Assembly (NCBI RefSeq): GCF_027319265.1
Contig: NZ_DAHVNP010000037.1
Location: forward strand, 1-64,000
DNA from: Ferrimicrobium sp.
GTDB lineage: Bacteria > Actinomycetota > Acidimicrobiia > Acidimicrobiales > Acidimicrobiaceae
DNA length: 64,000 nt
Reading direction: 5' to 3'
The notes beneath the pieces were generated by a model, which was not told where the DNA came from, ran no database searches, and worked only from the letters and a program-made list of their open reading frames with translations. Positions 1 to 64,000 of the stretch are shown here, one piece after another. Position 1 is the first letter of the stretch; each line of letters starts with the position of its first letter. The position numbers were made by a program, and so were the translations under genes.

Positions 1-44
<44 letters not shown>

Positions 45-47
45 GAG

Positions 48-120
48 CTCCGGGGGAGAGACTCGAACTCTCAACCACACGGTTAACAGCCGCGTGCTCT
101 GCCGATTGAGCTACCCCGGA
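48..120 (-). tRNA. tRNA-Asn (GUU)
   Basis: A complete cloverleaf is readable on the minus strand. The acceptor stem TCCGGGG pairs with CCCCGGA and is followed by discriminator G. The D-arm is TAGCTCAATCGGCAGAGCA, the anticodon loop CTGTTAA gives GUU, and the T-arm contains GTTCGAGTC. No CCA is encoded. It lies about 60 bases downstream of the sigma factor stop, on the same strand. Confidence 0.95.
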
Positions 121-179
121 ATAGACTACACAATCTAGCAGATCAATCCATGTAACCGGCCATGGCACGTGCCAACATC

Positions 180-1343
180 CTAACCATCGCGGAGGACCTC
201 CTTGAGAGCTTGCGTCGACTCATTACGGCGCAGCCGAGAGATCGCGCGTGCCTCCACTTGACGGACCCTCTCTCTCGAGACGCCAAAGCGATCCGACGCT
301 TGCTCAATGGAGTGCGGCTCCTCTCCGTTGAGTCCGAAACGATACACGAGGATCGCTCGTTCTCGTTCCTCAAGCTGATCGAGAACAAGTTGCACAACTC
401 GCCCAAGATCCTGAGATGTCACGGTCTCCTCAATCGGCGGACTTGATCGATCCGGTACCGCATCACCCAGCACAGACTCCGAACCGCTATCAGTCGTGGG
501 ACTCGCCTCAAGCGATAATACCGATTGTGCGTACATCAGAATTTCCTCAACTCTGAAGAGTTCGAGACCACAAGCATCGGCGACCTCCTCAAGTCGCGGT
601 TCACGACCAAACTTCTGCTGCAGGTCGAGCCGAATCTGCTGAATCCGCTGAAAATCCTGTTGCAAGGATCGCGGCAAACTAATCTCATTGCGGAACTCTC
701 CTATCGCCTGCGAGATGGCTTGTCGTATCCACCAGGTGGCATAGGTCGAAAAACGAAATCCCTTACGACCGTCATAGAGCTCCACTGCTCGCATCAGCCC
801 GATATTGCCCTCTTGGATCAGGTCCTCGAGAGGCACGGCCCCTCCGTGCATACGTCGTGCGATGGAGGCGACAAGACGCAAGTTCGATGAGACAAACCGC
901 TCCTTAGCAGCAGCCAAGATCCGTTCTTCCTCGCGCGTGCGCTGATCACGACCTTGGAGCTCTTGCACAATGGCGCTTAACTGAACCTCCTCGTCTCGTG
1001 AGAGCAATGCTGCACCCGACAACGAGGCCAAGAAGTCGTCGGCCTCCTTGATCGTGAAACCCGGCCTAATAACCTGCAAAGACTCCCTCGCGGCGGATTG
1101 ACCATCGTGTCTCCCCTTCGCCGAGGTACGCCTGTTGCTAACCGACTTCGGTGTCGTCGACACCACAACCCCATCATCATCGGTGGTCCTGCTTGTAGGA
1201 GCTCGTGATAGAACGGCATCAGCATCCACGACGCTCATCGGAGGATCCAACTGTTGAGTACTCACCTCGTCAACTGCTGGGGCTGTCTCCACCGACTTGG
1301 GCCTGTCAGAAGGTGTCGCTGTTTTCTTATGACCGTCTGTCAC
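180..1343 (-). CDS. RNA polymerase sigma-70 family factor (RpoD/SigA-like)
   Basis: Sigma-70 family factor of 387 residues that directs RNA polymerase to promoters. The first ~95 residues are a Ser/Thr/Asp-rich tail of low complexity. Then come a diverged region 1.2 (DDFLASLSGAALLSRDEEV), region 2 with the core-binding and -10 recognition block (NLRLVASIARR, DLIQEGNIGLMRAVE, FSTYATWWIRQAI), region 3, and region 4 ending in the -35 HTH (FGVSRERVRQVEARAISRLR). Translation starts at a GTG that directly abuts the TAG stop of dnaG, a dnaG-sigma pairing typical of the housekeeping sigma factor. No long acidic region 1.1 is visible, so a group 2 (HrdB/SigB-like) identity cannot be excluded. Confidence 0.93.
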   Translation of the reverse strand: MTDGHKKTATPSDRPKSVETAPAVDEVSTQQLDPPMSVVDADAVLSRAPTSRTTDDDGVVVSTTPKSVSNRRTSAKGRHDGQSAARESLQVIRPGFTIKEADDFLASLSGAALLSRDEEVQLSAIVQELQGRDQRTREEERILAAAKERFVSSNLRLVASIARRMHGGAVPLEDLIQEGNIGLMRAVELYDGRKGFRFSTYATWWIRQAISQAIGEFRNEISLPRSLQQDFQRIQQIRLDLQQKFGREPRLEEVADACGLELFRVEEILMYAQSVLSLEASPTTDSGSESVLGDAVPDRSSPPIEETVTSQDLGRVVQLVLDQLEERERAILVYRFGLNGEEPHSIEQASDRFGVSRERVRQVEARAISRLRRNESTQALKEVLRDG

Positions 1344-3191
1344 CTAGTAATCCTCGAGAACTGGGTGCCTGTTCAGAGGGTTGGCTGGAAGATCTCGGTC
1401 CACTTCCCCACCGGCATGCGAACGCATGGAGACCAACCAATTGATTAACTCGCCACAGGGCTCCATCCTCGTTCGATCCCCCTGAAGCTCCTCGATCAAG
1501 AGTCGTACCCTCGGGACCTCCGCAATCAGCGCGGTTAACTCTCTTGCTGAGACCCGTAAAGAACGCGTCAATTTCGCAAGTTCGAGCTTGGACTCTCGTA
1601 GCACGAGCGTGGCTATCACATCAGCGCTGTTGTCACTCTCCGGCTGTTCGCTGGCCAGCCGAAAAAAGAGCTGCAGCATCGTCTCGGATGCTACCTCCCC
1701 TAGCCGCTGTTGCACCTCCCAGAGCGAAGTGGTACCATGAATTGCCTCCACGATCCGTCGGTGTGTGGGGTCACGGAAGAGCTCAGCGACGACAATTCCA
1801 TCCAGCCCTGCAGGGTCGTGGACCAAGAGCCGAAGCGCCTCAATCGCCGGTCGGTCCAGCGCTGCTGCTTCTCCAACCTGTTCGTCGACAACTCGAGAAC
1901 GTGGCCCCTTTGGCAGCTGCACCATCAGCTCGTTGACAGAGAAACCAGTTCGATCAGCGATCAGAGCCACGTACTCTCCACGAATCAGGTGATTGGGATG
2001 TCGCTCAATCATCGCGATCGCCTGCTTCGCCACACGTGAACGATCCTCGGTGGAGCCGAGATCCCCGCTTCCCAACAGACGCTCAAGTCGAAAACGGGTG
2101 ATCGGGACGGCACGACGAAGGGCCTCCTCCACCAGGCCCGGATCCTTCACCGCCGCATCGGCCGGATCGAGATTATCCGGCAATGTCACGACATCAAAGA
2201 CCACGCCACGACTCTCCTCCTCGCCCCAGAGACGCTCTGCAGCGTTCTGTCCAGCGGCATCTGCGTCAAAAAAGAGGGTGATGCGACGAGCGAATCGTCG
2301 CAAGACATCGAGATGTTCCTCCGAGAAGGCGGTGCCACAGGTCGCCACCACATTCGAAATACCGATCTGATCGAGCGCGATCACATCGGTATAGCCCTCG
2401 CACACAATAACAACACCCTTCTCCACGATTGACGAACGCGCCCGATCCAAGTTGTAGAGGGTGCGACGCTTACGATAGACGGGTGACTCCGATGAGTTCT
2501 TGTACTTCGCCGCCTTGCCGTCGAGTCGTTCCAACTCCTCAGGAAGAATCCGCCCGCCAAAGGCGACTACCCGGCCGGTCGCATCTCTGATGGGGAAAAC
2601 AATCCGCCCATGCATGTGATCGACGAGCGTGCCCTGTTGGTCGCGGTAACCGAAACCACCTTCCTCCCAATCACTCGGCTCGATGCCGAGACGCGCGAAG
2701 GGCAATTGTACCCGCATGGGGGAGAGCCCAATCCCAAAGGAACGAATGGATTCGGAGGAGATCCCGCGCTCATCGAGATACGCACGAGCTGACTCGCCAC
2801 GAAGCGGATCACCAAGCTGTGCCTGATACCACTGCGCGAGTCGCTCATACCCGTCATAGAGTCGGGTTTTGACGTTACGATCCGTCGGCGTACTCGTCGT
2901 CTGCTCGATCGTCACATGTGCACGATCTGCAAGGTACTCGAGCGCATCGACAAAATCGATCCCTTGGGTCTCCCGGACAAAGGTGATGGCATCACCTTTG
3001 GCATGGCAACCAAAACAGTAATAGACGCCGTCCTCGCCGTTGACCGAGAAGGAACCCGATCGTTCTTGGTGGAAGGGACACAACCCCACGTAGCGGCGAC
3101 CGACACGCTTGAGCGCCACCGAAGCACCGATGAGGGTAACGATATCGGTAGCATCCAGGACACGCCGAATATCAAGCTCAGAGTAGCCCAC
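1344..3191 (-). CDS. dnaG: DNA primase DnaG
   Basis: Primase that lays down RNA primers at the replication fork. The N-terminal CHC2 zinc-binding domain reads CPFHQERSGSFSV then YYCFGCHAKGD. The DnaG catalytic core and TOPRIM domain follow (VVIVCEGYTDVIAL, then a DADAAGQ motif), and a helicase-binding C-terminal region ends the protein. The preferred start is the GTG at 3191, preceded by GGAAGGAG at 8-base spacing; it gives 615 residues and a protein beginning VGYSELDIRRVLDATDIV. An in-frame ATG at 3242 would overlap ppdK and lacks such a site. The stop abuts the sigma factor start, so the two are translationally coupled. Confidence 0.95.
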   Translation of the reverse strand: MGYSELDIRRVLDATDIVTLIGASVALKRVGRRYVGLCPFHQERSGSFSVNGEDGVYYCFGCHAKGDAITFVRETQGIDFVDALEYLADRAHVTIEQTTSTPTDRNVKTRLYDGYERLAQWYQAQLGDPLRGESARAYLDERGISSESIRSFGIGLSPMRVQLPFARLGIEPSDWEEGGFGYRDQQGTLVDHMHGRIVFPIRDATGRVVAFGGRILPEELERLDGKAAKYKNSSESPVYRKRRTLYNLDRARSSIVEKGVVIVCEGYTDVIALDQIGISNVVATCGTAFSEEHLDVLRRFARRITLFFDADAAGQNAAERLWGEEESRGVVFDVVTLPDNLDPADAAVKDPGLVEEALRRAVPITRFRLERLLGSGDLGSTEDRSRVAKQAIAMIERHPNHLIRGEYVALIADRTGFSVNELMVQLPKGPRSRVVDEQVGEAAALDRPAIEALRLLVHDPAGLDGIVVAELFRDPTHRRIVEAIHGTTSLWEVQQRLGEVASETMLQLFFRLASEQPESDNSADVIATLVLRESKLELAKLTRSLRVSARELTALIAEVPRVRLLIEELQGDRTRMEPCGELINWLVSMRSHAGGEVDRDLPANPLNRHPVLEDY

Positions 3192-3222
3192 TCTGCGAGC
3201 TCCTTCCCTCACGTACTTCCTT

Positions 3223-5853
3223 CTATAGGCTAGCACCCTCACGGATCAGTGACTGAGCAACAGCAAGGCGCGCAATCGGCACCCGATACGGGGAACAACT
3301 CACATAGTCGAGCCCGATCTTGACAAAACTGGCAATTGAATCAGGATCACCACCGTGCTCGCCGCAGACACCTAGCTTGATATTAGGCCTCGTCGATCGT
3401 CCCCGCTTCGCTGCGATGTTGACAAGTTCAATCACCCCTTCAGCGTCGACCACCTTGAACGGGTTAGACGGAAGCAGTCCCTGGGCAAGATAGATCGGCA
3501 TCAACTTACCCTCCACGTCATCCCTAGAGAAACCATAGGTCAATTGGGTGAGATCATTGGTGCCAAAGGAGAAGAACTCGGCGATCTCAGCGATCTCCAT
3601 CGCCAAAAGCGCCGCTCGTGGCGTCTCGATCATCGTTCCAAAGAGCACATCAAGCCCGTCATCAGCACCGAGTTCTGCCAGCGCCACCTCCACCCACGCG
3701 TGGGCATAGGCTAGTTCTGCTTTAGAGATCGTCAAAGGGATCATCACCTCGACGTGTGGTTCACCACCTGCGCGCTTGAGGTCCATTGCCGCCTCGAGCA
3801 GTGCGCGCACCTGCATCGTGTACAGCCCTGGCTTGAGCACTCCCAGGCGCACACCGCGTACACCCAGCATAGGGTTGAACTCTCGCCATGTCTTGGCTGC
3901 CTCTAGAAGTTTTGCATCCTCCTCGGTCAACGTCTGATTGCTCTCCTTGATAAGGAGCGCATCGATATCTGGCAAGAACTCATGGAGTGGCGGATCAAGG
4001 AGTCGCACCGTGACCGGCAGACCATCCATAGCGCGCAAAATTTGGAGGAAGTCCTCCCGTTGGGCCACGCGAAGTTCTTCAAGCGCCCGCTCCTCATCGG
4101 CTGGAGTGTCTGCCAAGATCATTCGACGAACGATGGGCAATCGGTCCTCAGCAAGAAACATGTGTTCAGTACGACAAAGACCAATACCCTTGGCACCAAA
4201 GCGGCGAGCTACCTCAGCATCGGGACCAGAATCCGCATTCGCCCGTACGCTCATATGGCCAGCAGAGAGCTGGTCAGCCCACTCGAGGAGGAGCTCGAGC
4301 TCCTGCGGTGGCTCAGCTGCCTCAAGTGGCAGTCGTCCAAGCGTTACCGTCCCCGTTGAACCATCGATAGAGATCTCATCTCCTTCGTGCAGCTCAACAT
4401 CTTCAATCTTTGCAAAGCCATTCTCGAAGATCAGCTGATCGGCACCAACGACAGCAGGTTTTCCCCAACCTCGAGCAACCACGGCGGCGTGTGAAACCAA
4501 ACCTCCACGGCTCGTCAGGATGCCATTAGCGGCCAACATGCCGTGGACGTCATCAGGCGAGGTCTCCTTACGTACCAAGATGACCTCCTCGCCCCGTTCG
4601 TGTGCGCGAACTGCATCGTCAGAGGTAAAATACACCTTCCCTACTGCCGCTCCGGGTGAGGCTCCAAGACCAGTCGTGAGGACCTCGAACTTCGTGGTCG
4701 CAAACTGTGGGTGTAACATCTGGTCAAGATGATCAGGAGAGATGCGCAAGAGCGCCTCCTCCCGGGTCAACTTGATCCCGGCATCGCTCGTCATGGCCAC
4801 CGCCATACGCAAAGCCGCGATGCCGGTTCGCTTACCAACTCGTGTCTGTAGCATCCAAAGCTTGCCCTGTTCGACGGTGAACTCCACGTCACACATATCT
4901 CGATAGTGCAACTCAAGACGTTCGAAGATATCCATGAGTTCGTGGAACACCTCGGGGAAATGGGTCTCCAGCTCTGCAAGCGGTTCGGTTATGCGGACAC
5001 CGGCGACAACGTCCTCTCCCTGAGCATTCACCAAAAAGTCGCCATAGACGCCCTGTTCTCCAGTAGCGGGGTCGCGGGTGAAGCCGACACCAGTACCGGA
5101 GTTATCATCTCGATTACCAAAGACCATTGCTTGGACATTGACGGCCGTACCAAGACGATGGTCGATACCCTCCCGTTCGCGATAGGCGATCGCCCGCGGT
5201 CCATTCCACGAACCAAAAACCGCCTCAATGGCGCCTCGAATCTGCACCTTTGGATCCTGAGGGAATGGACTTCCAGTCTCCTGAGCAACAATCTCCTTAT
5301 AGGCGCCGACCAGGTACCGGAGCAGTTCCGCTGGAATCTCACCATCGGAGTCGACCCCCGATAGCTCCTTGGCAGCATCGAGCAACCGGTCGAACTCGTC
5401 CGATTCAATACCTTGCACAATTCGGGCATACATCGCGATAAAACGGCGATAGGAGTCGTAGGCAAACCGAGGATCGTTGGTCAGTGCTGCCAAACCCTCC
5501 ACGGAGACATCGTTGAGCCCAAGGTTGAGCACCGTATCCATCATCCCCGGCATGGAGAACTGCGCTCCCGATCGCACCGACACCAGAAGTGGATCGCCTG
5601 GATCGCCTAGACGCTTGCCCATCAGTTCCTCGAGTCCGGCCAGTGCGCGATCAACTTCGACCGTCAGCCCGTCTGGCCAACCCTCGTCGATATACGCACG
5701 ACATGCGTCAGTCGAGATGGTAAAGCCGTGGGGCACCGGAAGTTTCAGCACCGAGGTCATCTCCGCTAAATTGGCACCCTTTCCTCCAAGCAAGTGCTTG
5801 AGATTCATCGGGGCTACCTCATGGGGATAATCGAATGAGAACACAAACTGCAC
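3223..5853 (-). CDS. ppdK: Pyruvate, phosphate dikinase
   Basis: Interconverts pyruvate, ATP and phosphate with PEP, AMP and PPi in central carbon metabolism. The 876-residue length is normal for the family. The N-terminal ATP-grasp-like domain begins with a glycine-rich GGKGANLAEM. The central phosphohistidine domain has the SRGGLVSHAAVVARGWGKPA motif with its catalytic His. The C-terminal TIM barrel has the FGTNDLTQ stretch and the catalytic Cys in GVCGEHGGDP. Translation starts at GTG with AAGGAG six bases upstream. It lies between glyS and dnaG, 31 bases before the dnaG start, an unusual guest in this housekeeping cluster. Confidence 0.97.
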   Translation of the reverse strand: MQFVFSFDYPHEVAPMNLKHLLGGKGANLAEMTSVLKLPVPHGFTISTDACRAYIDEGWPDGLTVEVDRALAGLEELMGKRLGDPGDPLLVSVRSGAQFSMPGMMDTVLNLGLNDVSVEGLAALTNDPRFAYDSYRRFIAMYARIVQGIESDEFDRLLDAAKELSGVDSDGEIPAELLRYLVGAYKEIVAQETGSPFPQDPKVQIRGAIEAVFGSWNGPRAIAYREREGIDHRLGTAVNVQAMVFGNRDDNSGTGVGFTRDPATGEQGVYGDFLVNAQGEDVVAGVRITEPLAELETHFPEVFHELMDIFERLELHYRDMCDVEFTVEQGKLWMLQTRVGKRTGIAALRMAVAMTSDAGIKLTREEALLRISPDHLDQMLHPQFATTKFEVLTTGLGASPGAAVGKVYFTSDDAVRAHERGEEVILVRKETSPDDVHGMLAANGILTSRGGLVSHAAVVARGWGKPAVVGADQLIFENGFAKIEDVELHEGDEISIDGSTGTVTLGRLPLEAAEPPQELELLLEWADQLSAGHMSVRANADSGPDAEVARRFGAKGIGLCRTEHMFLAEDRLPIVRRMILADTPADEERALEELRVAQREDFLQILRAMDGLPVTVRLLDPPLHEFLPDIDALLIKESNQTLTEEDAKLLEAAKTWREFNPMLGVRGVRLGVLKPGLYTMQVRALLEAAMDLKRAGGEPHVEVMIPLTISKAELAYAHAWVEVALAELGADDGLDVLFGTMIETPRAALLAMEIAEIAEFFSFGTNDLTQLTYGFSRDDVEGKLMPIYLAQGLLPSNPFKVVDAEGVIELVNIAAKRGRSTRPNIKLGVCGEHGGDPDSIASFVKIGLDYVSCSPYRVPIARLAVAQSLIREGASL

Positions 5854-6013
5854 GGTCGTCTCCTTACCATCTGCCTGCCCTGGAAGCGCGACGAACGGGC
5901 TGTTCTCCCTCCGCCTGATCGCTCCAGTCTGTCCCTGCCCGCTTGTGGCGGTTTCTTACCTGTCAGCGACGTTGCCGAGGTATGCCAAGAGTATAGCCAG
6001 ATACCCCGACCAC

Positions 6014-7348
6014 CTAACCAAAGGGTGTGGCGACTGGGCGAGCCGTGGAGTCCAGTCGCTCCTGAAGATACCGCGTAACCTCAGTCATTGGAATACGCAC
6101 TTGCTCAGTCGTATCACGATCTCGTACCGTCACCGCCTTGTCATCGAGCGTATCGAAATCCACGGTGACACAGAATGGTGTACCGATCTCATCCTGTCGA
6201 CGATAGCGACGTCCAATCGACTGGGTCACATCAAAATCACAACTGAACGCACTGGCTAAGCTCGCAAAGACAGCATCTGCAGCCCCCTGGAGCTCGGGTT
6301 TTCGCGACAATGGCAACACCGCCACCGTATACGGAGCAAGAAAGGGCGACAAGCGCAAGACGGTACGTTCCTCGCCACCTACCTCGTCTCGGTCGAAGGC
6401 TGAGAGCAAGAAGGCCATCATCGCTCGCGTCACCCCTCCGGCGGGTTCGATGACGTTGGGAAGATAGCGCTCATTGGTTTGTGGGTCGAAGTAGGTCATA
6501 TCCGTGCCAGAATGCGTCGCATGGGCGTTGAGATCGTAGGTTCCACGATTCGCAATCCCCTCAAGTTCGCCAAAGCCCCACGGAAACCGATACTCAATGT
6601 CGACGGTGCCCTTCGAGTAGTGAGAAAGCTCATCGGGATCATGTGGCCGTAAGCGCAGCTCATCTGCTGGAATCCCAAGGGTGCGATACCATTCGTAACG
6701 CTCTGTGGTCCAATACTGGAAGTATCGGTCAGCGAGTTCCGGCGGGGTAAAAAACTCCATCTCCATCTGATCAAATTCGCGCGTTCGAAAGACAAAGTTG
6801 CCGGGAGTGATCTCATTGCGGAATGACTTACCGAGTTGCGCGATCCCAAAAGGTGGCTTGAGCCGAAGCGCTCGCTGCACCAACGGAAAATTGACAAACA
6901 TTCCTTGCGCGGTCTCGGGTCGTAGGTAAGCCACGGAAGCATCATCGGCGACAGGACCGACAAAGGTCCGAAACATCAGATTGAAGTCACGCGCCTCGGT
7001 GAGATCCGTGGATCCACAACTAGGGCATACGCCCTCGATCTGGTCCTCTCTCCACCGCGAACCGCATTTACGACAATCGACAAGTGGATCCGTGAAACCC
7101 GCTAAGTGCCCCGAAGCCTCCCAGATCTTTGGGCTCGATAGTATGGCCGCTTCGATCCCTACCACGTTCGGACGCTGTTGGACCATGAAGTTCCACCACG
7201 CTTCGCGGACGTTGCGCAGCATGAGCGCTCCAAGGGGTCCATAGTCATAGGTCGATCGGAATCCACCGTAGATCTCGGCTGACGGAAAGATAAACCCCCG
7301 TTGTTTTGCGAGGCTGACAATGGCTTCCATTCGATCAAGATCAGGCAT
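6014..7348 (-). CDS. glyS: Glycyl-tRNA synthetase, dimeric class II type
   Basis: Charges tRNA-Gly. The 444-residue chain matches the alpha2 (eukaryote/archaea-like) GlyRS used by actinobacteria, not the alpha2beta2 enzyme. Visible signatures are the N-terminal GFIFPSAEIYGGFRSTYDYG, a zinc-type pair of CxxC motifs (CRKCGSRW and CPSCGSTD), class II motif 2 around FRNEITPGNFVFRTREFDQ, motif 3 around GGVTRAMMAFLLSAF, and a C-terminal anticodon-binding domain. It lies 45 bases downstream of recO on the same strand and is followed by a 160-base gap before ppdK, so ppdK may have its own promoter. Confidence 0.96.
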   Translation of the reverse strand: MPDLDRMEAIVSLAKQRGFIFPSAEIYGGFRSTYDYGPLGALMLRNVREAWWNFMVQQRPNVVGIEAAILSSPKIWEASGHLAGFTDPLVDCRKCGSRWREDQIEGVCPSCGSTDLTEARDFNLMFRTFVGPVADDASVAYLRPETAQGMFVNFPLVQRALRLKPPFGIAQLGKSFRNEITPGNFVFRTREFDQMEMEFFTPPELADRYFQYWTTERYEWYRTLGIPADELRLRPHDPDELSHYSKGTVDIEYRFPWGFGELEGIANRGTYDLNAHATHSGTDMTYFDPQTNERYLPNVIEPAGGVTRAMMAFLLSAFDRDEVGGEERTVLRLSPFLAPYTVAVLPLSRKPELQGAADAVFASLASAFSCDFDVTQSIGRRYRRQDEIGTPFCVTVDFDTLDDKAVTVRDRDTTEQVRIPMTEVTRYLQERLDSTARPVATPFG

Positions 7349-7393
7349 ATCGGGATTGTAGTAGGAGGAGCCTCCCCAACTGGTTATCGAGGC

Positions 7394-8143
7394 TTAGGAA
7401 GGCTGATTTTGGGTGGCCTGGGGCTCGAGCAGGGAGGCTACCACACCGGTGGAACGCAGACCTCTACCCACCACCTCCTTGACCAATCGAATAGCAAACG
7501 CTTCAAACTCCCGCCCACCTCGAGCGTCCTTGTCAATGAGCACCTCGCTGACGCGATGGGCGAGAATCAATGCCGCCTTCGCGAAGATCTCAGTTCCAAC
7601 AGGTTCCCCACCACAGCCAGAACATCTGGGGGCAGAACTCGCGAAGTCAAAACCCGCGAAAGAACCAGGGGCACCACAGAGTCCGCACACGGTGAGGTTC
7701 GGGGCATAACCCTCGATATCGAGTAGTCGTACCAGCAGCGCACCCAGTAAGAATGGGCCAGGTTCGTCACCCATGAGGCGCAGGCCACGGTTCATCAGCT
7801 CGTAGACAACCGGATCAGGATGCCGATCAAGGGTGAGACTGTCGATCGCCTCAAGCCACTCCAACGCCGAGCCAAATCGGCCCGGATCAACCCTGACGCG
7901 AGCGAGATGCGCCTGCACGAGTGACGCCTGTTGGATGACGTCCAACTCTCGTCCGCGATAGAGAAGTAGATCGAGCTCGCTGGTCGGCTGGATTAATCCT
8001 GAGATACGACTCTTAGCACCCCGCACACCCTTAGCGACCGCCCGAACCTTACCGTGTTCGCGGGTAAAAAGAGTCACAATTCGATCTGACTCTCCGAGTG
8101 GCCAGGTGCGGATCACCACGGCTCGATCTGCGTAGGACTTCAT
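7394..8143 (-). CDS. recO: DNA repair protein RecO
   Basis: RecFOR-pathway mediator that helps load RecA on single-stranded DNA. The 249-residue protein starts with the OB-fold sequence MKSYADRAVVIRTWPLGESD and has the typical KGVRGAKSRISGLIQP stretch. A C-terminal zinc module is formed by VCGLCG and RCSGCG about 25 residues apart. Its ATG overlaps the stop of the upstream small membrane gene (ATGA-type overlap), so translation is coupled. Genomic placement next to uppS, era and glyS is the usual actinobacterial arrangement. Confidence 0.95.
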   Translation of the reverse strand: MKSYADRAVVIRTWPLGESDRIVTLFTREHGKVRAVAKGVRGAKSRISGLIQPTSELDLLLYRGRELDVIQQASLVQAHLARVRVDPGRFGSALEWLEAIDSLTLDRHPDPVVYELMNRGLRLMGDEPGPFLLGALLVRLLDIEGYAPNLTVCGLCGAPGSFAGFDFASSAPRCSGCGGEPVGTEIFAKAALILAHRVSEVLIDKDARGGREFEAFAIRLVKEVVGRGLRSTGVVASLLEPQATQNQPS

Positions 8144-8322
8144 CGATTACGAAAGCGCTGTCGCCGCCCGCCAAGCACCAACAGACCGATCAGCACCACG
8201 ACGAGAATCATCAAACTCCCAAGTTGTGCCGCGCCACCTCGAATGGCGGCGACCGCCAGAAACAGCAACCCAAGACCGATCAACCATGCCAGAATCCGAG
8301 CGATCACATACAATATCTTCAT
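8140..8322 (-). CDS. Small two-helix membrane protein, unknown function
   Basis: A 60-residue protein almost entirely hydrophobic: one membrane helix at about residues 4-25 (ILYVIARILAWLIGLGLLFL), a short GGAAQ turn, a second helix at about 33-50 (GSLMILVVVLIGLLVLGG), and a basic RRQRFRNR tail. Four-base overlaps with uppS upstream and recO downstream argue that it is translated. I do not recognise a family. It may be a small membrane partner of the isoprenoid enzyme UppS, but that is inference from position only. Confidence 0.75.
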   Translation of the reverse strand: MKILYVIARILAWLIGLGLLFLAVAAIRGGAAQLGSLMILVVVLIGLLVLGGRRQRFRNR

Positions 8323-9047
8323 CGACGACGTGGCTCCTTCACTCCCCCGTAACGGCGTGAACGCCCTTGGTAGAGACGCACCGCCTCAAACAGGTGTTCT
8401 CGACGAAAGTCAGGCCAATACTCGTCTACAAAGACAAGCTCTGAATAGGCCAACTGCCAGAGCAAAAAGTTAGAGATACGATACTCGCCCGAGGTACGGA
8501 CCACAAGGTCCGGATCCGGCATCTCGGGCTGGTAAAGATAGCTAGCGATGAGTGCATCGTTAACCTGGCTGGGACGATAACCCGCAGCTACAATCGACTG
8601 CACCGCATCGACGATCTCCGCCCGCCCACCATAGTTGAAGGCCATCGTCAGGGTAAGAGTCGAGTTCGCTTGGGTGAGTTCCTCCGCCCGATCCATTTCG
8701 CGCAGAACCGAGCGCGGCACCCTCCAGTTCCGTCTTCCAATGAAGCGAATCCGCACACCGAGGTCGTTCAACTCGTCCCGCCGTCGACGAAGCAGGCCTC
8801 GGTTAAAATTCATTAAAAAACGTACTTCGTCACTAGGCCGTCGCCAGTTCTCTGTTGAAAACGCATAGACGGTGAGCCAAGAGATCCCTAGATCAAGCGC
8901 GCCATATACAGTGTCAAGCAGAGCCTCTTCCCCCGCCGCGTGCCCCTCAGTGCGTGGGAGACCAAACTGCTCAGCCCAACGACCGTTCCCGTCCATCACA
9001 CACCCCACATGGACAGGAATCTTGGTCGGATCGATACCCTCGATCAT
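8319..9047 (-). CDS. uppS: Isoprenyl (undecaprenyl) diphosphate synthase, cis type
   Basis: Cis-prenyltransferase that makes the C50/C55 lipid carrier for cell wall synthesis. Family motifs are clear: VGCVMDGNGRWA with the catalytic Asp, GHAAGEEAL, the AFSTENWRRP loop, FIGRR, the MAFNYGGRAEI block, and the C-terminal DPDLVVRTSGEYRISNFLLW...FVDEYWPDF. I place the start at the ATG at 9047 (MIEGIDPTKIP), because it overlaps the upstream TGA in an ATGA junction. An in-frame ATG at 9110 would overlap the upstream gene by over 60 bases. Confidence 0.95.
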   Translation of the reverse strand: MIEGIDPTKIPVHVGCVMDGNGRWAEQFGLPRTEGHAAGEEALLDTVYGALDLGISWLTVYAFSTENWRRPSDEVRFLMNFNRGLLRRRRDELNDLGVRIRFIGRRNWRVPRSVLREMDRAEELTQANSTLTLTMAFNYGGRAEIVDAVQSIVAAGYRPSQVNDALIASYLYQPEMPDPDLVVRTSGEYRISNFLLWQLAYSELVFVDEYWPDFRREHLFEAVRLYQGRSRRYGGVKEPRRR

Positions 9048-9538
9048 GGGTTTCGCCGGAGCCGTGATCGTAGATGCTGCTGCATCGGTTGGCCGACCGC
9101 CTCCATCCAAAACTCCACGTCCAGCACATCCCCCTCAAGAAGAAAGATCCGTCTCGTGGCCGCAACTGGTTTCGAGGTCGGGGTATGTCCTACCTGAGTA
9201 GAATCCAAGGCGAGGCGATAGCCACCAGCGCGGTCCTCGATCCACCCGGTTAGCACCTCACTGATACCGGTCGGTTGTGCAACCACAAGCTCTGCTTGGC
9301 GTTCCCCCACGAACCGTAGGTAACCGACTTCCGTATGTAATGGTGAGCCATCACTGGCCTTGGTCATCTGTCGATAGGTTAAAAAGGGACGGCCAAGATC
9401 AGCCACTTCGACCGTCTCATGGTAGTCAAAATCAGCGATGGTCGGGTACCAACCCGATCCCTCGCCGCTCCAACGACCTATCATTACACTGCGAAACTCC
9501 ATGGCCCTCCGAAACGTACTCCTCATCGAGCAACGCAC
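9044..9538 (-). CDS. Nitrobindin-like heme-binding beta-barrel protein
   Basis: Resembles the THAP4/nitrobindin family, ten-stranded lipocalin-like barrels that bind ferric heme and react with NO or peroxynitrite. Evidence is the N-terminal GRWSGEGSGWYPTI signature (family pattern GxWxGxG), the FDYHETVE strand, and the C-terminal MEAVGQPMQQHLRSRLRR, whose His is the expected proximal heme ligand. Start choice is uncertain: an in-frame GTG at 9538, an ATG at 9526, or an ATG at 9502 with GGAGG unusually close. The gene heads the long minus-strand operon and overlaps uppS by four bases. Confidence 0.8.
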   Translation of the reverse strand: MRCSMRSTFRRAMEFRSVMIGRWSGEGSGWYPTIADFDYHETVEVADLGRPFLTYRQMTKASDGSPLHTEVGYLRFVGERQAELVVAQPTGISEVLTGWIEDRAGGYRLALDSTQVGHTPTSKPVAATRRIFLLEGDVLDVEFWMEAVGQPMQQHLRSRLRRNP

Positions 9539-9819
9539 TCCCCCATCGAGCTTAGCGCTACCATGCTCGACAGAGGAACCCTTCTCCTTTCCACAACCAA
9601 GGCCAGCGATGCCGTCGTCTGGGTCACCGGGCTACGGGCAATGGTGCCTTCGAGTACTCCGAGGACCAACCCGATCCTCATGACCCAGGCCAGCCGCCCA
9701 TCAAACAACCTCAGCGCAGGGCTCATCGGCCTTGCCCGATACGCCAACCTCGCCTTGAGCGAGGAGTTGACAGGACCACGATAGTGATCGATGCCGGCGG
9801 ACCGTATCGTCCCGCGTTG

Positions 9820-9871
9820 GCGCACTATAGTGTTCGGCGTTTGCGCACTATAGTGTTCGGCGTTTGCGCAC
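9820..9871. repeat. 23-bp tandem direct repeat carrying a perfect palindrome
   Basis: Two exact 23-bp units (9820-9842 and 9843-9865) and the first six bases of a third. Each unit holds the 10-bp perfect palindrome CACTATAGTG (9823-9832 and 9846-9855). The palindromes are 23 bp apart, about two helical turns, which suits paired binding of a dimeric regulator. TATAGT inside each is also -10-like. Confidence 0.85.
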
Positions 9872-9995
9872 CATGGCGATCTACGAAAGACCAAGAGGAG
9901 GGCAACTCCTTCGGGCCCTCATGGTCTCTCCCGCCACATCCTCTCGGTCTAAAGCTGTGGCATTTCAAGCGCTCAGATCGCTAAGGAATCGGCCC

Positions 9996-10038
9996 TTTGT
10001 CCGTGAGCTATGGGACAAAAGACCCCAGGTCTCTGTCC
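9996..10038 (+). promoter_or_regulatory. Two mutually exclusive hairpins upstream of the 10113 gene
   Basis: TTTGTCC (9996-10002) can pair with GGACAAA (10013-10019). The same GGACA (10013-10017) can instead pair with TGTCC (10034-10038), reinforced by AGACC (10020-10024) with GGTCT (10028-10032). The two folds compete for one strand, as in attenuators. The start codon lies 75 bases downstream. The pairing is visible in sequence; function is inference. Confidence 0.4.
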
Positions 10039-10112
10039 GTTCTGCGCACTAACATTACCACTAGTTGTCATGTTACTCCAGCATCGCTATCACAGGAAGG
10101 AACACTATCAAG

Positions 10113-10631
10113 ATGGCTCAGACAAACACCGCCGTAAACCATACTCCCCACGATTGGTTAGCTAGGGCCTTGCCCGGTCCACTAGAGCACGAACGGGAAC
10201 GTTGGTACACCCCAGAGCGCTCCATCCGCAACATCCATTGGATCCGCTTCCTACTGGTCTTAGTCGCACTGGCGGACGCTGCCGCTCACATCTTCGCTGC
10301 ACCAGCAAAATCCGCTGAAGTAACTCTCTGGCTTGACGGGGAGGTCGTGATCTACGCGCTGATCGCCATGGTCTACCTGCTAGGTCTGCGAATGTGGTAT
10401 CTACCCGCGCTTGCGTATAGCGCGCTCAACCTCATCCTCTTCTTCGTCTCGGGTTTCGTCGCCATTCCTGGCGTCACGACCGCTGCCCTCACTGGCCATC
10501 TCGCCTTTGCTCACTACTACTTTGGTCGCGGATTCTCATTAGCTGCCTGGATCGTGCTCCTCATCGTCGGAGCCGTGATGCTCAAGGTCGACAAAGGCTC
10601 GAAACTCAACGAATTACTGCGCGATTCGTAG
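10113..10631 (+). CDS. Integral membrane protein, unknown function
   Basis: A 172-residue protein when started at the ATG at 10113, preceded by GGAAGG at 12 bases. A longer in-frame start at 10065 is possible but has no ribosome site. A soluble N-terminus of about 45 residues, with many charged residues, is followed by four membrane helices: WIRFLLVLVALADAAAHIF, VVIYALIAMVYLLGLRMWYL, ALAYSALNLILFFVSGFVAI, and AAWIVLLIVGAVML. It ends in a charged KVDKGSKLNELLRDS. A His-rich GHLAFAHYYF lies between helices 3 and 4. I do not recognise the family. It is isolated between two minus-strand operons. Confidence 0.8.
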   Translation: MAQTNTAVNHTPHDWLARALPGPLEHERERWYTPERSIRNIHWIRFLLVLVALADAAAHIFAAPAKSAEVTLWLDGEVVIYALIAMVYLLGLRMWYLPALAYSALNLILFFVSGFVAIPGVTTAALTGHLAFAHYYFGRGFSLAAWIVLLIVGAVMLKVDKGSKLNELLRDS

Positions 10632-10862
10632 GAGTCGCAACGACCGGTCAGCTCACTCCTGGTTGTGGACCCGAGTCGTCACTGATGGCTGGTCGGCTAC
10701 GATGTTCGACTACTAACTCTTTATCTACACACCAACCACCTACCGGTTCGCATCAAACTCAAGAGGTCTGTCCAAAGCGATAGGTGGTTCACCCGTCAGC
10801 TGTGCACAACCTGGCTACACCGTTGCTCATGCACTGCCGTCAGCTTTGGGCACACAGCGTGA

Positions 10863-11705
10863 TCAAAACTCGAATTCGTCAAGGCGACTGGCATCTCGAC
10901 TCCACTCCTTGGCGACCTTGACCTCAAGCCGAACCCGATATCTCCCTCGAAGCCGTCGATTGACACGGCGTCGCACCGAGCGGAGCCGAGCTCCCCCCTC
11001 ACCGATGAGTATCCCCTTTTGAGAGTCCCGCTCGACGTAGATAGTGACCGGTACCTCATCTTCATCATCATCCCAATCCACCACCCGGCACTCGACAGAG
11101 TGGGGGACCTCATCTCGCAGGCCATTCAAGAGTTCATCACGGACGACCTCGCCAAGCCAGATGCGCAGCGGCAGATCGACCTTGGTCTCTGCGTCGTACA
11201 TCGCCGCTCCCTCGGGGAGTCGTTGCGAGAGCGCCTGGCGCAACGCGACAACGCCGTCGCCACGCTTTGCCGATGCCAACAGATACTCGCTGAGATCCCA
11301 TCGCGATAGCTCATCCAACTTGGGCAAAAGCGCACCCGGAGCTACGAGGTCAATCTTGTTAATGACCACCAAATCCTCGGGGTGAAGCCGATCAAGTATC
11401 GCGCGTTCACGGTCGCTCAACGGCTTAGTTGCATCGAGCACCATCAGCGTGAGATCGGCACCGTCCATCTCACCCTCGGTGACGGCAAAGAGGCGGGCAG
11501 CCAGTTGGTCATGGCCAACGTCAAGCCCCGGAGTATCGACCAATACCAACTCGATATCGGGCTCACGAACGATCACCCGCACCGCTCGACGTGTCGTGTT
11601 TTTGTGCCATGACACCGTAGAAAGCCGGGCAGCTGCAATGGAGTTGATGAGTGAAGACTTGCCAACATTTGTACGGCCAACGATTGCAACAAACCCTGAC
11701 TGCAT
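10863..11705 (-). CDS. era: GTPase Era, 16S rRNA maturation factor
   Basis: Ras-like GTPase with a C-terminal KH domain that binds the 3' end of 16S rRNA during 30S assembly. G1 reads GRTNVGKSS (the usual Pro is Thr here), followed by the NTTRRAV switch, G3 DTPG and G4 NKID. The KH domain carries GILIGEGGARLRSVRR. The 280-residue length is normal, but the tail after the KH domain is short. Its ATG shares one base with the stop of the upstream corC-like gene (TGATG), so the two are coupled. Confidence 0.95.
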   Translation of the reverse strand: MQSGFVAIVGRTNVGKSSLINSIAAARLSTVSWHKNTTRRAVRVIVREPDIELVLVDTPGLDVGHDQLAARLFAVTEGEMDGADLTLMVLDATKPLSDRERAILDRLHPEDLVVINKIDLVAPGALLPKLDELSRWDLSEYLLASAKRGDGVVALRQALSQRLPEGAAMYDAETKVDLPLRIWLGEVVRDELLNGLRDEVPHSVECRVVDWDDDEDEVPVTIYVERDSQKGILIGEGGARLRSVRRRVNRRLRGRYRVRLEVKVAKEWSRDASRLDEFEF

Positions 11706-12979
11706 CAGTTAGCCTCTCCGGTCCTGTCAGGATCGGCGAGGGGCACAATTGTAACGGTGGCGACGCGATGACCCGTCACATGAAGGACTCGAAACCGATA
11801 CCCCGCCACCTCGACCTCCTCGCCAGCCGCCGGCAAATGTCCTAGTTGACCCACAATAAATCCACCAACGGTATCCCATCCCCCTTCAGGCAAGGTCACA
11901 TGCAAGAGCTCCTCGATGTCATCGATGGCATGGGTGCCCTTGACCTGAATGCCTCCATCGGCGCCCGCTACCACCGCCTCATCCTCGGTATCGAACTCAT
12001 CCGAGATGTCGCCGATCAACTCCTCAATCAGGTCCTCCAGCGTAACAAGACCCGCCGTTGAGCCGTACTCGTCGACCACCACGCTGATGTGGAACTTCTC
12101 CAGCTTCATCTCCCGGAGAAGATCGGCAACCGGCTTACTCTCCGGAACAAAGTGCGCCGGACGCATGTGTCTGCGCACCGCCTCATGGCCAGTGTCCTTG
12201 CGCTCGATCGCAAGCAAATCCTTCGCGAGCAGAATCCCGACCACATTATCGATCGATCCGTCATAGACCGGCAATCGCGAGCGACCAACCTTGACGATCA
12301 CAGCGATCGCTTCATCGATCGTCGCTGTCGCCTCGACGGCGACGATATCGGGCCGAGGTACCATCACTTCCCGCGTGATCGTATCTCCGAAATTGATTAC
12401 TGAGTGGATGAGCGCCCGTTCCTCATCTTCGATGACGTCACCCTCCTCCGCAGCATCAGCCATCGCGAGCAGCTCCTGCTCGGAGACGAAGGACGTGATG
12501 GAACCTCGACCAGGTGTCAGGAGCCGCGAAAGTCGTGCTACCCCGGAGGCGATCACCTTGATGGGCCAGAACTTGACCAACACCGAGACCAACGGTGCCG
12601 CAAAAAGCGCACTCTCGTCCGGGCGGACCACGGCGATGTTCTTTGGCACCGCCTCCCCAAGAACAAAAATTACCAGTACCTCAACAATGGTGGCGACGAC
12701 CACTCCGAGAGGTCCAAAGAGATGGTCAGCAATGATACCGACCAGCGTGGCGGCAACGAGCTGTGCAACGAGGGTCACGAAAAGTACGGTGCTGAGGTAG
12801 GAACCTGGGTCCTCCACCATTGCGGCGAGTCGCTTGGCCCCCCGGCGTTCCTGTTCCACCAGCCCAAGGGCACGAATCTTCGAGGTTCGCGTCAAAGAAG
12901 TCTCTGCCAGGGACATGACCGCAGACAGTAATACCAGAAAAATAACGACAACCAGCGACCAGGTGTCTTCAGTGTTCAT
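11705..12979 (-). CDS. CNNM/CorC-family membrane protein with CBS pair
   Basis: A 424-residue HlyC/CorC (CNNM-type) protein, a family linked to divalent metal efflux or homeostasis. An N-terminal DUF21 domain has about four hydrophobic segments (LVVVIFLVLLSAVMSLAETSL onward). A CBS pair follows at roughly residues 200-320 (REVMVPRPDIVAVE and HISVVVDEYGSTAGLVTLED), then a CorC_HlyC domain ending around VATVTIVPLADPD. It lies 8 bases downstream of ybeY and overlaps era by one base. The ybeY-corC-era order is conserved in many bacteria. Confidence 0.93.
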   Translation of the reverse strand: MNTEDTWSLVVVIFLVLLSAVMSLAETSLTRTSKIRALGLVEQERRGAKRLAAMVEDPGSYLSTVLFVTLVAQLVAATLVGIIADHLFGPLGVVVATIVEVLVIFVLGEAVPKNIAVVRPDESALFAAPLVSVLVKFWPIKVIASGVARLSRLLTPGRGSITSFVSEQELLAMADAAEEGDVIEDEERALIHSVINFGDTITREVMVPRPDIVAVEATATIDEAIAVIVKVGRSRLPVYDGSIDNVVGILLAKDLLAIERKDTGHEAVRRHMRPAHFVPESKPVADLLREMKLEKFHISVVVDEYGSTAGLVTLEDLIEELIGDISDEFDTEDEAVVAGADGGIQVKGTHAIDDIEELLHVTLPEGGWDTVGGFIVGQLGHLPAAGEEVEVAGYRFRVLHVTGHRVATVTIVPLADPDRTGEAN

Positions 12980-12987
12980 CGGCCGGC

Positions 12988-13539
12988 CTACTCACGCCCC
13001 CGACCGAGACGTGCAGCTTTCAAAGGGCGGTAGAATTGTTCCAACAACGCATCCTCTCGTGCCTCCATCAGCTCCGCTTCGGCATCAATCTCGTGATCCA
13101 TGCCTCGAAGGTGCAGCACACCATGGACGAGCAATAACGCCAACTCATCCTCAAGCGTACCGTCATGGCCCCGTTCACCCTGGTGCTGGGGCGCGTTCCC
13201 GGCAGCGACGAGGGGGCAGATCACGATGTCACCCAACAGGACCGGGCGTTCCGGTTGCGGCGAGGTCGGACTTGGCCTCCGTGAGTCAGGGGATCCTCCA
13301 AAGGGTGGGTCATCCTCCTCAATCACAAAAGAAAGGACATCAGTTGGCCCGTTCATCGCGCGAAACTCAAGGTTCATCGATGCGATCACATCACGGTCGA
13401 CGAAAAGAACCGAGAGCTCGGCCGGTCGGACCTTATATTCATGGGTGGCGATCTGCTTGGCCAGCGTATAGAACAAGTCCTCGGCTATCGGGACGTCGTC
13501 CTGTTCATTGGCGACAAAGACCTCTAACTCACTACTCAC
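12988..13539 (-). CDS. ybeY: Endoribonuclease YbeY
   Basis: Zinc-dependent single-strand endoribonuclease used in 16S rRNA 3'-end maturation and ribosome quality control. The hallmark HGVLHLRGMDH motif supplies the three metal-binding His residues, and the upstream FRAMNGPTDVLSF block is family-typical. At 183 residues it is slightly long. The extra length comes from a Pro/Ser-rich insertion (GGSPDSRRPSPTSPQPERPV) between the Asp-containing strand and LLGDIVIC. It overlaps the phoH stop by four bases (ATGA). Confidence 0.95.
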   Translation of the reverse strand: MSSELEVFVANEQDDVPIAEDLFYTLAKQIATHEYKVRPAELSVLFVDRDVIASMNLEFRAMNGPTDVLSFVIEEDDPPFGGSPDSRRPSPTSPQPERPVLLGDIVICPLVAAGNAPQHQGERGHDGTLEDELALLLVHGVLHLRGMDHEIDAEAELMEAREDALLEQFYRPLKAARLGRGRE

Positions 13540-14522
13540 GATCGATTTGCCTCCGCCTCACTTCGATCATAGGCGTCAACGATCGCGGTAACAATCGGGT
13601 TGCGAACCACATCCCTTGAGTCAAGGCGGACAAAGGCCACACCCTCGATGCCAGAGAGTGTCCTCTCCACGTCGAACAGTCCGGAACGGCCACTCGTCAA
13701 GTCGACTTGAGTCACGTCACCGGTCACGACTGCCTTGGAACCAAATCCGATACGAGTGAGAAACATCTTCATCTGGCCAGGTGTCGTGTTCTGAGCCTCG
13801 TCGAGGATGATAAAGCTCGCGTTGAGCGTCCTGCCGCGCATGAAAGCAAGGGGGGCGACCTCAATCACCTGCCGTTCGAACAGTCGGGTGACCGTCTCGG
13901 GATCCATCAAATCATACAGGGCATCGTAGAGCGGACGCAGGTACGGATCGACTTTCGCATTGAGATCACCGGGCAGAAACCCTAACCGCTCCCCCGCCTC
14001 AACCGCGGGGCGGGTCAAAATGATGCGATTGATGCGCTTCTCCTGTAACGCCGCGACCGCGAGTGCTACGGCAAGGTAGGACTTCCCAGTACCAGCAGGC
14101 CCGATCCCAAAGGTGATGGTATTGGCTCCGATAGCCTCCACGTACCTGCGTTGCCCGATCGTCTTGGGGCGCACCGGCTTACCGGAGCGCGAACGCGCAA
14201 GCTCGACATCAGTGACATCCTTTGGGCTTGCCTCGGCCTCGACCATATCGATGGCCCGTTGGAGTGTTTGGGGTTCGATCGCATCACCGCGGTCAGCAAT
14301 GGCCAAGAGCTCCGAAAAAAGTCGGATGACCACCGTCGCGTCAGGCCCTTCCACCATGATTTCATCTCCACGGATAAGGATGCGCGAGCGAGTAAATGCG
14401 CGCTCAAGAATCCGTAAATGCTCGTCATTACGCCCAAGGACGTTCAAAAGGGCTGGCGGGCTCGTAACCCGCAAGCGGCCCGTCATCGATGCCACACTCA
14501 TATTGGCACTCGACATCGTCAA
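13536..14522 (-). CDS. phoH: PhoH-like ATPase
   Basis: PhoH family P-loop ATPase of 328 residues, putatively an RNA helicase-like partner of YbeY. Walker A is GIGPAGTGKSYLA, followed by RPAVEAGERLGFLPGDLNAKVDPYLRPLYDAL, then Walker B FIILDEAQNTTPGQMKMFLTR and the VTGDVTQVDL motif. The N-terminal part carries a KH-like segment. The start may be TTG at 14522 (GAGG five bases upstream) or ATG at 14516. It is the first gene of the phoH-ybeY-corC-era unit, with a promoter presumably in 14523-14600. Confidence 0.95.
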   Translation of the reverse strand: MTMSSANMSVASMTGRLRVTSPPALLNVLGRNDEHLRILERAFTRSRILIRGDEIMVEGPDATVVIRLFSELLAIADRGDAIEPQTLQRAIDMVEAEASPKDVTDVELARSRSGKPVRPKTIGQRRYVEAIGANTITFGIGPAGTGKSYLAVALAVAALQEKRINRIILTRPAVEAGERLGFLPGDLNAKVDPYLRPLYDALYDLMDPETVTRLFERQVIEVAPLAFMRGRTLNASFIILDEAQNTTPGQMKMFLTRIGFGSKAVVTGDVTQVDLTSGRSGLFDVERTLSGIEGVAFVRLDSRDVVRNPIVTAIVDAYDRSEAEANRS

Positions 14523-14843
14523 ATTATCCTCACTCTCTCATCCACCATTGCGCTGCACTCACGGTGTTGGGTATCATCTGTTGACTCTCTGCTGACCAAT
14601 CGCATGTACACGGTGACTCATTTGATGATTTCCGCCTCCATCATCACTCACTGCTCGTCTATGCGACGCCTTGGGATTGGCAAACGCCACCGCCTCATCC
14701 TGACTCTTGCGACTTCTTGTACAGGCACCAGAGTTCCTCGGCCCGCATGGGGGCCTGCGATACGACCGAATAGGTGGCGGGACACGACCCTGATCGTCCA
14801 CGAGTGAATCAAGTAGTCGAATCAATTGAGCGATGGCTACGGT

Positions 14844-15389
14844 ATGGACTTCAAGGATTTGCCTGCGAAAACGGCGACCGATGAGATCACCTCGAAACTG
14901 GTGAACGCACTCGATGAGATCGCCACCGAACTCACCTTCACCGAGGAGATCCGCCGCCACCAGCAGGCCTTGCGACGCCTCGAGACAAGCAGCTTGAGCG
15001 AACTCCTCGGATATCAGCATGGCGTCCGACTGACGATCGGTTTGCAGCAACTCCAAGGGAGAATTGCCGCCTACGGTCCCGACGCGCTCAGGCTTCTCAC
15101 CGAGGGCGGTCGGACCCATCTCATCAGTCCGCCTGCAATCACATCGGTCCAATTCATCACTACACGCACCGAAGCGGCGGACGAACTTCCCTCGTTTCTC
15201 GCTGAACTCGAACGCATCACCAATGGGGGAAACTGTCTGTTGATGGACACCTTCGGTCATCGACACGCACTCGAACGACTGATTACGATTGCTGAGGACT
15301 ACCTGTACTACAGGAGCCACGGAGGCATCCCCACCGCACTACGGCTTTCGTGCATTGCTCTGGTCAGTCCGGAACTCCCGGTCTCGTAA
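14844..15389 (+). CDS. Hypothetical protein
   Basis: A 181-residue soluble protein if begun at the ATG at 14844 (MDFKDLPAKTATDEI); a longer in-frame ATG lies at 14826. Neither has a clear ribosome site. Amino acid usage is natural, with helical charged stretches (ELTFTEEIRRHQQALRRLE, ADELPSFLAELERITNGG), no membrane segments and no motif I can name. The opposite strand is also open over much of this region (14574-15320), but its translation is Gly/Arg/Cys-rich and implausible. The gene stands alone, divergent from phoH. Confidence 0.55.
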   Translation: MDFKDLPAKTATDEITSKLVNALDEIATELTFTEEIRRHQQALRRLETSSLSELLGYQHGVRLTIGLQQLQGRIAAYGPDALRLLTEGGRTHLISPPAITSVQFITTRTEAADELPSFLAELERITNGGNCLLMDTFGHRHALERLITIAEDYLYYRSHGGIPTALRLSCIALVSPELPVS

Positions 15390-16157
15390 AACGCATTGTA
15401 CCTACCACACTAGCATCTTGAAGGCCATTTCATCAGCGCTTTGGTCGCAATTATCCAAGCCTCCCTGCACGAGAAATACCCAGACATCGGCACCTATCTT
15501 CCTTCCCACATCGCCCCCATTCTCATTGTCCGATGCAGCGGGACCTCACACCAACGCTGCGGTGGTCATCTAGTGGCCACCTTACCCAGTCGATGAGCCG
15601 CCTGATCCGATCCGGCTCCGTACGGTCGGCAGGCTGGGGAACGACCCGCATACCCACTGGCGAGCTAGCGATGTGCCACCCCAACTGGTAGGAGATGCAG
15701 ACAGTCTCCAGGTCAGGGAGGGCCGCTAAGGCCCAGACTCCACGTTGCCCCTCTGCGTTGGCAACAACAGCCACCGCGATGGATGGTCAGTCGCTGCCTC
15801 GAGCAAGCCCGCTGACTAAGACAAATGCTGCCATCGCAAGAGAGGCCCGCGCAGCCCGTTGGCCGAGCCCACCCCGGCCACGATGGCGAGCCTTTGCACC
15901 CCCGTTTGTTCCGCGGTCTCCCGCACTATTCCTGTGAGCACCAGGAACCCCACTGAGGGGCTAACCCTCTCCCCGGCACACCGACCTGGGCTCACATAAG
16001 GCCGGTACCTGGCGTGGCGACCACATGCAGTATTGGGCTACCCGTTGGCTTGGCAATCGCTTGGCTTAACTGCCCCTTGGAATGGCCACTGGCAACGCAT
16101 CGTGTAACGATGTCGTGGTTCCCTCGAGACGCAGACCTACCTGCACCGTTGTCAAGC
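15390..16157. other. Interval without a supported gene
   Basis: About 770 bases with no convincing gene. A minus-strand frame from GTG 15774 to 15523 gives 83 residues of fairly natural composition (VWALAALPDLETVCISYQLGW) and could be a remnant. The frame just upstream of it on the same strand is closed by TGA at 15789-15787. No repeat or mobile-element end was found. Confidence 0.5.
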
Positions 16158-16204
16158 AAGGGCTGAGCCATCTCGGATGGGCATCCCAAGATGGCTCAGC
16201 CCTT
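16158..16204 (-). terminator. Strong 16-bp stem-loop at the end of the HTH gene
   Basis: AAGGGCTGAGCCATCT (16158-16173) is perfectly complementary to AGATGGCTCAGCCCTT (16189-16204), with a 15-base loop. The right arm includes part of the stop codon of the HTH gene. No T-run follows on either side, so it may act as a factor-assisted terminator or an mRNA-stabilising hairpin. Confidence 0.6.
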
Positions 16205-16445
16205 AGGAACCCTCACTTCGCAGGCTGGCATCGACCTCGTCAAATTGGTAAAGATGGCGAAGGTCCCCCGGCGCAATACGGCTGCGTTCAACATAGTCAT
16301 CAAGATCACCATGACGCAAGCGTATATTGCGCCCAATCTGGTAGCCCGTCAGCTGACCCTCATCGATCAACCGATAGAGCGTACGCAGTGACACACCCAG
16401 TCGCTCTGCCGCCTCCTTGGAACTCAACCACTTGCTGTCTACCAC
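16203..16445 (-). CDS. Small helix-turn-helix DNA-binding protein (excisionase/MerR-like)
   Basis: An 80-residue DNA-binding protein. The winged-helix excisionase-family domain fills residues 5-50: WLSSKEAAERLGVSLRTLYRLIDEG, then a wing with GYQIGRNIRLRHGDLDDYV. The preferred start is GTG at 16445, because GGAGG sits six bases upstream; an ATG at 16475 would precede the ribosome site and overlap the -10 box. It is divergent from the cpaB pilus operon, and the two share overlapping promoter elements, so it is a candidate regulator of the pilus genes. That role is inference. Confidence 0.85.
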   Translation of the reverse strand: MVDSKWLSSKEAAERLGVSLRTLYRLIDEGQLTGYQIGRNIRLRHGDLDDYVERSRIAPGDLRHLYQFDEVDASLRSEGS

Positions 16446-16470
16446 AAAGTTCCTCCATCTATCATTGTTT

Positions 16471-16499
16471 ATCATAGTTCACCAGAGGATGACTTGACA
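16471..16499 (-). promoter_or_regulatory. Promoter of the HTH gene
   Basis: On the minus strand, TGTCAA (16499-16494) and TATGAT (16476-16471) are separated by 17 bases. The predicted start of transcription lies about 20 bases before the GTG at 16445. The -35 hexamer is the reverse complement of the -35 of the divergent cpaB promoter. Confidence 0.6.
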
Positions 16500-16523
16500 C
16501 GCCAGGGACCCGACCGCTAAGCT
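16494..16523 (+). promoter_or_regulatory. Candidate promoter of the cpaB operon
   Basis: A consensus -35 TTGACA (16494-16499) is followed after 18 bases by TAAGCT (16518-16523). The start codon lies 126 bases downstream, leaving room for a leader. The -35 occupies the same bases as the -35 of the opposite promoter, so the two promoters probably exclude each other. Confidence 0.55.
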
Positions 16524-16649
16524 CCCGTACCGCAAGGATGCACAAGCGTCGCCAATGGATTGGTACGTGCGCATGCCCTACCCTCGAAAGGAGGGAGATC
16601 ATGTCGCCACCCATACCCAAGGCGATGCGTCAAGAGCCAGGGAGGGACG

Positions 16650-17375
16650 ATGCGATCGATCAGTACACCTACACGCGATGATGACCCCAGGTGGTCACTC
16701 AGGCGCAAACGCCTACGGGGCGCCCGACGCATCGAACCAGCGAGGCTGCGTTTTGTTGGGCTCGTCACCATGCTGGCGATCGCTGTCGCTACGCTCGCTG
16801 CCTCATTAGTGCACGAGGAACAACAACCCCATACCGCCTGGGTTCCCGTCGCAAAGATCGCCGTCCCCGCAGGAGCAGCCCTCCTTCCACAAGATCTCGA
16901 ACTTCGCAAAACGGTGGTTCCCAGTTGGCTCACCGATGCCGTTCCTCATGATCCAACCACCTTGATCGGAGAGGTGACAACCACCGATATCACCCCTGAT
17001 GAGATCATCGAAACCTCGATGGTGGCCCAGTCTCGCCCATCTCGCCCGTTACCGCTCATCACGGTCTCGGTGCCGACTTCGTCCGTTGGCCCAGGTCTGA
17101 TCCAACCCGGTGATCGTGTCGATGTCATCGCCACCTACACGGCGGCGAGCGGAGTTGCCTCATCCCAAGTGCTCGCCGTCGATCTGGAGATCCATGCACT
17201 GAGTACCAACAACGGCACCTACCTCATCACCGTTGGCGTCGCGCACCTCGAGACCGCTCTCGCGATCTACCAGGCAGAACAAACCGGCAAGATCGCGATC
17301 ATTGGCGCTACCGGGGTTGCGGGGCACACAACGCTGCAGAGCTATCCGCCGATCGGTGGCCCCCATGTCCCATAG
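16650..17375 (+). CDS. Flp pilus assembly protein CpaB/RcpC-like (SAF domain)
   Basis: Tad pilus assembly factor, probably periplasmic or outer-face anchored. Starting at ATG 16650 (GGGAGGG just upstream), the 241-residue protein has a basic N-terminus (RRKRLRGARRIEPARLR), one membrane helix (FVGLVTMLAIAVATLAASLV), and a SAF domain (WVPVAKIAVPAGAALLPQDLELRKTVVPSW). A CpaB-type region follows with LITVSVPTSSVGPGLIQPGDRVDVIATY. Its stop is inside the start region of the cpaE-like gene (11-base overlap), so they are coupled. Confidence 0.85.
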   Translation: MRSISTPTRDDDPRWSLRRKRLRGARRIEPARLRFVGLVTMLAIAVATLAASLVHEEQQPHTAWVPVAKIAVPAGAALLPQDLELRKTVVPSWLTDAVPHDPTTLIGEVTTTDITPDEIIETSMVAQSRPSRPLPLITVSVPTSSVGPGLIQPGDRVDVIATYTAASGVASSQVLAVDLEIHALSTNNGTYLITVGVAHLETALAIYQAEQTGKIAIIGATGVAGHTTLQSYPPIGGPHVP

Positions 17376-18819
17376 GCCACTCCTTGTCGTCATAGAAGAG
17401 GATGGAGTTGCCTCCACGACGCTCGCCCACCTTGCCCCTCACGCCCACGATCTCCGTATCCGATGCCTTGATTCCCCACAGCCACTTACAGACCTCTGCG
17501 GTGGTGGACTCGTCATCACCTCCTTGCCATTAGAGAACCGCTGGCAAACGCTCACTTCATCAGTGGCCTTGACGCTCGACCCCTCAACCCTCGTTAAGAT
17601 GGCGCACCAGGCCACAGCGCAGGCCCCACGTCGAGCACCATCGACTCGGAGCAGCACAACCAGTCCAGCCAGTGTGAACAGCCTCGACGAAGCTGGCGGC
17701 GCCGACGAGCAGTCCAGTGCTGCTGTCACGGCATGGACACCGAGTCCGTCAGTCGCACCGATATCCGATGCAGGAGTACCACCAGTACAGTGCTCACCTC
17801 CGGCCTCAGCGCCGATGACATCATCGAATCCGGTCTCCCTAGCGGACGGCGCGGTCACGCCTATCCCTCACAACCTCACTCACTCCCCCCGACGATCCGA
17901 GCCCATCCCGCCTCGCTCAGAGGAGGCTGGCGCGCCCGGCTTCCCTGGCCAGGAACCCATCCGCGGTTGCTACTTCATTCCGGTTCTGGGCATCGAACTG
18001 GGCCTGACCGCCCAACTCAGCTGCGTGCTCGCACAGCTCTTCGCCGAACTACATGAGACGATCTTGATCGACTTTGTTGCCGGAGGACTCCAGCGATTTC
18101 TTCATGACCTGCCATTGGAGACTCCCTCGATCGACCACCTTGCCCATGCAGCGGCTCCAGCCTCCATCGCATCATTCACGCAAATGATTGCACAACGGGG
18201 CTACCGTCTCCTCCCTCAGCCCCTCACACCACACACCGCCCATCCGCTCGATGCTGATCGACTCGAACGACTCCTCCAGCTCTTTGGCGAGAGTACGGCA
18301 ACCATCGTCGCCCCGCTTGGGGCATCGTCGTACACCGTTGAAAACGGCTACCAGGCCGAAGGGGTTGATCTTCTCGCCCAGAACCTGCTACACCAAGCCT
18401 CGGCACTGGTGCTCACCGCAACGGCAGGCCTCACCTCCACCTACCAGCTCATCAATCTTGTCCGCCAAACCACCAGTGCTCTACCTACGATCCGCGAACT
18501 CATGATTGTGATCACAGGAACCCGAGAGGAGTTGCGCCGTGGGCACAACCTTCATCAACTCCTCAAGGAAGCGATACCTGAGAGTCTTACCCGTATCGTC
18601 ACACTCGAGATCGTGATGCTCGGCACCATCACGCTCGACGACTTTCATGAGGACGTCCTCCCATTTCCATCAGGACTGCTCCGACCGTTGCGTCCCTTTG
18701 CCAAAAGGGCCACCCAGTTGCCGCCGATCAACCCGGGCCTGCAAGCTCCAATCGTCACTCACCCGTTCTACGAACGGGTTGATCCCCTGCTGGACTTCTT
18801 TGCCAAGGCCGAAGATTAA
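17365..18819 (+). CDS. CpaE-like pilus assembly protein with degenerate P-loop
   Basis: A 484-residue protein in the position of CpaE/TadZ, the MinD-like ATPase that localises Tad machinery. The N-terminal ~75 residues are receiver-like; about 130 residues of Ser/Pro/Thr-rich linker follow; then comes a C-terminal MinD/ParA-like fold (~residues 205-460). The nucleotide loop reads VLGIELGLTAQLSCVLAQ, without the Lys and Gly-Lys-Thr of a working Walker motif, so ATPase activity is doubtful. LIDFVAGGLQRFL occupies the Walker B position. The start at 17365 overlaps cpaB. The stop overlaps the stop of the convergent hydrolase gene. Confidence 0.75.
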   Translation: MSHRPLLVVIEEDGVASTTLAHLAPHAHDLRIRCLDSPQPLTDLCGGGLVITSLPLENRWQTLTSSVALTLDPSTLVKMAHQATAQAPRRAPSTRSSTTSPASVNSLDEAGGADEQSSAAVTAWTPSPSVAPISDAGVPPVQCSPPASAPMTSSNPVSLADGAVTPIPHNLTHSPRRSEPIPPRSEEAGAPGFPGQEPIRGCYFIPVLGIELGLTAQLSCVLAQLFAELHETILIDFVAGGLQRFLHDLPLETPSIDHLAHAAAPASIASFTQMIAQRGYRLLPQPLTPHTAHPLDADRLERLLQLFGESTATIVAPLGASSYTVENGYQAEGVDLLAQNLLHQASALVLTATAGLTSTYQLINLVRQTTSALPTIRELMIVITGTREELRRGHNLHQLLKEAIPESLTRIVTLEIVMLGTITLDDFHEDVLPFPSGLLRPLRPFAKRATQLPPINPGLQAPIVTHPFYERVDPLLDFFAKAED

Positions 18820-19676
18820 TGCGTAACCCGCACGATATGGTCACCCTCGAGCGACCAGTCACCCTCCTGGGTCAGATAGGTGATCGTGGCGAGCGTCGAC
18901 GCCCTCGCCGACCAAGCAACGATCGGATCCTCAATCGCGCCATAGATCGCCGCCACGAGGTCCACGACCACGCGATCACCGCCCTCGAGGAGTTGGCGGA
19001 CCTGGTCGACTCGCTCAAGTCGGTGGGCTCGATAGTACGCGATGACCCGTCGCCCCAGGTCTGCCTCCATCACCGGTCCGTGCCCCGGTGCAATCATGGC
19101 GAACTCCGTCGCCTCCACCGTCGCCAAGGATCCAAGGAATTGCCCAAGGGAACCATCTGGGTGCAGAATCGCTGTCGTGCCACGTCCCAGGAGATGGTCA
19201 CCACTCATCAAGACACCGTCGGCACTGAGATAGCTCACCGAGTCCGCACTATGTCCTGGCGTCGCCAAAACCCTGACCCCGCAGGCCGTCACCACTCGCT
19301 GAGCCAGCGGCGAATCACCGATCTCCGAGGCCGTGAGCAACGGCACGCCGAGTTCTTCAGCGGCCCGAGGACCAAGAGCCGCATGGTCAAGATGTGCATG
19401 GGTCGTGATAACCGCTCGTACGGCGAGCTGGCGAGCCTCGATGAGCATTCTGATCGCCAGCAGATGTTCCTCCATGTCGGGACCCGGATCGACCACGACC
19501 GCTTGCGATCGGTCGGGACCGCTCACAAGGTAGGTATTGGTGCCGTCCAACGTCATCGGCGATGGGTTAGGAGCAAGAATACGAATGACGCCTTTACTGA
19601 CCTCGATAGGCCCCGGTGTTACCGGTGGCGCCTTGGGATCACGAGGATCTTGCGCGCTCATCTGCACCACCGCCAT
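18816..19676 (-). CDS. Metallo-beta-lactamase-fold hydrolase
   Basis: MBL-fold enzyme of the LACTB2/glyoxalase II-like group, 281-286 residues. Metal ligands are visible in THAHLDHA (HxHxDH), in TPGHSADS, and in the SGDHLL and PGHGPV loops. The family acts on thioesters, RNA or other esters; the substrate here is unknown. The start may be ATG 19676 or ATG 19661 (MSAQDPRDPK). It is the only minus-strand gene within the pilus cluster, and its TAA overlaps the TAA of the cpaE-like gene tail to tail. Confidence 0.88.
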   Translation of the reverse strand: MAVVQMSAQDPRDPKAPPVTPGPIEVSKGVIRILAPNPSPMTLDGTNTYLVSGPDRSQAVVVDPGPDMEEHLLAIRMLIEARQLAVRAVITTHAHLDHAALGPRAAEELGVPLLTASEIGDSPLAQRVVTACGVRVLATPGHSADSVSYLSADGVLMSGDHLLGRGTTAILHPDGSLGQFLGSLATVEATEFAMIAPGHGPVMEADLGRRVIAYYRAHRLERVDQVRQLLEGGDRVVVDLVAAIYGAIEDPIVAWSARASTLATITYLTQEGDWSLEGDHIVRVTH

Positions 19677-19840
19677 TCAGGCTCCGCTCGCAGTTGGATC
19701 ATCGCTACACACAACACCGAAATCCTCTTGGTCAAGTGGCCTCCTGTCGTCATCAGCGTCTGCCTTGCCACAGCCGCCATCTTAGGTCATACTATCGGTG
19801 AGGGCAGGACGCCCTCGGATCAAGCCACCCAGGGAGGGCG

Positions 19841-21103
19841 ATGATGCGGTCGACATCGGGAAGGATCACTGGCTTTCTCGAATACTGCGCGCTGGTGGAA
19901 CAGCGTGTTCAAGCCGTGGCCAAGCAGGAACATCTTGATCCTGACGACCCCAGTTCCACAGCTCGCATCCGCGAACTCGCCCGTTCAGAGATGGAGCATC
20001 TCACGCCCGGTATCGACCTCCTCAGTCAAGCGTCAATCGCGGAGCAGGTTTCCGATTATGTCACCCGAAGTATGCTCGGCGCTGGCCCGCTCCAACCACT
20101 CCTTGAGGATCCGCACCTAGAGGAGATTATGATCAATGGGCCGCAAGAGATCTTTGTCATTCGCTCAGGCGCTGGTCATCTGCGTTATCCGGAAGGCTTC
20201 TACCACGAAGCACACCTACGCCGGATTATCGAGCGCCTCGCCGCTCAGTCGCTTGGCAGCAGCCGCGCACTCGACCCATCTGAAGGAATCCAGGACATCA
20301 GCCTCCCTGACGGCTCTCGCCTCCATCTGGTGCACCCGGAACTCTCCGCAACAGGGCACATGCTGATCAATCTTCGCCGGGTCTCGCATCGAAGCAACCA
20401 CGGCGGCCAACAACCGCTCCATCAACTACTCGTCCGGGCGATGAACGAAGGTGCAACCGTCGTGATAGCCGGACTACCAGGCTCCGGCAAGACTACCCTG
20501 GCAAGACTCCTCCTCGCTCAGGTCGACCCGCGAAGCCGCATCGTCGTCGCCGAAGAGGTCGCCGAGACCGGAGTTGCGTTAGCCAATGTTGCTCATCTAC
20601 AGACGCGACGAGCCCGTCGGGGCGCCACCGCCATCGACCTACGGACCCTGGTTACTGCATTTTTGCGAATGGCACCATCGATCGCCGTCGTCGGAGAGAT
20701 CCGCGATAAGGAGGCGTTGCCCTTTCTCCTCACCATCACCAGCGGCATTCCTGGACTCACCACGATCCATGCACGAGATGCCCGAGGTGCACTGACCCGG
20801 CTACGGCTCCTCTCCGAGCTCAACGGCACCGGCATCGGGAGCTCATCGATGAGTCAGTTGATCGCTGACGGCATCGACATCGTCGTCTACCAAGCAAAAA
20901 TAGAGGAACGCTTCACCATCACACAGCTCGCCCTGGTCGAAGACATCACGAGTGGAAGCGGACAGACCAACTTCGTCACCATTGACCTTGACATCGCGAA
21001 TGGCATGCTGATGGCTCCCATTCCTCAGCACGCCCGAATCCTTCAGCGATATCCGGCACTTCGCCAACCCATGACGGCGGTACCAATTGGAGAACTGGCA
21101 TGA
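19841..21103 (+). CDS. tadA: TadA/CpaF-family secretion ATPase
   Basis: Type II/IV secretion-superfamily ATPase powering Tad pilus extrusion, 420 residues. The N-terminal domain includes LLEDPHLEEIMINGP. The ATPase core has Walker A AGLPGSGKTTLAR, an Asp/Glu box (IVVAEEVAETG), the His box region, and AVVGEIRDKEALPFLLTITSGIPGLTTIHA. The start is one of two adjacent ATGs at 19841/19844 behind AGGGAGGGCG. A possible promoter is TTGCCA with TACTAT near 19770-19800. It overlaps tadB by four bases. Confidence 0.93.
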   Translation: MMRSTSGRITGFLEYCALVEQRVQAVAKQEHLDPDDPSSTARIRELARSEMEHLTPGIDLLSQASIAEQVSDYVTRSMLGAGPLQPLLEDPHLEEIMINGPQEIFVIRSGAGHLRYPEGFYHEAHLRRIIERLAAQSLGSSRALDPSEGIQDISLPDGSRLHLVHPELSATGHMLINLRRVSHRSNHGGQQPLHQLLVRAMNEGATVVIAGLPGSGKTTLARLLLAQVDPRSRIVVAEEVAETGVALANVAHLQTRRARRGATAIDLRTLVTAFLRMAPSIAVVGEIRDKEALPFLLTITSGIPGLTTIHARDARGALTRLRLLSELNGTGIGSSSMSQLIADGIDIVVYQAKIEERFTITQLALVEDITSGSGQTNFVTIDLDIANGMLMAPIPQHARILQRYPALRQPMTAVPIGELA

Positions 21104-21930
21104 TTGGAGATCTCTGTTCGTTCATCGTGATCGGCGCGGTAGTGGCAGAGTTACTTCGCAACCGGCGTCCACGAGTATCAGGTGGTCTGCGCTTGCAACA
21201 AGCAATACCCGTACTCTTGATGGTTTCGGTCATTGCGCTGGTACTCTCACCCATCATCGGTCTGCTCGCAGGTCTCGCGGCTCTCACGATCGTCATCGTC
21301 GATACCTCACACAGCTCCGAAAAGCTCGCCTTTGCGTTGAGCGGTGCCTGGGCGCTCGTTCTCGACGAGACAGCCACAAGGATATCGAGTCTTGGTGATC
21401 CGCTGCCGAGCGCCTTCTTTGGGGCCGCGCACACACTTCCGGGAAACCTTGTGGACTACGTCGATGAGGGTGCAAAGATCTACCAACTCACCGGTGATTT
21501 CCAAGGAGCGCTTGGGCCGCTTAGCGCGCGACTCCCCTTCGGAAGCTCTACTGAGACGCTGAAAATTTTGGCAAGCCTCACCAGTCTCTCTACTGCCGAA
21601 GCTCAGACCGCCCTCGGGGTGCTTGCCGAGCGCCATCGCGAAGACCACAACCTCACCTTGGAGCTCCAAGCGAAACTCTCAGGCGCGAAGCTGGCGCGAG
21701 CCTTCGTCGTAGCCGTCCCGCTCTTCCTCTTACTCATCGGTATCATCATTGGCGGCGGCGTCGCCGCCTATCTCACTCCACTCGGTCTGACCATGGGCAC
21801 CATCGCGCTGATCATCATCACGCTGTGTTGGCTCTGGGCTGACCATTATCTCACACCGTTGGAGCGTTCGCGTACCAGCACCCGACGCCAATCCCACCTC
21901 TTTTGGCTCCTGGTTTGGTCGCAACCATGA
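21100..21930 (+). CDS. tadB: TadB-like pilus assembly membrane protein
   Basis: Type II secretion F-domain protein of 276 residues forming the Tad inner-membrane platform. There is an N-terminal hydrophobic pair (AIPVLLMVSVIALVLSPIIG and LLAGLAALTIVIV), a soluble F-domain with LTGDFQGALGPLSARLPFG and HREDHNLTLELQAKLSGAKLA, and a C-terminal hydrophobic pair (FVVAVPLFLLLIGIIIGGGV and GTIALIIITLCWLW). The ATG overlaps the tadA stop (ATGA), and its own stop overlaps the tadC start. Confidence 0.85.
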   Translation: MIGDLCSFIVIGAVVAELLRNRRPRVSGGLRLQQAIPVLLMVSVIALVLSPIIGLLAGLAALTIVIVDTSHSSEKLAFALSGAWALVLDETATRISSLGDPLPSAFFGAAHTLPGNLVDYVDEGAKIYQLTGDFQGALGPLSARLPFGSSTETLKILASLTSLSTAEAQTALGVLAERHREDHNLTLELQAKLSGAKLARAFVVAVPLFLLLIGIIIGGGVAAYLTPLGLTMGTIALIIITLCWLWADHYLTPLERSRTSTRRQSHLFWLLVWSQP

Positions 21931-22763
21931 TCGCTCGGTTGATCACACTGCTGGTGGTCGCAGCATTGATCGCAATCGCTGCTCGCCTCAGCAGACACAA
22001 CTCCACAACCCGACAGCATGAGCGACTCCTTCGCCACCTCCGACCGGCCAGAGAGCGCCAACAACCGAAGAGGGCCTTGCTGGGCAGCCTCACCCACAGC
22101 ATCGATCGAGAACTCGCAATCCTCCTTGCCGACCAATCCCTCACTCGTTTCCTTCTGACCATCACGAGCAATGCCACCGCGGTCACGGCGCTCATCGTCG
22201 TCATCCTCACGATCATCGAGCCGACCGTATCCGTCGTGGTACTCGCCATCCCCCTCTGGCTGCTACTCGTTGGAGTGCAGCGGCTCCTACTGTTAGGTGC
22301 GGCGCAGCAAACCAAGGAGGCGCTCCGCGGCGACCTGCCCCTGCTTCTCAGCGAGATCCAGGCATCCCTCGAGAGAGGTCACTCCCTGACCACCACGCTC
22401 ATCATCGTCGCACGCACGACGCAGACCGCATGGTCAAAACACCTGGTGCGGGCATCCACCGCACTGACCAGAGGTGAGCCGACCTCCGGAGTACTCAACG
22501 AACTCGCCGACGCGCTTGGGGATCCTGAGGTCAGCCGTGCCTTTACCCTTTTGGCGCTCTCCAACCAACATCAGGTCGCGCAACAACTCGTTGGCCAACT
22601 CCTCACTAAGGCGAAACTTGACCATCACCATCGACTGATCGCCATCGCCGGCAAGAGGGAGCAGCTGATTTGGATCCCCGTCGCGCTCGCGACACTTATT
22701 CCCGGTGTCCTGCTCGTCATCGTCCCACTCATCAGCTCCTTGAAGCTGCTCGCCTTGCGTTGA
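21927..22763 (+). CDS. tadC: TadC-like pilus assembly membrane protein
   Basis: Second F-domain platform protein, 278 residues from the ATG at 21927, chosen for the ATGA overlap with tadB. Hydrophobic segments are LITLLVVAALIAIAARL, a central pair (AVTALIVVILTIIEPTVSVVVLAIPLWLLLV), and a C-terminal LIWIPVALATLIPGVLLVIV. The F-domain between them has LPLLLSEIQASLERGHSLTTTL. It ends the cpaB-to-tadC unit. No prepilin peptidase gene is in the window. Confidence 0.82.
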   Translation: MIARLITLLVVAALIAIAARLSRHNSTTRQHERLLRHLRPARERQQPKRALLGSLTHSIDRELAILLADQSLTRFLLTITSNATAVTALIVVILTIIEPTVSVVVLAIPLWLLLVGVQRLLLLGAAQQTKEALRGDLPLLLSEIQASLERGHSLTTTLIIVARTTQTAWSKHLVRASTALTRGEPTSGVLNELADALGDPEVSRAFTLLALSNQHQVAQQLVGQLLTKAKLDHHHRLIAIAGKREQLIWIPVALATLIPGVLLVIVPLISSLKLLALR

Positions 22764-22884
22764 AGTTGCTCGTCCTGGAACACAGAGTATTGCTGTCGCG
22801 GAGGGTGCCTCTGCGAGGGGCACTCGGCCGATCCAAACTCCACACAACCGCTCGGTGGATCATTATCTGTCTGGCACATCCTCT

Positions 22885-22914
22885 GTCCTGACGGGATAGG
22901 TCCTGACGGGATAG
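22885..22914. repeat. 15-bp perfect tandem repeat, two copies
   Basis: GTCCTGACGGGATAG occurs twice head to tail (22885-22899 and 22900-22914) in the 280-base gap between tadC and the iminopeptidase gene. The gap has no gene. Possible operator pair or slippage remnant. Confidence 0.8.
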
Positions 22915-23047
22915 CTAACAACGCGCCATCGCGCAGCGGACAGGCAACGGATCCTCACCGAGTTCACTAGGTGAACGACTAGCTGGCGATGGCAGTGATC
23001 TACTTCTGGCGTTAGGCTATCTCTGTTGTGCGACAAAGGGGGCAAGC

Positions 23048-24007
23048 GTGGGCATCGATCAATCCTATCTCGACTACTCCAGCCGTGACGATCGGTTGAG
23101 TGGTGGAGCGCGACAAATACCGATCACCACCCAGGTGGGGTCCTTTAACGTTTGGACGAAACGGATCGGCAATAACCCCAGCCTGAAGGTCCTCCTCCTC
23201 CATGGCGGTCCTGGGGCAAATCATGCCTATTTCGAGGCCATGGATAGCTATCTCCCCGCGGAGGGGGTCGAATACTACTACTATGACCAGCTCGGTTCGA
23301 GCTTTAGTGACAAACCTGACGATCCACTTCTCTGGGAGACAGAGCGTTTTGTCGACGAGGTCGAACAGGTTCGTCAGGCTCTCAACCTTAACCGCGACAA
23401 CTTCGTACTGCTTGGACACTCCTGGGGCGGCATACTCGCCATCGAATACGCCCTCGCACATCAAGAGCATCTTCGTGGGTTGGTGATCTCCAACATGATG
23501 GCGAGCGCGCCAGCCTATACCGCCTACGCAGAGCAGGTTTTGATGCCTCAAATGGATCAGACCGTCCTCGCCGAGATCAAAGCGCTCGAAGCCAGCGGGG
23601 ACATCGACAACCCACGCTACATGGAGCTCCTGATCCCCCACTTTTACGAGTATCACACCCTACGCATGCCAGCCGATCAATGGCCCGATCCGGTACAACG
23701 CGGATTCGATCAGCTCAATCAGCAGATCTACGTCTCCATGCAAGGACCGAGTGAGTTGGGGATGAGTCCGGACGCCAAGCTCGCCAACTGGGACCGCGTC
23801 GACGATCTCGCAACCATTGCGGTACCCACACTCGTCATCGGCGCCCGATACGATACCATGGATCCAGCGCACATGGAGATGATGGCGAACATCCTGCCCA
23901 ACGGTCAGTATCTCTTCTGTCCGAACGGCAGTCATATGGCGTTCTATGATGACCAGGAGACCTACTTCGCCGGACTCCTGCAGTTTCTGCGTCACCTCCC
24001 TCGATAA
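23048..24007 (+). CDS. pip: Proline iminopeptidase, alpha/beta-hydrolase fold
   Basis: Peptidase family S33 enzyme that removes N-terminal proline from peptides, 319 residues. Clear motifs are LLLHGGPGANHAYF (oxyanion HGGPG), YYDQLGSSFSDKP, nucleophile elbow LLGHSWGGILAIEYA, the acidic residue region VIGARYDTMDP, and the catalytic His in NGSHMAFYDDQETYF. It starts at GTG 23048 after a run of G residues (GGGGGCAAGC). No signal peptide, so cytoplasmic. It separates the two halves of the pilus locus without an evident functional tie. Confidence 0.93.
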   Translation: MGIDQSYLDYSSRDDRLSGGARQIPITTQVGSFNVWTKRIGNNPSLKVLLLHGGPGANHAYFEAMDSYLPAEGVEYYYYDQLGSSFSDKPDDPLLWETERFVDEVEQVRQALNLNRDNFVLLGHSWGGILAIEYALAHQEHLRGLVISNMMASAPAYTAYAEQVLMPQMDQTVLAEIKALEASGDIDNPRYMELLIPHFYEYHTLRMPADQWPDPVQRGFDQLNQQIYVSMQGPSELGMSPDAKLANWDRVDDLATIAVPTLVIGARYDTMDPAHMEMMANILPNGQYLFCPNGSHMAFYDDQETYFAGLLQFLRHLPR

Positions 24008-24900
24008 TCGCTTCAACCACCATGAGGAGCCTTCCCGGTACGTTTGCGCCATCGTCGATGCACGAGCCTCATCCGCGCTACCCGCTGCCATAGTGGATTG
24101 ACTCCTCTCGATCACTAGGCGAGCGCACGTAAGCATCAACCCTTGCGGTGCTACGACCGTCGCCCGATCTTCATGCCGGCTGCATGACACATGCAGGTCT
24201 CGCTCGACGGGTACCCTTCGAGCGACGTGCCGACACGTACTTGCAGCCGTTGCCACCCCCCGCGGCGAGGCGCCCACCAACCCCCTCGACTCGCAACCTC
24301 TACTTCCGACATCCGGTCACCTCGATGTCGGCCGTCCACTACTGCATCGACTCTGTCATCGACTCTGTCATCGACCGCATCTCCTTCGCTGGTTGCCCAA
24401 ACGAGGGTCCGCAGAGAAGGGCTGCAATATCCGCACCCAAGCACAGCCGCCCTGCACTGACCTCCCTCTCCTCCTTCCGCGCCACCGGACCCCACGATCC
24501 CTCCGATCCCCACCGTCCACTCCAACCGATACCAGCACCCACTCTGCGATGCCGTTCCTGAACAAGCGGCGACTACTTGTCGACCGGGGACGTTCACCAA
24601 CCGCAGCTGAGCAGTCCGGACATCTGCAACCAAGCCGAATGGGCGTCAACGTCTACAACAATGATGCCCAGTGCCGCTCCGCGAAGGGCCGATTTGCGAA
24701 GCTAGTCTGGCTCCATAGCTTGCCTTCCACCGCCACCATTCCAGTCTTCTCATCGCCACGCACACCAAGAGTGACAGCTCAACCACTCACCTGGCTATGC
24801 CTTTTGTTGAGGAGTGATCACGTCATAGAAATAATCAGATCTACCAAATTTGGCCGCCCCCACGCCACCATACCTGCCCGAAAAAACTCGCCGTGATGCC
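24008..24900. other. Non-coding interval with a 12-bp tandem repeat
   Basis: About 890 bases in which frames on both strands are open but low-complexity and mutually antisense (for example 24148-24561 plus and 24151-24633 minus), so I call none. CATCGACTCTGT repeats in tandem at 24345-24356 and 24357-24368 with a partial third copy. Confidence 0.55.
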
Positions 24901-24950
24901 TTGACAGGTCGACCAGAGCTATCTAAGATAGAGAAAATCCAAGGAAGGAG
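24901..24950 (+). promoter_or_regulatory. Consensus promoter and ribosome site of the pilin-like operon
   Basis: TTGACA (24901-24906), a 17-base spacer and TAAGAT (24924-24929) form a near-consensus sigma-70 promoter. A perfect inverted repeat CTATCT-A-AGATAG (24919-24931) covers the -10 box and looks like an operator. AAGGAAGGAG (24941-24950) is the ribosome site for the ATG at 24957. Confidence 0.8.
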
Positions 24951-24956
24951 AATGCA

Positions 24957-25232
24957 ATGCCGACATGGAAGTTGGCGCGAGTATCGTCGACCGTTCATTA
25001 CGCGGTTAGCCGGTGCATCGTGACCCTCACACTCATCGCCACCGACCTATGGGGGTTTATGGGCACCCAACTCGGCGACTTAGGCGATGAGACAGGCGAA
25101 GGGGTCATTTCAACCGCCATCGTAGTAATGATCATGGCGTTCCTCGCTGTGGGGCTCTGGGTCGCGTTCAAGCTCATCATGTCAAATGCGACAAGCTCGA
25201 TCTCGACCCAGGTCTCACAAATTGGCCAATGA
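24957..25232 (+). CDS. Small pilin-like membrane protein
   Basis: A 91-residue protein with a strong ribosome site. The N-terminal half is short and moderately hydrophobic. GDETGEGVISTAI then leads into one long hydrophobic helix (AIVVMIMAFLAVGLWVAFKLIM), and a small-residue tail follows (SNATSSISTQVSQIGQ). The glycine before a hydrophobic helix resembles a Flp/type IV prepilin cleavage site, but the Glu expected at +5 is absent. Position and build suggest the major pilin or a pseudopilin of the Tad system. It overlaps the next gene by four bases. Confidence 0.7.
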   Translation: MPTWKLARVSSTVHYAVSRCIVTLTLIATDLWGFMGTQLGDLGDETGEGVISTAIVVMIMAFLAVGLWVAFKLIMSNATSSISTQVSQIGQ

Positions 25233-25786
25233 AGAGGCAACTGATACCAGTACCAGGGCTTCAAAGACCGAAGAGCCCCAAAATCTGTTCCACCCTAGAC
25301 GATAGTACGATCAGCCAATCGCGAGGGTTCCAGCGTGGTAAGATCCGATGGAACCCCCTGGCTGCTAGCACGCCAGGCGATGTCGTAGCCGACGGTCTGC
25401 CGACTAGCACAATTCCCAGATCGATTTCCTCGATGCGAGAGAGTGGTGGCTCTTCCTTGCTAACGACACTCGTTGCCGGGACCGTGGGTATGATTCTTCT
25501 TATTCTCGCCGTCCAATCCACGACCGCAATCATCGAATGGGTACAGCTCAATGCGCTCGCCAACCGCACCGCAATACTGGCCGCCAGTAATCTATCTCAA
25601 GGCATCCCCTTTGCCGTTCATAGTGCCGAAAACTCACTCGCATCATCCGGTTTATTAGGCTCACACGACACCGATATCCACTGGTCCATCAATGGGCAAA
25701 CCGTGACGCTTACCCTCCAGCGATCCATCCCACTTCTGACTGGATCGACCGCTCTCTCTGCTCGCGCTACCGCGTTGGTCAACTAG
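25229..25786 (+). CDS. TadE-like pseudopilin
   Basis: A 185-residue protein. A long basic N-terminal leader of about 65 residues precedes RESGGSSLLTTLVAGTVGMILLILAVQSTTAIIEW, a prepilin-like Gly-Gly junction and membrane helix. An extracytoplasmic domain ends in SARATALVN. TadE-type minor pilins have this build (leader, single helix, small beta-rich domain). The leader is longer than usual, so a start further in cannot be excluded; the ATGA overlap with the upstream gene favours the start given. Confidence 0.6.
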   Translation: MKRQLIPVPGLQRPKSPKICSTLDDSTISQSRGFQRGKIRWNPLAASTPGDVVADGLPTSTIPRSISSMRESGGSSLLTTLVAGTVGMILLILAVQSTTAIIEWVQLNALANRTAILAASNLSQGIPFAVHSAENSLASSGLLGSHDTDIHWSINGQTVTLTLQRSIPLLTGSTALSARATALVN

Positions 25787-25791
25787 CCGAC

Positions 25792-26241
25792 ATGATGAGA
25801 CCATTGGTCATGCCAGCCGAACGGGATCAGGTGAGCACCGGAGGATTCATCGATCTCGTCACCCTCCTCTTTGTCAGCGTCATCGTGCTCCTGGTGCTTA
25901 TCCCCTTCCTTATCGGCACGATTCGAATCGTCAGCCTCAAACAGCAGCTCGATCAACGCGCATGGAATCTGCTACGGATCTCCACGCTAACGGGAGCCCT
26001 ACCGCCATCGACGGTTCGCGTCCAGGGTGCAATGGCCAACATCACCCTGCAGGGTGCGCTGCAGGGTTGCCAAACAGACAGACTCATTCTCTCAACAACG
26101 CTCACCCTTCCAGGGCTTGCGCTGCTAGGAGCATCGATCGCAACGTATCACGTCATCGGTTCGGCAACGATCGCCACTGGTGCTTATCGCACTCCAGACC
26201 AGTTGGGATTCAACTGTGCTCCCTTCACACAGGGAAGCTAA
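25792..26241 (+). CDS. TadE/TadF-like pseudopilin
   Basis: A 149-residue protein with the same plan as its neighbours: short leader (MMRPLVMPAERDQVSTGGF), one hydrophobic helix (IDLVTLLFVSVIVLLVLIPFLIGTI), and an exported C-terminal domain of about 100 residues containing two Cys (QGCQTD and FNCAPF) that could form a disulfide. It is five bases after the preceding stop and overlaps the next gene, so it belongs to one operon of pilin-like proteins. Confidence 0.6.
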   Translation: MMRPLVMPAERDQVSTGGFIDLVTLLFVSVIVLLVLIPFLIGTIRIVSLKQQLDQRAWNLLRISTLTGALPPSTVRVQGAMANITLQGALQGCQTDRLILSTTLTLPGLALLGASIATYHVIGSATIATGAYRTPDQLGFNCAPFTQGS

Positions 26242-26695
26242 CCGTCGAGCCGCCGACAGCGGCTCAGCGCTCATTTTGGTGCCGCTCATCGCACTGGTGG
26301 TCGTCATCCTCATGACCATCGCCATCAACACCGCCGCACTCTATCTGGCGCAGCATCAGCTCACCGAGGTGGCTGAGGCCTGTGCCATCCAAGGCACCCG
26401 TGCCCTCGACCCAGTCTCCTACTACTCAGAAGGGGTCCTCGCTCTTGCCCCATCGGCCGCTCGAGGGGACGTCATGGCCTGCGTAGCGCACGAAAGCACT
26501 CGGCTCACCCACGTCACCGTCTCCTTCCCCACATCACTGAGTCTGACCGTCACGCTCACCCAGCGACAGCGGACACCCCTTCTCAATCTCCTCAGCATCG
26601 ATCATGACTCGCTCAGTGCATCGGCGACAGCAGTTGCCCTGGCAAGTCCTCCTCATCGCGGCGCCTTCACCAGCGACAGGACCAGCTTTCACTGA
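26180..26695 (+). CDS. TadE/TadG-like pilus protein
   Basis: Leader, then AADSGSALILVPLIALVVVILMTIAINTAALYLAQ, a TadG/TadE-type helix. An Ala/Thr-rich exported domain of about 120 residues with two Cys (AEACAIQG and VMACVAH) follows. The start is uncertain: ATG 26180 overlaps the previous gene by 62 bases, and GTG 26216 (LPSHREANRRAADSG) is a shorter alternative. It resembles the Rv3654c-type TadE-like proteins near actinobacterial pilus loci. Last gene of the pilin-like operon. Confidence 0.6.
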   Translation: MLIALQTSWDSTVLPSHREANRRAADSGSALILVPLIALVVVILMTIAINTAALYLAQHQLTEVAEACAIQGTRALDPVSYYSEGVLALAPSAARGDVMACVAHESTRLTHVTVSFPTSLSLTVTLTQRQRTPLLNLLSIDHDSLSASATAVALASPPHRGAFTSDRTSFH

Positions 26696-26767
26696 GGTCT
26701 TGACTCATCGATCTTCGCCAACCCGACACCCCAGGGATCTCAAAGTGAGGGGCAAGGACCGGCTAGG

Positions 26768-27652
26768 GTGTTGAAGGTGATGCCAATTCAACACGTACCC
26801 GTCGATGCACACCTCTCCTCCGACCAACACCAACTTCTCATCGCTCGATCGCTTGGCTTAGCTCTGGGTCTGGAGACACGCGGACCGCTCGCTCGCCTAG
26901 AACTCAGTGAACCTTCGCCCGCCCCGGTGATCGCACGCGAGGCCAATGGTGCACGTTATGCCATCGCGAATCGACGAATACTCCTCGATGGGGCGACCAA
27001 CTTTCGCGATGCTGGTGGTCGACAAGGCGTCGGTGGTGCCTTGGTCGACTGGCGCACTCACTACCGCTCCGAAAACCTGGCCAGGATCACCGCACATGAT
27101 TGGGAGAGCATCGAACGTCTTGGCATTGACCTGATCATCGATCTTCGCCACGCCGACGAGTCTGACCTTGCACCGTCGAAGGCACCCGGTCACATCACTA
27201 CCGTGCAGATCCCAATCGTTGGCAACCTCGCGGGTCATGCAGATGCCACGCGTGCACTCCTTGAGGGCCTAGTCGATCGAATCGACGACGAGGCGATGAA
27301 GGCGATGTATCTCGACCTCGTTGCTCAACACGAAAAGGATCTCATGACCGCCTTCGAGCTCTATCGCGACCACGACCAACCCGTCCTTGTGCACTGCACC
27401 GCCGGGAAGGATCGCACGGGTATCGTCGTGGCACTTTGGCAGCTCTCACAGGGTGTCAGCATGCGCGACATCCTAGAGGACTATCGTCTCTCGTCCCTCT
27501 ATCGGACGTTACCACGTTTCTTAACTCTTCGGCCAGATCTCCTCGCCGCCCATGTCAACCCACGCAACATCCACAGCTACCTCTCAACGCAGAATGCATC
27601 GCTGACGGCGGCCCTCACAGCACTCGACGTCGACGAGATTGGGTCCCGTTAA
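26768..27652 (+). CDS. Tyrosine/serine protein phosphatase, PtpB-like
   Basis: Phosphatase of the tyrosine-phosphatase 3 family (MptpB-like), about 290 residues. The P-loop is VLVHCTAGKDRTGIVVALW, with nucleophilic Cys, the Lys and Asp typical of lipid/triple-specificity members, and the invariant Arg. The entry strand reads GATNFRDAGGRQ, with LIIDLRHADES in the middle. There is no signal peptide. The start is GTG 26768 or the ATG at 26780. Substrate unknown. It stands alone between the pilin-like operon and acs. Confidence 0.88.
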   Translation: MLKVMPIQHVPVDAHLSSDQHQLLIARSLGLALGLETRGPLARLELSEPSPAPVIAREANGARYAIANRRILLDGATNFRDAGGRQGVGGALVDWRTHYRSENLARITAHDWESIERLGIDLIIDLRHADESDLAPSKAPGHITTVQIPIVGNLAGHADATRALLEGLVDRIDDEAMKAMYLDLVAQHEKDLMTAFELYRDHDQPVLVHCTAGKDRTGIVVALWQLSQGVSMRDILEDYRLSSLYRTLPRFLTLRPDLLAAHVNPRNIHSYLSTQNASLTAALTALDVDEIGSR

Positions 27653-28034
27653 CGACACGGCAATTGGTGGAGCTAGGAACTCGCATCGACCTCCTGGGTC
27701 ATGGGTGCCCGTATACCCACCACGTTTGTGGGGGTGTCAGGGAGCATGAAAGGCGAGATCGCCTGCCTTGATCGACGCAACACATTGCTCACAATTGCAA
27801 CCCCCTGTAGCAATATTTGCGAGTGCAACGACTGACACTTGTTCCCTCTAGCATCTCTTGTTGGCGCACCAAGGTCCTGATGGAGTGCGATATTTGCGAT
27901 CGACGACACCATGACGGCCACAGCATCACCTGCCTAATTGACAAGGTCGTAACAAAGCACTACGCTTTGGTCAGCGACCACGGATGTCGCAGCAGAGAAC
28001 GAACAGCGTTCCAGACCGCTTCTAAGGGGGAAGA
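27653..28034. other. Interval upstream of acs with a spaced direct repeat
   Basis: No gene seen. GCAATATTTGCGA (27810-27822) and GCGATATTTGCGA (27887-27899) are near-identical direct repeats 77 bp apart, a plausible pair of regulator sites ahead of acs. Confidence 0.5.
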
Positions 28035-30014
28035 ATGGCCGACGATGGCGCAACAATTGAAGCACTATTTTCTGAGGGACGAAAATTCGAGCCGCCAACA
28101 CATCTGCGAGAGACGGCAGCGATCAACTCGCCCGCAATCTATCACGAAGGTGAGGACTACGAGACCTACTGGGCCAACCAAGCCGAACGAGTGTTGTGGA
28201 GGCGCCGGTGGGACCGAGTGCTTGATTGGTCGAATCCTCCCTTCGCACGGTGGTTTGACGGAGCCACCCTCAACATCACCGAGAGCTGTCTCGACCGGCA
28301 TGCGGCCGCCACCCCTCACAAGGTGGCCTACTACTTCGAGGGAGAGGAGGGTGACACCAGAACCCTCACCTATGCCGACCTCTTGGCTGAGGTATCTCGG
28401 CTTGCGAACGGATTGAGTTCGCTTGGGGTCACCAAGGGTGATCGTGTGGCGATCTACATGGGCATGATCCCGGAATTTCCGATCGCATTGCTCGCTTGTG
28501 CGCGACTCGGCGCGATTCATTCAGTCGTCTTTGGCGGGTTCTCCCCGGAGGCACTCGCCGATCGTATCAACGATGCTCAAGCCAAGGTGCTCATCACCTG
28601 TGATCAGTCCCGACGCAAAGGCCAACTCGTTGAACTCAAAGCTTTTGCCGATCGGGCGCTCGAGAACGCTCCATCAGTCGAGCATGTCGTCGTCGTCGAG
28701 CGTACCGGCAACGATGTCGCCATGCAAGAGGGCCGAGATATCACCTATCGGGCACTGACCGAAAGCCAGCCTTCGGTCCGCGAAGCGACCGAAACCTCAA
28801 GCGAAGACCCGCTCTACATCCTCTATACCTCCGGCACCACGGGGCGCCCGAAGGGCATCCTCCACACCACTGGAGGGTATCTCGTCGGTGTAGCAACCAC
28901 GCATGCGCAGGTCTTTGACCTTCGACCTGATGACGTCTACTGGTGCACCGCTGACATCGGATGGGTCACCGGCCATAGCTATATCGTCTATGGACCCTTG
29001 GCCAACGGAGCAACGAGCGTCCTCTATGAAGGGGTACCCGACTATCCGGATAAGGACCGCTACTGGGCGATCATCGAAAAGTACCGGGTAACCCAGCTCT
29101 ACACCGCCCCAACCTCGATCCGTACCTTCATGAAGTGGGGAACGGAGTTCCCCGACCGCCACAATATGGAGTCGCTACGCATTATCGGCACCGTCGGTGA
29201 ACCCATCAACCCAGAGGCATGGATGTGGTACCGGCGGGTGATTGGTGGAGATCGGTGTCCGGTCGTAGATACTTGGTGGCAGACGGAGACGGGGAACATG
29301 ATGATCGCTCCTCTACCGGCCATCACCGCCGCCAAACCTGGATCTGCCACGATCCCCCTGCCCGGAATAGGTGCTGACATTGTCAATGAAGATGGAGACT
29401 CGGTTCCACTGGGTGGCGGAGGCTACCTCGTATTGACCCACCCATGGCCCGCCATGGCCCGCACGATCTTCGGCGACCCTGATCGATTTGTCGATACGTA
29501 TTGGTCACGGTTTTCAAACCCAAGCGCGGGAGTTTGGCGCTACTTTGCTGGTGACGGAGCCAAACGTGACGAGGATGGCTACTACTGGCTCCTCGGACGC
29601 GTCGATGATGTCATGAACGTCTCCGGCCATCGGATCTCGACACTCGAGGTGGAATCAGCACTCGTCGATCATCCATCGGTTGCTGAAGCAGCAGTCATTG
29701 GACGCAACGACCCTATCACCGGCCAGGCGATTGCGGCCTTTGTCACCCTCCGATCGGGAATCGTTGGGAGCGAAGCCCTCATACTTGAGCTCCGCGATCA
29801 TGTCGCAGACAAGATTGGGAAAATAGCACGGCCAGCCTCCATCGTCTTTACCGATGAACTACCAAAGACGCGCTCTGGGAAAATCATGCGCCGACTGCTG
29901 CGCGACATCTCCGAGCAACGCAAACTCGGCGACGTCACCACGCTCGCCAACGCCGATGTCGTGCAAGAGATCGCTGATCGAGCACAGTCGATGAAGGCCT
30001 CGACCGAGGAGTAG
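28035..30014 (+). CDS. acs: Acetyl-CoA synthetase
   Basis: AMP-forming acetate-CoA ligase, 659 residues, normal length. Adenylation motifs are YILYTSGTTGRPKGILHTTGGY, WWQTETGNMM, the hinge GYYWLLGRVDDVMNVSGHRIS, and the C-terminal PKTRSGKIMRRLLR, whose Lys is the site acetylated by Pat/deacetylated by CobB in other bacteria. The ribosome site is AAGGGGGAAG just before ATG 28035. The next plus-strand gene is a SatP-like acetate transporter, so the pair forms an acetate scavenging module. Confidence 0.97.
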   Translation: MADDGATIEALFSEGRKFEPPTHLRETAAINSPAIYHEGEDYETYWANQAERVLWRRRWDRVLDWSNPPFARWFDGATLNITESCLDRHAAATPHKVAYYFEGEEGDTRTLTYADLLAEVSRLANGLSSLGVTKGDRVAIYMGMIPEFPIALLACARLGAIHSVVFGGFSPEALADRINDAQAKVLITCDQSRRKGQLVELKAFADRALENAPSVEHVVVVERTGNDVAMQEGRDITYRALTESQPSVREATETSSEDPLYILYTSGTTGRPKGILHTTGGYLVGVATTHAQVFDLRPDDVYWCTADIGWVTGHSYIVYGPLANGATSVLYEGVPDYPDKDRYWAIIEKYRVTQLYTAPTSIRTFMKWGTEFPDRHNMESLRIIGTVGEPINPEAWMWYRRVIGGDRCPVVDTWWQTETGNMMIAPLPAITAAKPGSATIPLPGIGADIVNEDGDSVPLGGGGYLVLTHPWPAMARTIFGDPDRFVDTYWSRFSNPSAGVWRYFAGDGAKRDEDGYYWLLGRVDDVMNVSGHRISTLEVESALVDHPSVAEAAVIGRNDPITGQAIAAFVTLRSGIVGSEALILELRDHVADKIGKIARPASIVFTDELPKTRSGKIMRRLLRDISEQRKLGDVTTLANADVVQEIADRAQSMKASTEE

Positions 30015-30458
30015 CACCTCATCATCAGTCACACCGCGCCAGGGGATGGGGGATTGCAGATGAAGACAACAAATTCGACCAAGACATATTGGTACCTCGT
30101 GGGTCATGATTGACGAACCCGTAAGGTCAATCTGTCACAAGGACTAAGCGCCCATCGCCAACACCGATGGGTCCAAACAGGGGGGAAATGGACGAGCTAG
30201 TTCCACACACGCTACGCCAACAACAGAGACGAAGGCTTCAACCACAGCGCCTTCAGCCACAGCGACAGCGATCATGTTCACCCGTCGATGTGCGATCGCA
30301 TCGACGGAAAGCACCACCGTGGACAACCACTGCAGACCCCTCGAGCAACGGGTTGACCCTCTCTCCAGAACCAACGACAGGGGGTTGCCTATCGTATTAG
30401 AACTTCACGACCGCGGAATCAGGACCTACAACAATCTGCTCATCTACACCAAATCATC
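30015..30458. other. Interval between acs and the acetate transporter
   Basis: No gene supported. It holds an inverted repeat GATTGAC (30108-30114) / GTCAATC (30126-30132), possibly an acs terminator hairpin or operator, and an imperfect 15-bp tandem repeat CTTCAACCACAGCGC / CTTCAGCCACAGCGA (30236-30265). Confidence 0.5.
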
Positions 30459-30477
30459 GTTCCTGTCGTACAGGAAC
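30459..30477 (+). promoter_or_regulatory. Inverted repeat upstream of the acetate transporter
   Basis: GTTCCTGT (30459-30466) and ACAGGAAC (30470-30477) are perfect 8-bp arms around a 3-bp centre, 36 bases before the start codon. A dimeric repressor site or a tight leader hairpin would both fit. Confidence 0.55.
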
Positions 30478-30512
30478 ACGTAAGTACCTTCTCACAGAAG
30501 AAAGGAACGTAC

Positions 30513-31148
30513 ATGTCAGCTAAGGAAACCTATGCGGATCCCGGACATTGGGCGGTTACTGCATTCTCAGCTACGTCGCTGATGCTGGGTATCATCAATG
30601 CCCATCTCATCAGTGGAACAGCCGTCGGCATTATCATCCCAACAGCCTTCATCTTCGGCGGCATCGTCCAGATCATCGCCGCCATCATCGAGGTTGCGCG
30701 TGGCAGCACCTTCGGGGCGGTGGCCTTTGGATCATACGGTCCATTTTGGATCATTGTCGGCCTCTATCTACAGTTCTACGCCAAGACCGTAGCTCCGGCA
30801 AGTGTCGGCACCGCCTTTGCACTCTTCCTATGGATGTTCGCGATCATCTCCCTCTATCTCTTTATCGCATCACTCAAGACCGACGTCGTCCTCGCGATCA
30901 TCCTCTTCCTCTTAGTGATCACCTTCGTGCTTCTTGCCCTCGGACAAGGAATGAATTCGACGAGCCTGACGGAAGCCGGCGGTTGGGCAACCATCATCTT
31001 CGCTGTCCTCGGCTTCTACCATGCGGCCTCCGGCACGATCGCTTCGACATGGGGGCGGGTACTGCTACCGGTAGGACCGCTCACGCCAAAACCGATGGTA
31101 CCACCAGATCAGGATCCACACCATGTGATGTCACCAGTAGATCGCTGA
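30513..31148 (+). CDS. Acetate uptake transporter, SatP/YaaH (GPR1/FUN34) family
   Basis: A 211-residue membrane protein with six hydrophobic helices, matching the SatP fold. The N-terminal ADPGHWAVTAFSATSLMLGIINAHL corresponds to the family's NPAPLGL-type entry motif in diverged form. Helices continue with IIIPTAFIFGGIVQIIAAIIEVARG and FGSYGPFWIIVGLYLQFY. The ribosome site AAAGGA lies six bases before ATG 30513. Likely transports acetate (as acetic acid/proton symport) into the cell for acs. Substrate is inferred from family and context. Confidence 0.85.
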   Translation: MSAKETYADPGHWAVTAFSATSLMLGIINAHLISGTAVGIIIPTAFIFGGIVQIIAAIIEVARGSTFGAVAFGSYGPFWIIVGLYLQFYAKTVAPASVGTAFALFLWMFAIISLYLFIASLKTDVVLAIILFLLVITFVLLALGQGMNSTSLTEAGGWATIIFAVLGFYHAASGTIASTWGRVLLPVGPLTPKPMVPPDQDPHHVMSPVDR

Positions 31149-31190
31149 TCTTACCAACCGTCAACGGAGAGACCCCTCTCCCTGCTCCAA

Positions 31191-31227
31191 CCAGTGGCCG
31201 ACGTCCCCCATGGATGTCGGCCACTGG
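31191..31227 (+). terminator. Hairpin after the acetate transporter
   Basis: CCAGTGGCCGACGT (31191-31204) pairs with ATGTCGGCCACTGG (31214-31227) over 14 positions with one G-U pair and a 9-base loop. The downstream CGTTTGCTA has only a short T-run. Confidence 0.65.
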
Positions 31228-31311
31228 CGTTTGCTAGTGAGACAGTCGACGACGTCAGCCCCGGTTCCCAATCATGTTCGGTCTCTAGCAATGTGGGCAA
31301 TAACGATGGGC

Positions 31312-31647
31312 TCAACTGGACAGCGAGGCTATCAGCGCAGCGATCAGCGGTTCAAAGGGACCGCCTCTGAGTATCTGGTAGAGACGCGTGGCCGTCTCGT
31401 GTGCACCAGTGCGATCCTGCTCCCGTAGGCACACCGCGAGCTCTTCAAGCAGGTCTGGTACAGCCTCATAGACGGGAAGTTGATTCAGGCGACGTATCGC
31501 AACAGCCCCTTGGCTGAGACCGACGACGTCGCTCGCGATCGCAGAGCGCAAGGACCGCTCAAGTGCACTGATCACCTCGCGTTGTTGCTGACCGTCCATC
31601 TCGACTCTCTCATCCCGCTCTGACGCCACCCGCACCTCGCTCGCCAA
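31312..31647 (-). CDS. Small helical protein, unknown function
   Basis: A 111-residue protein predicted to be mostly helical (QQREVISALERSLRSAIASDVVG, PVYEAVPDLLEELAVCLREQDRTGAHETA). No membrane segment, no recognised motif. It is 24 bases downstream of another small helical gene and the BldD-like regulator, on the same strand. Natural composition supports coding, but the start is not certain. Confidence 0.55.
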   Translation of the reverse strand: MASEVRVASERDERVEMDGQQQREVISALERSLRSAIASDVVGLSQGAVAIRRLNQLPVYEAVPDLLEELAVCLREQDRTGAHETATRLYQILRGGPFEPLIAALIASLSS

Positions 31648-31671
31648 GGGACCAACGGTGCCACCATAGCT

Positions 31672-31971
31672 TCAGGGTAGCAAGATGACCTGCTTTGGAT
31701 CCCGCAGCTCTATCAAGGTGACCAGGAGATCACAAAACTGCTCCTCACTGCTCCACCGGAGCCGTTCAAGCAACGCCCCCGGATCATCGAGCGTGATGCC
31801 GACCGATCGTGACAGCACCTCGAGATTCTCGAGATCGCTGCGGTCGGCCTGGCCTGTTAACAGACCGAGCACCAACGAGACCCGCTCAGCAGGCCGACAC
31901 TTGCCACGACCTACCTCATCAAGCACATCTCCAAGGGCGAGGGCTACCTTTTTCGAGATCCCCATATCCAT
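31672..31971 (-). CDS. Small helical protein downstream of the BldD-like regulator
   Basis: A 99-residue soluble protein (MDMGISKKVALALGDVLDEVG...) rich in Leu and charged residues. The GKCRPAERVSLVLGLLTGQ and SSEEQFCDLLVTLIELRDP stretches suggest a helical bundle. It begins 15 bases after the stop of the bldD-like gene, so the two are probably co-transcribed. No family recognised. Confidence 0.6.
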   Translation of the reverse strand: MDMGISKKVALALGDVLDEVGRGKCRPAERVSLVLGLLTGQADRSDLENLEVLSRSVGITLDDPGALLERLRWSSEEQFCDLLVTLIELRDPKQVILLP

Positions 31972-31986
31972 GGGAAGAACCGTTGG

Positions 31987-32577
31987 CTAACTCGAAACGC
32001 GAAGGCCTAGATCATCCAAGAAGGCGATCATATCCTCGAATGAGAGTCCAAGAACGGCACCGATGATTTTGAGATCATCGGAACGCACGGTCATGACGCG
32101 GCCATTGAAATCCTGCCTTGAAACCTGGATCATCGACAGGTAGCGGCTAATGAGGTCGCGCTCGGGACCAATCATGGACGAGAGTCTGGCGAGGTCGATC
32201 GTACACTTGACCGACCCAGTCACCCGGGACCGCGCCACACCGGCGCTGATCTGTCGTTCAAGCCCTGCTAAATCAATCCGACTCTGATCGTCAGTCAACG
32301 AAGCTACTCGATCCCGATTGCTAAGTGCAAAGAACTCGCGACCGGCGAGCTCTGGTGGCAATAGTTGATCGACACCGACATGGTAGAACTCCGCGAGCCG
32401 CTGTAGTCGCGGTACCGAAATTGACCGCTCACCACGTTCATAGGCCCCTAGAACCGACGCCTTGAACTCCTTTTCAGAGATCGCCTCGACTGCTTGCAGC
32501 GAATAACGTTGCTGCTTGCGTACGGATCGTAACCGCTTCCCTACTTCGCGTGCGTAGTCTCGCTCCGCCTGATCCAT
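31987..32577 (-). CDS. bldD: BldD-like transcriptional regulator with c-di-GMP motif
   Basis: XRE-family regulator of 196 residues. The N-terminal HTH (VGKRLRSVRKQQRYSLQAVEAISEKEFKASVLGAYERGERSISVPRLQRLAEFY) closely follows Streptomyces BldD. The C-terminal domain carries R154-Q-D156, eight residues, then R165-S-D-D168, matching the RxD-X8-RxxD signature by which BldD binds a c-di-GMP tetramer. The start ATG 32577 has GAGGAG five bases upstream. In Streptomyces BldD represses sporulation genes; here the regulon is unknown. Two small genes follow it, and rsmE precedes it. Confidence 0.85.
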   Translation of the reverse strand: MDQAERDYAREVGKRLRSVRKQQRYSLQAVEAISEKEFKASVLGAYERGERSISVPRLQRLAEFYHVGVDQLLPPELAGREFFALSNRDRVASLTDDQSRIDLAGLERQISAGVARSRVTGSVKCTIDLARLSSMIGPERDLISRYLSMIQVSRQDFNGRVMTVRSDDLKIIGAVLGLSFEDMIAFLDDLGLRVSS

Positions 32578-32633
32578 TGACACTCCTCGCTCCATCCCAC
32601 AGAGGTCACGCGTTTACTCCGTGTAGCCGTATA

Positions 32634-33335
32634 CTACCAGGGTTTATCGCAAATACATACCAGTGATGCCCGTAATGTCGCCAAAAGTATCGAACCTGCT
32701 ACCGCTGCCGTCTCAATCCGCAATATCGGTAGTCCAAGGCTCACTCTTGGTATGGAATCAGGTGCCACAATAGCGCCTGACTCGGGTCCAACGACCAGCG
32801 TCGTCACCCCCTTGGGTAAGGGGCCTCCAGCGGGATCGAGAATCGCCACACCCTGTCCCACGCTGGCAAAGTACTCATGCGCTGGCTTCGGAGGATCGAT
32901 CACTGGCAACCACAGGCGTTCCGACTGCTGCGCTGCCTCACGAGCCACCCGCTCGAGGCGTTCCAGATGCGCCGGTGACAACTGTGCTCCACCGCGCCGA
33001 TCATGGAGATCCGAGAGCAGATGGATACGGTCGATACCCGTTTCGGTCAGTTTTTGCACCGCCCAAGACAGTCGCTCACTTGAGGGCAAGAACATGGCAA
33101 TCCCGATGTCGGGTTCATCGCGGGGCACAATCGAGATGTCTGAGAGCGGAACCAATCGCACTTGGGCCTGAATCGCCTCGATCGCCACCGTACGGAACCG
33201 GCCATGACCGTCCCCGGCGAACAGGCGAGCACCGTTGCGCAGACGACGCACCGATACGAGGTGATGAGCGAGTTGACGTGAGACGACCAGAGTCGCAAGA
33301 TCGTCAACAATGATAAAAGGGTGGAGGCGCTCCAT
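32634..33335 (-). CDS. rsmE: 16S rRNA (uracil-1498-N3)-methyltransferase RsmE
   Basis: SPOUT-class methyltransferase of 233 residues. The N-terminal PUA-like domain has HHLVSVRRLRNGARLFAGDG. The C-terminal trefoil knot carries LVVGPESGAIVAPD (family LxIGPEGG) and VSLGLPILRIETAAVAGSILL. It lies directly after dnaJ on the same strand (6-base gap), the usual hrcA-dnaJ-rsmE order. Confidence 0.92.
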   Translation of the reverse strand: MERLHPFIIVDDLATLVVSRQLAHHLVSVRRLRNGARLFAGDGHGRFRTVAIEAIQAQVRLVPLSDISIVPRDEPDIGIAMFLPSSERLSWAVQKLTETGIDRIHLLSDLHDRRGGAQLSPAHLERLERVAREAAQQSERLWLPVIDPPKPAHEYFASVGQGVAILDPAGGPLPKGVTTLVVGPESGAIVAPDSIPRVSLGLPILRIETAAVAGSILLATLRASLVCICDKPW

Positions 33336-33341
33336 CCTCCG

Positions 33342-34460
33342 CTACGGCTTAAACGCCGACTTCAACTTCGAGAAGATACCATGCTCATGGTGACCGAGGA
33401 CCTGTTCGCCACGCAACTCTGCAAGCTGACGAAGTAGCCCTTCCTCCTCTTCGCTGAGCTCTTTGGGCATCTGTACATCCATCGCCACAATCAGATCACC
33501 GCGACCGCGGCCCCGACCTGAGAGGACCGGAACTCCCTTACCCTTGAGGTGCACCGTGGCTCCTGGCTGCGTACCTGGGGCGACCTCAATCGTCTCGGGT
33601 CCATCGAGGCTCTCGAACTCCACCTGCGCACCGAGCGCCGCCTGTACGTAGGAGAGCGGCAGCTGCATCCACAGATCATTACCCTGTCGTTCAAATCTCT
33701 GCGAGGGCGCGACGTTCACATGTACATAGAGACTCCCCGGCTGGCCACCTCTCGGCGCAGCGGCGCCCTTGCCAGTGAGACGGAGAACAAGACCGTTATC
33801 AGCACCTGGCGGCACCTCGATCGTGAAGTGACGCTCAAGGGTTTTGCGACCCTCGCCACGGCAGTCAGGACAGAGATCGGTGATCACCTTGCCCTCACCA
33901 TGACAGACGTCGCAGGTCATCGTTGTCACCATCCGACCGAGGAATGACTGCGTCACCCGCTTGACGGAACCACTCCCCTGACACTGGGCACAGACCGTTG
34001 GAGAGGTGCCCACCTTCGCACCTGATCCACTACAGGTCGGGCAGGTCGTGGGCATCTTTAAGGAGATCTCCTTCTGGCAGCCGAAGACGGCCTCCTCGAA
34101 GGTGAGATTGACCGCCGTCTCCATGTCCTCACCACGGCGCGGACCTGGTGCCTCCTGCCCACCAAAACCTTGGCCAAAGACCGTCTGAAAGATATCGGTA
34201 AAGTTTGGTTGGAATGGGCCACCACCAAAGGGATCGCTGCCCGCCCCACCGGAGGAGCCATAGAGATCGTACTGGCGACGCTTCTCAGGATCGCTCAGTG
34301 TGTCGTAGGCCTCAGTTACGAGCTTGAAACGGTTCTCGGCATCCTTATCTCCCCCGTTCACATCCGGGTGTAGCTGCCGAGCCAGCTTACGATACGAACG
34401 CTTGATATCCTCTGCAGATGCGCTGCGCGCAACCCCTAGTACCTCGTAGTAGTCGACCAC
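33342..34460 (-). CDS. dnaJ: Chaperone DnaJ
   Basis: Hsp40 co-chaperone, 372 residues. The J domain has [15 protein letters not shown] with the HPD tripeptide, followed by a G/F-rich linker ([16 protein letters not shown]). Four zinc-finger repeats ([32 protein letters not shown]) and the C-terminal substrate-binding domains follow. It is eight bases downstream of hrcA, so it is likely under the same heat-shock control. No dnaK or grpE is in the window. Confidence 0.97.
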
Positions 34461-34468
34461 GTTCCTCC

Positions 34469-35527
34469 TTATCGCACGGCACGCGCGACTTGCGCACTCA
34501 GTGCTTCAACCGCTGCTAGTGCTCGCGAGTAATCCATCCGAGTAGGTCCAATCAATCCGATAGAGCCCACGAGTTCACCATCGATCTCACAGGGTGCCAC
34601 CACGAGCGAACACTCATTCAGTGCCTCAACCCCACCTTCGTCGCCGATGCTAACCATGCTGCCGGTCTCGATCAACGTACGGATCAGGTCCACAACATGC
34701 ACATCGTGTTCAAGCGTCTCAAGTACTCTCGCAACCTGATCGAGCTGTTCGAGAGCGGCAGCCGTCTTAGAGAGCTCACGCACACGAAGTCCAACCTCTT
34801 CACGCACCCGCAGTTCACGTAGCGCTGCGGCTACTTCGCGGGTGACGGTAGTGACCAACGGTGCTTGGTCGTCCAACGGTGGGGCTACCCCCACGGCACT
34901 CGTATCCGTACTAGAAACCGTGTCGAGGTCGATGAGTTCACTCATGTCGGTACCCACCAACATCGTCGTAAGGCGAGCACTGACTTGACTCGCCACCTCG
35001 TCACTCACCTCGACGCTGGGGTGCACCGTCGTGCGTTCGACCGTGCCTTTGGACCCCACCACTACGACCAACAACGTGTCTGGGCCAAGGCAGAGCACCT
35101 GAATCGCCTTATAATCCTCCGTCGATACAGCCCAAGTCGTCATCACTGCGGTGTAGTTGGTCTGCTGTGACAAGAAGGTCAGTGACCGCTCAAGCACATC
35201 CTCAAGTGCGCCCTTTGCCGTACGCAAAAAGTCAGCGACGTCATGTTCAATCTTTGCCAACTCAACAGGATCGAAACGCAGGAGCCGATCAACAAAATAG
35301 CGATACCCACGGATCGAGGGGATGCGTCCTGCGGAGACATGAGGTTGGGTTAGATAACCCTCTCGCTCCAGATTGGCCATCTGGGAGCGTACCGATGCCG
35401 GTGACAGATCGAGTTCAGCTGACTCCAGGACGTGTTGGGACCCCACCGGAGAAGCAGTACGAATGTACTCGACAATGACCGCGAGAAGAATCGCCTCTTT
35501 GCGTGCGCCTAGTGACTGATCAACCAT
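34469..35527 (-). CDS. hrcA: Heat-shock repressor HrcA
   Basis: Repressor that binds CIRCE elements and controls chaperone genes. The start is ATG 35527 ([21 protein letters not shown]), with GAGGTTAGG upstream; 352 residues. The winged helix is near the N-terminus ([46 protein letters not shown]). A GAF-like dimer domain follows and ends in [25 protein letters not shown]. Upstream lies a set of repeats and a long palindrome that could be its autoregulatory operator. Confidence 0.95.
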
Positions 35528-35576
35528 AACCGAGAACCTAACCTCAACAAAATCTTTGACTACGCTATCCCACTGG

Positions 35577-35638
35577 ATTACCCTACTCAGCATTACCCCA
35601 CTGAGTATTACCCTACTGAGTGCGATCGCACTCAGTAG
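35577..35638 (-). promoter_or_regulatory. Repeat/palindrome array upstream of hrcA, candidate operator
   Basis: Three tandem 15-bp units (35577-35591, 35592-35606, 35607-35621; consensus ATTACCCTACTGAGT) run into a perfect 26-bp palindrome (35613-35638) whose core is GAGTGCGATCGCACTC. The half-sites GAGTGC and GCACTC are those of CIRCE, but in the opposite relative order and with a 4-bp centre instead of N9. It lies 50-110 bases before the hrcA start. Confidence 0.6.
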
Positions 35639-36132
35639 CTTGTTCTATAGTCTAGCTTTCAAGAGACCAGGGTTGGTTTTTTGCTCAGAACTGCATGCAT
35701 GATCCTCATCGGGCGTGCTACGTCGCAAGCATAGCTGATTCTGTTGCGTACGATTCGTTGTCGCATGCCCTTCTGTGCCGCATGCGAGGGAACATCGATA
35801 CGCTGCACAGATGCGCCGCGAAGCACCGACCAGAGAGGGGCGGACCAATGGGACCTTGAATAGGCGACGCCACGACCAGATGGCTCATTCGACTCGGTAG
35901 TCGAGAGTTGAACCGACTCGACATTCCCAGAAGCCCCAGCCACAACATGGCAATACTCCAGATTAGGGACTAGGCCAAGCAAAGTACCAAACCACAGACA
36001 GCCACCAGACCATTCCGACGCCGACGGATTCAGCCCAAAGACGAGCTTGATCCACGAAAGACCTGTCTCGTACCACGCCACGGCGATACAACCGTGGAGC
36101 GACCTCAGCCCTCGACAGAGAAGCGGTAGCTC
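35639..36132. other. Interval between rpsT and hrcA, no supported gene
   Basis: About 490 bases. A minus-strand frame (35659-36081) is open, but its product is Trp/Ser-rich, without domain features or a ribosome site, so I do not call it. It probably contains the hrcA promoter at its left end. Confidence 0.5.
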
Positions 36133-36378
36133 CTAATCCTTAGCGTGGGACAGCTGGGCCATGAGACGCGATTTACGGCGAGCCGCCTGATTCTTATGAA
36201 TCACACCCTGGGATGCCGCCTTGTCGAGCCGCTTCAGTGCAAGACGCACGGATGCATCATCCTGGGTGGTAACGGCATTCTTGACGCGGGTCTTGAGCTC
36301 TGAGCGCACTGCCTTGTTTCGCTCACGCCGACGCTCATTCTGACCAATACGCTTGATCTGACTCTTAATATTTGCCAA
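36133..36378 (-). CDS. rpsT: 30S ribosomal protein S20
   Basis: S20 binds 16S rRNA in the body of the 30S subunit. The protein is 81 residues when started at TTG 36378 ([28 protein letters not shown]...), which matches the conserved N-terminus MANIKSQ and has GGGAG eight bases upstream. Upstream in-frame codons would add 17 residues not found in S20. The whole protein is Lys/Arg/Ala-rich and helical, as expected. It is divergent from lepA. Confidence 0.95.
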
Positions 36379-36477
36379 GGTTGACTCTCCCAGTTGCGTT
36401 CGCCGCTTAAAAATCCGATCTCCCAGCATAGCATCAGGTCATGACTGGACGCGCCGTGGGCCTAAGCTTACCTCCGC

Positions 36478-38265
36478 ATGCTGGACCAATCTCACATCCG
36501 TAACATCTCAATCATCGCCCACATCGATCATGGCAAATCGACCCTCTCCGATAGGATTCTGGAGCTCACTAAAGCCGTGGACCCTCGGCTGATGCGCGAA
36601 CAGTACCTCGACTCGATGGATATCGAGCGTGAGCGCGGCATCACCATCAAAGCACAGAATGCTAGCGTTGAGTGGGGAGGTCACCGGATCAATCTGATCG
36701 ACACACCTGGGCACGTCGATTTCGGCTATGAGGTAAGTCGATCCCTTGCCGCCTGCGAGGGTGTCGTCTTGCTGGTAGACGCCTCTCAAGGCATCGAGGC
36801 CCAAACCCTAGCAAACTGTTATCTCGCCCTCGAACACGACCTCGAGATCGTCGCCGTACTCAACAAGATTGATCTCCCAGCCGCCGAACCCGACCTGTAT
36901 GCCAGTGAGATCGAGAACGTGCTTGGTATCGATCGCACCAGTATTCTGCGCATCTCAGCCAAGACCGGTCAAGGTGTAGCCGAGCTCCTTGACGCCGTCA
37001 TCGAACGGGTACCACCACCAACCGGGGATCGTGACGCCCCACTCCAGGCGCTCATCTTTGACTCGCTCTACGATCAATATCGAGGGGTCGTTAGCTCCCT
37101 CAGAGTCATGAACGGAGTGATTCGCTCCCACGACCGTGTCACCTTCATGCAAGCCCAGCGCAGCCACGACGTGGAGGAGATCGGGGCACGTCGCCCAGTC
37201 ATGACACCAGTCGCAGAACTCGGTCCCGGCGAGGTCGGTTACCTGATCGCGGGGATCAAAGACGTTGGGGAGGCACGTTCGGGTGAGACGATCACCCAAG
37301 CGCATCGGCCAGCAGATGCCCCACTACCAGGTTATGAACACCCAAAGCCGATGGTCTTCTGTGGCCTCTACCCGATCGACGGTGACGAGTTTGAGGAGCT
37401 GAGGGACTCCCTTGACAAACTCATGCTCAACGATGCCAGCTTCACCTTCGAACCCGAAACCTCGGCCGCACTTGGATTCGGTTTTCGCTGCGGCTTTCTT
37501 GGACTCCTCCATATGGAGATCGTTCGTGAACGTCTGGAGCGAGAGTTCGGCCTCTCGTTAATCGCCACAACGCCAAGTGTGGGCTATCGCGTACTCGACA
37601 CCAAGGGTGAGCTCCTCGAGGTCGCCAATCCATCCGCGATGCCAGCCGCGAACCTCATCACTGAGATCGCGGAACCCATGCTGAAGGTCAACATCATCAC
37701 ACCGGCCACGTACATCGGTACCATCATGGAACTTGCCCAGTCAAAGCGGGGTGAGCTAGTGAAGATGGACTACCTCTCTCCCGAGCGGGTCGAGATCAAC
37801 TATCGCCTGCCATTAGCGGAGATCGTGATCGACTTCTTTGACACCTTGAAGAGCAGAACCAAGGGATACGCCTCGCTCGACTATGAGCCCGATGGGTATC
37901 AGCCGGCCAACCTGACCAAACTCGACATCCTCATCGCTGGTGAACCAGTCGATGCGTTTTCTACCATCATCCACCGTGACAAAGCCTACGACTACGGGCG
38001 TCGGCTGGTTGCCAAACTACGTGAACTCATTCCACGTCAGTCATTCGATGTTCCGATACAGGCCGCCATCGGCACCAAGGTCATCGCGCGAGAGACGGTC
38101 AAGGCCTATCGCAAAGACGTTATCGCCAAGTGCTATGGGGGTGATATCACCCGCAAACGCAAACTCCTCGAGAAACAGAAGGAGGGCAAGCGTCGTATGA
38201 AATCAGTCGGTCGCGTCGAGATCCCACAGGAGGCGTTCGTCTCCGCGCTCAGCATCGGGAGCTAG
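36478..38265 (+). CDS. lepA: Elongation factor 4 (LepA)
   Basis: Ribosomal back-translocase/biogenesis GTPase, 595 residues, normal length. G1 is [14 protein letters not shown]2 ERGITIK, G3 DTPGHVDF, G4 NKIDLPAA. The EF4-specific C-terminal domain has [54 protein letters not shown]. No Shine-Dalgarno precedes ATG 36478. A TAAGCT box about 10 bases upstream would fit a leaderless transcript, but this is tentative. Confidence 0.97.
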
Positions 38266-38351
38266 CGCATCGATCGTCGCTACCGATCCGGCCCGACACG
38301 CGATGCCCAAGGTGACCCACCACTAAAACGCAAAGGCGCTAGACTGATGAT

Positions 38352-38573
38352 GTGGTCTTTGCTAAATTCCAACGTAGTCAGGCGAACTGCCAGGGTCGTT
38401 CGACACTCGCAAACCGTATCGGAGTGACCGCCTTGGTACTCGTCTCTATTCTCCTCGCCTTGACGATAGGAAACCTGTGGCTCGGGATACCACTTGCCAT
38501 CGCCGTGGCGGTGTTCGTGATCAAAAGGCGCAGCTGTCTGTACCACCTACCATCGCCGTCCGCAAACGATTGA
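38352..38573 (+). CDS. Possible small membrane protein
   Basis: A 73-residue frame beginning at GTG 38352 with two adjacent hydrophobic segments (IGVTALVLVSILLALTIG and LWLGIPLAIAVAVFVIKRR) and a short polar tail. The hydrophobic pattern is natural. The start lacks a ribosome site, and an antisense frame also exists. It follows lepA by about 85 bases. Confidence 0.4.
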   Translation: MVFAKFQRSQANCQGRSTLANRIGVTALVLVSILLALTIGNLWLGIPLAIAVAVFVIKRRSCLYHLPSPSAND

Positions 38574-39102
38574 CCCACGACAAGTAGCCCACCACCGCTC
38601 ATTCGAACGCCTCCTGTGCTACGCCCCACAAGTAACGCACCAACACTGCATCACCCACGCATTTGGCTAGCACCATCTCTCGGAAGCCAACCACAGTCGT
38701 GGTGAAGCCCTCTCGCTCACCAGGCCACCGTTATCAGCGACTTCACCATAGCTTTGGGCGACTCACCATCGTTTGACGGGTCCTCACTCGCGAGCAGCAT
38801 CGGCAGGGCCCCTGCCTGGCACAGACCCAGTGAAGAGGAGGCGATGTACTGCCGATCTACCACCCACCCAGATCTCCATAGGAACACTGATCGGCTCTAT
38901 AGCGAAGAGCCAGCATGAGGAGGATCCCCGCGTAAGCCTCAGCGCTCACCTCGTCAGATAACGGCATCGGTGGAGGATGAGAGCACCGTGTTCTACCTCC
39001 AGACCGGACAGCAGGCAAACGCTCGCCCAGGTCGCATTGCTAGCCCAATGCATAGCAAAGTAATGTGCGCAAAGTAAAGGACCTTTGGCCCTGGCAACTA
39101 TT
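38574..39102. other. Interval before the surface protein gene
   Basis: About 530 bases with no supported gene. Near its right end the 8-mer CAAAGTAA occurs twice in about 15 bp (39056-39078), just upstream of the promoter of the next gene. Confidence 0.5.
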
Positions 39103-39131
39103 TTGAAGACAAACTAAAATGAACATATCGT
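39103..39131 (+). promoter_or_regulatory. Candidate promoter of the surface protein gene
   Basis: TTGAAG (39103-39108), 17-base spacer, TATCGT (39126-39131), in a locally A/T-rich stretch 45 bases before the ATG. AGGAG lies seven bases before the start codon. Confidence 0.5.
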
Positions 39132-39175
39132 GAGAGTAGACGCGGTAGTAAGGGTTATGGGATAGGAGTACAATC

Positions 39176-39949
39176 ATGAAACTGACAAAAACGATTCTAG
39201 GACTAACAGGTGTTGCGGCATTGACAGCTGGCGCTACGGCGGCGACGGCAATCCTTGGCTTTGGAGCACAGGCATATGCTAATACTCCAAGTTTCACACT
39301 GACCTGTCCCGACATTCCTGTGGCCGGTACCGTTCCATTCACGGCGACACTCGTGGGTACAGCTACTCCCAGTATAGCGAGCAAAGGCTCCACCATCTCA
39401 CTGAATGGACTCACCCTCGATGTAACCGTTCCAAAGAATTTGGTAGAGCTTGGAGTGCAGTTCAAACTCAAAACACTTCCTCTTTCCTTTGTGATCCCAG
39501 TCACGACAACGAATGGATCGCCCTCCACTATTGATGAGACGTTCTCCGGTGATCTCGCGATACCAGCAACCCCCGCACCGGTTTCCATCTCGTTACCTGC
39601 ATCACCATCGACTGCCACTACCACCGCCACCACACCCGGAACCTTGGCCTTCTCTGTTCCAACAACCGGGGTGCAGTTCACTGTCGAAAACACCATTAAG
39701 AGTTCCTGCACCGTACCACAGGCCGAGACCATCGCTAGCACGACTGTGACCTCACCGAGTTCAACAACCCCGCCGTCATCATCGAGTACTCCCTCACCAA
39801 CACGCTTGGTCACCGGACCTCCACAAGCCCCGGGCAGCTCACCCCTTCTGCCGATCGGTGTCGGTGTCGCGAGCCTGGGTGTAACGACTCTCATCGCCCT
39901 TGAAGTGAAAAGGGTGAAGGCAAAGGCGGACGCCGGATCCAATTCATAG
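39176..39949 (+). CDS. Exported, membrane-anchored surface protein
   Basis: A 257-residue protein. The signal peptide is MKLTKTILGLTGVAALTAG and continues into an Ala-rich stretch with likely cleavage near QAYA. The mature part has a beta-rich domain (FTLTCPDIPVAGTVPFTATLVGTAT..., with Cys near residue 43 and a second at SSCTVP) resembling the DUF6801-type domains of actinobacterial surface proteins. A Ser/Thr/Pro linker follows, then a C-terminal helix (LLPIGVGVASLGVTTLIALEV) and a basic tail (KRVKAKADAGSNS). No LPXTG motif is present. The architecture suggests an anchored cell-surface protein of unknown role. Confidence 0.85.
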   Translation: MKLTKTILGLTGVAALTAGATAATAILGFGAQAYANTPSFTLTCPDIPVAGTVPFTATLVGTATPSIASKGSTISLNGLTLDVTVPKNLVELGVQFKLKTLPLSFVIPVTTTNGSPSTIDETFSGDLAIPATPAPVSISLPASPSTATTTATTPGTLAFSVPTTGVQFTVENTIKSSCTVPQAETIASTTVTSPSSTTPPSSSSTPSPTRLVTGPPQAPGSSPLLPIGVGVASLGVTTLIALEVKRVKAKADAGSNS

Positions 39950-42032
39950 CCGGCAATTTGCTCAGGGGATCCGCTATCCGCTGACTTCGCACTCCATGGT
40001 TACGCTGGTAGTGGACTAAGTGACAGAGCGGAGCTTCGGTCGATTTGCGTCTGGGTCGCTGGACCATGGTCCTAGTCAACGTCACAAGACAGCCATAATC
40101 CGGAAACGACAGCATGCACGAGTACTTGCTGTCTCTCTTACCGCCAGCGACCGGCCCAATCAAAGCGGTCTCGATGCGCAGGGTGCATCGGGCGAATACA
40201 CCCTGCAACACCGATCGACTCGAGTAGTACGGACCACAAACTGGCGCACGTTAGCGGAGTTGAAAGACGAACGCAAACGACAATGGAACCTGTAGACGCT
40301 GCCCATTGCGCGGTAGCCTACAAATACGGCCAGATCCTAACGCCCACAATCGAGACGATGGCCTCCGTCAGCACCCTACGACATCGCGTACTCGCTGCGA
40401 ACGGTGTGCAACCAAACTCAGAGAGACCCATATTTCGCTCCGATCGACGTTCCCACATCATGCAGCAGCCAATACCAGCAGTGTAGCATTTCGCTTGCGA
40501 AGCTGCATGCTGATCGCCTCATTAATCGGCAGTAGAACTCCGACAAAGGTCCAGATTCCTACAAGTATTGCCAAACTGATAACATCAACGATAGTACGTC
40601 AACAGTGTAGAACGAGCTGAGCCTGATCGATGATTACTGCACAAGCTGGTCGAGTAATAATGATTACCGTTACATAGCCATCACCGTAGTACCACTATCG
40701 CATCAAGGACATAATGACTAGCTGACTTACACAGAGTTCGTATACCTCCAGATCCATCCGACGCGAGGAATGCACGGGCCAGTCGCAGCATTACCATTTT
40801 GCTGAGAGCTGGAAGCAGCAAATCACTTCCTCAGCGATCTTGACAAGGGGTTCAATTTGTCCCGCACGACGGCCAAGCCATGGGTGATCACTTCCCCCAG
40901 ATTCGTCTTCCACCCTATCCCACAATCATCGTGCCAGCACTGACCAGTGACGCTTGCTGGCCCTGTACTACTCAGCCCCGAATTCGCCTTCGTGTGTTCC
41001 CATCGGAGCGGGCCCGCACGCTTTCTTTCTACAGGATCTCCATCTCGAACCGTCTCGCTGTTCTGGCTTTCATGGAAACATCATGCGGTGCGCGAGTACG
41101 TCTGCGGCCGTCGCGTTCTTCCCCTTGCTACCGGGTCCAAGAATCGCGAAGTCCGCCCAAAGCGTATGCACCGCCAGCAAGATCGTTGGTGCTTACCATT
41201 GGAAGGATCCCGGTCTGGCCGGTACTGTTTCGACGCACGATTGGTCCCCAGTCAGAGTCAGCTCATCGTTACATAGACCTTCATCGCTTCTTAACTCGCA
41301 GCAGCGCCGGAAAAAGTAACTCGCGAATCCTGCTGTACTCCTTCATCGGTTAGGTGGCGATAATCGCGATCGCCACCGATGACGTAGCGTCAGCCTCGTC
41401 ACGACTGTGGTGGTGTCTTCGTCACGAAAACCCGATGCAGGTCCCATAGACCGGTGCTCTGGCAGGGACCGCAAATTCCTCAGCGCCACAGCTGCTATCC
41501 TGTTGGAGACAACCCGAGAGTGCTTTCGGTTTCATCACCGACCATGGTATTGGTGAATCCCCCAACAGCCAACCGACAGGGAATCCTAACGATCACGATT
41601 CTCAGCTCAGGAGACTTCTAGCACCGACAGCAGCGGGCTGAGCTGGCGAACAAGGGTTCCTGGAGATACAGTGACTGTGGGCGCGATGGCCTTATCAACT
41701 CTGACCTGGCAAGCAATCGGGGTTCGGGACACTCACCACCAACTCAGTACGCGCATTTGCCATCCCTAGCGCGGGGTGCGTGATGATACTCGTGCTCGAG
41801 GGAGGGAACTCACCTCACAACACAGCGAACTGCGCCAAAGGGCATCGACCACCGCCGTAGAGGGATATCACCGCCGAATCGAGGACCACAACTAACGAGC
41901 CGAACACCACAGAACAACACATTCCTCTAACCAGACGCACCACTCATCACGGCAAAATCGTTCGCGACGATAAACTCCGCCCAACCACACTTGACAAACA
42001 ACACATACGAGAGCTAGAGTTATTCTAATTCT
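39950..42032. other. 2.1-kb stretch without a recognisable gene
   Basis: Longest gene-poor stretch in the window. Frames of 90-157 residues exist (40020-40295, 40880-41353, 40954-41319, all plus), but three overlap in different frames and none has domain-like composition or a ribosome site. A hairpin with 9-bp arms GGTGGCGAT (41353-41361) and ATCGCCACC (41369-41377) is present. It may be decayed accessory DNA; I could not identify a transposase remnant. Confidence 0.5.
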
Positions 42033-42066
42033 ACCCTAGGGTTGTGTGCCGTGGGGATGAGGTCTT
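42033..42066. repeat. 34-bp direct repeat, copy 1
   Basis: Starts ACCCTAGGGTTGTGTGCCG and ends GATGAGGTCTT; differs from copy 2 (42123-42156) at one base. It contains the palindrome CCCTAGGG. Between the copies are a degenerate third relative (ATAGGGTTGGTGCC) and a 7-bp hairpin (42069-42086). Confidence 0.85.
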
Positions 42067-42122
42067 GGTGCTCCCAGGTGGGAGCATAGGGTTGGTGCCC
42101 CTCCCCTAGGATGGCCGAAACC

Positions 42123-42156
42123 ACCCTAGGGTTGTGTGCCGAGGGGATGAGGTCTT
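42123..42156. repeat. 34-bp direct repeat, copy 2
   Basis: Second copy of the repeat at 42033, offset by exactly 90 bp. It ends immediately at the stop codon of the flavoprotein gene, so it is the first transcribed sequence after that gene. Confidence 0.85.
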
Positions 42157-44532
42157 TCATTGGGTCAACACGCTCGCTCGTGCACTGTGGTGTTGAGCAA
42201 CTGACTTGTCCTGACGTCTCCACCCATCGATGACCACCTGCAGTTCATTCACGCTGGTCATCACCTTGGTCATTAGCTCGTCAGTTCCACGAAGCGCACG
42301 CAACTCATTGACACTGCGAGCCACCGCAGCAGCCAACTCCGGTCGGATACCGATCGTGGCACCAACCTCCGAAGGAAGAATTTCGCCAGCCACCAGAACC
42401 GCCTTAGTCAACGCAGCCGCGTCAACATCCGGCCAAGCTGCCACACTCAGGTCGTGGGCAAACCCGAAGAGACCATCGCCGTGGCTCTTCATGGCACATC
42501 GCGCAACCACCCTCAACCCCCTCTGCACAACCAAGGCTTCGAGACGATCCAGCGAATGCCCGGGATCAAATCCATAGGTCATGAGAACCGCCACCTGGGT
42601 TGCCGCACCAGCGGGCAGCTGACCAACTAGTCTCTCCGTCGCCGGGCTCGCATGCTGGCCGCCAACGACCAGACCATCCACCCAAGTAGCCAGCACCATA
42701 AGATCGAAATCTGCAACCATGTCCGAGGTAACCTGATCAACTGGCACAGCGACAATCTCATTCGTCACCGAACTCAACAGATCAGCAAGCCGTAAAGCCA
42801 ACGCTCGCGTCGTGCCTCCAGGCGAGTCAATGCTGATGAGCACTCTCGGTGGACGCAGACGCCCTACCACCGACGGGGCAAGCCTCGAGGAGCGATCCAA
42901 CAGACTCCTACCCAACTTACGTCCTTGGGCCATCGCCTCAACTACCGTTGAGGGTCCGATCAACGAATCCCCTACGACGTAGATGTGATCCTTCAAGGCG
43001 ATCTGTGCCCGAGCCCGAGCATGTTCTCGCCCAACGGATAGATCGCCGACGGCCATCCGTCGAGAGACATCATTGGCGAGACCGTTGAAGATGCCACTAG
43101 CCACCCAATGGCGATCCTTGATGATTGGAACCTCTTTGCGTACTGGCAGCGACGGAAACGTGGCTAATAGATCAGGTTCAATGCGATAACCGAGGGCTGC
43201 GACCACCTCATCTACCTCCATGACCCGGAAGACCTTATCCGTCACCTTGGGCCGCTGTTGCCGGTCTTCCTGTACCGTGGCCACCAACGTCGCCGCGATA
43301 CGACCATTCGCCAGCGGTCGAAGACTGGCTACCGTCACCGAGAACAGGACTTCAACACCCTCGTGCTCCGCCTCTCCAAGTTCATCCGGACGGACGAGCG
43401 AGAACCGACGATCCATCCAGTCAACGCAGGTAGCCGAGCCACCAAGTCGACGGGTCATGCGAGCGACATCCATGGCGGTATTACCAGCACCTACGACGAG
43501 GACATTCTTTGGACCCGTCAATCCCACATGATCATCTGAGTGATCCACGATGGTATGGTAGGCACGATCAAGAAAATCGTTGGCCTCGGTCACGTGCACG
43601 TTCTCTTTACCTGCTGCGGTAATGGGCAACGGAGCGTTCGCACCTTGTGCGATGATCACCGCATCGAATGAGCGCGTCAGATCCTCAAGAACCTCTAACG
43701 ATACCCGTGTGTTGGGGACGACCTCGACGCCAAGGTCTTCGAGTTGGGAAGCTACGCGTGACACCACCGCATTAGGCAGTGTGAACTCGGGAATTCCAGA
43801 GCGTAACAGACCACCGATCTCGGCACCAGCCTCAAAGATGGTGACTTGACCCCCGCCTCTTGCGACGACATCGGCGACACCTATTCCTGCAGGTCCTCCT
43901 CCAACAACTGCGACCGAGAGCCCCACCGGCTCCGCCTTCGTCGATACTGGCGCACTCCGATCCGCTAGATAGCGTTCGATCTCATGAATCGCAACCGGCA
44001 TGTCACCCGCGAGTGCGAATGAACAAGCGCCCTCGCACTGGGTTCCAGTGTCGCAGACCCGCGAACAGATCTCCGGCATCGACGATGTCGCCGCGAGCAC
44101 CGCCCGGGCACCATCGAAGTCGAGATTGCGGGCTGCTGCAATAAACGCAGGAATGTCATTATGGGTTGGACAGCCGCGGACACAAGTCGCATCCGGGCAG
44201 TTCAAGCAACGGTTCGCCTCTGCGATTAGCTCATCATCATTTAAGAAACCCACGCGAACTTCATGCAAATCCGCTCGAACATCTTCTGGCTCAAACAGGT
44301 GTGCCGGAACTCGTGCGTCCACCCGAACCGCTCCCTCGACATGAATCGCAGAGAAGGGGCAGGTCCGCTCGCATTGGCGACAGCCAACACATACCGACTC
44401 ATCGACATCGACCGTGTAGGTGAACTCGTCAAGGCTGATCGCCTCGACTGGGCATCGCACGAGGCACTCCTGACATCCGGAACACCGATCCTTCAAAACC
44501 GTAACTTTTGGAAATTCACTTATTGTTGTCAT
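42157..44532 (-). CDS. Ferredoxin - GltD-like oxidoreductase - flavodoxin-like fusion
   Basis: A 791-residue soluble redox protein from ATG 44532 (MTTISEFPKVTVLKD; AGGGGTG upstream). In order: two 4Fe-4S motifs (C17-x2-C-x2-C-x3-CP and C48-x2-C-x2-C-x3-CP); a glutamate-synthase-small-subunit-like Fe-S region (CLNCPDATCVRGCP, CDTGTQCEGACSFA); an FAD Rossmann fold (VAVVGGGPAGIGVADVVARGG); an NAD(P) fold (VLVVGAGNTAMDVARM); and a closing FAD motif (YVVGDSLIGPSTVVEAMAQGR). From about residue 560 comes a flavodoxin-like domain (VLISIDSPGGTTRALALRLADLL, LMVLATWVDG, VLMTYGFDPGHSLDRLEAL) and a helical tail. It follows the membrane ferredoxin gene by 11 bases. Likely moves electrons between NAD(P)H, ferredoxins and the membrane partner; direction unknown. 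Confidence 0.85.
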   Translation of the reverse strand: MTTISEFPKVTVLKDRCSGCQECLVRCPVEAISLDEFTYTVDVDESVCVGCRQCERTCPFSAIHVEGAVRVDARVPAHLFEPEDVRADLHEVRVGFLNDDELIAEANRCLNCPDATCVRGCPTHNDIPAFIAAARNLDFDGARAVLAATSSMPEICSRVCDTGTQCEGACSFALAGDMPVAIHEIERYLADRSAPVSTKAEPVGLSVAVVGGGPAGIGVADVVARGGGQVTIFEAGAEIGGLLRSGIPEFTLPNAVVSRVASQLEDLGVEVVPNTRVSLEVLEDLTRSFDAVIIAQGANAPLPITAAGKENVHVTEANDFLDRAYHTIVDHSDDHVGLTGPKNVLVVGAGNTAMDVARMTRRLGGSATCVDWMDRRFSLVRPDELGEAEHEGVEVLFSVTVASLRPLANGRIAATLVATVQEDRQQRPKVTDKVFRVMEVDEVVAALGYRIEPDLLATFPSLPVRKEVPIIKDRHWVASGIFNGLANDVSRRMAVGDLSVGREHARARAQIALKDHIYVVGDSLIGPSTVVEAMAQGRKLGRSLLDRSSRLAPSVVGRLRPPRVLISIDSPGGTTRALALRLADLLSSVTNEIVAVPVDQVTSDMVADFDLMVLATWVDGLVVGGQHASPATERLVGQLPAGAATQVAVLMTYGFDPGHSLDRLEALVVQRGLRVVARCAMKSHGDGLFGFAHDLSVAAWPDVDAAALTKAVLVAGEILPSEVGATIGIRPELAAAVARSVNELRALRGTDELMTKVMTSVNELQVVIDGWRRQDKSVAQHHSARASVLTQ

Positions 44533-44543
44533 GTCAATCACCC

Positions 44544-46091
44544 CTAAGACGCCGCATGCATAATGATGTACAACCAACCGGCAACCCCTCCGAGGGCCAC
44601 CATGAGCGTGACCGCTGCAACCTTAGCCCCTACCACATGTTGGGTCAGTGGAGCGAGATCGCGACGGAAGATCTTGAGCACCGCGTAGATACTTCCGATG
44701 ATGCCAATCGCCATCACCACCAACTGCACATCGACGATCGTCGGGTTGGAGATCAGGTGATAGTTCACCAGCGACCACTTCGAGGTATTCACGCCGAAGA
44801 TCTGCACAATGGCTGGTATCAGTCGTGGAACGTGCTTAAAGAACTTCGGTAGTTGTCGGGCGAAATAATCCATGCCAACGATCGGGATCAGCGCGTACGA
44901 CAGCGGAAGGAAGACCTGGCGGAATGGATTCACCTTCTCCATGAAGTTGCCTTCTGCATGAACCCCTCGAGCAGGATCAAGGAAGAGCATCTGGTAGCCC
45001 TTGAAGAGTGCCGCCGTGAGCAACGCACTTAGGACGATGATCACCAAGTAGTCGATCGGATTTGGATAGTGATTCCACCCCGTCATCCGGTTGAGATAGT
45101 TGTCAAGATTGGCATAGACGTTGGTGGCGTTGATCTGCTGATACAGGACCAAACCCCACAGCAACGCTACAGCCCATGCGATATCTGCACGGCGACGCTT
45201 GGGTGCGATAACCGAGGTGAGTGGACTCTGTAGATAGAAACCAACGTTGTTCGAGGGGCAGGCCTTGTAGCACTCCGTGCAGAGACCACAGGCCGCATTT
45301 GACTCCGCCGAGCCCGGCCAGGTATACCAAGGACATCCATAACCGGAGGTCCCACCACGCATGCAGTCCTTCGTGGTGCAGGCGAGGCAGACCGCCCGAT
45401 CATTGGTTCGAAAACCAGCCACCGACCCCATCGAACCAACCGACCCGATCAAGGCCGAAAGTGGGCAGAAGTAGCGGCAGAAGGTCCGGCGTTCGAAGAC
45501 CAGATAGAAGGTCACCGCTGACACCACGATACCGAGCACCATCCACGAGGTGTCGCGCGGTGTCCCTGGTCCAGCAATGTTGAAGTACTCCTCTAGAAAG
45601 GTGAGGAAGACAAAGGTTCCCACTGAGAGGGTAAAACCCCACTGCGCCCAGCTCTCAGGAAGCTTGCGGCCAAGGCCGAGCGGCTTCTGTAGACGCTTGA
45701 AAAGCGTACGCCGTTGGATCCACTCGGCAAAACCACCAAAGGGACACATCGAACACCAGGCACGACCGATCACGGCCATCATCACAAAGACGAGACAAAA
45801 CCACAGGTACCAGGTGATAGCCGTTGCGAAGTTAATCCCTGGATCGGCAACACCAAGGAACCCGAGGAAGATCACCAGCCAGAAGATGATCTGGTTCGGG
45901 ATAATCATCAAAAACTGTGTGGCCCGCTTGGAGAGGATCCGAGCGATCACCGGGTGACTCGCCACATTGGCTTTCTTAGGGAGATCTGTCCCCTTAAAGC
46001 GATCTTCACTGGCCACCACCGGTATGTGAAGACGCTTCGAGATCACATCATCCGTTACTAACTTGACTTTTGTCGGTTCGACCTTCGTCAC
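44544..46091 (-). CDS. NapH/NosR-like polytopic 4Fe-4S membrane protein
   Basis: A 515-residue membrane ferredoxin. GTG 46091 is chosen because AGGAGG lies six bases upstream. About eight or nine helices are visible. Between helices 2 and 3 is AWC113SMC116PFGG, and after helix 4 is RRTFCRYFCPLSAL, the paired CxxxCP-type motifs of the NapH/NosR/CcoG family. A cytoplasmic loop holds CLACTTKDCMRGGTSGYGCP and a full cluster motif CGLCTECYKACP. The C-terminal half adds four helices, more than NapH has. Likely exchanges electrons between quinol and cytoplasmic Fe-S/flavin partners, the neighbouring fusion protein being the obvious one. Confidence 0.85.
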   Translation of the reverse strand: MTKVEPTKVKLVTDDVISKRLHIPVVASEDRFKGTDLPKKANVASHPVIARILSKRATQFLMIIPNQIIFWLVIFLGFLGVADPGINFATAITWYLWFCLVFVMMAVIGRAWCSMCPFGGFAEWIQRRTLFKRLQKPLGLGRKLPESWAQWGFTLSVGTFVFLTFLEEYFNIAGPGTPRDTSWMVLGIVVSAVTFYLVFERRTFCRYFCPLSALIGSVGSMGSVAGFRTNDRAVCLACTTKDCMRGGTSGYGCPWYTWPGSAESNAACGLCTECYKACPSNNVGFYLQSPLTSVIAPKRRRADIAWAVALLWGLVLYQQINATNVYANLDNYLNRMTGWNHYPNPIDYLVIIVLSALLTAALFKGYQMLFLDPARGVHAEGNFMEKVNPFRQVFLPLSYALIPIVGMDYFARQLPKFFKHVPRLIPAIVQIFGVNTSKWSLVNYHLISNPTIVDVQLVVMAIGIIGSIYAVLKIFRRDLAPLTQHVVGAKVAAVTLMVALGGVAGWLYIIMHAAS

Positions 46092-46135
46092 CGTTTCCCT
46101 CCTCAGCACACCTATATATCCTCGTCCGAACTATT

Positions 46136-46160
46136 CATTAGCTATGGACTAATGGTTAGT
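46136..46160. promoter_or_regulatory. Nested inverted repeats in the Rrf2/NapH-like intergenic region
   Basis: CATTAG (46136-46141) N7 CTAATG (46149-46154), and overlapping it ACTAA (46148-46152) TGG TTAGT (46156-46160). The region lies between the divergent starts at 46091 and 46208, upstream of a TATATA box (46113-46118, minus strand). It is a likely binding site for the Rrf2 protein controlling both directions. Confidence 0.6.
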
Positions 46161-46207
46161 GTAGTTCAGTGATTTTGCTTTGTCAAGTCCGAGGGTAACC
46201 TTTAGCT

Positions 46208-47053
46208 ATGAACTTATCGATGTCACGCCGCAGCGACTATTGCGTACGAGCAGCGCTCTATCTCGCAAGGACTGCGGAGCGCACCGAGGCGACAAAGGTC
46301 AAAGAGATCGTGGCAGAGATGGGGATACCCGCCAGCTTTGCCTCTCAGATCCTCGCCGACTTGGTGCGCACCGACGTCGCAACGTCCAAACCTGGACGCG
46401 ACGGCGGTTATCGGCTAAAACGGGATCCCGAATCGATCACCCTCCTCGAGCTCGTCGAGGCTGGTGAAGGTCCGCTTCGCGCCGATCACTGCGCGCTTGG
46501 CAATGGACCCTGTCGATGGGACACCGTCTGTCCACTGCACACCAGCTGGCAGTCGACCGTCGCCGCCGTACGCGAACAGCTCACCACGATCACCCTCGCC
46601 GCCATTGTTGAGGAGGATATCCGTCTTGAAGGCAAGCACGAGGAACCCGTCGATGGTCACCGTTTCTTCCATAGCATCGAAGCGGAGGACTCTAGCTTTG
46701 TCGAACTACCACTTCCTAGGGTCGAAGAGTCGCTTGGACACCTTCGCGACCAGCAACTCCTCGAGGAACTACGCGACCCGCTCCACAGTATTGAAACCAT
46801 CGGCACTACGAACCTCGCAATGGCCTATCTCCTCGAAGGAGGAAGGCGGCTTATCCTTGAGCTGATCAGCTCTGGTGAAGAGACCATACGCCTTGAGCTC
46901 AACCTCGAGCCCATCGCGATCGACCCCCAGCGAGTGGAACTCAAAGGGCACGCCATGATCCGTACCAATAGATCGATCGATCCTGCTCCACTGGTCCGCC
47001 TCATCCTCAACAGAACCGCTCGGCTCCTTGAGACCGTAGCGGCCCAGCACTGA
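46208..47053 (+). CDS. Rrf2-family Fe-S regulator with C-terminal extension
   Basis: A 281-residue regulator; normal Rrf2 proteins have about 150. The winged helix has MSRRSDYCVRAALYLA, VKEIVAEMGIPASFASQILADLV and SKPGRDGGYRLKR. The cluster triad is C95-x6-C102-x5-C108, close to that of NsrR-type NO sensors (x5-x5), and the conserved Asp after helix 1 (SDY) is present. After residue ~150 an extra ~130-residue domain, predicted alpha/beta (LAMAYLLEGGRRLILELISSGEETIRLELNLEPIAID), has no family I recognise. It is divergent from the NapH-like/fusion genes, so it probably controls them in response to NO, O2 or redox state. Confidence 0.85.
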   Translation: MNLSMSRRSDYCVRAALYLARTAERTEATKVKEIVAEMGIPASFASQILADLVRTDVATSKPGRDGGYRLKRDPESITLLELVEAGEGPLRADHCALGNGPCRWDTVCPLHTSWQSTVAAVREQLTTITLAAIVEEDIRLEGKHEEPVDGHRFFHSIEAEDSSFVELPLPRVEESLGHLRDQQLLEELRDPLHSIETIGTTNLAMAYLLEGGRRLILELISSGEETIRLELNLEPIAIDPQRVELKGHAMIRTNRSIDPAPLVRLILNRTARLLETVAAQH

Positions 47054-47098
47054 CGCTCCGGGGAACGATTCACCGAGTCCTCGCGTTAGCACTCACAT

Positions 47099-48454
47099 AT
47101 GACCTGTGCTCTTTGGCTGCGTGGCGATCTCCGACTCTCTGATCACGCTGGTTTTGCGTTGATGTCGGAGCAGACCAAGCCCTGGGTCGCGTTCTTCAAC
47201 CTGGACCCGTCGCTTGCTGACGCGCTGACACCCCATAAGCGTGCGTACCTCATGTCGGCACTGGCAGACCTCGACGAACGCCTCAGCGCAGGACTAAGTC
47301 TGCTCTCCGTTGACCCCGTAACGACACTGCCGGGGCTCCTTGCAACGCACGGCATCGACACCGTCTACACCCATGGTTCAGTCGGTCCTGGCATGCGACG
47401 CCGGCTCAACCGTGCCGCAAAGGCCTTTCGCAACCAAGGCATCACCTTGGAGGCTCTCGATACCGCCTACGCCGTGCCCCCTGGCACCCTACGAGTGCAG
47501 GGCCCATCAGCCGCCAACACGTCAACGGTGCAGGGTTATCGTGTCTATACCCCCTTCTATCGAGCCTGGCGTCCGTTGGCGCTTGAAACCGAACCCATCG
47601 AAACTCCCTCTATCCTCGCCCCCGAGCGGCTCGCTCGCGACTTTACACTCGGCACACCCGACGAGGCTGGGGGTGAACGTGTCGCTCATGCAGATCTCGA
47701 GCGTTTTCTCCGTGAACGACGCGCCCGCTATCGATCTGATCGAGACTTTCCCGATCGGGCGGCCACCTCGGCCTTAAGCACGCACCTCCACTTTGGCACC
47801 CTGCATCCACGTACTGTTATCGCCTCCCTGGGGCCAGATGATGAGAAGTTCCTCGCCGAACTCGCCTGGAGGGAGTTCTACGCCGATGTGCTCCACCACC
47901 ACCCAACCGCCACGACGACAGAACTCGACCCTCGTTTCCGATCGATGCAATGGAGACAGGATGGCGACGAACCTGAGCTCCTGGCGGCCTGGAAACAGGG
48001 GCGAACCGGCTATCCACTGGTCGATGCGGGAATGCGGGAGCTACGCGCAACCCATCTGATGCATAACCGTGTCCGCATGGTCACCGCATCCTTCTTGATC
48101 AAGGACCTGCACTTTGACTGGCGTATCGGTGCCCAGTACTTTGAGGAACAACTCCTCGACGGCGATCTCGCCTCTAACCGGATGAACTGGCAATGGGTCG
48201 CCGGCACGGGGACTGATGCTGCCCCGTATTTTCGTGTCTTCAATCCGATACTGCAATCGAAAAAGTTTGACCCCGATGGTAACTACATCAGACGATGGGT
48301 GCCAGAGCTGGCTGGACTCAGTGCAGACGCGATCCACGCTCCGTTCGAGCATCTCGATCCGACAAGTATCGGCTACGTCACCCCAATCGTTGACCATCGC
48401 ATCGAGCGCCAAATCACCTTGGCGCGCTATGAGGCAGCGAAACGATCGGACTGA
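47099..48454 (+). CDS. phr: Deoxyribodipyrimidine photolyase (CPD class I type)
   Basis: Light-driven repair of cyclobutane pyrimidine dimers, 451 residues. The N-terminal Rossmann-like antenna domain begins ALWLRGDLRLSDH. The FAD-binding domain has STHLHFGTLHPR, ELAWREFYADVLHHHP, TGYPLVDAGMRELRATHLMHNRVRM, FLIKDLHFDWRIG and NRMNWQWVAGTGTDAAPYFRVFNP. The start is ATG 47099. It lies 45 bases after the Rrf2 gene on the same strand, so it could share its transcript. Confidence 0.95.
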   Translation: MTCALWLRGDLRLSDHAGFALMSEQTKPWVAFFNLDPSLADALTPHKRAYLMSALADLDERLSAGLSLLSVDPVTTLPGLLATHGIDTVYTHGSVGPGMRRRLNRAAKAFRNQGITLEALDTAYAVPPGTLRVQGPSAANTSTVQGYRVYTPFYRAWRPLALETEPIETPSILAPERLARDFTLGTPDEAGGERVAHADLERFLRERRARYRSDRDFPDRAATSALSTHLHFGTLHPRTVIASLGPDDEKFLAELAWREFYADVLHHHPTATTTELDPRFRSMQWRQDGDEPELLAAWKQGRTGYPLVDAGMRELRATHLMHNRVRMVTASFLIKDLHFDWRIGAQYFEEQLLDGDLASNRMNWQWVAGTGTDAAPYFRVFNPILQSKKFDPDGNYIRRWVPELAGLSADAIHAPFEHLDPTSIGYVTPIVDHRIERQITLARYEAAKRSD

Positions 48455-48511
48455 CCCAACTCGCCACGACGAATGCATCCAGGCAAGAACCTGAATGCCA
48501 CACCACTAATT

Positions 48512-48529
48512 TAGTAAGCATATATACTA
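48512..48529 (+). promoter_or_regulatory. Operator-like inverted repeat over a -10 box
   Basis: TAGTA (48512-48516) N8 TACTA (48525-48529) is an inverted repeat overlapping the -10-like TATACT (48523-48528). The ATG of the next gene begins 6 bases after the -10, so the transcript should be leaderless or nearly so. A MarR-type gene ends this operon and may act here. Confidence 0.55.
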
Positions 48530-48534
48530 TCTGC

Positions 48535-48960
48535 ATGATTGAGATCACTCGCGCAAGCGCCAACTCGAAGGCACAACCCTCAGCCATCTTCGCCCGTTGG
48601 GCAGACCATGCAACCTGGTCAGAATGGGACACCGATACCGAGTGGGTGCGTCTCATGGGTCCAGTGGCGACGGGGACCCGTGGGGTGATGAAGTCAAAAG
48701 GGGCACCCAAGATCAAGTTCTTCATCAGCGCCTGTGTTCCTGATCGTGAATATGCTGACACGACGAAGCTCTTTGGTGCAACGCTTGTCTTCGCCCACTG
48801 GGTTCAACCCAATGCGGACGGTGGTGGCTCTCGACTCGACGTCGCTGTCAACATCGAGGGACCATTCGCCTTTGTGTGGGCAAGGATCTTGGGTCGAGGA
48901 TTCAAGAGGTCGGTAGGGGCAAGCCTTGACCGGCTCGTAGCGCTCGTCGAGGCGCCATGA
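48535..48960 (+). CDS. SRPBCC-fold (polyketide cyclase/START-like) protein
   Basis: A 141-residue protein of the SRPBCC ligand-binding fold: MIEITRASANSKAQPSAIFARWADHATWSEWDTDTEWV is the typical first strand, two short helices and Trp-rich entry. RLMGPVATGTRGVMKS follows, and a C-terminal long helix (GRGFKRSVGASLDRLVALVE) closes the cavity. Ligand unknown. It is the first gene of a three-gene operon with EVE and MarR proteins and overlaps the EVE gene by four bases. Confidence 0.85.
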   Translation: MIEITRASANSKAQPSAIFARWADHATWSEWDTDTEWVRLMGPVATGTRGVMKSKGAPKIKFFISACVPDREYADTTKLFGATLVFAHWVQPNADGGGSRLDVAVNIEGPFAFVWARILGRGFKRSVGASLDRLVALVEAP

Positions 48961-49367
48961 ACGCCTGGCTCGGAGTCGTCTCCGCCGAGCATGTGCGCCG
49001 GGGCGTAGGCGCTGGCATCGCTCAGATCGGACATGGCAAGCGTGCGGGGCTCGCGAGGATGGCTGAAGGTGACATTCTGGTGTACTATTCGCCAACCGAG
49101 CGTCTGGGCGATCAGGTAAAGCTGCAGCACTTCACCGCTCTCGGTACGGTCAGTGACAGCGAGATCTGGCAAGCCGATGAGGGCGACTTCAAACCCTATC
49201 GTCGCCGCATACGGTACGAGTCCATACGTCCACTCCCCCTCCGAGAGGTCAGCTCGCTACTCGATCTAACCGCGGATGCCCATTGGGGCTACCAGCTCCG
49301 CCGTGGTCTCATCCCACTCACACCGCACGACCGCGAGCTCCTCTGGCAACGGATGGTGCTCAGTTGA
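48957..49367 (+). CDS. EVE-domain protein (PUA-like)
   Basis: A 136-residue EVE/UPF0310-type domain protein. WLGVVSAEHVRRGVGAGIAQIGHGKRAGLARMAEGDILVYYSP and FTALGTVSDSEIWQADEGDFKPYRRRIRYES follow the EVE plan (opening WxxVxS strand, GD-x-VYY, F-x-A-x-GxV). EVE domains bind modified bases in DNA or small RNAs and often accompany restriction systems. Here it stands alone without a nuclease, so it may sense a modified nucleotide. The ATG overlaps the SRPBCC stop. Confidence 0.8.
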   Translation: MNAWLGVVSAEHVRRGVGAGIAQIGHGKRAGLARMAEGDILVYYSPTERLGDQVKLQHFTALGTVSDSEIWQADEGDFKPYRRRIRYESIRPLPLREVSSLLDLTADAHWGYQLRRGLIPLTPHDRELLWQRMVLS

Positions 49368-49379
49368 CGGGAACGAATC

Positions 49380-49886
49380 ATGGGCGATAACACCCTGCAA
49401 AAGCGAAGGCTAGCGAGCAACTTCTCAACTGATCAAGAGAGTCCAGGCCTTGGACTCTGGCGAGTCAGCAACCGTTGGCAAGCCCACCAGCGACGCGCTC
49501 TTGTGCCCTTTGGTCTGACCCATGTCCAATTCGTCCTCCTCGCATCCCTCGTATGGCTGGAGGGAACTGAGCCCGTTACTCAAAACGAACTTGCCCGATT
49601 TGCTCACGTCGATCCGATGATGACCTCTCAGGTCCTTCGCGCGTTAGAGGATAAGGGGATGTTGCGCCGCGAGCATCATCCAAGTGATGCAAGGGCCAGA
49701 GCGCTGGTCGCCACACCGGAGGGAGTCGCAGTAGCGAACCGTGCCAATCGTGCGGTCGAGGAGGCCGATGCCGCCTTCTTCGCACCGCTCACCATCGACG
49801 AACGCGCCTTATTCTCGCAGCTGCTCGCACGCCTCAGTGAAGAGGTACCGCCACGCGAACCCGAGACAGGAACCCAACGCCACTGA
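49380..49886 (+). CDS. MarR-family transcriptional regulator
   Basis: A 168-residue MarR protein: a dimerisation helix (GLGLWRVSNRWQAHQRRALVPFGLTHVQFVLLASL), the winged HTH (VTQNELARFAHVDPMMTSQVLRALEDKGMLRREHHPSDARARALVATPEG) with the DxR wing, and a C-terminal dimerisation helix. It is 12 bases after the EVE gene. Probable autoregulator of the three-gene operon through the inverted repeat at 48512-48529. Confidence 0.93.
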   Translation: MGDNTLQKRRLASNFSTDQESPGLGLWRVSNRWQAHQRRALVPFGLTHVQFVLLASLVWLEGTEPVTQNELARFAHVDPMMTSQVLRALEDKGMLRREHHPSDARARALVATPEGVAVANRANRAVEEADAAFFAPLTIDERALFSQLLARLSEEVPPREPETGTQRH

Positions 49887-49914
49887 CAGTCGTCCGCACC
49901 CTCCTCCTCAAGGA

Positions 49915-49937
49915 GCGTTGGGTGATCACCCAAACGC
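49915..49937. terminator. Palindromic hairpin between convergent marR and holA
   Basis: A perfect 16-bp palindrome TTGGGTGATCACCCAA, flanked by GCG and ACGC, which extends the stem with one bulge. It lies 29 bases after the MarR stop and 22 bases beyond the holA stop, so it could terminate both. No strong T-run. Confidence 0.5.
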
Positions 49938-49959
49938 CAAACCATCGCAGAGGTGTCAC

Positions 49960-50934
49960 TCACGCCCCGACAAAGAGACGGGCGATGCGTGCAACGAGCA
50001 GTTCAAGAACGGTATCGGGATCGAGCATGGATGCACCGCGCAGATCCCGTGCCGCATCGGCGAGCCAACCAACGATCAATCCGACTGATCGGTAGTTGAG
50101 ACGTCGTGCAGCGGCCAGCATGTTGCGCAGGGCAAAGTCGGGCGGCTTGCGTGCACCTACCGAGTCAAGGGCCGCCTTGGCCTGCTCAATACTGCGGACC
50201 CCCGGCGACACCAACACCGCGATGTCGAGATAGCGACGCTGTAGCACCGTGATGAGAAGCTGTGGGGCTTTCTCTGCGGCGAGGAGCCGCTCCAGCGTAC
50301 CCATCGCCTTGGCGACATCACCACGTTCGATCGCGTCCGTCAAGTTCCAGAGTGGGACCTCTCGTGCCTGACCGAGATAGGGGCGAACGTCCTCAACATC
50401 AAAGCTCACGTTGCCACGCTGAAGCCCTGCCAGCACCTGGGCCAGCGGATTGACCTGGGAAAGGTCAACACCCGCGTGTTCGGTGACGAGCGCAAGTGCC
50501 TGGTTCGTTAAACGAACGCCAGCAGCCTGGAAAACGGAACCGATGAAGCTGCGTCGTTCGGCCTCCTTCGTGACGGAGAGCTCCACCTTCTCGATCACTG
50601 GATCCTGCAGGCTGCTCAGAGCCTTCGGCAAGCGCTTGTCGGTGCTATAGAGCGTGACGATGTGCTCCTTGGCCATCGAGGCAAAGCCTTCCGCAAGGAA
50701 GGGCGCGTCCTCAGCCTTGACGACCTCGAAGGAGCGAACGAGGATCCGAAACCGGTTGACGAACATCGGCACCTGCGAGAGCATACCGACAAGATCAGCG
50801 ATCTCATCTTCGCGCAAATCAAAGACCCGCAGTTCCTCACTGGCGGGATCAAAAGAGTTCATCTCCTGGACGATACGCTCCTCGAGAACGATCGGGTCGG
50901 CCGCGACCACCAGAGCTATCGTGCGCGCCGCCAT
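49960..50934 (-). CDS. holA: DNA polymerase III delta subunit
   Basis: Clamp-loader wrench subunit, 324 residues. The N-terminal AAA-like domain without a functional P-loop begins MAARTIALVVAADPIVLEERIVQEM. LRVFDLREDEIADLVGMLSQVPMFVNRFRILVR and the later QVNPLAQVLAGLQ and VPLWNLTDAIERGDVAKAMGTLERLLA blocks are family-typical. The start ATG directly abuts the TAG of the upstream folP2-like gene, so they are coupled. Confidence 0.9.
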   Translation of the reverse strand: MAARTIALVVAADPIVLEERIVQEMNSFDPASEELRVFDLREDEIADLVGMLSQVPMFVNRFRILVRSFEVVKAEDAPFLAEGFASMAKEHIVTLYSTDKRLPKALSSLQDPVIEKVELSVTKEAERRSFIGSVFQAAGVRLTNQALALVTEHAGVDLSQVNPLAQVLAGLQRGNVSFDVEDVRPYLGQAREVPLWNLTDAIERGDVAKAMGTLERLLAAEKAPQLLITVLQRRYLDIAVLVSPGVRSIEQAKAALDSVGARKPPDFALRNMLAAARRLNYRSVGLIVGWLADAARDLRGASMLDPDTVLELLVARIARLFVGA

Positions 50935-51789
50935 CTAGGGCTCAAGCGCGGTCGCGAGGGCCCGATCCCCACGGAGCGCGGCGATCGCATCGAGGGCCTT
51001 AACGGTGCCAAGGACATCATGTACTCGAAAGATCGATGCCCCCTGGATCATGGCAAAACTTGCCGCTGCGATCGATGCCAGGCGTCGTTGACCGATATCG
51101 AGGCCAAGCGCCTCTCCAAGGAAGCCCTTATTGGAGGCGGAGATTAAAACGGGGTAGCCTGTCTCTACAAGGTTGTAGGTTTGACCGAGGAGAGCGAGCG
51201 ACTGCGTAGTCGTCTTGCCGAGATCGAACCCCGCGTCAATGACGATAGCGGCCGGATCGACACCGTCAGCGAGTGCCTGTTCGACCCGCCGATTCAGGAA
51301 ATCACGCACATCCGTGACGAGATCGTCATAGATCGGGTTCGGATCGGGTACTCGAGGTTTGAGACGAATATGGGTAGCCACGACTCCCGCTCCATGGCGT
51401 GCGGCGACCCTCGTATACTCTCGATCGCCGAATCCGGAGATGTCATTGCCCAAATGGGCACCCGCCGTCAACACTGCATCGAGCACCTCCGATCTCCAGG
51501 TATCCACCGAGATCGCAATGTCAAGCCTGCGAGCTATGGCCTCGACCGCTGGCACCACCCGCTCAAGCTCTGCCTCAAGGGTGATCTCCTCACCAGGGCC
51601 TGCCTTCACGCCACCGATGTCGAGAATATCGGCGCCCGCAGCGACAAGGCTATCAGCCTTGTCGAGAAAAAGATCAAAGTCAAAGTAGCTACCCTTGTCA
51701 TAGAAGGAGTCGGTCGTTCGATTCAAGATACCCATGACGATCGGTCGAGCTAGATCAAGAGAACGATCCTTGAGGCGCAAGCGGTCCAA
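50935..51789 (-). CDS. folP2: FolP2-like dihydropteroate synthase paralogue
   Basis: TIM-barrel protein of the DHPS family. I place the start at TTG 51789 (AGAGG six bases upstream, ten bases after the upstream TAA), giving 284 residues; in-frame ATGs further upstream overlap cnoX. It has NRTTDSFYDKG for the usual NVTPDSF, VGGVKAGPG-type IGGVKAGPG, SVDTWRSEV, and SASNKGFLGE where true DHPS has a SRK-type sulfa/phosphate loop. These substitutions match mycobacterial FolP2, which lacks DHPS activity, more than FolP1. The physiological reaction is unknown. Confidence 0.85.
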   Translation of the reverse strand: MDRLRLKDRSLDLARPIVMGILNRTTDSFYDKGSYFDFDLFLDKADSLVAAGADILDIGGVKAGPGEEITLEAELERVVPAVEAIARRLDIAISVDTWRSEVLDAVLTAGAHLGNDISGFGDREYTRVAARHGAGVVATHIRLKPRVPDPNPIYDDLVTDVRDFLNRRVEQALADGVDPAAIVIDAGFDLGKTTTQSLALLGQTYNLVETGYPVLISASNKGFLGEALGLDIGQRRLASIAAASFAMIQGASIFRVHDVLGTVKALDAIAALRGDRALATALEP

Positions 51790-51799
51790 CAGGGACCTC

Positions 51800-52513
51800 T
51801 TAGAAGAGTCGAGAGGTAAAACGCCGCCGGTACTGGCCGATCCTGGCATCACCATCGGGTAGCAAATTGAGCAGATCCAAGAAGCGTTGACGCGCATCCT
51901 CATCGTCCTTAACCGCCTCGAGGAGCTCATCGAGCTGTTGGGTGATCTCGTCCTCGCTCAGCCCAGCGTCGCCCTCCTTGGCCAGTCTGATCTTGGCCTT
52001 GAGCTTTGCGATCTCCGGGGTCTCTGGGAAGCGAGCGAGAATGACCTCCGCCTCATCGAGCTCCCCTCGATCAGCCAAGAGCTTGGCGAGTAAAAACCCG
52101 GCGACCTCATTGGCTGGTTCAAGCTCAAGTGCTTGCTTCAGCGCTGGCTCGTTCCCCTCCTCGATCAAAACATCGACCACCGTCTTGGCCGGTGCAAGCT
52201 TGGCAACAAACTCGCGAACAGCAGACTCTGGGTAGGCACCCACAAAGCTATCGACAATCTTGCCATCCTTGATCGCAAAGACGGCGGGGATCCCTTGCAC
52301 CTTGAATGCTTGGGCAGAGGCAGGGTTATCGTCGACGTTGATCTTGACGAGCTCAACCTTGCCATCGGTCTCAGCCACCACCTTCTCGATGATCGGGCTC
52401 AGGGTTCTACACGGTCCACACCAGGGTGCCCAGAGATCGACCACTACCGGTCGATCCTTGGAGGCCTCAATCACATCCTGCTCAAAGGTAGCATCAGTTA
52501 CGTCCATAGCCAT
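51800..52513 (-). CDS. Thioredoxin-TPR co-chaperone, CnoX/YbbN-like
   Basis: About 237 residues from ATG 52513 (MAMDVTDATFEQDVIEAS); an in-frame ATG at 52549 has GGGAGG only two bases away. The N-terminal thioredoxin fold has LWAPWCGPCRTLSPI and the cis-Pro loop VQGIPAVFAIKDG. The C-terminal ~120 residues are TPR-like helices (EPALKQALELEPANEVAGFLLAKLLADRGELDEAEVILARFPETPEIAKL). CnoX holds oxidised substrates for GroEL. Here the WCGPC active site is intact. It lies ten bases upstream of folP2. Confidence 0.88.
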   Translation of the reverse strand: MAMDVTDATFEQDVIEASKDRPVVVDLWAPWCGPCRTLSPIIEKVVAETDGKVELVKINVDDNPASAQAFKVQGIPAVFAIKDGKIVDSFVGAYPESAVREFVAKLAPAKTVVDVLIEEGNEPALKQALELEPANEVAGFLLAKLLADRGELDEAEVILARFPETPEIAKLKAKIRLAKEGDAGLSEDEITQQLDELLEAVKDDEDARQRFLDLLNLLPDGDARIGQYRRRFTSRLF

Positions 52514-52587
52514 GGATTCTATTCGGAATGCAACGGCTCTCAAGGTCATGACCTCCCGGAAGGAGCAGAATCGGGTACCATGAGACC

Positions 52588-53610
52588 ATGGCCGCATATG
52601 ACAGTCCCCTCCCGGGCGATGCACAGGAGTGGATCCGACAGACCACAAACCTCACAGGCCACCTTGAGGCCCAACTGTGCCCGGGGGGACGCTCCAATCT
52701 CACCTACCGCGTGCAAGATGCCAATGGGCATGCAATTATTGTGCGGCGTCCCCCACAAGGGATGGTACTGCCCACCGCCCACGATATGGCGAGGGAGTTC
52801 CGTTTCCTCTCGGCTCTGGCTCCACTCGGCTTTCCAGTCCCGACACCTATCGCCTTCTGTGACGACTCTTCCTTGCTTGGCGCACCCTTCTACCTGATGA
52901 GCGAGGCCCAAGGGTTGATCCTTCGCAACGAGGAGAGCGCACAACACCTCACGGTTGCGACCCGAGCAGCGATTGGACCAAACCTGATAGCCACCCTTGC
53001 ACTGCTGCACTCCTATGATCCAGCGGCACTGGGGCCGGCAGGAGGGGGCGATCCCCGGGAGTATCTCGCGCGCCAGCTCAACCGGTGGCTCCGACAAGTC
53101 ACGAAGGTCACCACCTTCGCCCACAGTGTGACAGAGACAGTGACCCGAGTAGGCGACGAGCTCCTCCAACAGATGCCAGCGACCACCCAGATCGGTATCG
53201 TTCATGGCGACTATCGACTCGATAACGTCGTGGTCAACCCCGATGGGACCGTACAGGCCGTGCTTGATTGGGAAATTGCCTCCATCGGCGACCCGCTCGC
53301 CGACATCGGTATCTTTGGGGTCTACTGGATGGACTCCGACGACACTCGCCTCAACGGTATCAACAGTGCTACCAAGCTTGAGGGTTTCGCCTCGAGGGCG
53401 GAGCTCTACGCGCTCTATGGGGAGCTTCGACGGATTGATCCCGCGCGTATCAGCTACTATCAACACTTTGGGAGCTGGAAGCTGGCCTGCATCCTCATCG
53501 GCGTCGTTGAGCGTTACCGCATGGGTGCCACAGGAGGTGACAGTTCAAGTGTCGACGACTACCCAGCACTCATCGAGGAACTGCTTGGGGCGGCCCAGCT
53601 CAGCCGATGA
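52588..53610 (+). CDS. Aminoglycoside-phosphotransferase-fold kinase, ACAD10/11-type
   Basis: A 340-residue APH-family kinase. LCPGGRSNLTYRVQDANGHAIIVRRPPQG is the nucleotide-binding beta sheet. The catalytic loop is GIVHGDYRLDNVVVN, followed by the metal-binding Asp in AVLDWEIASIGDPLADIG. This subgroup (ACAD10/11 N-terminal domain, mycobacterial Rv3761c neighbourhood) phosphorylates hydroxylated lipids or acyl-CoAs for beta-oxidation. No acyl-CoA dehydrogenase lies beside it here. It is divergent from the cnoX gene across a 74-base gap. Confidence 0.88.
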   Translation: MAAYDSPLPGDAQEWIRQTTNLTGHLEAQLCPGGRSNLTYRVQDANGHAIIVRRPPQGMVLPTAHDMAREFRFLSALAPLGFPVPTPIAFCDDSSLLGAPFYLMSEAQGLILRNEESAQHLTVATRAAIGPNLIATLALLHSYDPAALGPAGGGDPREYLARQLNRWLRQVTKVTTFAHSVTETVTRVGDELLQQMPATTQIGIVHGDYRLDNVVVNPDGTVQAVLDWEIASIGDPLADIGIFGVYWMDSDDTRLNGINSATKLEGFASRAELYALYGELRRIDPARISYYQHFGSWKLACILIGVVERYRMGATGGDSSSVDDYPALIEELLGAAQLSR

Positions 53611-53768
53611 TCGACGAAACCCAGCTCCCGCAGGACTTCGCTACCGCCAAAAGCGCACCAGCGAGGTACTGGTGGTTCGCCACTTGACACTTCGTCATCG
53701 ACGCCCACTTTCATCTTGGTGCGCTTCTCCTTAGCGAGCCAGACGGACCTCTCGGTGCCATACGCCGT

Positions 53769-54623
53769 TCAGTGCATCGGGATCCAGCTAACGTCGCGGT
53801 CTGCGGATGAGCGTGGTCGCCTGGTGCGGCCAACCACATTTATTTGATAACGATTGGTGACATCTTCGTTCACGATCGTGATAGAGCCTCCCACCGTTCC
53901 CCCCGACCGACTCCAAAATACGACTCCGACCCGACGTGCCGACTCCAGCTCATCCACGTTCACGTCCTCCTCGATCAGACTCGTCTCCACAAGGGAGACG
54001 ATTGTTGCAAGATCAACCTTGGTCTCCACTGACCATGACTGTTGCGCGTGTCCATCACTGCCGCTACTACCACCACCGCGAGCCATCGTCACCTGTGGCG
54101 AGCGCATCAGTGCATCCAATTGCGGGAGCTCTAGCATCTCGGGATGACGACGGCCGTCCCCGAGTTCCATCTCGACCATGCGCCGGCTCATTGTCCGCAC
54201 CAACGATCTGGTCATCTCGCCCTCGGGGTAGAGAGTCACATCCCATCCTCGGCCCAGCTCCAAGGAGGCGAATCGGAGCTGGATCGTTCCTTCCTCCAAA
54301 GGCATTTGTCGAAAGTGCGGTAGTTTCGAACCAGTGATCTCTCCCATTCCTTCTCGCTGAAGTACAGATCGATACATCTCCGCAAGTTCTTGCACCCCCT
54401 GAGCAGAAAGGCAGGTCACCACGATGTGTTCCTCTTCATCCTCTAAGCGCTGATAGCGCGAGAGCACCTCAAGAGCGTCATGGGGAAGCGGTAGTGGCAC
54501 TCCCAGGTTGGGGACGGCCATGTAGCGGAGCGTCTCCTCACGCATCCCCCGGCCTCGCGCGCCAAACATCGCCTCGACTGCTGTAATAGGCACCAACTGC
54601 TCACTTGGACTACTGCGGCTCAT
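53769..54623 (-). CDS. Hypothetical protein
   Basis: A 284-residue soluble protein from ATG 54623 (GGTGGGG five bases upstream). Features: ITAVEAMFGARGRGMREETLRYMAVPNLGVPLPLPHDALEVL, a mid region with RHPEMLELPQLDALMRSPQ, a Gly/Ser linker (ARGGGSSGSDG), and a beta-rich C-terminal ~90 residues (VVFWSRSGGTVGGSITIVNEDVTNRYQINVVG). No signal peptide or membrane helix. I do not recognise the family. It lies downstream of leuS on the same strand, 214 bases after the leuS stop. Confidence 0.7.
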   Translation of the reverse strand: MSRSSPSEQLVPITAVEAMFGARGRGMREETLRYMAVPNLGVPLPLPHDALEVLSRYQRLEDEEEHIVVTCLSAQGVQELAEMYRSVLQREGMGEITGSKLPHFRQMPLEEGTIQLRFASLELGRGWDVTLYPEGEMTRSLVRTMSRRMVEMELGDGRRHPEMLELPQLDALMRSPQVTMARGGGSSGSDGHAQQSWSVETKVDLATIVSLVETSLIEEDVNVDELESARRVGVVFWSRSGGTVGGSITIVNEDVTNRYQINVVGRTRRPRSSADRDVSWIPMH

Positions 54624-54733
54624 CGAATCCCCACCTTTCGCCGCCACCACCTTACCAGAGACAATTCTTACTGACAATACCATGTCACAATATTTCTTCT
54701 GCCTCAGTCTTCTCCCATGGTCGGTAGAATTGT

Positions 54734-54751
54734 TCGCCAGCTTGCTGGCGA
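54734..54751 (-). terminator. Hairpin after leuS
   Basis: TCGCCAGC (54734-54741) TT GCTGGCGA (54744-54751): perfect 8-bp arms with a 2-base centre, 87 bases after the leuS stop and 110 bases before the next gene. No clear T-run, so it may equally be an operator. Confidence 0.4.
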
Positions 54752-54837
54752 CACGAATTCACCGGAGGCCAGAGAACCTTGGTACCGAACCGCTCGCCGC
54801 TCCGTCCAGCTACGGTACCCTTCAGCCCACAGGGCGC

Positions 54838-57297
54838 CTAACCGACGACGAAGTTAATGACTCTGGGCAGCTTGGCGATCACTCTCTTGATCGCGACACC
54901 GTCGAGATGGGTTGCGATAGCCTCCTCAGCCAAGGGGAGGATCGTCTCCTCCGTGGCACTCGGATCGATGGGGAGTGTCCCTCGAGTCTTCCCGTTGACT
55001 TGGATGACCAGCGTGACCGTCGCGGCCTCCAAAATCGCGTGGTCGGCCTTGGGCCAGCTCTGCACATGCACGTCGGCCCCATAGCGCCGCTCATAGAGCT
55101 CGCTGGCGATATGGGGTGCCATCGGGGCGAGTAGCTCAAGGAGTGTCCGGTAGCCATAGTCAAGGGTAGCTGCGTCAGCGCCATCACCTTCGGCTTTGGA
55201 CAACCCGTTGGTCAACTCCATGAGCGCGGCCACCGAGGTATTGTACGCCCAGCGTTCGATGCCATCAGTCGCACGCGCAATGAGCTGCGAGATGGTGAGG
55301 TAAATGGGAGCGCCTCGATCAGGATCACCATTGGTGACGGGAATCCGATCCGCAAGTGCCCACACTCGCTGCAAGAAACGGTGACAGCCCTCGATCATCT
55401 CGTCAGTCTGATCGGTCCAATCGAAGTCATCAGCAGGCGGCCCTACAAAGAGATGAAAGAGCCGTAGGGCGTCAGCACCAACGGTATCGAAATACCGCTG
55501 TGGCGTCACCAGATTGCCCTTTGACTTTGACATCTTGGACCCGCCCAAACGAATCATCCCTTGCGTGAAGAGCCGTTTGAAGGGCTCGCGTAGCGTCGAG
55601 GGGATGATACCAAGGTCTGAAAGAGCCCTGGTGAAGAACCGTGCATAGAGCAGATGCAAGATGGCGTGCTCTACCCCACCGATGTACTGATCGACCGGCA
55701 TCCAATCTTCGACCGCCCTCTTGTCAAAAGGGCGGTCCTCCGAAAACGGATCACAAAAACGCAAGTAGTACCAGGAAGAGTCCACGAAGGTATCCATGGT
55801 GTCGGTCTCGCGGGTCGCTGAACCTCCACAGTTTGGACAGGTCGTCAATCGGAACGCATCACTATGCAGTAGTGGCGACTCGCCGGTCGGTCGGAACTCA
55901 ACGTCGTCGGGCGCCAATACGGGAAGCTGATCCTCGGGCACCGGAACCGTTCCGCACCGATCACAGTAGAGGATCGGGATCGGGCAACCCCAAAATCGTT
56001 GCCGCGATACCAACCAATCACGGAGACGGTACTTGACCGAACCCTCGCCAGCACCCAACTCCTGAAGACGCTGGATGATCTTGTCTTTCGCTTCATCGGT
56101 CGTGAGACCATCAAGGAACTCGCTGTTGATTTTGACCCCGGGTCCGGTATAGACGGGACCTTCAAAGCTGTCGGGGCGCTGCACCGTCTCCACGACCGGA
56201 AGGGAGAAGTTTTGCGCAAAGGCGTAGTCACGCTCGTCCTCACCAGGAACCGCCATGATCGCGCCGGTACCATATTGTCCAAGCACGTAATCTGCCGCAT
56301 AGATGGGCAGACGGTGACCGGAGACCGGGTTGATCGCATAAGTACCTAAGAAGACACCTCGCTTGGATGCGTCTTCTCCAGCCATGCGCTCCAGCTCACT
56401 GCGAGTCGCCACCTCCTCGATGAAGGTAGCAACCTCTGCCTTGTGATCGGGTGTGGTTAACCGTGCGACATCAGGGTGTTCGGGCGCCACCACCGCAAAT
56501 GTGGCACCAAAGATTGTATCCGGACGTGTGGTAAAGACTTTCAAGCGATACTCGTCAATTCCCTCTACCTCGAAGGAGATCTCAGCCCCTACGGAACGAC
56601 CAATCCAGTTCCGTTGCATGGTCTTTACCCGTTGGGGCCATTCGAGTTCATCGAGTCCTGCAAGTAGTTCGTCCGCATACTGAGTAATCTTGAAGAACCA
56701 CTGGGTTAGTTCTCGACGAACGACCAGGTCACCGGAGCGCTCACAGGTGCCATCAGCCAGTACCTGTTCATTCGCGAGTACCGTCTTACACCCAGGGCAC
56801 CAATTCACCGGCGCATCTCCCCGGTAGACCAGCCCAGCTCGGTAGAACTGAATAAACAAGTATTGCGACCAACGGATATAGCTGGGATCATGGCTATAGA
56901 TTTCGCGGCGCCAATCGTAGGCTGCGCCGAGTCGCGCGAGTGAAGTCTTCAGCTCTGCCATGCGTGCCTCAGTAAAGACGCGAGGATGGACACCAGTCTT
57001 GATAGCAGCATTCTCCGCCGGCAGCCCAAAGGAATCAAAACCGATCGGAGACAACACGGCTTCGCCGTTCATAGTCCGATAGCGGACATTTAGATCGCCA
57101 AAGGTATAGTTCCGCACATGTCCCTGATGGGCGGGCCCAGACGGATACGGATACATGCAGAGAACGTACGATTTGGGCCGCGGGTCATCATTGCTGACAT
57201 GATAGGTCTCAGCTTGGCTCCATTTTGCTTGCCAAGTTGTCTCTATCGCTGGCGGATCGTATCGGTCGGTCATGTCCGAAAAGCCTAGTACACGCAT
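54838..57297 (-). CDS. leuS: Leucyl-tRNA synthetase
   Basis: Class I synthetase charging tRNA-Leu, 811-819 residues. The HIGH motif is [21 protein letters not shown], and the KMSKS motif is [17 protein letters not shown]. The editing (CP1) domain includes [20 protein letters not shown] and [20 protein letters not shown]. The zinc motifs CPGCKTV and CDRCGTV are visible, and the C-terminal domain ends [14 protein letters not shown]. The start is ATG 57297 or, more likely by homology, ATG 57273 ([15 protein letters not shown]). Neither has a strong ribosome site. Confidence 0.96.
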
Positions 57298-57374
57298 GAG
57301 GTTCGCACCCCAGTTGGCACGCAGGACTGACCTGAGATCGACGGTCGGATACTACACTGTGGTGGACGACCTTT

Positions 57375-57451
57375 GGGGGTGTAGCTCAGCTGGTAGAGCG
57401 CTTGACTGGCAGTCAAGAGGTTCGTGGGTTCGAGTCCCATCACCTCCACCA
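57375..57451 (+). tRNA. tRNA-Ala (GGC) with encoded CCA
   Basis: The acceptor GGGGGTG pairs with CACCTCC, including the G3-U70 pair that identifies tRNA-Ala. The D-arm is TAGCTCAGCTGGTAGAGC, the anticodon loop CTGGCAG gives GGC, the T-arm has GGGTTCGAGTCCC, and ACCA is encoded at the end. It is followed by the accessory region; tRNA 3' ends are frequent integration sites for islands. Confidence 0.96.
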
Positions 57452-58192
57452 ACAAACACCAGTTCAGAAGCTGTTTCTGTCCTCATTACTCTATTAGCAA
57501 ACCAAACGTGATTGCCTATACGATTGCCTATCACCTCAGTGCCCACTGAGAAGGAGCTCCACTGTGATGCGAGGCTACTCAGTACACTTCAGACGAACAG
57601 GAGTTCCCAACCAACCGCCCCGGATCCCGTTGCACATAGGCAGCACCACATCACGAACGACAACGCACGTCGAAAGTAACTACCCACCCATTCCTAAGAA
57701 ACAGTTAACTCCACTGGCCCTACCTCCAGCACGTTGATCGAGAGTGAACTACCACAGGCCTTACAAACCAGGCAATCCACCCCATAGATTTAGAAGGTTG
57801 GGAAACGATTCCTCCGATCCCTCACGCCTAGACACATTGGGTCATTGCGGACGCCACATAGTGCTTCGAACAACGAATCTTGCGACGAGGTGATGCCGGA
57901 TCCTCGCAACATCATTGGGAAAACAAGGCAAGTGCTGAGGCTCGTACTAACAGAGACGCAATATCTGGAAGATCTCTAACGCCTCTTCGCCCCCAAGAAG
58001 ACGCGGCATCTGACACCGTCAGGCAAACCACACAATCGCGGCTTAGCCGGACCCTTCCTCACGGTTTCGATGACAACACCCTAGGCGAGCAAACTTCGCA
58101 TCAACAGAACATCAAGGAACCTTACGGCATACCCCAGCAACATCTCCAGGTTATACTCCGTACATAAAGCAACTAACGGGAGGGGAACGACA
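57452..58192. other. Interval between tRNA-Ala and the HEPN-like gene
   Basis: About 740 bases. A plus-strand frame at 57880-58167 is polar, Gln/Arg-rich and lacks a ribosome site; I do not call it. I looked for a second copy of the tRNA 3' end (GGGTTCGAGTCCC) as an attachment site and saw none here. Confidence 0.5.
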
Positions 58193-58954
58193 ATGGAAAC
58201 AACAAATTCAGATGATCTTGCGCGCGCTGAGGTAATACTTAAAAACCTAGCCCTATTTGACTTTATTCAATATATCGACAATCGCTGCGAGCATTATCCA
58301 GCTGACGCTACCGACATTACATCAGCAGCAACCGTAAGTATCATCGACGATTTTCTTACCTCTAAATCTTGGAGTATTTCAAACCATCAGGATGCACAAG
58401 AATACGGCATTCTGCCATTTCTTCAAATGAAGACGACCCCACCTTTTTTATTCCCAATGATGAGCCTCCTTCACCAACAGATTAAACGGGAACAGACTAA
58501 ACAGGACCAGGTTAAAGATGACAATGATAGAGATGAGAATGATAGAGTTCTGAGGGACGAGGACATCACGGAGCTCAATAAACTCTGGAATGTTGTCTCG
58601 TCGTCTTCGGACACTCCCTCAGCTCGCAATTCGCCTGGCTCCGACCCCGCGCCGCGCAAGACGGTCGCACTCGCGATTCAAATCATTCGCAATTCCCTTG
58701 CCCACTTCCTAGAGGGCGTGGAGACGACTGATATTCGTGACAGAATTGGCGGACAAAGCCCAAATGGCGGTCGAAGCCATACAGAGACAACTTTTATCGA
58801 CTTCGACAAGCGGGCGTTTTTTTCAAGACAAGGTAGTGTCAGCTTCACGGAGGACAATTTTGCTGCGTTTTTCTCAGTTAGTAGATCGATAACAATGCGC
58901 ATTTGTTTGCAAATTGTCAAGCCAGACAAGGCTAGTGCGCAACAACTCCTTTGA
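58193..58954 (+). CDS. HEPN-like protein (possible RNase)
   Basis: A 253-residue soluble protein with a strong ribosome site (GGGAGGGG before ATG 58193) and A/T-richer codons than the core genes. The centre is acidic and low in complexity (DQVKDDNDRDENDRVLRDEDI). Then AIQIIRNSLAHFLEGVE carries R-N-x-x-x-H, the HEPN RNase motif. The following FIDFDKRAFF and FFSVSRSITMRICLQ strands recall the pEK499_p136-type HEPN family. HEPN proteins are often toxins or defence effectors. Function is inferred from one motif and context. Confidence 0.7.
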   Translation: METTNSDDLARAEVILKNLALFDFIQYIDNRCEHYPADATDITSAATVSIIDDFLTSKSWSISNHQDAQEYGILPFLQMKTTPPFLFPMMSLLHQQIKREQTKQDQVKDDNDRDENDRVLRDEDITELNKLWNVVSSSSDTPSARNSPGSDPAPRKTVALAIQIIRNSLAHFLEGVETTDIRDRIGGQSPNGGRSHTETTFIDFDKRAFFSRQGSVSFTEDNFAAFFSVSRSITMRICLQIVKPDKASAQQLL

Positions 58955-58960
58955 TCCCTG

Positions 58961-59131
58961 ATGGCTCGACTCCAAATGGATGTTCTCTTGAAATCAAACG
59001 ATGTGGATCACGCGAAATGTGAATATTGCTTGATCCTAGATTCTTCGTATACTGAGCTCAATCAAGGTCTACGCACCTTACGTACTGGTCAGTGGCTGCT
59101 GTCTTTGATCCTGACTTCGCTAAAGAAGTGA
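58961..59131 (+). CDS. Possible 56-residue protein after the HEPN-like gene
   Basis: An ATG 6 bases after the HEPN-like stop opens a 56-codon frame (MARLQMDVLLKSNDVDHAKC...). It has no Shine-Dalgarno and could be chance, but the tight spacing fits translational coupling. It has two Cys (KCEYC) and a hydrophobic end (WLLSLILTSLKK). No family recognised. Confidence 0.25.
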   Translation: MARLQMDVLLKSNDVDHAKCEYCLILDSSYTELNQGLRTLRTGQWLLSLILTSLKK

Positions 59132-59335
59132 TAGGGTAAATAGAGTCCTCTAAGGACCGCCTCTATTGACCGCGACTCGGTCCGCCTTTACGCTGAAACG
59201 CTCTGGCGGCCCTGATGCGTAGCACAAAACTCATAATGTGACTCACGAGACCGGACGCTCCTCCGCAGGTCAACGAAGTTACGGTTAACAGCCGAGAGGG
59301 TTTTCCACATAACTGCTTTACATGCTAGGAGTGAA

Positions 59336-59770
59336 ATGGAGCCCAGTTCAGAGTTCCGCAGCCATCCCATACTGACACCGCGAGAGGGCGTTAACCCAAT
59401 GGAAGCGTTAACTTCATCCATTCACTCATCGCCAAGACTTGACACGTTCTTGATCGAAGGCGGGATGCTACGCGCAGTCGAGCAACCCGGCGGATGGGAA
59501 GTATTAGACAAGACGATTACATCCTACGCTGCGACTCAGAACGTCGATCCTGGCGCGAGCGACTTGAAGCCAACCGATTGGTGGGATCGGGCCGTCGGCA
59601 AACCGCCACCCTACAACCGAGTGTTAGAGCCGTTCGAACCCACACGAGAGGGACGACTACACCGGCCATCAACCTGCTTTGAAGGTGTCAAACACTCATT
59701 AACACGACCCAGGCCTGGCACAACTTTGTACCTCGGTCAAGGTACAGGTCATACTCACGACAAGCTTTGA
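59336..59770 (+). CDS. Hypothetical protein in the accessory region
   Basis: A 144-residue frame with AGGAG four bases before ATG 59336. The middle part (LDTFLIEGGMLRAVEQPGGWEVLDKTITSYA) reads naturally; the N- and C-terminal parts are Pro/Arg-rich. No domain recognised; it could be a truncated remnant. It is preceded by about 200 bases without a gene. Confidence 0.4.
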   Translation: MEPSSEFRSHPILTPREGVNPMEALTSSIHSSPRLDTFLIEGGMLRAVEQPGGWEVLDKTITSYAATQNVDPGASDLKPTDWWDRAVGKPPPYNRVLEPFEPTREGRLHRPSTCFEGVKHSLTRPRPGTTLYLGQGTGHTHDKL

Positions 59771-59909
59771 TCGACCCATAAAGCGGGCCCGCATCACGCG
59801 CAGCGTCCGCTGTCAAGTAATCGATACCAGCACGGTGACAGGAATGCAACCCCTTGTCCGCAGACTAGTTACGGTCATCAAGATTTAGGGAGATTCTTAA
59901 TCCCTGAGC

Positions 59910-60089
59910 ATGAAGAACAATCAGCTCGCCCTCGCTCAAAATCCCCGTCAATTCGCTCGCACACTTCGAGAAATCCAGAGAGATCTTGCTCTCATCCCCG
60001 TTGGTTGGTCTGGGCAGTGGGACACCGCACTCATAGCGTTACTCAAGACCCCTTCCGCCAGAACCTATCCGGTGTATCAGGTTTTATAG
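59910..60089 (+). CDS. Possible 59-residue protein or gene remnant
   Basis: ATG 59910 to TAG 60089 gives a natural-looking sequence (MKNNQLALAQNPRQFARTL..., then LALIPVGWSGQWDTALIALL). No ribosome site; an in-frame stop lies 12 bases upstream. It may be the end of a degraded gene. The rest of 59771-60244 shows nothing else. Confidence 0.3.
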   Translation: MKNNQLALAQNPRQFARTLREIQRDLALIPVGWSGQWDTALIALLKTPSARTYPVYQVL

Positions 60090-60244
60090 CGAGAAGAGAT
60101 CCGTAAAGCACCAAGAGCGCTTCACGACAGAGAGGGACTGACTGCCACCAAGCACTCTAACTGATCTCGACCCTCACTGTCACCCAAAAGAACTCATCAA
60201 TGTCATAGGAAGCGGCCACATCAACGGTACCGGTCTAACCGTTA

Positions 60245-61912
60245 CTACAGGGGCCACGCCCGAACTGCTAACTCCGCAAGTCGTTCCGCTCGCCGAGCAG
60301 CTAATTCAAAACTCCAAGTATCGTATTGACTTAGCTCCCGGGTAAGGGAAAATGCCGAATCACCATATGTCCTATGCTTATCATCGAATCGTTTATTTTC
60401 AAGACTGGCATTGAGGGTGCGCTCAAGAAGAGTAAGGTTTTGCAGTTGATCTCGGAGAGCCACAAAGCGTTCGTATTCGTCAATAGTTTGAAAGTCACTT
60501 GGCCCACTAGACTTTGCAAAAATGTGCTCCACAGTGACCCCCTTGCTGCTCCAATCCGGCATCGACTCAGTGTTCAATCCCTTTTCGCTAAGCTCCTGCT
60601 GTTCAAGCCTCGCGAGTATATACTTTGCGCGCGTCGTCGTGATCGTGCCATATGAAGTAAAAGCAGCCTTGAAGGCGAGATCATCCGGAACCAGGCTCCG
60701 AACCAATTCCCTGACATCTTCAGGTCCTTTGGCCTTACCCTGGGAAATCGCTACCGCCGCCGCAGAAAATGCAGACTCCGCGCTTCCACCACCAAGAAGC
60801 CCGGCCATCCACGCCCGGACTGACCAGGCCGCGACGACGTCAACAAACCGTACTGCCTCGCTGTGACTCCACTCGCGAAACGCGGCAAGTAGAAGCGGAG
60901 TACTAGCCTCGAACCCGAACCGCCGGAACGCAAGGAGAGAATCCTTTACCTCGATAGCTTGTGAGGACCAACTAACATCGTCGGGCTCGCGGAGGGCTAA
61001 ATACTGCTGCGCAGCCTTTTCGAGGCGATCAACGTAGGTGCGCACTACCGTGGCGCCCTTTCCGATGCGTTCTTGCAACGCCTTGTAGAGTGCACGATTC
61101 GTGACGCTGCCCCATTGCGACATATATTCGTATCGTAGTACCTTCACAAAGTTTTCTGGCTGTTCGAAACGACCAGTAAGCCGAGTCCAAACAGCCTCTA
61201 CGTGGTCAATCTCTTGCTCGCCTGCCACACTGAAAAGATAGTTCTTTAGGAGGTCAGCTGTCGTCAAGTCCGCGCCACGGTCATTGAGAGTCTCGAAAAT
61301 GACATAGGCTTCGGGAAGCTCGGATGCTACTGCCAACAGGACCTGAACCTGAGTGTCGAGGAAATCAACCAAATCAATCAGGCGTCGGTATTCCGAAGGA
61401 GTGGGCGTCAAATCATCGAGACATCCTCGGATCAGATGATAGGCATTCGCTAGCCCATCACGCGGGTCATTGACGGGTTTACGCTCGAGCATACGGCTAT
61501 ACGTGTCATGATCGTCAGGGCTAAGCATCAGTTTCGCCACAGTATCCTCTTTAGTGAGCACATAGTCGCTAAGATGTGAGGACTCAAGCCCCTGAGCAGC
61601 GCGGTCTTGCTCAAAACCATACAGTCGATCCCGCGCAGCAATGAGGAGAACTGCGGTGGTCGTAATGCGCTGTTGGCCATCGATGATAAGGTCACGGCCG
61701 TCACCTGACGAGTCGGAAGCGAGAACAATAGTGCCCATGAAGTAAGAATTGTTTGCTTCACGAGCACGCTGAATGTCAGCCCAATACTCTAAAATATGCT
61801 CGTCCCTCCAAGAGTAACGACGCTGAAAACGCGGGACCTTCAGGAGCCGGTCTGATAGAAGGTGCCCGAGATGGTCATGATCAAACTTTGCAGAATCAGT
61901 CACGGGCACCAA
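60245..61912 (-). CDS. DUF262-DUF1524 protein (GmrSD-like)
   Basis: A 555-residue protein of the GmrSD/DUF262 family, which includes type IV restriction and other anti-phage enzymes. The N-terminal ParB/Srx-like DUF262 domain has LLKVPRFQRRYSWRDEHI, FMGTIVL and DLIIDGQQRITTTAVLLIAARDRL. A helical middle follows. The C-terminal DUF1524 HNH-type region has TVEHIFAKSSGPSD (usual EHIxP pattern altered to EHIFAK) and the NLTLLERTLNASLENKRFDDK block. The start is TTG 61912 or GTG 61903, no ribosome site seen. It is divergent from the helicase gene. Confidence 0.9.
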   Translation of the reverse strand: MVPVTDSAKFDHDHLGHLLSDRLLKVPRFQRRYSWRDEHILEYWADIQRAREANNSYFMGTIVLASDSSGDGRDLIIDGQQRITTTAVLLIAARDRLYGFEQDRAAQGLESSHLSDYVLTKEDTVAKLMLSPDDHDTYSRMLERKPVNDPRDGLANAYHLIRGCLDDLTPTPSEYRRLIDLVDFLDTQVQVLLAVASELPEAYVIFETLNDRGADLTTADLLKNYLFSVAGEQEIDHVEAVWTRLTGRFEQPENFVKVLRYEYMSQWGSVTNRALYKALQERIGKGATVVRTYVDRLEKAAQQYLALREPDDVSWSSQAIEVKDSLLAFRRFGFEASTPLLLAAFREWSHSEAVRFVDVVAAWSVRAWMAGLLGGGSAESAFSAAAVAISQGKAKGPEDVRELVRSLVPDDLAFKAAFTSYGTITTTRAKYILARLEQQELSEKGLNTESMPDWSSKGVTVEHIFAKSSGPSDFQTIDEYERFVALRDQLQNLTLLERTLNASLENKRFDDKHRTYGDSAFSLTRELSQYDTWSFELAARRAERLAELAVRAWPL

Positions 61913-62327
61913 TCTAAACCAGCAGCCAGGCTAACCGTGCACTCCCGGACCTATTACCCTAACATTTGTACAGATCTCCACAAACTCCCGACGCCTACGC
62001 CGCTCCGAAGATGAGATGATTCTGAGCAGATTCAGATTTAAAGGATTCAGTAGGTTCGCAGAATCTAGTTGTAGTACGTCGTATGAGCGATCCGGCCATG
62101 CTCACTGAGTAGACCGCAACATACTTCGCACTCAAACGCCGATCTGAATGATGAAGGACAAGCTCAGCCTTCGACTGATCATCAAGACTTCCGCTCGGGG
62201 TGTGCAGTGCATGGCGCAACCATAGTCTACGGTTCAAGTGGTAGGGTGAATCATCACAGGGTAGTCGGCTGATCAGGCGCTGCCTCGAAAGTCGGCGGCT
62301 CAGTGTCATGGGGAGGGGGTTGATAGC
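61913..62327. other. Divergent intergenic region in the accessory block
   Basis: 415 bases between the DUF262 gene and the helicase gene. A minus-strand frame at 61995-62444 overlaps the helicase start and has no ribosome site, so it is not called. GGGAGGGGG (62310-62318) serves the helicase. Confidence 0.5.
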
Positions 62328-64000
62328 GTGGACGTCTTTGAACTTCGCGACCGAATGGTGGGCGAGTACGAGAGCTACGTGATGAGCTACCTCGCTATTG
62401 CCGACAAGAGATTGGAAGCTCGAGTCCGAGACGAACTTGATCAAGGCTTGCTCTGGCCCAAACCCCGAATCGGCCTTAACCCAAGTTTCGAATCTGGAGG
62501 CACAATCTCAGAGCTCGTTGCCGATGGGGTTCTCCATCCTGAGTGTCTACGAATCTTTCAGATCAAGAATGAAGCGGGTGCTGTTCTTAGCCCACTTGAG
62601 TTGCACCGCCATCAGCGCCAAGCAATTGAGATCGCGAGATCTGGCGTCAACTATGTCCTGACCACTGGGACTGGATCTGGTAAGAGCCTTGCCTACATCA
62701 TTCCAATCGTGGACGCGATTTTGAGAGAAGGGCCTGGCAGGGGTATCAAGGCCATCGTCGTCTACCCAATGAATGCTCTCGCCAACTCCCAGGCACAAGA
62801 ACTCACAAAATTTCTTAATTATGGCTACCCCAATGCCCAGGGCCCCGTCACCTTTCGGCGCTACACCGGCCAAGAGAGCGATGATGAGCGCCAAGACATT
62901 ATCGAGAACCCACCCGACATCTTGCTGACTAACTACGTGATGCTCGAGTTGATCCTGACACGGGTCGAAGAACGACGCCTGATCGACGCCGCAACAGACT
63001 TACGTTTTCTAGTCTTCGACGAGTTTCATACCTATCGGGGACGACAAGGTGCAGACGTTGCCTATCTGGCAAGACGGACACGACTTGCCTGTGGTGGTGA
63101 CCGACTTCAGATGATCGGCACGTCTGCCACGATGTCGAGCTCAGATGACCAAGAGGGAGAGATTGCCAGGGTCGCAAGCTCGCTGTTTGGAGCCCAAGTC
63201 ACGAGCGAGGCTGTGATCGGTGAAACCTTGCGAAGGGCAACAAGACCTCGTGACTTCTCGGATCCCGCGGAACTGAGCGCGCTCATCGAACGCCTTCGAT
63301 CAGGAGAGGATCCTTCCGAATTATTCGAGGAATTCGTCAATGACCCGTTGTCGAGTTTTGTTGAGCAACAATTTGGGCTCGTTGAGGATGCAACCGGTCA
63401 CCTGATCCGCCAAGCCCCTCAACCGATTGGTGGACCCTCTGGGGTGGCTTCGCGCCTTAGCGCCTCAACCGGTATCGACGCCTCCACGTGCGAGCAGGCC
63501 CTTCGCAAGCAACTCTTGGCTGGATATCGCATTTGCCCAAAAGGCGCGCGGTTTCCAGTGTTTGCCTTCAGGGTTCATCAATTCCTCTCCCGAGGAGACG
63601 CAGTATCAGCGACTCTTGACGCACCCGAACATAGAGAGATATCGTTTGAGGGCGAGTCCTGGATCATCGGTGATTCTGGTGAGCGTGAGGCGCTCTATCA
63701 ACTGGCGTTCTGTCGAGAATGCGGGCAGGACTACTCGGTCGTTTCGTTGGTGGGAAGCAGCGCAAAGACTCTGCGCCGCGACCTTGAGCTCCAGCGTGAT
63801 ATCGTACCGAGATTCGTGCCGCGTCCATTCGAGGATCGCGGTGCAGAGATCCAAGGGGAGAGCGGGTATCTCTTCTTCGGCCCTTGGGATGACACCAGCA
63901 ACGATTACTTCGATGCCCTGCCAGAGCAATGGGTTACTTATCGCAACGATCAACCCGCCGTTGAGAGCCGGTATCGGGAACGATTACCCCAAGCCGTCCA
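62328..64000 (+). CDS. DEAD/DEAH-box helicase, N-terminal 557 residues (runs off window)
   Basis: Starts at GTG 62328 behind a strong ribosome site and is open to the window end. An N-terminal ~110-residue domain precedes the helicase core: Q-like LHRHQRQAIEIA, Walker A TTGTGSGKSLAYII, motif Ia VVYPMNALANSQ, the Ib-region ILLTNYVMLEL, motif II VFDEFHTYRGRQGADVA (DEFH), and motif III IGTSATMSS. RecA domain 2 should lie beyond the edge. Near residue 465 FCRECGQDYSVV gives a CxxC zinc-type motif, as in the MrfA/DUF1998 and DISARM DrmA groups. Likely a large defence or repair helicase; the subtype cannot be fixed from this part. Confidence 0.88.
   Translation, partial: MDVFELRDRMVGEYESYVMSYLAIADKRLEARVRDELDQGLLWPKPRIGLNPSFESGGTISELVADGVLHPECLRIFQIKNEAGAVLSPLELHRHQRQAIEIARSGVNYVLTTGTGSGKSLAYIIPIVDAILREGPGRGIKAIVVYPMNALANSQAQELTKFLNYGYPNAQGPVTFRRYTGQESDDERQDIIENPPDILLTNYVMLELILTRVEERRLIDAATDLRFLVFDEFHTYRGRQGADVAYLARRTRLACGGDRLQMIGTSATMSSSDDQEGEIARVASSLFGAQVTSEAVIGETLRRATRPRDFSDPAELSALIERLRSGEDPSELFEEFVNDPLSSFVEQQFGLVEDATGHLIRQAPQPIGGPSGVASRLSASTGIDASTCEQALRKQLLAGYRICPKGARFPVFAFRVHQFLSRGDAVSATLDAPEHREISFEGESWIIGDSGEREALYQLAFCRECGQDYSVVSLVGSSAKTLRRDLELQRDIVPRFVPRPFEDRGAEIQGESGYLFFGPWDDTSNDYFDALPEQWVTYRNDQPAVESRYRERLPQAV

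Follow-up and report, generated by a model that had tools for sequence, protein, structure and literature searches.

Proteins of the NapH type (PF12801) are regarded as modular quinol-linked electron carriers (PMC8238504). In Nfn enzymes, a di-arginine binds the 2'-phosphate of NADP, and Arg187 of T. maritima NfnB, as its counterpart in all Nfn, hydrogen-bonds N5 of the bifurcating FAD (PMC6405883). Among regulators of the Rrf2 family, ScNsrR has a two-fold operator of 23 bp (PMC9338935), and Asp8 is a ligand in NsrR (PMC5411485). Here, we analysed a window of 64,000 nucleotides from a Ferrimicrobium-like member of the Acidimicrobiaceae, an iron-oxidising, acid-loving host, with a locus of three genes encoding a membrane iron-sulfur protein (MEM), a ferredoxin–GltD-like–flavodoxin fusion (FUS) and an Rrf2-family regulator with a START/SRPBCC-type extension (RRF). 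The trio is built from known parts, and no characterised orthologue was found, in line with the original remark that the combination is not a familiar named system. The system is not described in the literature searched on the trio, its hosts and the fusion regulator, which lay mostly outside subscription journals. Thus, this conserved trio of iron-oxidising acidophiles and their relatives, unnamed in that literature, looks like a real and undescribed electron path between NADH and the membrane.

Locus and occurrence of the trio

The original prediction had placed the three genes around one divergent control region, and this arrangement was confirmed with exact coordinates (Table 1). For MEM, translation more likely begins at the GTG at 46091, because an AGGAGG lies upstream of it and relatives begin with MTKVEP; the protein would then have 515 aa.

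Table 1. Genes, predicted protein domains and control elements of the locus (nucleotide positions refer to the window)
Feature	Position	Strand	Description
FUS	42157-44532	-	791 aa, soluble oxidoreductase
FUS, N-terminal 2x[4Fe-4S]	res ~12-64		motifs res 16-62
FUS, DPD/GltD/NfnB-type 2x[4Fe-4S] domain	res ~91-193		Fer4_20, 106 bits
FUS, FAD + NAD(H) core	res ~204-545		Pyr_redox_2, 70 bits
FUS, flavodoxin-like domain	res ~562-700		followed by a helical tail
MEM	44544-46109	-	521 aa, membrane protein
RRF	46208-47053	+	281 aa, Rrf2-family regulator, divergent from MEM
RRF, Rrf2 domain	res 5-136		C95, C102, C108, D10, H111 conserved
RRF, START/SRPBCC-type C-terminal domain	res ~148-280
Dyad 1, operator-like	46180-46202		AAGGTTAC-N7-CTTGACAA on MEM strand; position conserved in relatives
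Dyad 2, operator-like	46134-46156		ACCATTAG-N7-CTAATGAA; downstream of MEM -10 box
MEM-FUS promoter	46158-46186	-	read from sequence

Of 148 genomes sampled evenly across the order Acidimicrobiales, 35 encode MEM, of which 34 also encode FUS, and FUS occurred in none of the 113 genomes without MEM (p = 1e-32 for the association); in the single genome with MEM and without FUS, MEM is cut by the end of the contig. Wherever the contigs extend far enough, both genes are neighbours, in 80/80 named loci. MEM and FUS are one conserved unit, and the proposal of a self-contained, recurrent module, which rare co-occurrence would have refuted, is upheld. RRF was found in 28 of the 35 MEM genomes compared to four of the 113 others (p = 2e-19). 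Since the trio is kept across many families and dozens of related species, it is not a chance association. What the module consists of, how its genes are linked and how its control region is built are all well supported. An apparent pairing of long RRF with long FUS variants among the first 20 relatives did not hold up once more relatives were included.

The neighbourhoods also bear on the question of whether the module might serve as electron donor for an enzyme encoded elsewhere, such as one for NO or O2 detoxification, Fe(III) reduction or Fe-S repair, in which case MEM would only anchor FUS or draw electrons from the membrane. Regulators of the Fe-S and DosR types (see below) would agree with such a role, as would one locus in which MEM is located directly 3' of what resembles a gene cluster for SUF-type Fe-S assembly. 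However, this arrangement was seen only once, and no partner enzyme was conserved next to the trio in the neighbourhoods of the relatives examined; we hold a role of this kind to be distinctly unlikely.

Membrane protein, fusion oxidoreductase and proposed electron path

MEM was predicted to possess about nine membrane helices and matches Fer4_5 (PF12801) with 46.2 bits (gathering score 22). Similar to the NapH, NosR and other PF12801 ferredoxins, it combines membrane-embedded cysteine motifs (C119xxC and C211xxxC) with two cytoplasmic [4Fe-4S] motifs (C241/244/249/259 and C274/277/280/284); twelve of its cysteines are invariant across 61 sequences. Lysine and arginine residues number 13, 8 and 12 in the inner segments and 0-1 in the outer loops, and all cysteines except the membrane-embedded C105 are presumably located on the positive side, i.e., the cytoplasmic face. 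In contrast to NapH and NosR, MEM carries an additional C-terminal helical domain, in which D414, R418 and K422 are conserved within one helix, has FUS as its partner, and has no recognised reductase partner; of the terminal reductases Nap, Nos and Nor, originally noted as missing nearby, none was recognised on inspection of the stretch read. Thus, the NapH/NosR-type motifs and extra helices originally noted are both present, while the scores remain far below the NapH cut-offs (30.9 bits compared to 213 for TIGR02163 and 18.4 compared to 234 for PRK09477), and from this weak resemblance we infer that MEM might exchange electrons with quinone. An FMN-binding domain, which in NosR and flavinylated NapH-like systems is carried by the protein or a neighbour, was found in none of the three proteins scanned with Pfam, MEM, FUS and RRF (up to E 0.1). 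The search of the MEM model against PDB folds gave no meaningful match; given the moderate confidence of the model (pLDDT 75), this does not argue for a new fold.

For FUS, the predicted order of 2x4Fe-4S, a GltD-like FAD/NAD(P) core and a flavodoxin-like domain was confirmed. While the C-terminal domain of the window protein has no Pfam match of its own, Flavodoxin_1 (PF00258) matches this domain in 41 of 45 relatives at E <= 0.01, and residues 563-699 are modelled as alternating beta strands and helices. The profile matches of the relatives and the modelled fold together identify a flavodoxin-like domain, in which the loop residues S570, G573, T575, W617 and G620 are conserved. About one sixth of the loci encode a FUS without it, and the domain is therefore optional rather than essential. 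By both sequence and fold, the nearest proteins are NfnB, the T. maritima chain that is listed under DPD subunit A, and GltD. The FAD/NAD(P) core is common to GltD and the AegA/YgfT-type fusions, and AegA and YgfT also score as relatives in an NCBIfam scan; FUS differs from all of these by its fusion to a flavodoxin and its link to MEM, and it stays under every cut-off for GltD, AegA and YgfT (for GltD, 235.6 compared to 471.75 bits with TIGR01316 and 197.3 compared to 482.95 with TIGR01318).

In structure, the core is closest to NfnB (NfnI alpha, NADH-dependent ferredoxin:NADP oxidoreductase), with which FUS shares the core fold, two [4Fe-4S] clusters and the sites for FAD and dinucleotide (sequence E about 1e-54; Foldseek E about 1e-31). 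Unlike NfnB, FUS adds an N-terminal ferredoxin and a C-terminal flavodoxin and is partnered with a membrane protein. In all FUS sequences compared, the 'YRR' that contacts the NADP 2'-phosphate in the relatives is replaced by D/E371-W372. As the NADP-phosphate arginines are missing, FUS probably uses NADH rather than NADPH, by a residue rule which is not infallible; of the NAD(P)H originally suggested, NADH is thus favoured and NADPH appears less likely. Likewise, the position of Arg187 in T. maritima NfnB is occupied by T251 of FUS within an aligned GIPEFTLP motif, a residue which is invariant in a set of 50 sequences and T, S or V elsewhere. These substitutions bear directly on flavin-based bifurcation, in which FUS would split the electrons of NADH between quinone, reached via MEM, and either ferredoxin or its own flavodoxin domain. 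EtfABCX (FixABCX) is a membrane enzyme that carries out this overall reaction (PMC10734219). Bifurcation of the Nfn type was our leading guess from the fold similarity, with bifurcating NfnB subunits as the closest structural relatives of the core and two outlets linked to it, one of low potential (flavodoxin) and one of higher potential (MEM). It was lowered once the arginines for NADP and FAD-N5 were found to be missing, and the flavodoxin outlet is itself lacking in about one sixth of FUS proteins; we now consider bifurcation highly improbable.

Our preferred reading, to which we give an about even chance, is that the module carries electrons between NADH and (mena)quinone, with a side branch via flavodoxin, and is switched by O2, NO or redox state. 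In this path, the FAD of FUS would accept hydride electrons from NADH, which would pass via the four [4Fe-4S] clusters of FUS to the cytoplasmic clusters of MEM, and from there might be exchanged with the (mena)quinone pool, presumably in the downhill direction from NADH to quinone by default. The flavodoxin domain, with FMN as its putative cofactor, could serve as a branch to soluble low-potential partners in most, not all, lineages. If so, the module would represent a further route connecting NADH to the quinone pool. The opposite direction might be envisaged as well: MEM, with quinol and possibly the large proton gradient of an acidophile, would drive electrons through FUS uphill, so that NAD+ or ferredoxin/flavodoxin is reduced for the biosynthetic needs of autotrophs that oxidise iron. 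Such reverse flow would fit the iron oxidisers among the hosts and the presence of RuBisCO in 5/5 sampled family members; the conserved D414, R418 and K422 could serve quinone or proton chemistry, and the flavodoxin domain would provide a one-electron outlet. However, RuBisCO is not associated with the module outside the family (p = 0.52), a known ion-pump subunit is absent from the module, and control of the DosR and Rrf2 types is more in keeping with stress or hypoxia than with a permanent demand. Reverse flow thus appears possible, if unlikely. Pyruvate/2-oxoacid:ferredoxin oxidoreductase was not associated with the module either (p = 0.39), and together with the result for RuBisCO outside the family this indicates no particular metabolism; NiFe-hydrogenases, for which the search yielded many weak partial matches, were left out of the co-occurrence comparison.

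Regulators and shared control region

RRF belongs to the Rrf2 proteins by its scores (97.7 bits for PF02082, cut-off 30; 92.9 for TIGR00738, cut-off 73.3) and shares the Rrf2 domain and three cysteines with NsrR, IscR, RsrR and SifR. Its cysteine triad had been described as NsrR-like. This holds for the three conserved cysteines and their similar spacing, whereas the spacing (C95-X6-C102-X5-C108) is not identical and RRF is not close to NsrR, remaining below the equivalog cut-offs for both NsrR (PRK11014, 38.9 bits, cut-off 182) and IscR (TIGR02010, 63.3 bits, cut-off 207.55). The three cysteines and D10, which corresponds in position to the ligand Asp8 of NsrR, are present in 46 of 47 RRF sequences, and a histidine three residues past the third cysteine resembles IscR. 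RRF is set apart from these regulators, in addition to its spacing, by the candidate operator ACGTNTAG-N7-CTANACGT and by its C-terminal domain. PF10604 matches 15 of 39 RRF extensions (best E 1.5e-7), one of them with 28.6 bits (cut-off 27.4) over nearly the whole profile, and the extension of the window protein joins these in profile-profile comparison (probability 97%, E 1e-10). These profile matches show RRF to be a fusion of an Rrf2 protein with a START/SRPBCC-type domain. The profile of the extension gave chance-level matches only against the PDB, and a literature search for Rrf2 combined with SRPBCC matched a single paper, on Streptomyces natural products.

Two conserved 23-bp dyads, of the same length as the ScNsrR operator, flank the predicted MEM promoter, which consists of a -35 box TTGACA (46186-46181), a spacer of 17 bp and a -10 box TACACT (46163-46158); the TTGAC is kept in most relatives. 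Dyad 1 overlaps the -35 box and lies directly before the RRF start codon. The best dyad exceeds the 99th percentile of shuffles in 49/55 loci, the second in 47/55. Accordingly placed, RRF might act as an Fe-S repressor with a hydrophobic-ligand (START-type) domain which occupies both operators, one of them also ahead of its own start codon, and MEM-FUS would be expressed when the cluster or ligand state of RRF signals that O2, NO or the redox/quinone balance has changed. If this holds true, direct sensing of quinone by an Fe-S regulator with a built-in hydrophobic-ligand domain becomes testable. A more far-reaching reading, in which the module is an energy-converting or electron-bifurcating NADH/flavodoxin complex of a new, quinone-linked class in acidophilic Actinomycetota, governed by a new kind of Rrf2 protein that reads the quinone pool or another hydrophobic ligand by its START-type domain and redox by its Fe-S cluster, we regard as very unlikely.

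For the preferred path, an independent hint on the signal comes from lineages in which DosR/DosS appears to replace Rrf2. In three loci without RRF, a DosS-type kinase with a DosS/DosT-type GAF domain adjoins the MEM-FUS pair, and DosR-box-like palindromes upstream of MEM match 14, 13 and 12 of 14 positions in this set, compared to 13 of 2226 background segments that reach 12 of 14. The DosR homologue of the relatives has DevR as its best PDB match (E 8e-69). The likeness to the mycobacterial hypoxia-NO-CO response is confined to few relatives and does not extend to the window; thus, a putative DosR/DosS-type control might serve the same purpose in some lineages that lack RRF. To our knowledge, the gene set of the mycobacterial DosR regulon differs from that of the MEM-FUS relatives. 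Both the conserved Fe-S ligand positions of RRF and these DosR-type traits speak for a switch by NO, O2 or redox, as originally predicted, and the module, if confirmed, might then illustrate how these organisms cope with NO or with a shortage of O2.

Within the genome, only two perfect copies of the dyad core ATTAG-N7-CTAAT exist, and near-matches are fewer than for a reversed control; therefore, a larger RRF regulon is not indicated. In one genus, a second conserved match to the dyad, of no obvious relation to the module, is located after a citramalate-synthase-like gene.

Recurrence and layout of the trio

The coordinates originally predicted for MEM (the membrane iron-sulfur protein with NapH/NosR-type Cys motifs), FUS (the 791-aa ferredoxin–GltD-like–flavodoxin fusion) and RRF (the Rrf2 regulator fused to a START/SRPBCC-type domain) were matched exactly on re-reading the sequence. 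The trio also recurs across genomes, a point originally marked for checking. Of 148 genomes drawn evenly from the order, 35 have MEM; FUS accompanied it in 34 and occurred in none of the 113 genomes without MEM (p = 1e-32), and RRF was found in 28 of the 35 versus four of the 113 (p = 2e-19), both p-values assuming independent genomes, which related genomes are not. The two associations persist outside the family of the window's genome. Among the best 80 loci from a scan of 84,980 species, MEM is followed by the FUS ferredoxin domain in all 80; the GltD-like core is there in 79, a contig end accounting for the one that lacks it, and RRF is present in 66, either divergent or downstream. MEM was detected in 36 of 60 genomes searched, including the window's own (82 contigs, 2.88 Mb), and in 32 of 35 genomes of the genus and family, the three without it being 71-88% complete. 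A MEM with 92% identity to that of the window is found in a Ferrimicrobium sp. record; most of the named records are MAGs of Actinomycetes or Acidimicrobiaceae, and misbinning may explain two that are labelled Acidobacteriota and Dormiibacterota.

On the minus strand, FUS follows MEM after a gap of 11 bp, and the two are presumably co-transcribed; RRF is divergent. For MEM, GTG at 46091 is the likelier true start, since AGGAGG lies upstream and relatives start with MTKVEP.

Features of the window and of related loci (L, MEM loci in relatives; G, genomes)
Feature	Position	Remark
FUS	42157-44532 (-)
MEM	44544-46109 (-)
RRF	46208-47053 (+)
Site 1 (dyad)	46180-46202	RRF-MEM region; overlaps MEM -35 box, precedes RRF start codon
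Site 2 (dyad)	46134-46156	RRF-MEM region; just past MEM -10 box
Photolyase/cryptochrome-like ORF	47099-48454	3' of RRF, same direction
Direct repeat	42034-42051, 42124-42141	just downstream of FUS
DosS-type GAF kinases and DosR homologue	L141:4660-5838, L180:6275-7462, L185:1191-1841 and 5962-7059	beside MEM-FUS; loci without Rrf2 gene
PAS histidine kinase/LuxR-type regulator (examples)	L064:6959-7705, L116:5521-6906
Second MEM-FUS pair	L142:7733-11178, G459:C17, G497:C27, G468:C22, G494:C178	divergent
MEM after suf-like genes	L179:1-9000	MEM cut by contig end

An ORF similar in size to the photolyase/cryptochrome-like one occupies its position in close relatives and not in more distant ones. 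The direct repeat (CCCTAGGGTTGTGTGCCG plus ~15 more similar bases), whose second copy extends to the FUS stop codon, has no other copy in the genome, even with 2 mismatches allowed. The second MEM-FUS pair, seen in five genomes of the order, is a paralogous system; in L142 it shows ~37% identity, and no Rrf2 gene of the RRF kind was found beside it. In L179, MEM directly follows sufS-like and sufU-like genes on a contig with further SUF-like genes, the sole MEM-SUF linkage seen.

Cofactor sites and a putative NADH-dependent path

Sixteen Cys residues are invariant in FUS (50 sequences), making up two N-terminal ferredoxin motifs and the two clusters of a DPD/GltD/NfnB-type domain. The nearest relatives of the core, in sequence as in fold, are NfnB, GltD and the T. 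maritima enzyme filed as DPD subunit A. FUS departs from Nfn (NfnB) at two diagnostic sites. Where the second strand of the dinucleotide domain ends, FUS has D/E371-W372 instead of the two arginines that bind the phosphate of NADP. Such a replacement is the usual sign of NAD(H), and the site is predicted to be of NAD(H) type. At the other site, T251 of FUS aligns with the arginine that Nfn has next to N5 of its bifurcating FAD. Of the C-terminal domains of 45 relatives, 41 are flavodoxin-like; the domain is missing from about one sixth of loci, where FUS has ~560 aa.

All 12 invariant Cys residues of MEM (61 sequences) were placed on the presumed cytoplasmic side, based on predicted helices and the Lys/Arg distribution; the clusters are therefore presumed to be turned toward FUS, with no visible route to the outside. 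More distant relatives in other Actinomycetota are similar along the whole length of MEM, but carry a His-rich motif (e.g. SHLAHNLVHF) in place of MDYFARQLPKFFKH and have other gene neighbours, such as an apparent molybdopterin oxidoreductase operon in L137. MEM is thus a subfamily within a broader class of membrane polyferredoxins. By analogy with this class, quinone is the presumed partner of MEM (PMC8238504).

The simplest account of the trio would be an NADH-dependent Fe-S path to the membrane, expressed when O2 is low, NO is present or the redox state is altered. Electron flow from NADH to quinone would be downhill; the reverse, from quinol to NAD+ or flavodoxin, would require the proton gradient. 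Co-occurrence of the module with RuBisCO or pyruvate/2-oxoacid:ferredoxin oxidoreductase singled out no particular metabolism, and the latter is no obligate partner, as it was not found in the single-contig genome G012.

The original remark that the combination is not a familiar named system still holds: no model above cut-off assigned MEM or FUS to a system already described, and the trio went unmentioned in the literature that could be searched. Its component parts are already familiar; to our knowledge, the MEM-FUS-RRF combination, the NADH-type site, the flavodoxin fusion and the Rrf2-SRPBCC regulator have not been described.

RRF and the control region

The Rrf2 domain of RRF keeps the three Cys residues together with D10 and H111. 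D10 is located at the position of the Asp8 ligand of NsrR, and H111 lies three residues past the third Cys, as does a His in IscR. The Pfam scan assigned no name to the C-terminal domain of the window's protein; PF10604 (SRPBCC/START-type family) matched 15 of 39 extensions in relatives, and the window's extension group aligns to these with a probability of 97%. A short RRF without this domain occurs in a few lineages.

Comparison of 55 distinct RRF-MEM spacers yielded the dyad ACGTNTAG-N7-CTANACGT, usually in two copies per region. The positions of the window's sites relative to the MEM promoter (TTGACA-N17-TACACT) would fit repression of MEM-FUS and RRF alike. These two sites are among the weaker consensus matches, and for site 1, where the scan favoured a shifted position, the register was adopted from close relatives. 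Among the family-wide matches listed, the best are mostly at the RRF-MEM locus, and RRF thus appears to be dedicated to it.

A DosR-type input is suggested in some relatives. Sites resembling the DosR box, whose consensus we take to be GGGACWWWWGTCCC (independent of these data and unfitted), occurred at a threshold of at least 12/14 in 5 of 19 loci without RRF near MEM versus 2 of 71 with RRF (p = 0.004, exploratory because the test followed the sighting of sites in three loci), and in 13 of 2226 background segments. In L141, L180 and L185, where a DosS-like GAF kinase adjoins MEM, DosR-box-like palindromes lie upstream of MEM (14, 12 and 13 matches, respectively). The L141 kinase is closest to the DevS/DosT GAF domains (E 1e-43), and the L185 response regulator to DevR (E 8e-69, against 2e-40 for the runner-up). 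In L033 and L036, a DosR-box-like site (AGGACTTTAGACCC) accompanies the Rrf2-type dyads in the region separating the Rrf2 gene from MEM, which suggests dual control. A membrane PAS histidine kinase and a LuxR-type response regulator lie beside the trio in about one third of loci (31 and 33 loci, respectively).
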